From contig CP070719.1 in the NCBI GenBank assembly GCA_020350725.1, forward strand, positions 1,236,234 to 1,247,340: DNA of 11,107 nucleotides, written 5' to 3'. This stretch comes from a bacterium (GTDB lineage: Bacteria; BMS3Abin14). Positions 1 to 11,107 of this stretch are shown one piece after another; position 1 is the first letter of the stretch, and each line of letters starts with the position of its first letter. Position numbers and translations under genes: made by a program. The notes under the pieces are model-generated. The model was not told the DNA's origin and searched no databases. It saw nothing but the letters and a program-made list of their open reading frames with translations.

Positions 1-40
1 CGCGGGGACGCGGAAACGCGAGAGGGCGAGGGGGCAGAGA
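1..40. repeat. G-rich octamer-period repeat block (left edge)
   Basis: Five consecutive 8-base units start at 1, 9, 17, 25 and 33. Each has a GC-rich head (CGCG or GGCG/GGCA) and a purine tail, for example CGCGGGGA then CGCGGAAA. The same words recur at 2705-2744, 2842-2879, 10857-10908 and 11023-11078, so this is a dispersed family. The block is cut by the window edge. No coding potential is seen. Confidence 0.7.
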
Positions 41-45
41 AGATG

Positions 46-100
46 GTTCCCGGTTCACAGTTCCCAGTTCACCGTTAATACCTGGAACATGGGACATGGC
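46..100. repeat. Heptamer repeats, GTTCMCN and ACATGGN cores
   Basis: Four 7-base units at 46-73 follow GTTC[C/A]C[G/A/C] (for example GTTCCCG, GTTCACA) and a partial fifth follows. Three units at 80-100 follow AC[C/A]TGG[A/G/C]. The GTTCAC core is the reverse complement of the GTGAAC core used in the arrays at 160-439, 2941-3101 and 4796-4914, so the word family occurs in both orientations. Confidence 0.7.
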
Positions 101-122
101 TATCAGTCACGGAGGAAGCGGT

Positions 123-157
123 TGTCATTGCGAACAGGAAACCGCGTGAAGCAATCT
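123..157. repeat. TGTCATTGCG...GAAGCAATCT interspersed element, half copy
   Basis: The block begins TGTCATTGCGAAC and ends GTGAAGCAATCT. Related copies are at 2892-2929, 10911-10990 and 11081-11107. Only the copy at 10911 carries the second, complementary half, so this one is a half element. Similar TGTCATTGCG...GAAGCAATCTC elements are, from general knowledge, common intergenic repeats in several bacterial lineages. No transposase is nearby. Confidence 0.75.
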
Positions 158-159
158 AT

Positions 160-439
160 AACCGTAAACCGTGAACTGGGAACTAGTATTTACTAATCAC
201 CAATCACGGCGGTTTTCAACTGTGAACGGAGAACCGTGAACTTTCTTTTTGGATTTTGGACTTTGGATTTTGGATTCAATACCGAATCACAAGTCACGAA
301 TCACCAATCACGGCGGTTTTCAACTGTGAACCGTGAACGGTGAACTGTTAACTGGTCTCTTCGAATCACCAATCACGAATCACAAATCACGGCTGTTTCC
401 CAACCGTGAACTGTCCTTCAGGATTTTGGATTCAAAATC
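160..439. repeat. Long heptamer array 1 with unbroken 7-base register
   Basis: Reading 7 bases at a time from 160 gives 40 units in one register up to 439 although the core changes. AACYGTN units come first (160-187), then AATCACN (195-208), a linker and NGAACNN units (223-243), GGATTTT-type units (251-278), ATCACNN units (286-313), GAACNGT units (328-348), AATCAC units (363-390) and a GGATT block (419-439). A 33-base composite at 195-227 and 299-331 is found again at 3046-3078 and, with one change, at 4860-4892. The array runs into the 3' end of the MFS gene, whose stop codon (418-420) lies inside it. Confidence 0.85.
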
Positions 440-1614
440 GTGTCGGTGGGCCCCGGTCCCGACGGGATAAACTGGACGGCGAGAAGGGATATCATGCTGA
501 GACCCGAGGCGGCCAGGAAGGGTATCCGGTAGTCCACCACCCACAGCACACCGCCGACGGCGGGGAGGATCACCGCCGCGATATGGTTGATGGTAAAGCC
601 GACGGCCATGCTCGGCGCGATGTCCTGCTGATCGGCCACCTTCTGAAAGTAGGTCCGTATCGCCATGGTGAAGTTGAAAAGGAGGTTGTCGGCCACGTAG
701 AGGCCGGCGGCGATCCACCGGGACCGGGTCAAGGCATACGCCAGGAAGATCAGAACCATCCCGGCGTATTCCACCGTCAGGACCCTGCGCTCGCCGAACC
801 GGACGATGGCCTTTCCCACGCGGGGGGCCGCGAAGTAACTGACGGCGTTGTTGAGCACGAATAGGACGGTAACCTCCCTGACGCTGAACCCGAACACCTT
901 GACGAGCAGGAAGACGGAGAAGGCGATGAATATCTGCCTTCGGGCCCCGGCCATGAAGGTGAGAAAATAGAAGAGCCGGTATTCCCACCGGAAGACCATA
1001 TCCTTTCTCTGCGGCGTCAGCTGGTGGTCCACGGGGTTCTGCCCCATGCCCCAGGTCCCTACCACCACCACGAGGGCTCCCACAACCAGGAACATCATCC
1101 GGTAGTCCAGGAAAGAGCTCATGACAAAAACCATGATCCCCACCGCGATGTTGGTGGCCGCCGAGAGGCTGCGTATGGCTCCCAGCACCAGGGGGGCGGT
1201 TGAGGGATCGAAATACTGAAGGGTCAGGGACTGGTTGGTGGTCTCGTAGTAATGGAACCCGAAGCTCATCAGCATGGTCGTCGCTACGAGCCCCGGAAAG
1301 CTCGGGAAGAAGCCGGTCAGGCCGACACCGATCCCCAGGACCAGGATGGAGAGGGCCGACAGCCTGTGTTCCCGGACAAGCAGCATGGCCCAGACGGCCA
1401 GCAGGGCCAGAAAACCCGGGATCTCCCTCACAGACTGGACGATCCCCATATGATTGCCGTCCAGGTGGGCCCACTCGACGGCGAAATTATTCAGCAGCGT
1501 CCGCCAGCCCTGGAGCCCCACCATGGAGGCCACGCTGAGGACCAGGAGGAAGCGAAGCATGGGGCGCTGTCTATCCGGAATGGGGGGTATCGAGATCATC
1601 GCGGTAGAGTACAC
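418..1614 (-). CDS. MFS transporter, substrate unknown
   Basis: This is a 398-residue integral membrane protein of Major Facilitator Superfamily type, expected in the cytoplasmic membrane. Hydrophobic helices fill nearly the whole length, in two halves separated by a hydrophilic loop near residues 192-212. A basic loop after the second helix (about 80-84, REHR) sits where the MFS A-motif loop is expected. The segments YYETTNQS (122-129), MAGARRQIFIAF (221-232) and FTINHIAAV (340-348) look family-specific, but I cannot assign a substrate. The chosen start is GTG at 1612-1614; ATG codons follow at residues 6 and 19 and none has a clear Shine-Dalgarno. The gene lies 66 bases behind rarD on the same strand and may share its transcript. 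The last six residues (ILNPKS) and the stop are encoded by repeat units of the flanking heptamer array, so the native tail may have been replaced. Confidence 0.88.
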   Translation of the reverse strand: MYSTAMISIPPIPDRQRPMLRFLLVLSVASMVGLQGWRTLLNNFAVEWAHLDGNHMGIVQSVREIPGFLALLAVWAMLLVREHRLSALSILVLGIGVGLTGFFPSFPGLVATTMLMSFGFHYYETTNQSLTLQYFDPSTAPLVLGAIRSLSAATNIAVGIMVFVMSSFLDYRMMFLVVGALVVVVGTWGMGQNPVDHQLTPQRKDMVFRWEYRLFYFLTFMAGARRQIFIAFSVFLLVKVFGFSVREVTVLFVLNNAVSYFAAPRVGKAIVRFGERRVLTVEYAGMVLIFLAYALTRSRWIAAGLYVADNLLFNFTMAIRTYFQKVADQQDIAPSMAVGFTINHIAAVILPAVGGVLWVVDYRIPFLAASGLSMISLLAVQFIPSGPGPTDTILNPKS

Positions 1615-1662
1615 CCAAAGGCAGCTGTAGGAAAGAAAAAGGAGGGCCCCGGGGAACGACTT

Positions 1663-1697
1663 CTTACCGCTTACCTGTTATCACTTATCACTTATTT
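1663..1697. repeat. Short heptamer block, YTTAYCN core, at the rarD 3' end
   Basis: Five 7-base units fit [C/G]TTA[C/T][C/T]N: CTTACCG, CTTACCT, GTTATCA, CTTATCA, CTTATTT. The rarD stop codon (TGA, complement of 1681-1683) lies inside the block, so the last residues of RarD are repeat-encoded. This core is not used in the larger arrays, but the 7-base period is the same. Confidence 0.7.
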
Positions 1698-2655
1698 CCT
1701 GGAACTCTCCCGCAACCTGACCGGCAGCCTGGGTGGCCGGGCGGAGGGAGCCGAGGGAATCGGCCGTGTAGAGGACCAGACCGGACCAGATGAGCCCGAA
1801 GCTCACCAGGTGGGCGGCCGTGAAAGGTTCTCCGAAGACGAAGACAGCGAGGCAAAAGTGCCCCGAGGGGACGATGTACTGCATGATCCCCATGGTCGAG
1901 AGCCTGAGACGGTTGATGGCCCCCCCGTACAGGATAAGGGGTGTGGCGGTGATCACCCCTGCGGAGCCAAGGAGGAAGTCCATTCCCACTCCCCCGGCGA
2001 GAAAAGAGGCTTTTCCGCTTGTCACGAGCCACACCAGGTAGGCCAGCGCGAGGGGGCAGGTCAGGACCATCTCTATCGTCAGCCCCGGGACGGGTTCCAC
2101 CCTGGCTACTTTCCTCACCAGTCCGTACATGCCGAAACTGAAGGCAAGGGCCAGGGACACGAGGGGCACCTTCCCCACCATGGCAGTCTGGACCAGGACC
2201 CCTGCCGCGGCCAGGGCTATACTGATCTTCTGCTTTCTGCTGAGCACCTCACCGAGGAACACCGACCCCAGGAATATGCTGACGAGGGGGTTGATGTAGT
2301 AGCCGAGGCTGGACTCGAGGACCTTCCCCCTCGCCACGGCGCCTATGAAGATGAACCAGTTGACGGAGATGAAAAGGGTGGTGGCCGTCAGGAGGTATAC
2401 TTTCCTCCGGTCCCTGATGGTATCAAGGAGCCGCCCTCCCGCCCCGGTAGCCGCCACGAAGATCAGGAGGAAGGCCGCTGACCACACGATGCGGTGGGCC
2501 AGGACCTCCGACGCCCGGACGCTTGCCACCGCCTTGAAGTAAAGGGGAAAGGTACCCCACATGCAGTAGGCGCCCAGCCCCAGGAGGACTCCCGCTCTGT
2601 TCTCGGACACTCCGGCCAACCTCCCCTCTTCCCGGTGCGGATGATCCATCATCAT
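1681..2655 (-). CDS. rarD: EamA-family transporter RarD
   Basis: This is a 324-residue polytopic protein of the drug/metabolite transporter superfamily (EamA domains), RarD subgroup, predicted to export small molecules across the inner membrane. E. coli RarD gave the family its name; the substrate is uncertain. RarD hallmarks are AYCMWGTFPLYFK (29-41), LAHRIVWS (52-59), NWFIFIGAV (about 99-107) and LESSLGYYINPL (about 114-125), with about ten hydrophobic segments. The first ATG is followed by two more (MMMD) with only a distant GGAG upstream. A GTG at 2608-2610 (residue 16) has GGAGG nine bases upstream and would begin VSENRAGVLLGL, closer to typical RarD N-termini; it may be the true start. 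The C-terminal residues are encoded by heptamer repeats. A downstream MFS gene 66 bases away is probably cotranscribed. Confidence 0.93.
   Translation of the reverse strand: MMMDHPHREEGRLAGVSENRAGVLLGLGAYCMWGTFPLYFKAVASVRASEVLAHRIVWSAAFLLIFVAATGAGGRLLDTIRDRRKVYLLTATTLFISVNWFIFIGAVARGKVLESSLGYYINPLVSIFLGSVFLGEVLSRKQKISIALAAAGVLVQTAMVGKVPLVSLALAFSFGMYGLVRKVARVEPVPGLTIEMVLTCPLALAYLVWLVTSGKASFLAGGVGMDFLLGSAGVITATPLILYGGAINRLRLSTMGIMQYIVPSGHFCLAVFVFGEPFTAAHLVSFGLIWSGLVLYTADSLGSLRPATQAAGQVAGEFQEISDK
2620..2624 (-). promoter_or_regulatory. Ribosome binding site favouring an internal GTG start of rarD
   Basis: GGAGG on the minus strand lies nine bases before GTG at 2610-2608. It is a better signal than anything upstream of the ATG triplet at 2655 and shortens RarD by 15 hydrophilic residues that are not typical of the family. 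Confidence 0.45.
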
Positions 2656-2704
2656 ACACCATTTTCACTCCGGGACATGTTAACTCAGTGAGGGGAAGCG
2701 GGAA

Positions 2705-2879
2705 CGCGGGGACCTACCCGAGGGGGCGATGGGGCGAGGGGGAGAAATGAGTCCAGAGCCCAGAGGCCAGCGTCCAGAGGGGGCGCATGGGTGAGGGGGA
2801 GAAATGAGTCCAGAGCCCAGAGGCCAGCGTCCAGAGGGAGACGCGGGGACCTACCCGAGGGGGCGATGGGGCGAGGGGG
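2705..2879. repeat. Nested direct repeats: octamer block (x2) and GYCCAGA block (x2)
   Basis: An identical 38-base octamer-period segment lies at 2705-2742 and 2842-2879 (137-base offset); its units include CGCGGGGA, CCTACCCG, AGGGGGCG and ATGGGGCG. Between and overlapping them, an identical 46-base segment lies at 2736-2781 and 2793-2838 (57-base offset). It holds four heptamers of the G[T/C/G]CCAG[A/C] type. The two duplications are perfect, which points to recent expansion by recombination or slippage. A diverged relative is at 4641-4772. The leading edge lies about 50 bases upstream of the rarD start, so any rarD promoter must sit in or next to it. Confidence 0.85.
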
Positions 2880-2891
2880 CGAACAGGCGGT

Positions 2892-2929
2892 TGTCATTGC
2901 GAACCGGTACCCAAGTGAAGCAATCTCGA
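2892..2929. repeat. TGTCATTGCG...GAAGCAATCTCG interspersed element, half copy
   Basis: The block begins TGTCATTGCGAAC and ends GTGAAGCAATCTCGA. It is a half element like 123-157 and sits directly after an octamer block ending GGCGAACAGGCGG, an arrangement also seen at 10881-10923 and 11051-11093. The element therefore travels with, or targets, the octamer block. Confidence 0.75.
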
Positions 2930-2940
2930 ACTGTGTACTA

Positions 2941-3101
2941 TCTTTTTGGATTTTGGGCTTTGGATCTTGGATTCGCCACCGAATCACGAATCACAAATCA
3001 CGGCGGTCTCAACCGTGAACCGTGAACCGGTCTTATCGAATCACAAATCACCAATCACGGCGGTTTTCAACTGTGAACAGTGAACCGGGAACTGTCTTTA
3101 C
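2941..3101. repeat. Heptamer array 2
   Basis: Units of 7 bases run in one register from 2941 to 3101. TCTTTTT and GGATTTT-type units (2941-2975) are followed by ATCACNN (2983-3003), linker CGGTCTC, AACCGTG-type (3011-3031), linker CTTATCG, AATCACN (3039-3059), linker GCGGTTT, then NGAACNG (3074-3094). The block order matches array 1. The first 34 bases differ at only two positions from the matching part of array 1 (starting at 244). The array ends about 13 bases from the stop codon of the DUF5661-like gene. Confidence 0.85.
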
Positions 3102-3114
3102 TGTTGTCCCCTTA

Positions 3115-3561
3115 TTACCCGGCCCGCTCAAGCTGTCTCTTCTCCCACTGGGCCAGTTCCAGGCGTGCCTGGGAGAGCTTCCTCTGTTTTGCGGCCGCCT
3201 TCTTGGCATCACCGGTGAGAAGGGCCTTGAAGATGTCCCCCTCGATCTCAGCCACCTCCAGGCGTAGATAGTAGTCCAGCATCTCCTTGAAATGGGCCAC
3301 CACGATCTTTCCGGTGAGCACCGGGTGGTTATTGGTTACATTTGCATCCTCGAACATGGTGCCGTGCTCCAGCTCGATCTCCAGTCCCTTTCTGAACTCT
3401 TCCAGATCGATGTCAAGGTCAGCGGGTTTTACCCTGTCGAAGATGACCCTGGCCTCTTCTTCTGTGACATCGGTTCCGGTTCGAACGGACCAGTCCGTGA
3501 TCCCCAGTTCACTGCAGACGTCCCTGACCTCTTGTTTACTGACGTATTCCTGGACCTTCAT
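3115..3561 (-). CDS. DUF5661-like protein
   Basis: This is a 148-residue soluble, charged protein of unknown function. The centre carries segments I associate with the DUF5661 family: GLEIELEHG (59-67), NVTNNHP (74-80), and TGKIVVAHFKEMLDYYLRL (83-101) followed by acidic residues E102, E105 and E107. The pattern of Glu and His in helices could suggest metal binding, but nothing proves it. The N-terminal part (residues 5-45) is helical and acidic; the last 35 residues are rich in Lys, Arg, Gln and Ala and are likely a single helix or coiled coil. The ATG start has AGGAGG five bases upstream. It follows the K+ channel gene after 133 bases on the same strand and may share its transcript. The family assignment is from memory of the motif and is moderate. 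Confidence 0.75.
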   Translation of the reverse strand: MKVQEYVSKQEVRDVCSELGITDWSVRTGTDVTEEEARVIFDRVKPADLDIDLEEFRKGLEIELEHGTMFEDANVTNNHPVLTGKIVVAHFKEMLDYYLRLEVAEIEGDIFKALLTGDAKKAAAKQRKLSQARLELAQWEKRQLERAG

Positions 3562-3598
3562 CTTTTCCTCCTTTCGGAACTATCGATGCCGCGCTCAC
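3536..3598 (-). CDS. Possible 20-codon leader ORF overlapping the DUF5661-like start
   Basis: A GTG at 3596-3598 has AAGGAGG seven bases upstream and opens a 20-residue frame ending at TAA (3536-3538), 26 bases inside the next gene in another frame. A same-frame ATG at 3620-3622 would give 28 residues but would place that Shine-Dalgarno inside the ORF. The strong site and the overlap fit translational coupling, in which ribosomes finishing the small ORF reinitiate at the DUF5661 gene. The peptide looks like no known family. It could be chance. Confidence 0.25.
   Translation of the reverse strand: MSAASIVPKGGKDEGPGIRQ
3567..3572 (-). promoter_or_regulatory. Ribosome binding site of the DUF5661-like gene
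   Basis: A perfect AGGAGG on the minus strand, five bases before the ATG at 3561, fixes the start. Confidence 0.75.
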
Positions 3599-3694
3599 GA
3601 ACAGTCCTCCTTGAAACAACATGATAAGGGCCCTGTCGGGATCGATTCCCGGCAAGGCATCACACATATGATCTTGGGCCTCCAGGGAGGCCGG

Positions 3695-4516
3695 TCACAG
3701 CCTCTCTCCACAGAATTTACAGAATGCCGCATCCGGATCGTGGCCCTCGCGGCCGCAGTTGGAGCAGGCCTGAGTCGAGGCCCCCTTTGCCATGGCCTGG
3801 CTGATCTGAACCGTCACGATCCCGGTGGGGACAGCGATGATGCTGTAACCCAGGATCATGATCAGCGATGCCAGAGCCTGCCCCAGGGCGGTCTGGGGCG
3901 AGAGATCCCCATAGCCTACAGTGGTCATGGTAACGATGGCCCAATAGACGCTCTTGGGAATGCTGGTAAAACCGTTGACCTCTCCCTCGATGACGTACAT
4001 GAGAGAGCCGAAAATGGTGACCAGGGTCAACACCGTGAACAGAAAGACTGTTATCTTGCGACGACTTGCGGACAGAGCCCTCATGAGCAGATTGGCCTCC
4101 TTGAGATACTGGATAAGTTTGAGGACTCGGAAAACACGGAGGATCCTCAGGATCCTGAGAACGACGAAATACTTTGTCGCAGGAAAGATGAGGCTCAGGT
4201 AGGTCGGGACGATGGCGATGAAATCGACGACCCCGTAGAAACTTGTGGCATACCGCAGGGGACTTCGAACGGAGATCAGCCGGAGGACGTACTCGATGCT
4301 GAACAGAACGGTGAAGAACCACTCCGCCCCGAGGAGAAAGCGTCCACGGCCGACCCTGATCGTTCCCACGCTGTCGGCCATGACTACCGTGACGCTGGTC
4401 AGGATGCTGAGAATGAGCAGGACGTCGAACCATTTTCCCGCAGGAGTGTTGGCCTCGAAGATGATCTCGTGGAGGACGTCCCTAACGTTCCGCCTTCCCG
4501 TTCCGCTGCCCGACAT
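3695..4516 (-). CDS. Voltage-gated potassium channel with C-terminal zinc ribbon
   Basis: This is a 273-residue six-helix cation channel subunit, expected to form a homotetramer in the inner membrane and pass K+ in response to voltage. S1 spans about 30-48 and S2 about 60-80 with acidic E75. S3 has D98. S4 (about 117-134) has basic residues at every third position: R121, R124, R127, R130, K133. The pore loop holds the K+ selectivity filter TVGYGD (199-204), and S6 runs about 210-235. After S6 the protein ends in a small four-cysteine zinc ribbon, C251-x2-C254 and C266-x2-C269, instead of the RCK or cyclic-nucleotide domains often found on bacterial channels. The ATG start has AAAGGAGGT just upstream. 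The intact voltage sensor and filter make function very likely; what the zinc ribbon senses or binds is unknown. Confidence 0.95.
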   Translation of the reverse strand: MSGSGTGRRNVRDVLHEIIFEANTPAGKWFDVLLILSILTSVTVVMADSVGTIRVGRGRFLLGAEWFFTVLFSIEYVLRLISVRSPLRYATSFYGVVDFIAIVPTYLSLIFPATKYFVVLRILRILRVFRVLKLIQYLKEANLLMRALSASRRKITVFLFTVLTLVTIFGSLMYVIEGEVNGFTSIPKSVYWAIVTMTTVGYGDLSPQTALGQALASLIMILGYSIIAVPTGIVTVQISQAMAKGASTQACSNCGREGHDPDAAFCKFCGERL

Positions 4517-4520
4517 CGCA

Positions 4521-4529
4521 ACCTCCTTT
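4521..4529 (-). promoter_or_regulatory. Ribosome binding site of the K+ channel gene
   Basis: The minus-strand sequence AAAGGAGGT lies four bases before ATG at 4516 (GGAGG core at 4522-4526) and fixes the start. Confidence 0.75.
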
Positions 4530-4640
4530 CACCCATCCGGGTTCCAGTCCCCGAGCCTTTTCGGCCGCATCACTTACCATGATACCTCACCTGAATACCA
4601 CGGAGAAAGAGACTGGAACATAATCAGACACAGGGGAAAG

Positions 4641-4772
4641 GGGACCTACCCGGGGGGGCGATGGGGAGATGGGGAGAAATGAATCCAGAGCCCAGAGGCC
4701 AGGGTCCAGAGGGGCATTGGTGGGGGGGAGATGGGGCGAAATGAGTCCAGAGTCCAGAGTCCAGCGTCCAGA
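4641..4772. repeat. Diverged octamer and GYCCAGA heptamer block
   Basis: GGGACCTACCCG followed by GGGGGGCGATGGGGAGATGG matches the octamer block at 2705-2744 with changes. Heptamers of the NYCCAGN type run at 4683-4710, then a second G-rich stretch, and GTCCAG[A/C] runs at 4745-4772. This repeats the two-copy layout of 2705-2879, but the copies have diverged, so this locus looks older. It lies upstream of the K+ channel gene. The stretch 4530-4640 between them holds no recognisable promoter. Confidence 0.75.
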
Positions 4773-4795
4773 GGGAACGCTGAATAAAAAAAGCG

Positions 4796-4914
4796 AATCA
4801 CCAATTACGAATCACGAATCAGGGTGGTCTCAACTGTGAACTGTGAACCGGTCTCTTCGAATCACCGATCACGGCGGTTTTCAACTGTGAACCGGGAACC
4901 GGGAACTGGTCCTT
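4796..4914. repeat. Heptamer array 3
   Basis: Seventeen 7-base units in one register run as follows: AATCANN type (4796-4823), linker GTGGTCT, NAACNGN type (4831-4851), linker TCTCTTC, NATCAC type (4859-4872), linker GGCGGTT, then NTGAACN/GGGAACN type (4887-4907) and GGTCCTT. Block order and linkers match arrays 1 and 2, including the 33-base composite at 4860-4892. The array ends about 40 bases from the stop codon of the FMN-binding protein gene. Confidence 0.85.
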
Positions 4915-4955
4915 GAGGATGCCCGCCTGTTCGCCGACCTGGGAGCGGCGGGCCG

Positions 4956-5846
4956 TTACTTCTGCATGGCGTTTGCAACCGCCTTGAGGAGCACCTTGCT
5001 GGTTGTGGTGGCGCCGGTTATGGCGTCCACACCGGGACTCTGGAGGTTGATCACCTTGACGAAGACGCCCTCCGCATATAGGGCGTAGGGGCTGCGGCGG
5101 TTGGTTGCCGCCTTCACGGACAGGATCATCCCGTCCCTGACGGTGACCCTGACCCGGTAGGTAAAAGAGGAGTCGGCCGCCTCGCCCTCGTAGATGCCGT
5201 CCCCGAGTGAAGCGGGATCGATGTGGCCGATCTCCATGGTCCGGTATCGCTGCAGCGATATCGCGTTGGCCGTGAGGAAGGCCGCCCCCGCCAGGATCAG
5301 CCCCCCCACGACGATCCTCACCGTCGTGGGGCTGAAACGGCTTCTGCCGGTCCGACTTCCCCACGGCTTGAGGACGGAAACAAAAGCGAGGATGGCCAGG
5401 ACGGACAGTCCGGCGGCCATCGCCCCGACTCCCTGGCGAAACAGGTTCCGATACAGGGGATCGGCCCCCTCGATGGAGAAAAACCCGTCCGCCAGGGCGA
5501 CCATCCCGTTCACCGCCGGCACCAACCACAGAACGGTGATGATGGAGAGGGTGGCCGCCCCTGCCCACTTGACCGTAACCCAACGATGCCTGATGAATCC
5601 CCATTCGGTCAGGAGCGAGTACAACGTTCCGGTGACGATCGATGCGAAAAAGGGGTAGATCACCGCCATATTCATGACATTGAGCAGGACGATGTCCACC
5701 GTGAGCGGGTCCAGTTCATCTCCCAGGGAATATTTGACCCGCATCAGGACGCAAAGAGAGACGAGGCCCCCGATGCCTACGGCCGCCGATAGGATGTGAA
5801 GCCCCTTGAGCCAGCGCTGGGCTCGGACACTCAGCATCCAGGTCAT
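4956..5846 (-). CDS. Five-helix membrane protein with C-terminal FMN-binding domain
   Basis: This is a 296-residue protein. The N-terminal part has four helices (about 15-36, 55-76, 94-113, 137-160) resembling DUF2269-type small membrane proteins (LKGLHILSAAVGIGG at 13-27). A fifth helix (175-196) leads into an FMN_bind domain (about 208-293). That domain ends in DAITGAT (274-280), which fits the Dxx[S/T]GAT motif flavinylated by ApbE, as in NqrC and RnfG; T280 would carry the FMN. Basic loops RHRW (86-89) and KPWGSRTGRSR (160-170) suggest that both are cytoplasmic, which places the FMN domain outside the membrane. The likely role is extracytoplasmic electron transfer with an unknown partner. 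The start ATG has only a weak GGTG upstream; M4 is an alternative. The gene is preceded by a promoter candidate at 5924-5952. No apbE is in the window. Confidence 0.87.
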   Translation of the reverse strand: MTWMLSVRAQRWLKGLHILSAAVGIGGLVSLCVLMRVKYSLGDELDPLTVDIVLLNVMNMAVIYPFFASIVTGTLYSLLTEWGFIRHRWVTVKWAGAATLSIITVLWLVPAVNGMVALADGFFSIEGADPLYRNLFRQGVGAMAAGLSVLAILAFVSVLKPWGSRTGRSRFSPTTVRIVVGGLILAGAAFLTANAISLQRYRTMEIGHIDPASLGDGIYEGEAADSSFTYRVRVTVRDGMILSVKAATNRRSPYALYAEGVFVKVINLQSPGVDAITGATTTSKVLLKAVANAMQK

Positions 5847-5923
5847 CCGATCACCACACCCTTGCCCCGACCCGCACCCGGCGGATGCCAGGCTTTCCTT
5901 TCTCCGGCACAGACATGATCTGC

Positions 5924-5952
5924 ATTATGACCTGTTGCCTCCCACAAATCAA
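5924..5952 (-). promoter_or_regulatory. Sigma70-type promoter candidate for the FMN-protein gene
   Basis: On the minus strand, TTGATT (complement of 5947-5952) and CATAAT (complement of 5924-5929) are separated by 17 bases. A start near 5917 would leave a leader of about 70 bases before the ATG at 5846. The match is by eye and needs transcript data. Confidence 0.45.
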
Positions 5953-5968
5953 AGTCCCGTTTGACAGA

Positions 5969-8368
5969 TCAGGCCCCCTCGCCCCGGACCCGTAAGCCCG
6001 CTCCGATCAGGATGAAGGTGGCCAGCTTCATGAGGGCCAGGATGATGCAGGTTCCCGCCAGTCCGATGACGGGCAGAAGCACCACTCCGCCGGCGATGCC
6101 GCCCGCCCATCCGCCCATGAGGTCCGCCGCGTAGAGCAGGCCGGCGGTTCGGCCGACATCCCTGGAAGAGCCCATGTATATCTTGCTCGCCAGGGGGAAT
6201 TCCATGCCGATGAGGAGACCCGCGGACATGGACAGGATCAGGAACATGATCCGGATCGCTCCGGTCAGTCCGGGGCTGTCGAGGTATGTCTCCAGGCCGA
6301 TGAAAATGAGCGGCAGCGCCAGGGAGAGGACGATCAGGGCCGCCTCGATGGCCAGAAAGGATATCTGCTCATTTCTGAGGCCCTCCACGATCCGGGTCAT
6401 GGCCAGGCTGCCCACAGCCGTCCCCGCCATGAAAGCGGTCACCAGGAGGCCGACCCAGTAGAAGACGACCCCGTAGAGAGCCTGAAAGGTGAACATGAGG
6501 GATAACGCCAGGAGCATGCCCGCGAATCCGGTGGACGCGAGGGCGGCAGGGATGGTCAACACCTTGGGGTCCTTGGATCTCATGACCAGCAAGAGAAGGG
6601 GAAAGAAGACAACTGCCAGCGCCCCGGCAACGAGGGACAGGTTCATCTTCTCCCCGCGGACCAGTACTCTCTGCAACCCGGGAGCGAACTTGGCGTTCCA
6701 GTGGGCGAGACTGTAGAAGACAGCGAGCGGTCGGAAGTCCTCATTGATCTTTTTCGTGGCTCCGGCCATGGATTCGAAGAACCACCGGGACCAGCGGGGA
6801 TCGAGGCGGTAGGCAATTGTAAGGCTGTTGAGGGATCGAACCGCAGGGGCGGAACGGCGGAATCTCTCCTGCACGCAGTCGACGTCACAGTCGGACATGC
6901 CCCGTGACGGCGACGCGAGGTGGATATTGTAGCCGTCCCCCGGGATCACCCTGACGGCGGGAAAAACCTCACCGAGGGTGTTGAGCACACAGGCATTCAG
7001 ATCCATCACCTCCACCCCCAGGTAGGTTAGGGATCCCGGCAGCGTAAAGGCCAGCACTCCATTCTCTTTCAACCTCCTCGAGACCAGGGAGAAGAACTGT
7101 CTCGTGAAGAAGCGGTTGACCTGGAGATCCTGGGGATTCGACAGACCGACGAGCACCACATCGTAGAGACGGGGTGCCTCCTTGAGAAAAAGCCTCCCGT
7201 CGCCGTAGTGGACGTGCACTCTCGGATCCTTCAGCTCCCTCTCGGTCAGATCGGTGGGGAATTTCTCCGCCAGTTTCAGGATAAGCGGGTCGAGCTCGGC
7301 GTAGTCGATCCTCTCCACCCCGTGCTTCAGGAGCTCGTTGATCACTCCTCCCGCTCCGCCGCTGATGACCAGGACCTCGTCGGAATGGGGAGAGAGCAAC
7401 ATGGGCAGGTGGGCGAACTCCTCGACGAATGCCACATCGGGTACCGGGGCGGTGATGACGGGAACACCGTTCAGGAAGAAGGTGAACTGTCCTTCCCTCT
7501 CGATGACTGCCGCGTTGCCGTAGACCGAGTTCTGGTAGTGAACCACCTTCTGGCCCTGCCACTGTTTCCGGATCGAGAGCCGGTGAAGCCCCTCTGCCGG
7601 CGCCCCGAGAAGGATCAAGGCCGCTCCCGTCACCAGGATGGCACCCGATACCGTGGCGGCCCTCCCGGGGAGCCGGCTGCCGTCGATCGGCAACCCGTTC
7701 CCCTCAGATATGTCCGGCCTGTGGCGAACCAGAAAGAGACAGAAGAGAACGTTTGCCGCCGACACCGTCAGGGCCACCTGAAAGGAATTCATGAGGGTGA
7801 TCATCAGCGAGGTGAAAACGAGCCCTCCGGCGAGAGTGCCGGCGGTTTCCAGGAAATAGATCCAGCCGATCCCGACCGCACCGCTTGGTGTCCTGCTGCT
7901 CCCTATTCTGCAGGCGAAGGTGAAAAGAGCGCCGTGGGCCAGGCTCACCGGCAGGAGAATGAGGAGGGACGCGAGGAAGATCTGGTGAAACCCCACCCCC
8001 TCGCCCGTTGAGGCGCCCGCCAGGATTTTCCACGTTCTGGCCAGATAGACAGCGGCAGGCAGGCAGAGGGAGAACACGAGAGTGACGGACACGAAACAGC
8101 CGACCTTTCTCCTGGCCCTGTCGATGGCCCGGCCCAGGCAGGAGCCGGCCGCCTCGAGGACGAGCCAGTTGGCCAGAACGATGCCGATGGACAGTTCGTT
8201 GCTCTGGAACGTGATCAGCAGCTCCCTCAGGAGGAGGAGCTGGGCGATGATACCGCTCGCCCCCAGGACCAGGACGGCCCCGGAAAAGACAGCCGGCCTC
8301 TCCGCAGCCCCAGGTGTCCCTTTCCCGCCTGCGGGGCCTTCCGTCCTTTTTGTAATCGCCTTGTCCAT
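5969..8368 (-). CDS. Polytopic membrane/spermidine-synthase-like fusion protein
   Basis: This 799-residue protein has three parts. The N-terminal membrane region (about 26-255) opens with a signature seen in fused MFS/spermidine synthase proteins (REL at 48-50, SNELSIGIVLANWLVLEAAGS at 56-76). The central Rossmann domain (about 275-520) has VLVISGGAGG (323-332), E358 in the second-strand position, and YGDGR (388-392), all expected for binding SAM or decarboxylated SAM. A second membrane region runs about 575-790. The catalytic loop is VGLSNP (407-412), whereas polyamine aminopropyltransferases have DxxDP; both Asp are replaced (G408, N411). It is therefore unlikely to be an ordinary spermidine synthase, and substrate and reaction are unknown. 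The ATG start has AGGTGAT close upstream. It is divergent from the AmrS-type gene across a 79-base gap rich in inverted repeats. Confidence 0.88.
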   Translation of the reverse strand: MDKAITKRTEGPAGGKGTPGAAERPAVFSGAVLVLGASGIIAQLLLLRELLITFQSNELSIGIVLANWLVLEAAGSCLGRAIDRARRKVGCFVSVTLVFSLCLPAAVYLARTWKILAGASTGEGVGFHQIFLASLLILLPVSLAHGALFTFACRIGSSRTPSGAVGIGWIYFLETAGTLAGGLVFTSLMITLMNSFQVALTVSAANVLFCLFLVRHRPDISEGNGLPIDGSRLPGRAATVSGAILVTGAALILLGAPAEGLHRLSIRKQWQGQKVVHYQNSVYGNAAVIEREGQFTFFLNGVPVITAPVPDVAFVEEFAHLPMLLSPHSDEVLVISGGAGGVINELLKHGVERIDYAELDPLILKLAEKFPTDLTERELKDPRVHVHYGDGRLFLKEAPRLYDVVLVGLSNPQDLQVNRFFTRQFFSLVSRRLKENGVLAFTLPGSLTYLGVEVMDLNACVLNTLGEVFPAVRVIPGDGYNIHLASPSRGMSDCDVDCVQERFRRSAPAVRSLNSLTIAYRLDPRWSRWFFESMAGATKKINEDFRPLAVFYSLAHWNAKFAPGLQRVLVRGEKMNLSLVAGALAVVFFPLLLLVMRSKDPKVLTIPAALASTGFAGMLLALSLMFTFQALYGVVFYWVGLLVTAFMAGTAVGSLAMTRIVEGLRNEQISFLAIEAALIVLSLALPLIFIGLETYLDSPGLTGAIRIMFLILSMSAGLLIGMEFPLASKIYMGSSRDVGRTAGLLYAADLMGGWAGGIAGGVVLLPVIGLAGTCIILALMKLATFILIGAGLRVRGEGA

Positions 8369-8370
8369 CG

Positions 8371-8425
8371 ATCACCTGGTGATAAACTATTAGGGTGGAT
8401 CGCCTATCCAGGCGGACCCGTCCGC
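8371..8425. promoter_or_regulatory. Divergent intergenic region with three perfect inverted repeats
   Basis: Between the two divergent starts lie ATCACC-T-GGTGAT (8371-8383), TGGAT-CGCCT-ATCCA (8396-8410, overlapping CGCCT-ATCC-AGGCG at 8401-8414) and GCGGAC-CC-GTCCGC (8412-8425). They could be operators for shared control of both genes. The first overlaps the likely ribosome binding site of the 799-residue gene, so binding or folding there could affect its translation. No convincing -35/-10 pair was found. Confidence 0.35.
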
Positions 8426-8447
8426 GTTGGGCGTGCGGCGCGAATCT

Positions 8448-9788
8448 ATGAGCGAGTGCCTCTCTTCATATCCATTTCCCGGAGGTTCCCATTGTCCCGG
8501 GGGTCAGACGGTCTTCGATCGCCCGCTCCTGGATCGGAGACGTTTTCTGGGGCTGTGCGGCACAGGGCTATGCCTTCTCTCCACAGCCTTCCTCCCTCCG
8601 CCGGCGAGAGCGGCGGGAAACAGGGCGTCCCGAAAAGGGATGATCAGGACAAAGCTCTCCCCCTATTTTACGGCGCTCGAAGGCGCCGCCGTCCGGTGTG
8701 AACTCTGTCCCCGCCGGTGCCGCGTCGAGGAGGGGGGCCGGGGTTTCTGCCGGGTGAGGGAAAACCGCGACGGCAAATACTTCAGCCTCGTCTACGGCAA
8801 TCCCTGCGCCGTTCATCTGGACCCCATCGAAAAGAAGCCCCTTTTCCATGTCCTCCCCTCGACCTGGACCCTCTCCATCGCCACCGCCGGCTGCAACCTG
8901 GCCTGCAAGTTCTGCCAGAACTGGGAGATCTCTCAGGCCTCTCCCGAGGAGGTATACAGCTTCGATTTTCCTCCGGAGAGGGTGGTCCAGGCCGCGGTTG
9001 AAAGCGGCGCCAGGTCCATCGCCTATACCTATGTCGAGCCCATGGTCTTCTTCGAATACATGATCGACATCTGCCGGCTGGCGAGAGAAGCCGGCCTCCT
9101 GAACATCTGCCATTCCAATGCCTTTGTCCGCCCGGAGCCGCTCCGGGAGCTCTGCACCGTGATGGACGCAGCCAACTGCGACCTGAAGGGCTTCACGGAG
9201 GATTACTACCGCGACATGTGCAGAGGGCGTCTCGGTCCGGTTCTGGACAGTCTGAAAGCGATCAAGGACCACGGCGTTCATCTGGAGATCACCAACCTCG
9301 TCATCCCCACCAGGAACGATGATCTCTCCCGGGTGGAGGATATGTGCCGGTGGATCCGCGGGGAACTCGGCGATGAGACACCGGTTCACTTCTCGCGGTT
9401 CTATCCCCTCTACAGGCTGCGGAGCCTGCCCCCGACCCCGGTATCCACCCTGGAGAAGGTCCGGGCCGCGGCCCTCTCCACAGGCCTTCGCTTCGTTTAC
9501 ATCGGCAACGTCCCGGGCCACGCGGGACAGCACACATCCTGTCCCGGCTGCGGAAAACCCATCATCGTCAGGACCGGCTTCATGGTGGAGGCCGTCCATA
9601 TGTCGGACGGAAGGTGCACCTTCTGCGGCAGTCCGGTCCCGGGCATCTGGGCCCGGCGGGACAACCGGGGACAGGCCCTGCAGGGAGGGGGTGACCGGTC
9701 AGCGCCGGCGGAGGAAATCCCTCATCATGAGGGAACGGTCATCGAGGTTGGTCAGGCCGGCCTCCTCGGCCCAGGAGATCGCCTCTAA
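8448..9788 (+). CDS. amrS: Tat-targeted AmmeMemoRadiSam-type radical SAM enzyme (AmrS family)
   Basis: From ATG at 8448 this is 446 residues; a TTG at 8427 and a GTG at 8433 are in frame upstream, and no start has a clear ribosome site. Residues 30-55 form a twin-arginine signal: RRRFLG (30-35), a hydrophobic stretch, then ARA (53-55) as a possible cleavage site. The mature part matches the AmrS family: CELCPRRC (84-91) with C101, the radical SAM cluster motif CNLACKFC (C149, C153, C156), and a C-terminal CPGCG...CTFCGSPVPG ribbon. Partners AmmeMemoRadiSam A and B are not in the window. The reaction is unknown. The conserved part ends with GIW at 9650. The last 45 residues are low in family character, and the final 90 bases overlap the opposing gene, so the tail may come from a lost stop. 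A cytoplasmic start at M65 lacks a usable ribosome site. Confidence 0.92.
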   Translation: MSECLSSYPFPGGSHCPGGQTVFDRPLLDRRRFLGLCGTGLCLLSTAFLPPPARAAGNRASRKGMIRTKLSPYFTALEGAAVRCELCPRRCRVEEGGRGFCRVRENRDGKYFSLVYGNPCAVHLDPIEKKPLFHVLPSTWTLSIATAGCNLACKFCQNWEISQASPEEVYSFDFPPERVVQAAVESGARSIAYTYVEPMVFFEYMIDICRLAREAGLLNICHSNAFVRPEPLRELCTVMDAANCDLKGFTEDYYRDMCRGRLGPVLDSLKAIKDHGVHLEITNLVIPTRNDDLSRVEDMCRWIRGELGDETPVHFSRFYPLYRLRSLPPTPVSTLEKVRAAALSTGLRFVYIGNVPGHAGQHTSCPGCGKPIIVRTGFMVEAVHMSDGRCTFCGSPVPGIWARRDNRGQALQGGGDRSAPAEEIPHHEGTVIEVGQAGLLGPGDRL

Positions 9789-10742
9789 GAACTCCTCTCT
9801 GGTGATGCCGCGGGCTATCCTGGGGTATTCGTAAGCGCGGTATTCCACCCGGTACTGCGGCATGATATTCACGTAGGTGGACCGGGGCAGTTCTCTGGCG
9901 ATCCACTGGACGAGCTTCTCCGTCCCGGCCACCCTGTTGGGCATGACCAGATGCCTTACGATCAACCCGCGCCGCGCGATCCCTTCCTCATCCGTCTTCA
10001 GAACGCCCACCTGGCGGTTCATCTCGACCAGGGCGTCCATGGCGACCTCGGGGTAATCCGAGGCACCCGGCGAGTAGGTGGCCGCCTGTTCCGGATCCAT
10101 GTACTTCATGTCCGGCAGGTAGATGTCCACGACGCCGTCGAGGAGATGGAGGATCGTAAGGCGTTCGTAGCCGCTGGTGTTGTAGACCAGGGGTATGCGA
10201 AGGCCCTCCTTCATGGCGATCCTGGCGGCATTGAGGATGTTGGGCATGACGTGGGTGGGGGTGACGAGGTTGATGTTGTGACAACCCCTTCTCTGGAGCT
10301 TCAGCATGATCCGGGCCACCTGGGCGTCATCCATCTCCCTCCCCTCCCCCCTGTGGGAGATCGGCCAGTTCTGGCAGAAGACGCAGCGCAGGTTACAGTT
10401 GGAGAAGAAGATCGTCCCCGAACCGTTATGCCCCACCAGCGGCGTCTCCTCACCGAAGTGGGGGTGGGCGCTGAAGACCACCGGCCGTAACGGGGCCCGG
10501 CAAAATCCCCTCTCCCCTTTTGACCGGTTTACCCCGCAGCGGCGGGGACAGAGTTCGCACTCCTCGAAGATGGCGTAGGCCCGATCGATCCTCCCGGCGA
10601 ACTTCCCTTCAGCCTCCAGGGTCCTGTAGGAAGGCCGCCAGGGTTCCCTGTCGCCCCATCCTCTCCGGGCCGAGAGGGGTAGGATGGCCAGACTGCCCAG
10701 GTAGCAGGCATGCTTGATGAAATCCCGGCGGGTTAACCTCAT
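9699..10742 (-). CDS. Tat-targeted PflA/PflX-like radical SAM protein
   Basis: This is a 347-residue radical SAM protein of the COG1313/PflX-like type. The N-terminus is a near-ideal twin-arginine signal, TRRDFIK (4-10), followed by a hydrophobic stretch to about residue 24; no clear AxA cleavage site is seen, so it may stay anchored. CELCPRRC (62-69) and C81 form a cysteine set like that in the AmrS-type neighbour. CNLRCVFC (C116, C120, C123) binds the radical SAM 4Fe-4S cluster. Downstream segments NLVTPTHV, YNTSGYE and DIYLPDMKY are typical of the family barrel. The ATG start has GAGG four bases upstream. The gene is convergent with the AmrS-type gene and overlaps its 3' end by 90 bases. 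Substrate is unknown. Export of a SAM-dependent enzyme is unexpected, because SAM is a cytoplasmic metabolite. Confidence 0.9.
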   Translation of the reverse strand: MRLTRRDFIKHACYLGSLAILPLSARRGWGDREPWRPSYRTLEAEGKFAGRIDRAYAIFEECELCPRRCGVNRSKGERGFCRAPLRPVVFSAHPHFGEETPLVGHNGSGTIFFSNCNLRCVFCQNWPISHRGEGREMDDAQVARIMLKLQRRGCHNINLVTPTHVMPNILNAARIAMKEGLRIPLVYNTSGYERLTILHLLDGVVDIYLPDMKYMDPEQAATYSPGASDYPEVAMDALVEMNRQVGVLKTDEEGIARRGLIVRHLVMPNRVAGTEKLVQWIARELPRSTYVNIMPQYRVEYRAYEYPRIARGITREEFLEAISWAEEAGLTNLDDRSLMMRDFLRRR

Positions 10743-10812
10743 GTCGCCTCACCCCCCTGTGAGCGGATGACCTCCTCCGGGAATGACCGTTGGAAGGAAG
10801 GATACTGATAAT

Positions 10813-10844
10813 ATTAATGGTGACCGAGGAGATCTGACTGTCAA
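10813..10844 (-). promoter_or_regulatory. Weak promoter candidate for the PflX-like radical SAM gene
   Basis: The minus strand has a perfect TTGACA (complement of 10839-10844) followed by an AT-rich stretch with ATTAAT (complement of 10813-10818). The spacing is 20 bases, longer than ideal, so confidence is low. Otherwise 10743-10856 holds only the ribosome site and no repeats. Confidence 0.3.
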
Positions 10845-10856
10845 GGGAAAAGGGGA

Positions 10857-10908
10857 CGCGGGGACACGAGGGGGCGCTTCGGCGAGAGGGCGAGGGGGCG
10901 AACAAGCG
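10857..10908. repeat. G-rich octamer block before the palindromic element
   Basis: Octamers CGCGGGGA (10857), CACGAGGG (10865) and, after a break in register, AGAGGGCG (10885), AGGGGGCG (10893) and AACAAGCG (10901) lead into the TGTCATTGCG element. A 43-base stretch, 10881-10923, recurs identically at 11051-11093. Confidence 0.8.
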
Positions 10909-10910
10909 GT

Positions 10911-10990
10911 TGTCATTGCGAACCAATACTTGAGTGAAGCAATCTCGACGGCCGAGACTGCTTCGGCCCTGAAACAGCCTCGCAGTGACA
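10911..10990. repeat. Full 80-base palindromic TGTCATTGCG element
   Basis: The outer arms TGTCATTGCGA (10911-10921) and TCGCAGTGACA (10980-10990) are inverted with one mismatch. The inner arms GAAGCAATCTCG (10936-10947) and CGAGACTGCTTC (10953-10964) are also inverted with one mismatch. The element could form a cruciform or an RNA hairpin. It is the only complete copy here and encodes nothing. It looks like a small non-autonomous mobile (MITE-like) or REP-like repeat, but no target duplication was recognised. Confidence 0.8.
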
Positions 10991-11022
10991 TTCTGTACTT
11001 GGCGGGACAGGCAAGAGCCAGA

Positions 11023-11078
11023 CGCGGGGACACGGGGACCTGCCCGAGGGGGCGAGAGGGCGAGGGGGCGAACAAGCG
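11023..11078. repeat. G-rich octamer block with unbroken 8-base register
   Basis: Seven consecutive octamers run CGCGGGGA, CACGGGGA, CCTGCCCG, AGGGGGCG, AGAGGGCG, AGGGGGCG and AACAAGCG. It repeats the layout of 10857-10908 and is followed at once by another TGTCATTGCG element. The short piece 10991-11022 between the units is unique and featureless. Confidence 0.8.
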
Positions 11079-11080
11079 GT

Positions 11081-11107
11081 TGTCATTGCGAACAGGTACT
11101 CAAGTGA
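11081..11107. repeat. TGTCATTGCG element, cut by the window end
   Basis: The segment begins TGTCATTGCGAACAGG and continues to AAGTGA at the last base. It is the fourth copy in the window; whether it is a half or full copy cannot be seen. Confidence 0.7.

Follow-up and report, generated by a model that had tools for sequence, protein, structure and literature searches.

The question raised by this locus is what kind of sequence forms tandem 7-base repeats of several different words within the same intergenic gaps of a bacterial chromosome. The window, by which we mean the whole stretch of 11,107 bases that was analyzed, covers positions 1,236,234-1,247,340 of a single-contig genome of 2.78 Mb. 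Its gene content is ordinary, including MFS and EamA transporters, an ion channel, an FMN-binding-domain protein, a spermidine-synthase-domain membrane protein, and two radical SAM proteins. The mechanical ORF ends of the latter two genes (8427-9788 on the plus strand and 9699-10742 on the minus strand) share about 90 bases in a tail-to-tail overlap. The heptamer arrays are confined to three intergenic gaps, and an Rfam search of these gaps returned no family.

The strong 7-base periodicity that had been claimed for three stretches was borne out, with z scores of 6-12 against shuffled sequence. Identity at lag 7 was 0.564 for 160-439, 0.506 for 2941-3101, and 0.527 for 4796-4914, compared with 0.24-0.25 in 300 approximately dinucleotide-preserving shuffles (z = 11.6, 7.0, and 6.4, respectively). 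Several cores are indeed present (AATCACn, GTGAACn, and TTTGGAn), and CCAGAGn adjoins them. At the start of the window, a minus-strand quartet of GTGAACn/GGGAACn (4 units, 45-72) faces the plus-strand AACnG block that begins at 164, a GTGAACn-type block of 3 units (GTAAACC GTGAACT GGGAACT, 164-184); these two form the sole convergent pair in the window and flank a GTCATTGCGAAC...GAAGCAATCT element. Further blocks follow on the plus strand, namely AATCACn (2 units, 195-208), GTGAACn (3 units, 222-242), a TTTGGAn (GGAYTTT) quartet of exactly 4 units (248-275), an AATCACn quartet of exactly 4 units (285-312), a GTGAACn quartet (4 units, 326-353), and a second AATCACn quartet of exactly 4 units (364-391). 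The next series, also on the plus strand, opens with two CCAGAGn quartets of 4 units each (2753-2780 and 2810-2837, the second being a tandem copy of a 57-bp unit) and continues with a TTTGGAn quartet (4 units, 2945-2972), AATCACn (3 units, 2982-3002), GTGAACn (2 units, 3015-3028), AATCACn (3 units, 3039-3059), and GTGAACn (3 units, 3073-3093). The last series, again on the plus strand, contains two CCAGAGn quartets (4 units each, 4685-4712 and 4747-4774), an AATCACn quartet (4 units, 4796-4823), GTGAACn (2 units, 4836-4849), AATCACn (2 units, 4860-4873), and a GTGAACn/GGGAACn block (3 units, 4887-4907).

The original prediction also held that all cores keep a single common 7-base register, and this part did not survive. 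AATCAC starts at phases 6, 5, and 0 (mod 7) within 160-439, at phases 0/1 within 2941-3101, and at phases 1/2 within 4796-4914, and GAACnG shifts too; the apparent register is an artefact of picking a new rotation for each core. The linkers, which had been described as 7 or 14 bases long, are fixed in length, but not all are multiples of 7. All 27 of 27 junctions from GGATT to AATCAC have a linker of 8 nt, 51 of 54 junctions from GAAC to AATCAC have one of 11 (or 11+7) nt, which equals 14 when counted from AAC, and the linker from AATCACn to AAC (AACnG) is mostly 8-10 nt. Two features had been overlooked: the cores are organized in blocks of four units, and one position in every seven is free.

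The arrays are built from blocks of about 30 bp, each a run of four heptamers in which six bases are fixed and one is free, and four is the modal number of units in most word families. Counting arrays with at least three units at 5/6 identity to the core, we found exactly four units in 90 of 112 AATCACn, 83 of 90 CCAGAGn, and 41 of 70 GTGAACn arrays of the source genome. In the congener G008, the corresponding numbers were 23 of 25 for ATCTCAn, 21 of 30 for GTGTCTn, 20 of 26 for ACGCAGn, 24 of 36 for AATCACn, and 11 of 15 for another family, and in a second congener, G002, they were 42 of 64 for ATCTCAn. Exceptions were seen in G002, where arrays of three units equalled or outnumbered those of four for GTGAACn (14 versus 13) and ACGCAGn (11 versus 7). 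In an alignment of sixty ATCTCAn quartets from two species, the core positions hold 1.6-2.0 bits per base and the free base 0.2-1.0, while the flanks mostly fall to 0-0.3 bits past the first base or two. Neighbouring free bases agree below chance in the source genome (0.17 versus 0.29 for AATCACn; 0.17 versus 0.45 for CCAGAGn), which is the opposite of recent duplication, although some families in the congeners reverse this trend.

Period 7 is also prominent at the genome scale, where all our counts refer to sampled stretches rather than whole genomes. From the source genome, 0.8 Mb was sampled in 40 stretches, of which the first twenty were picked for arrays and the second twenty were evenly spaced. 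They contained 377 period-7 segments representing 92 consensus words, as compared with 8, 75, and 6 segments at lags 6, 8, and 9, respectively, and a single period-7 segment in the codon-shuffled control; a 50-kb control from E. coli K-12 had zero period-7 segments. Arrays with different vocabularies occur in other genomes of the same family, at densities of 40-44 period-7 segments per 100 kb in G008 and G002, 21 in G007, 8 in G003, and 6 in G001, and there were zero heptamer arrays in the 53 kb sampled from G009. Since about 45% of the sampled 60-600 bp intergenic gaps in the two congeners G002 and G008 hold an array, whole-genome composition is concerned. The pattern of four AATCACn was also found in Bacteroidota, Lysobacteraceae, Nostocales, Verrucomicrobiota, Desulfonema, and others; three AATCACn in a row were present in only 13 of 290 spread genomes, about half of them from the same family. 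Within the source genome, array density at about 1.45-2.5 Mb (evenly spaced samples L038-L052) is far below that at 0.27-1.4 Mb, a contrast that is partly selection because the low-coordinate samples had been picked for arrays. The sampled contigs of G009 (L279-L283) have a mean GC content of 0.40 versus 0.55 in its genus-mate G003.

Dominance of period 7 across some 90 words is what would be expected from neutral slippage combined with concerted evolution, in which the polymerase favours 7-nt slips (the footprint idea of Mrazek 2007) and the arrays are functionless. Among the long SSRs of most bacterial genomes, heptanucleotide repeats were reported to be the most frequent class (Mrazek 2007, as summarized in PMC4679880), and the arrays of the window share with that class tandem 7-bp units that are over-represented and mainly intergenic. 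Long near-perfect arrays, such as about 15 copies of GGGAATA in G008, and the 7-nt indels between paralogues also fit slippage, as does the greater likeness of words at orthologous sites than of permuted ones. However, the class is marked by slippage-like variable copy number, and most words here have a sharp four-unit mode despite the existence of a few long arrays. Moreover, slippage would copy the free bases, the adjacent ones of which agree below chance for AATCACn and CCAGAGn in the source genome (with the reversal in some congener families noted above). For these reasons, and those given below, we regard slippage as a serious contender that is nonetheless rather unlikely.

The arrays also come in convergent pairs. 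The ratio of inverted to direct orientation for same-word neighbours was 26:3 in G002 and 23:5 in G008, while random pairs gave 9-12% inverted matches; these pair counts, like the indel counts below, are non-independent. Close pairs of ATCTCAn in the congeners comprised 21 convergent and 0 divergent cases, and their spacers of 20-86 bp (mostly 35-65) are no more alike than shuffled spacers. Likewise, AATCACn in other phyla formed 20 convergent and 0 divergent pairs with spacers of mostly 28-64 bp. Four units were again the most frequent number in those phyla (71 of 159), these loci having been chosen for at least four AATCACn, so that arrays of fewer than four are under-counted there. In the source genome, co-oriented neighbours outnumber inverted ones by 71 to 35, mostly within composite islands, and inverted doublets are only a minority.

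In addition, the modules have a polarity relative to ORF ends, as taken from a mechanical ORF caller. An ORF end lay within 25 bp on the 5' side of the ATCTCAn module in 39 of 54 cases and on the 3' side in 4 of 54, and it was a start or a stop about equally often (28:26). For AATCACn in other phyla, 68 of 99 modules abut an ORF on the predicted side versus 17 of 99 on the other. Neither strict convergent pairing nor polarity to ORF ends is accounted for by slippage. Several further readings of the orientation were rejected. Replichore polarity is ruled out by the mixture of strands. A role as 5'UTR or terminator is contradicted by the main words, which have no clear gene-orientation bias, the polarity tracking the ORF boundary at starts and stops alike. 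A device placing stop codons in all frames (7 being 1 mod 3) fails as well, as the words have no consistent stop enrichment; stops exceed expectation only in the other-phyla set that was selected for AATCAC, and in the distinct words there they do not.

Inverted arms invite the explanation that the quartets are the stem arms of hairpins under selection in RNA or in single-stranded DNA, for example as terminators or mRNA stabilisers. The arms are about 88% complementary at core positions, and one congener has a word change shared by both arms (ATCTCA to ATTTCA). But G-U mismatches do not exceed A-C ones in the transcribed strand (77:84), and free bases facing each other agree only as often as chance predicts (0.29 versus 0.27), an observation on which homogenisation of the two arms by template switching was rejected as well. 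A stem would not need the arms to be always convergent and never divergent, unequal arms occur (5 versus 2 units), and many arrays are single or co-oriented. We therefore consider hairpin selection quite improbable and, because the signatures of strand pairing are missing, duplex DNA as the likely target.

A single process that could, by inference only, yield the fixed step, the fixed number, the free base, and the convergent arms is templated repeat addition by a reverse-transcriptase-like (telomerase-like) enzyme acting at both ends of a break, with four 7-nt cycles and one poorly templated base. Matches to RVT_1 are absent from both the source genome and G008, and orthologous arrays have changed little in the course of inheritance. 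Templated addition is thus largely refuted for the source genome unless the enzyme falls outside RVT_1, and we judge it very improbable overall.

Comparison between species demonstrates how the arrays change. At four orthologous loci, counted from alignments, 4 of 120 core bases had changed as compared with 6 of 21 free bases (Fisher p = 8e-4). At the first of these loci in the congeners, 48 of 48 core bases are identical in both arms and 2 of 8 free bases changed, while about a quarter of the flanking bases differ. At the second locus the arms differ by whole units (5 versus 2), and in a third species the word is altered from ATCTCA to ATTTCA in both arms together. A core that evolves more slowly than the free base is again contrary to slippage, and the far greater change of the free base than of the other six points to selection on hexamers spaced by 7 bp. 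The proposed test of whether indels are enriched for 7 was run on paralogous arrays, where 7-nt indels are indeed enriched (52 cases, while 6-nt indels number 10 and 8-nt indels 18, in non-independent pairs), indels of 1 nt being the commonest (305). Accordingly, the earlier argument that slippage of one microsatellite is insufficient and that 7-base steps matter was upheld both by this enrichment and by the excess of changes at the free base.

At a larger scale, 29 array islands of G008 could be matched to an orthologous gap in the sampled part of G002, and these gaps contained the same word in 5 cases, a different word in 17, and no array in 7. Arrays therefore persist at 22 of 29 orthologous gaps as compared with 45% of gaps overall (p = 7e-4). 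Word turnover must be fast, because most orthologous gaps (17 of 29) hold a different word. The idea that words at orthologous sites drift in concert was abandoned, the signal being weak once same-word loci were removed (P = 0.05). In one set of matching gaps, L206 (about 5174-5287, G008) carries (GGGAATA)~15 and L214 (contig C20 of G002, about 35250) carries (GTGAACC)n; both arrays are long and near-perfect and follow a gene whose G008 version is the shorter one.

Contiguous 7-bp subsites on duplex DNA are known from the omega/parS system of plasmid pSM19035 (PMC9499535), in which RHH-type dimers each cover 7 bp of a WATCACW heptad, full activity requires four or more heptads in a row, and both direct and inverted order are tolerated, as in our arrays. 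AATCACn, the most frequent word here, comes in blocks of four, with a conserved core and a free edge base; its quartets agree remarkably with parS in core, step, and number, although the seventh base is unconstrained where parS has W and this is one word family among the others. Against host-maintained binding arrays of the omega/ParB-parS type, the source genome has no match over the cut-off to PF07764 (Omega_Repress) and only one match to RHH_1, yet about a dozen or more words. The hundreds of chromosomal sites beside gene starts and stops alike are also unlike one regulon or centromere, and we find this explanation unlikely.

The dispersal of the arrays has its closest parallels among mobile elements. 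Like REPINs of the REP-RAYT system (PMC3116915), the arrays of the congeners and of other phyla are short, extragenic, high-copy inverted doublets around a less conserved spacer. They differ from REPINs in that the arms are direct heptamer repeats rather than GTAG/CGTC-tagged palindromes, and in having many word families per genome. Any link to RAYT would be putative: the source genome has two Y1_Tnp (RAYT-type) genes with arrays nearby, yet 45% of gaps carry arrays. MITEs are likewise short inverted-repeat elements without genes, but they share their interior, whereas the spacers here are unrelated between copies, and neither a target duplication nor a clean empty site was seen in the alignments of orthologous gaps, whose divergence is too high for either to be demonstrated.

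The fixed number of subsites, the unread base, the strict convergent order, and the slow change of the core look like properties of a binding site, and the arrays are scattered across hundreds of gaps, amid spacers and flanks that are unrelated, much as REPINs are. Therefore we favour, tentatively and at somewhat short of an even chance, the reading that the arrays are dispersed, paired, non-autonomous elements of REPIN/MITE-like logic, whose arms would be read by a putative protein in 7-bp steps. The underlying module is a sequence of about 28-30 bp with four contiguous 7-bp subsites, each made of six fixed bases and one base that is free, and many module families, or words, exist. A convergent pair would constitute a short interspersed element, and its arms would be recognized as duplex DNA by a presumably oligomeric protein stepping 7 bp over four subsites. 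Such reading, together with the loss of core-damaged copies, could keep the word and the number of units, while occasional slippage by one subsite or unequal exchange would produce the 7-bp indels. In the source genome, the modules are in addition strung co-oriented into composite islands with linkers of fixed length. Against this proposal stand the facts that the reading protein was not found, that 17 of 29 orthologous gaps have a different word, and that neighbours in the source genome are mostly co-oriented.

With respect to described repeats, the heptanucleotide SSR/STRR class (PMC4679880), such as TAACTGA of Beggiatoaceae, is similar in being tandem, mostly intergenic, often gene-adjacent, and present across phyla; here, in contrast, there are many words per genome, mostly four units, a free base, convergent pairs, and polarity to ORF ends. 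In MacGregor's genome, unlike here, TAACTGA-related heptamers are rarely or never direct repeats (PMC4679880). The GGGANTN repeats of Xanthomonas are also similar (PMC4692102): most have four units, many are arranged as convergent pairs (70-75 per genome), and they have degenerate positions and lie in intergenic regions near an ORF on one side. They were attributed to G-quadruplex formation (PMC4692102), whereas AATCACn, ATCTCAn, and CCAAAGn follow the same rules without G runs, and quartets of AATCACn, ATCTCAn, CCAGAGn, and GTGAACn lack the four tracts of at least three G that a G-quadruplex takes. By analogy, GGGANTN looks like one more word of the present class, which would make the G-quadruplex explanation unnecessary. 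The original statement that no many-core class has been described thus needs to be narrowed, since heptamer repeats and GGGANTN quartets are known; it would still hold for a many-word class with fixed number, pairing, and polarity, and these rules, across words and phyla, appear undescribed.

A broader possibility, which we find conceivable but on balance doubtful, is that these arrays belong to a cross-phylum class of intergenic elements defined by geometry and not by sequence, in which each of four 7-bp subsites has six bases that are read and one that is not, the pairs converge at gene boundaries, and the word can be exchanged between loci and species. If true, there would have to be a so far undescribed protein family that reads DNA in 7-bp steps and whose specificity is easily changed. 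One word keeps the same polarity in Lysobacteraceae, Bacteroidota, and the source lineage. The dominance of period 7 in bacteria was recognized in 2007, and no cause of it has been put to the test. With the rules of mostly four units, free base, pairing, and ORF polarity it becomes a testable question about binding sites, and these rules undercut the polymerase-footprint and G-quadruplex accounts as general explanations.

Other repeats accompany the arrays. The GGTTGTCATTGCGAAC...GTGAAGCAATCT element, a short imperfect palindrome that is frequent across the genome in the same orientation as the heptamer blocks, adjoins such blocks at window positions 125-158, 2890-2927, 10910-10942, and 11082-11107. 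An Elusimicrobia locus (L122) has a TGTCATTGCGAG...CAATCT sequence beside AATCACT units. A CCCTTCGACAGGCTCAGGGC palindrome recurs within AACnG heptamer blocks, as if inserted, at about 550480, 892841, and 1752033 of the source genome (L018, L026, and L042). Finally, period 8 ranks second among the basic periods of the sampled genome (75-103 segments), and octamer arrays of the CGAGGGGG and GGGGACGC type are located at window positions 2719-2742, 2856-2882, and 11045-11071.
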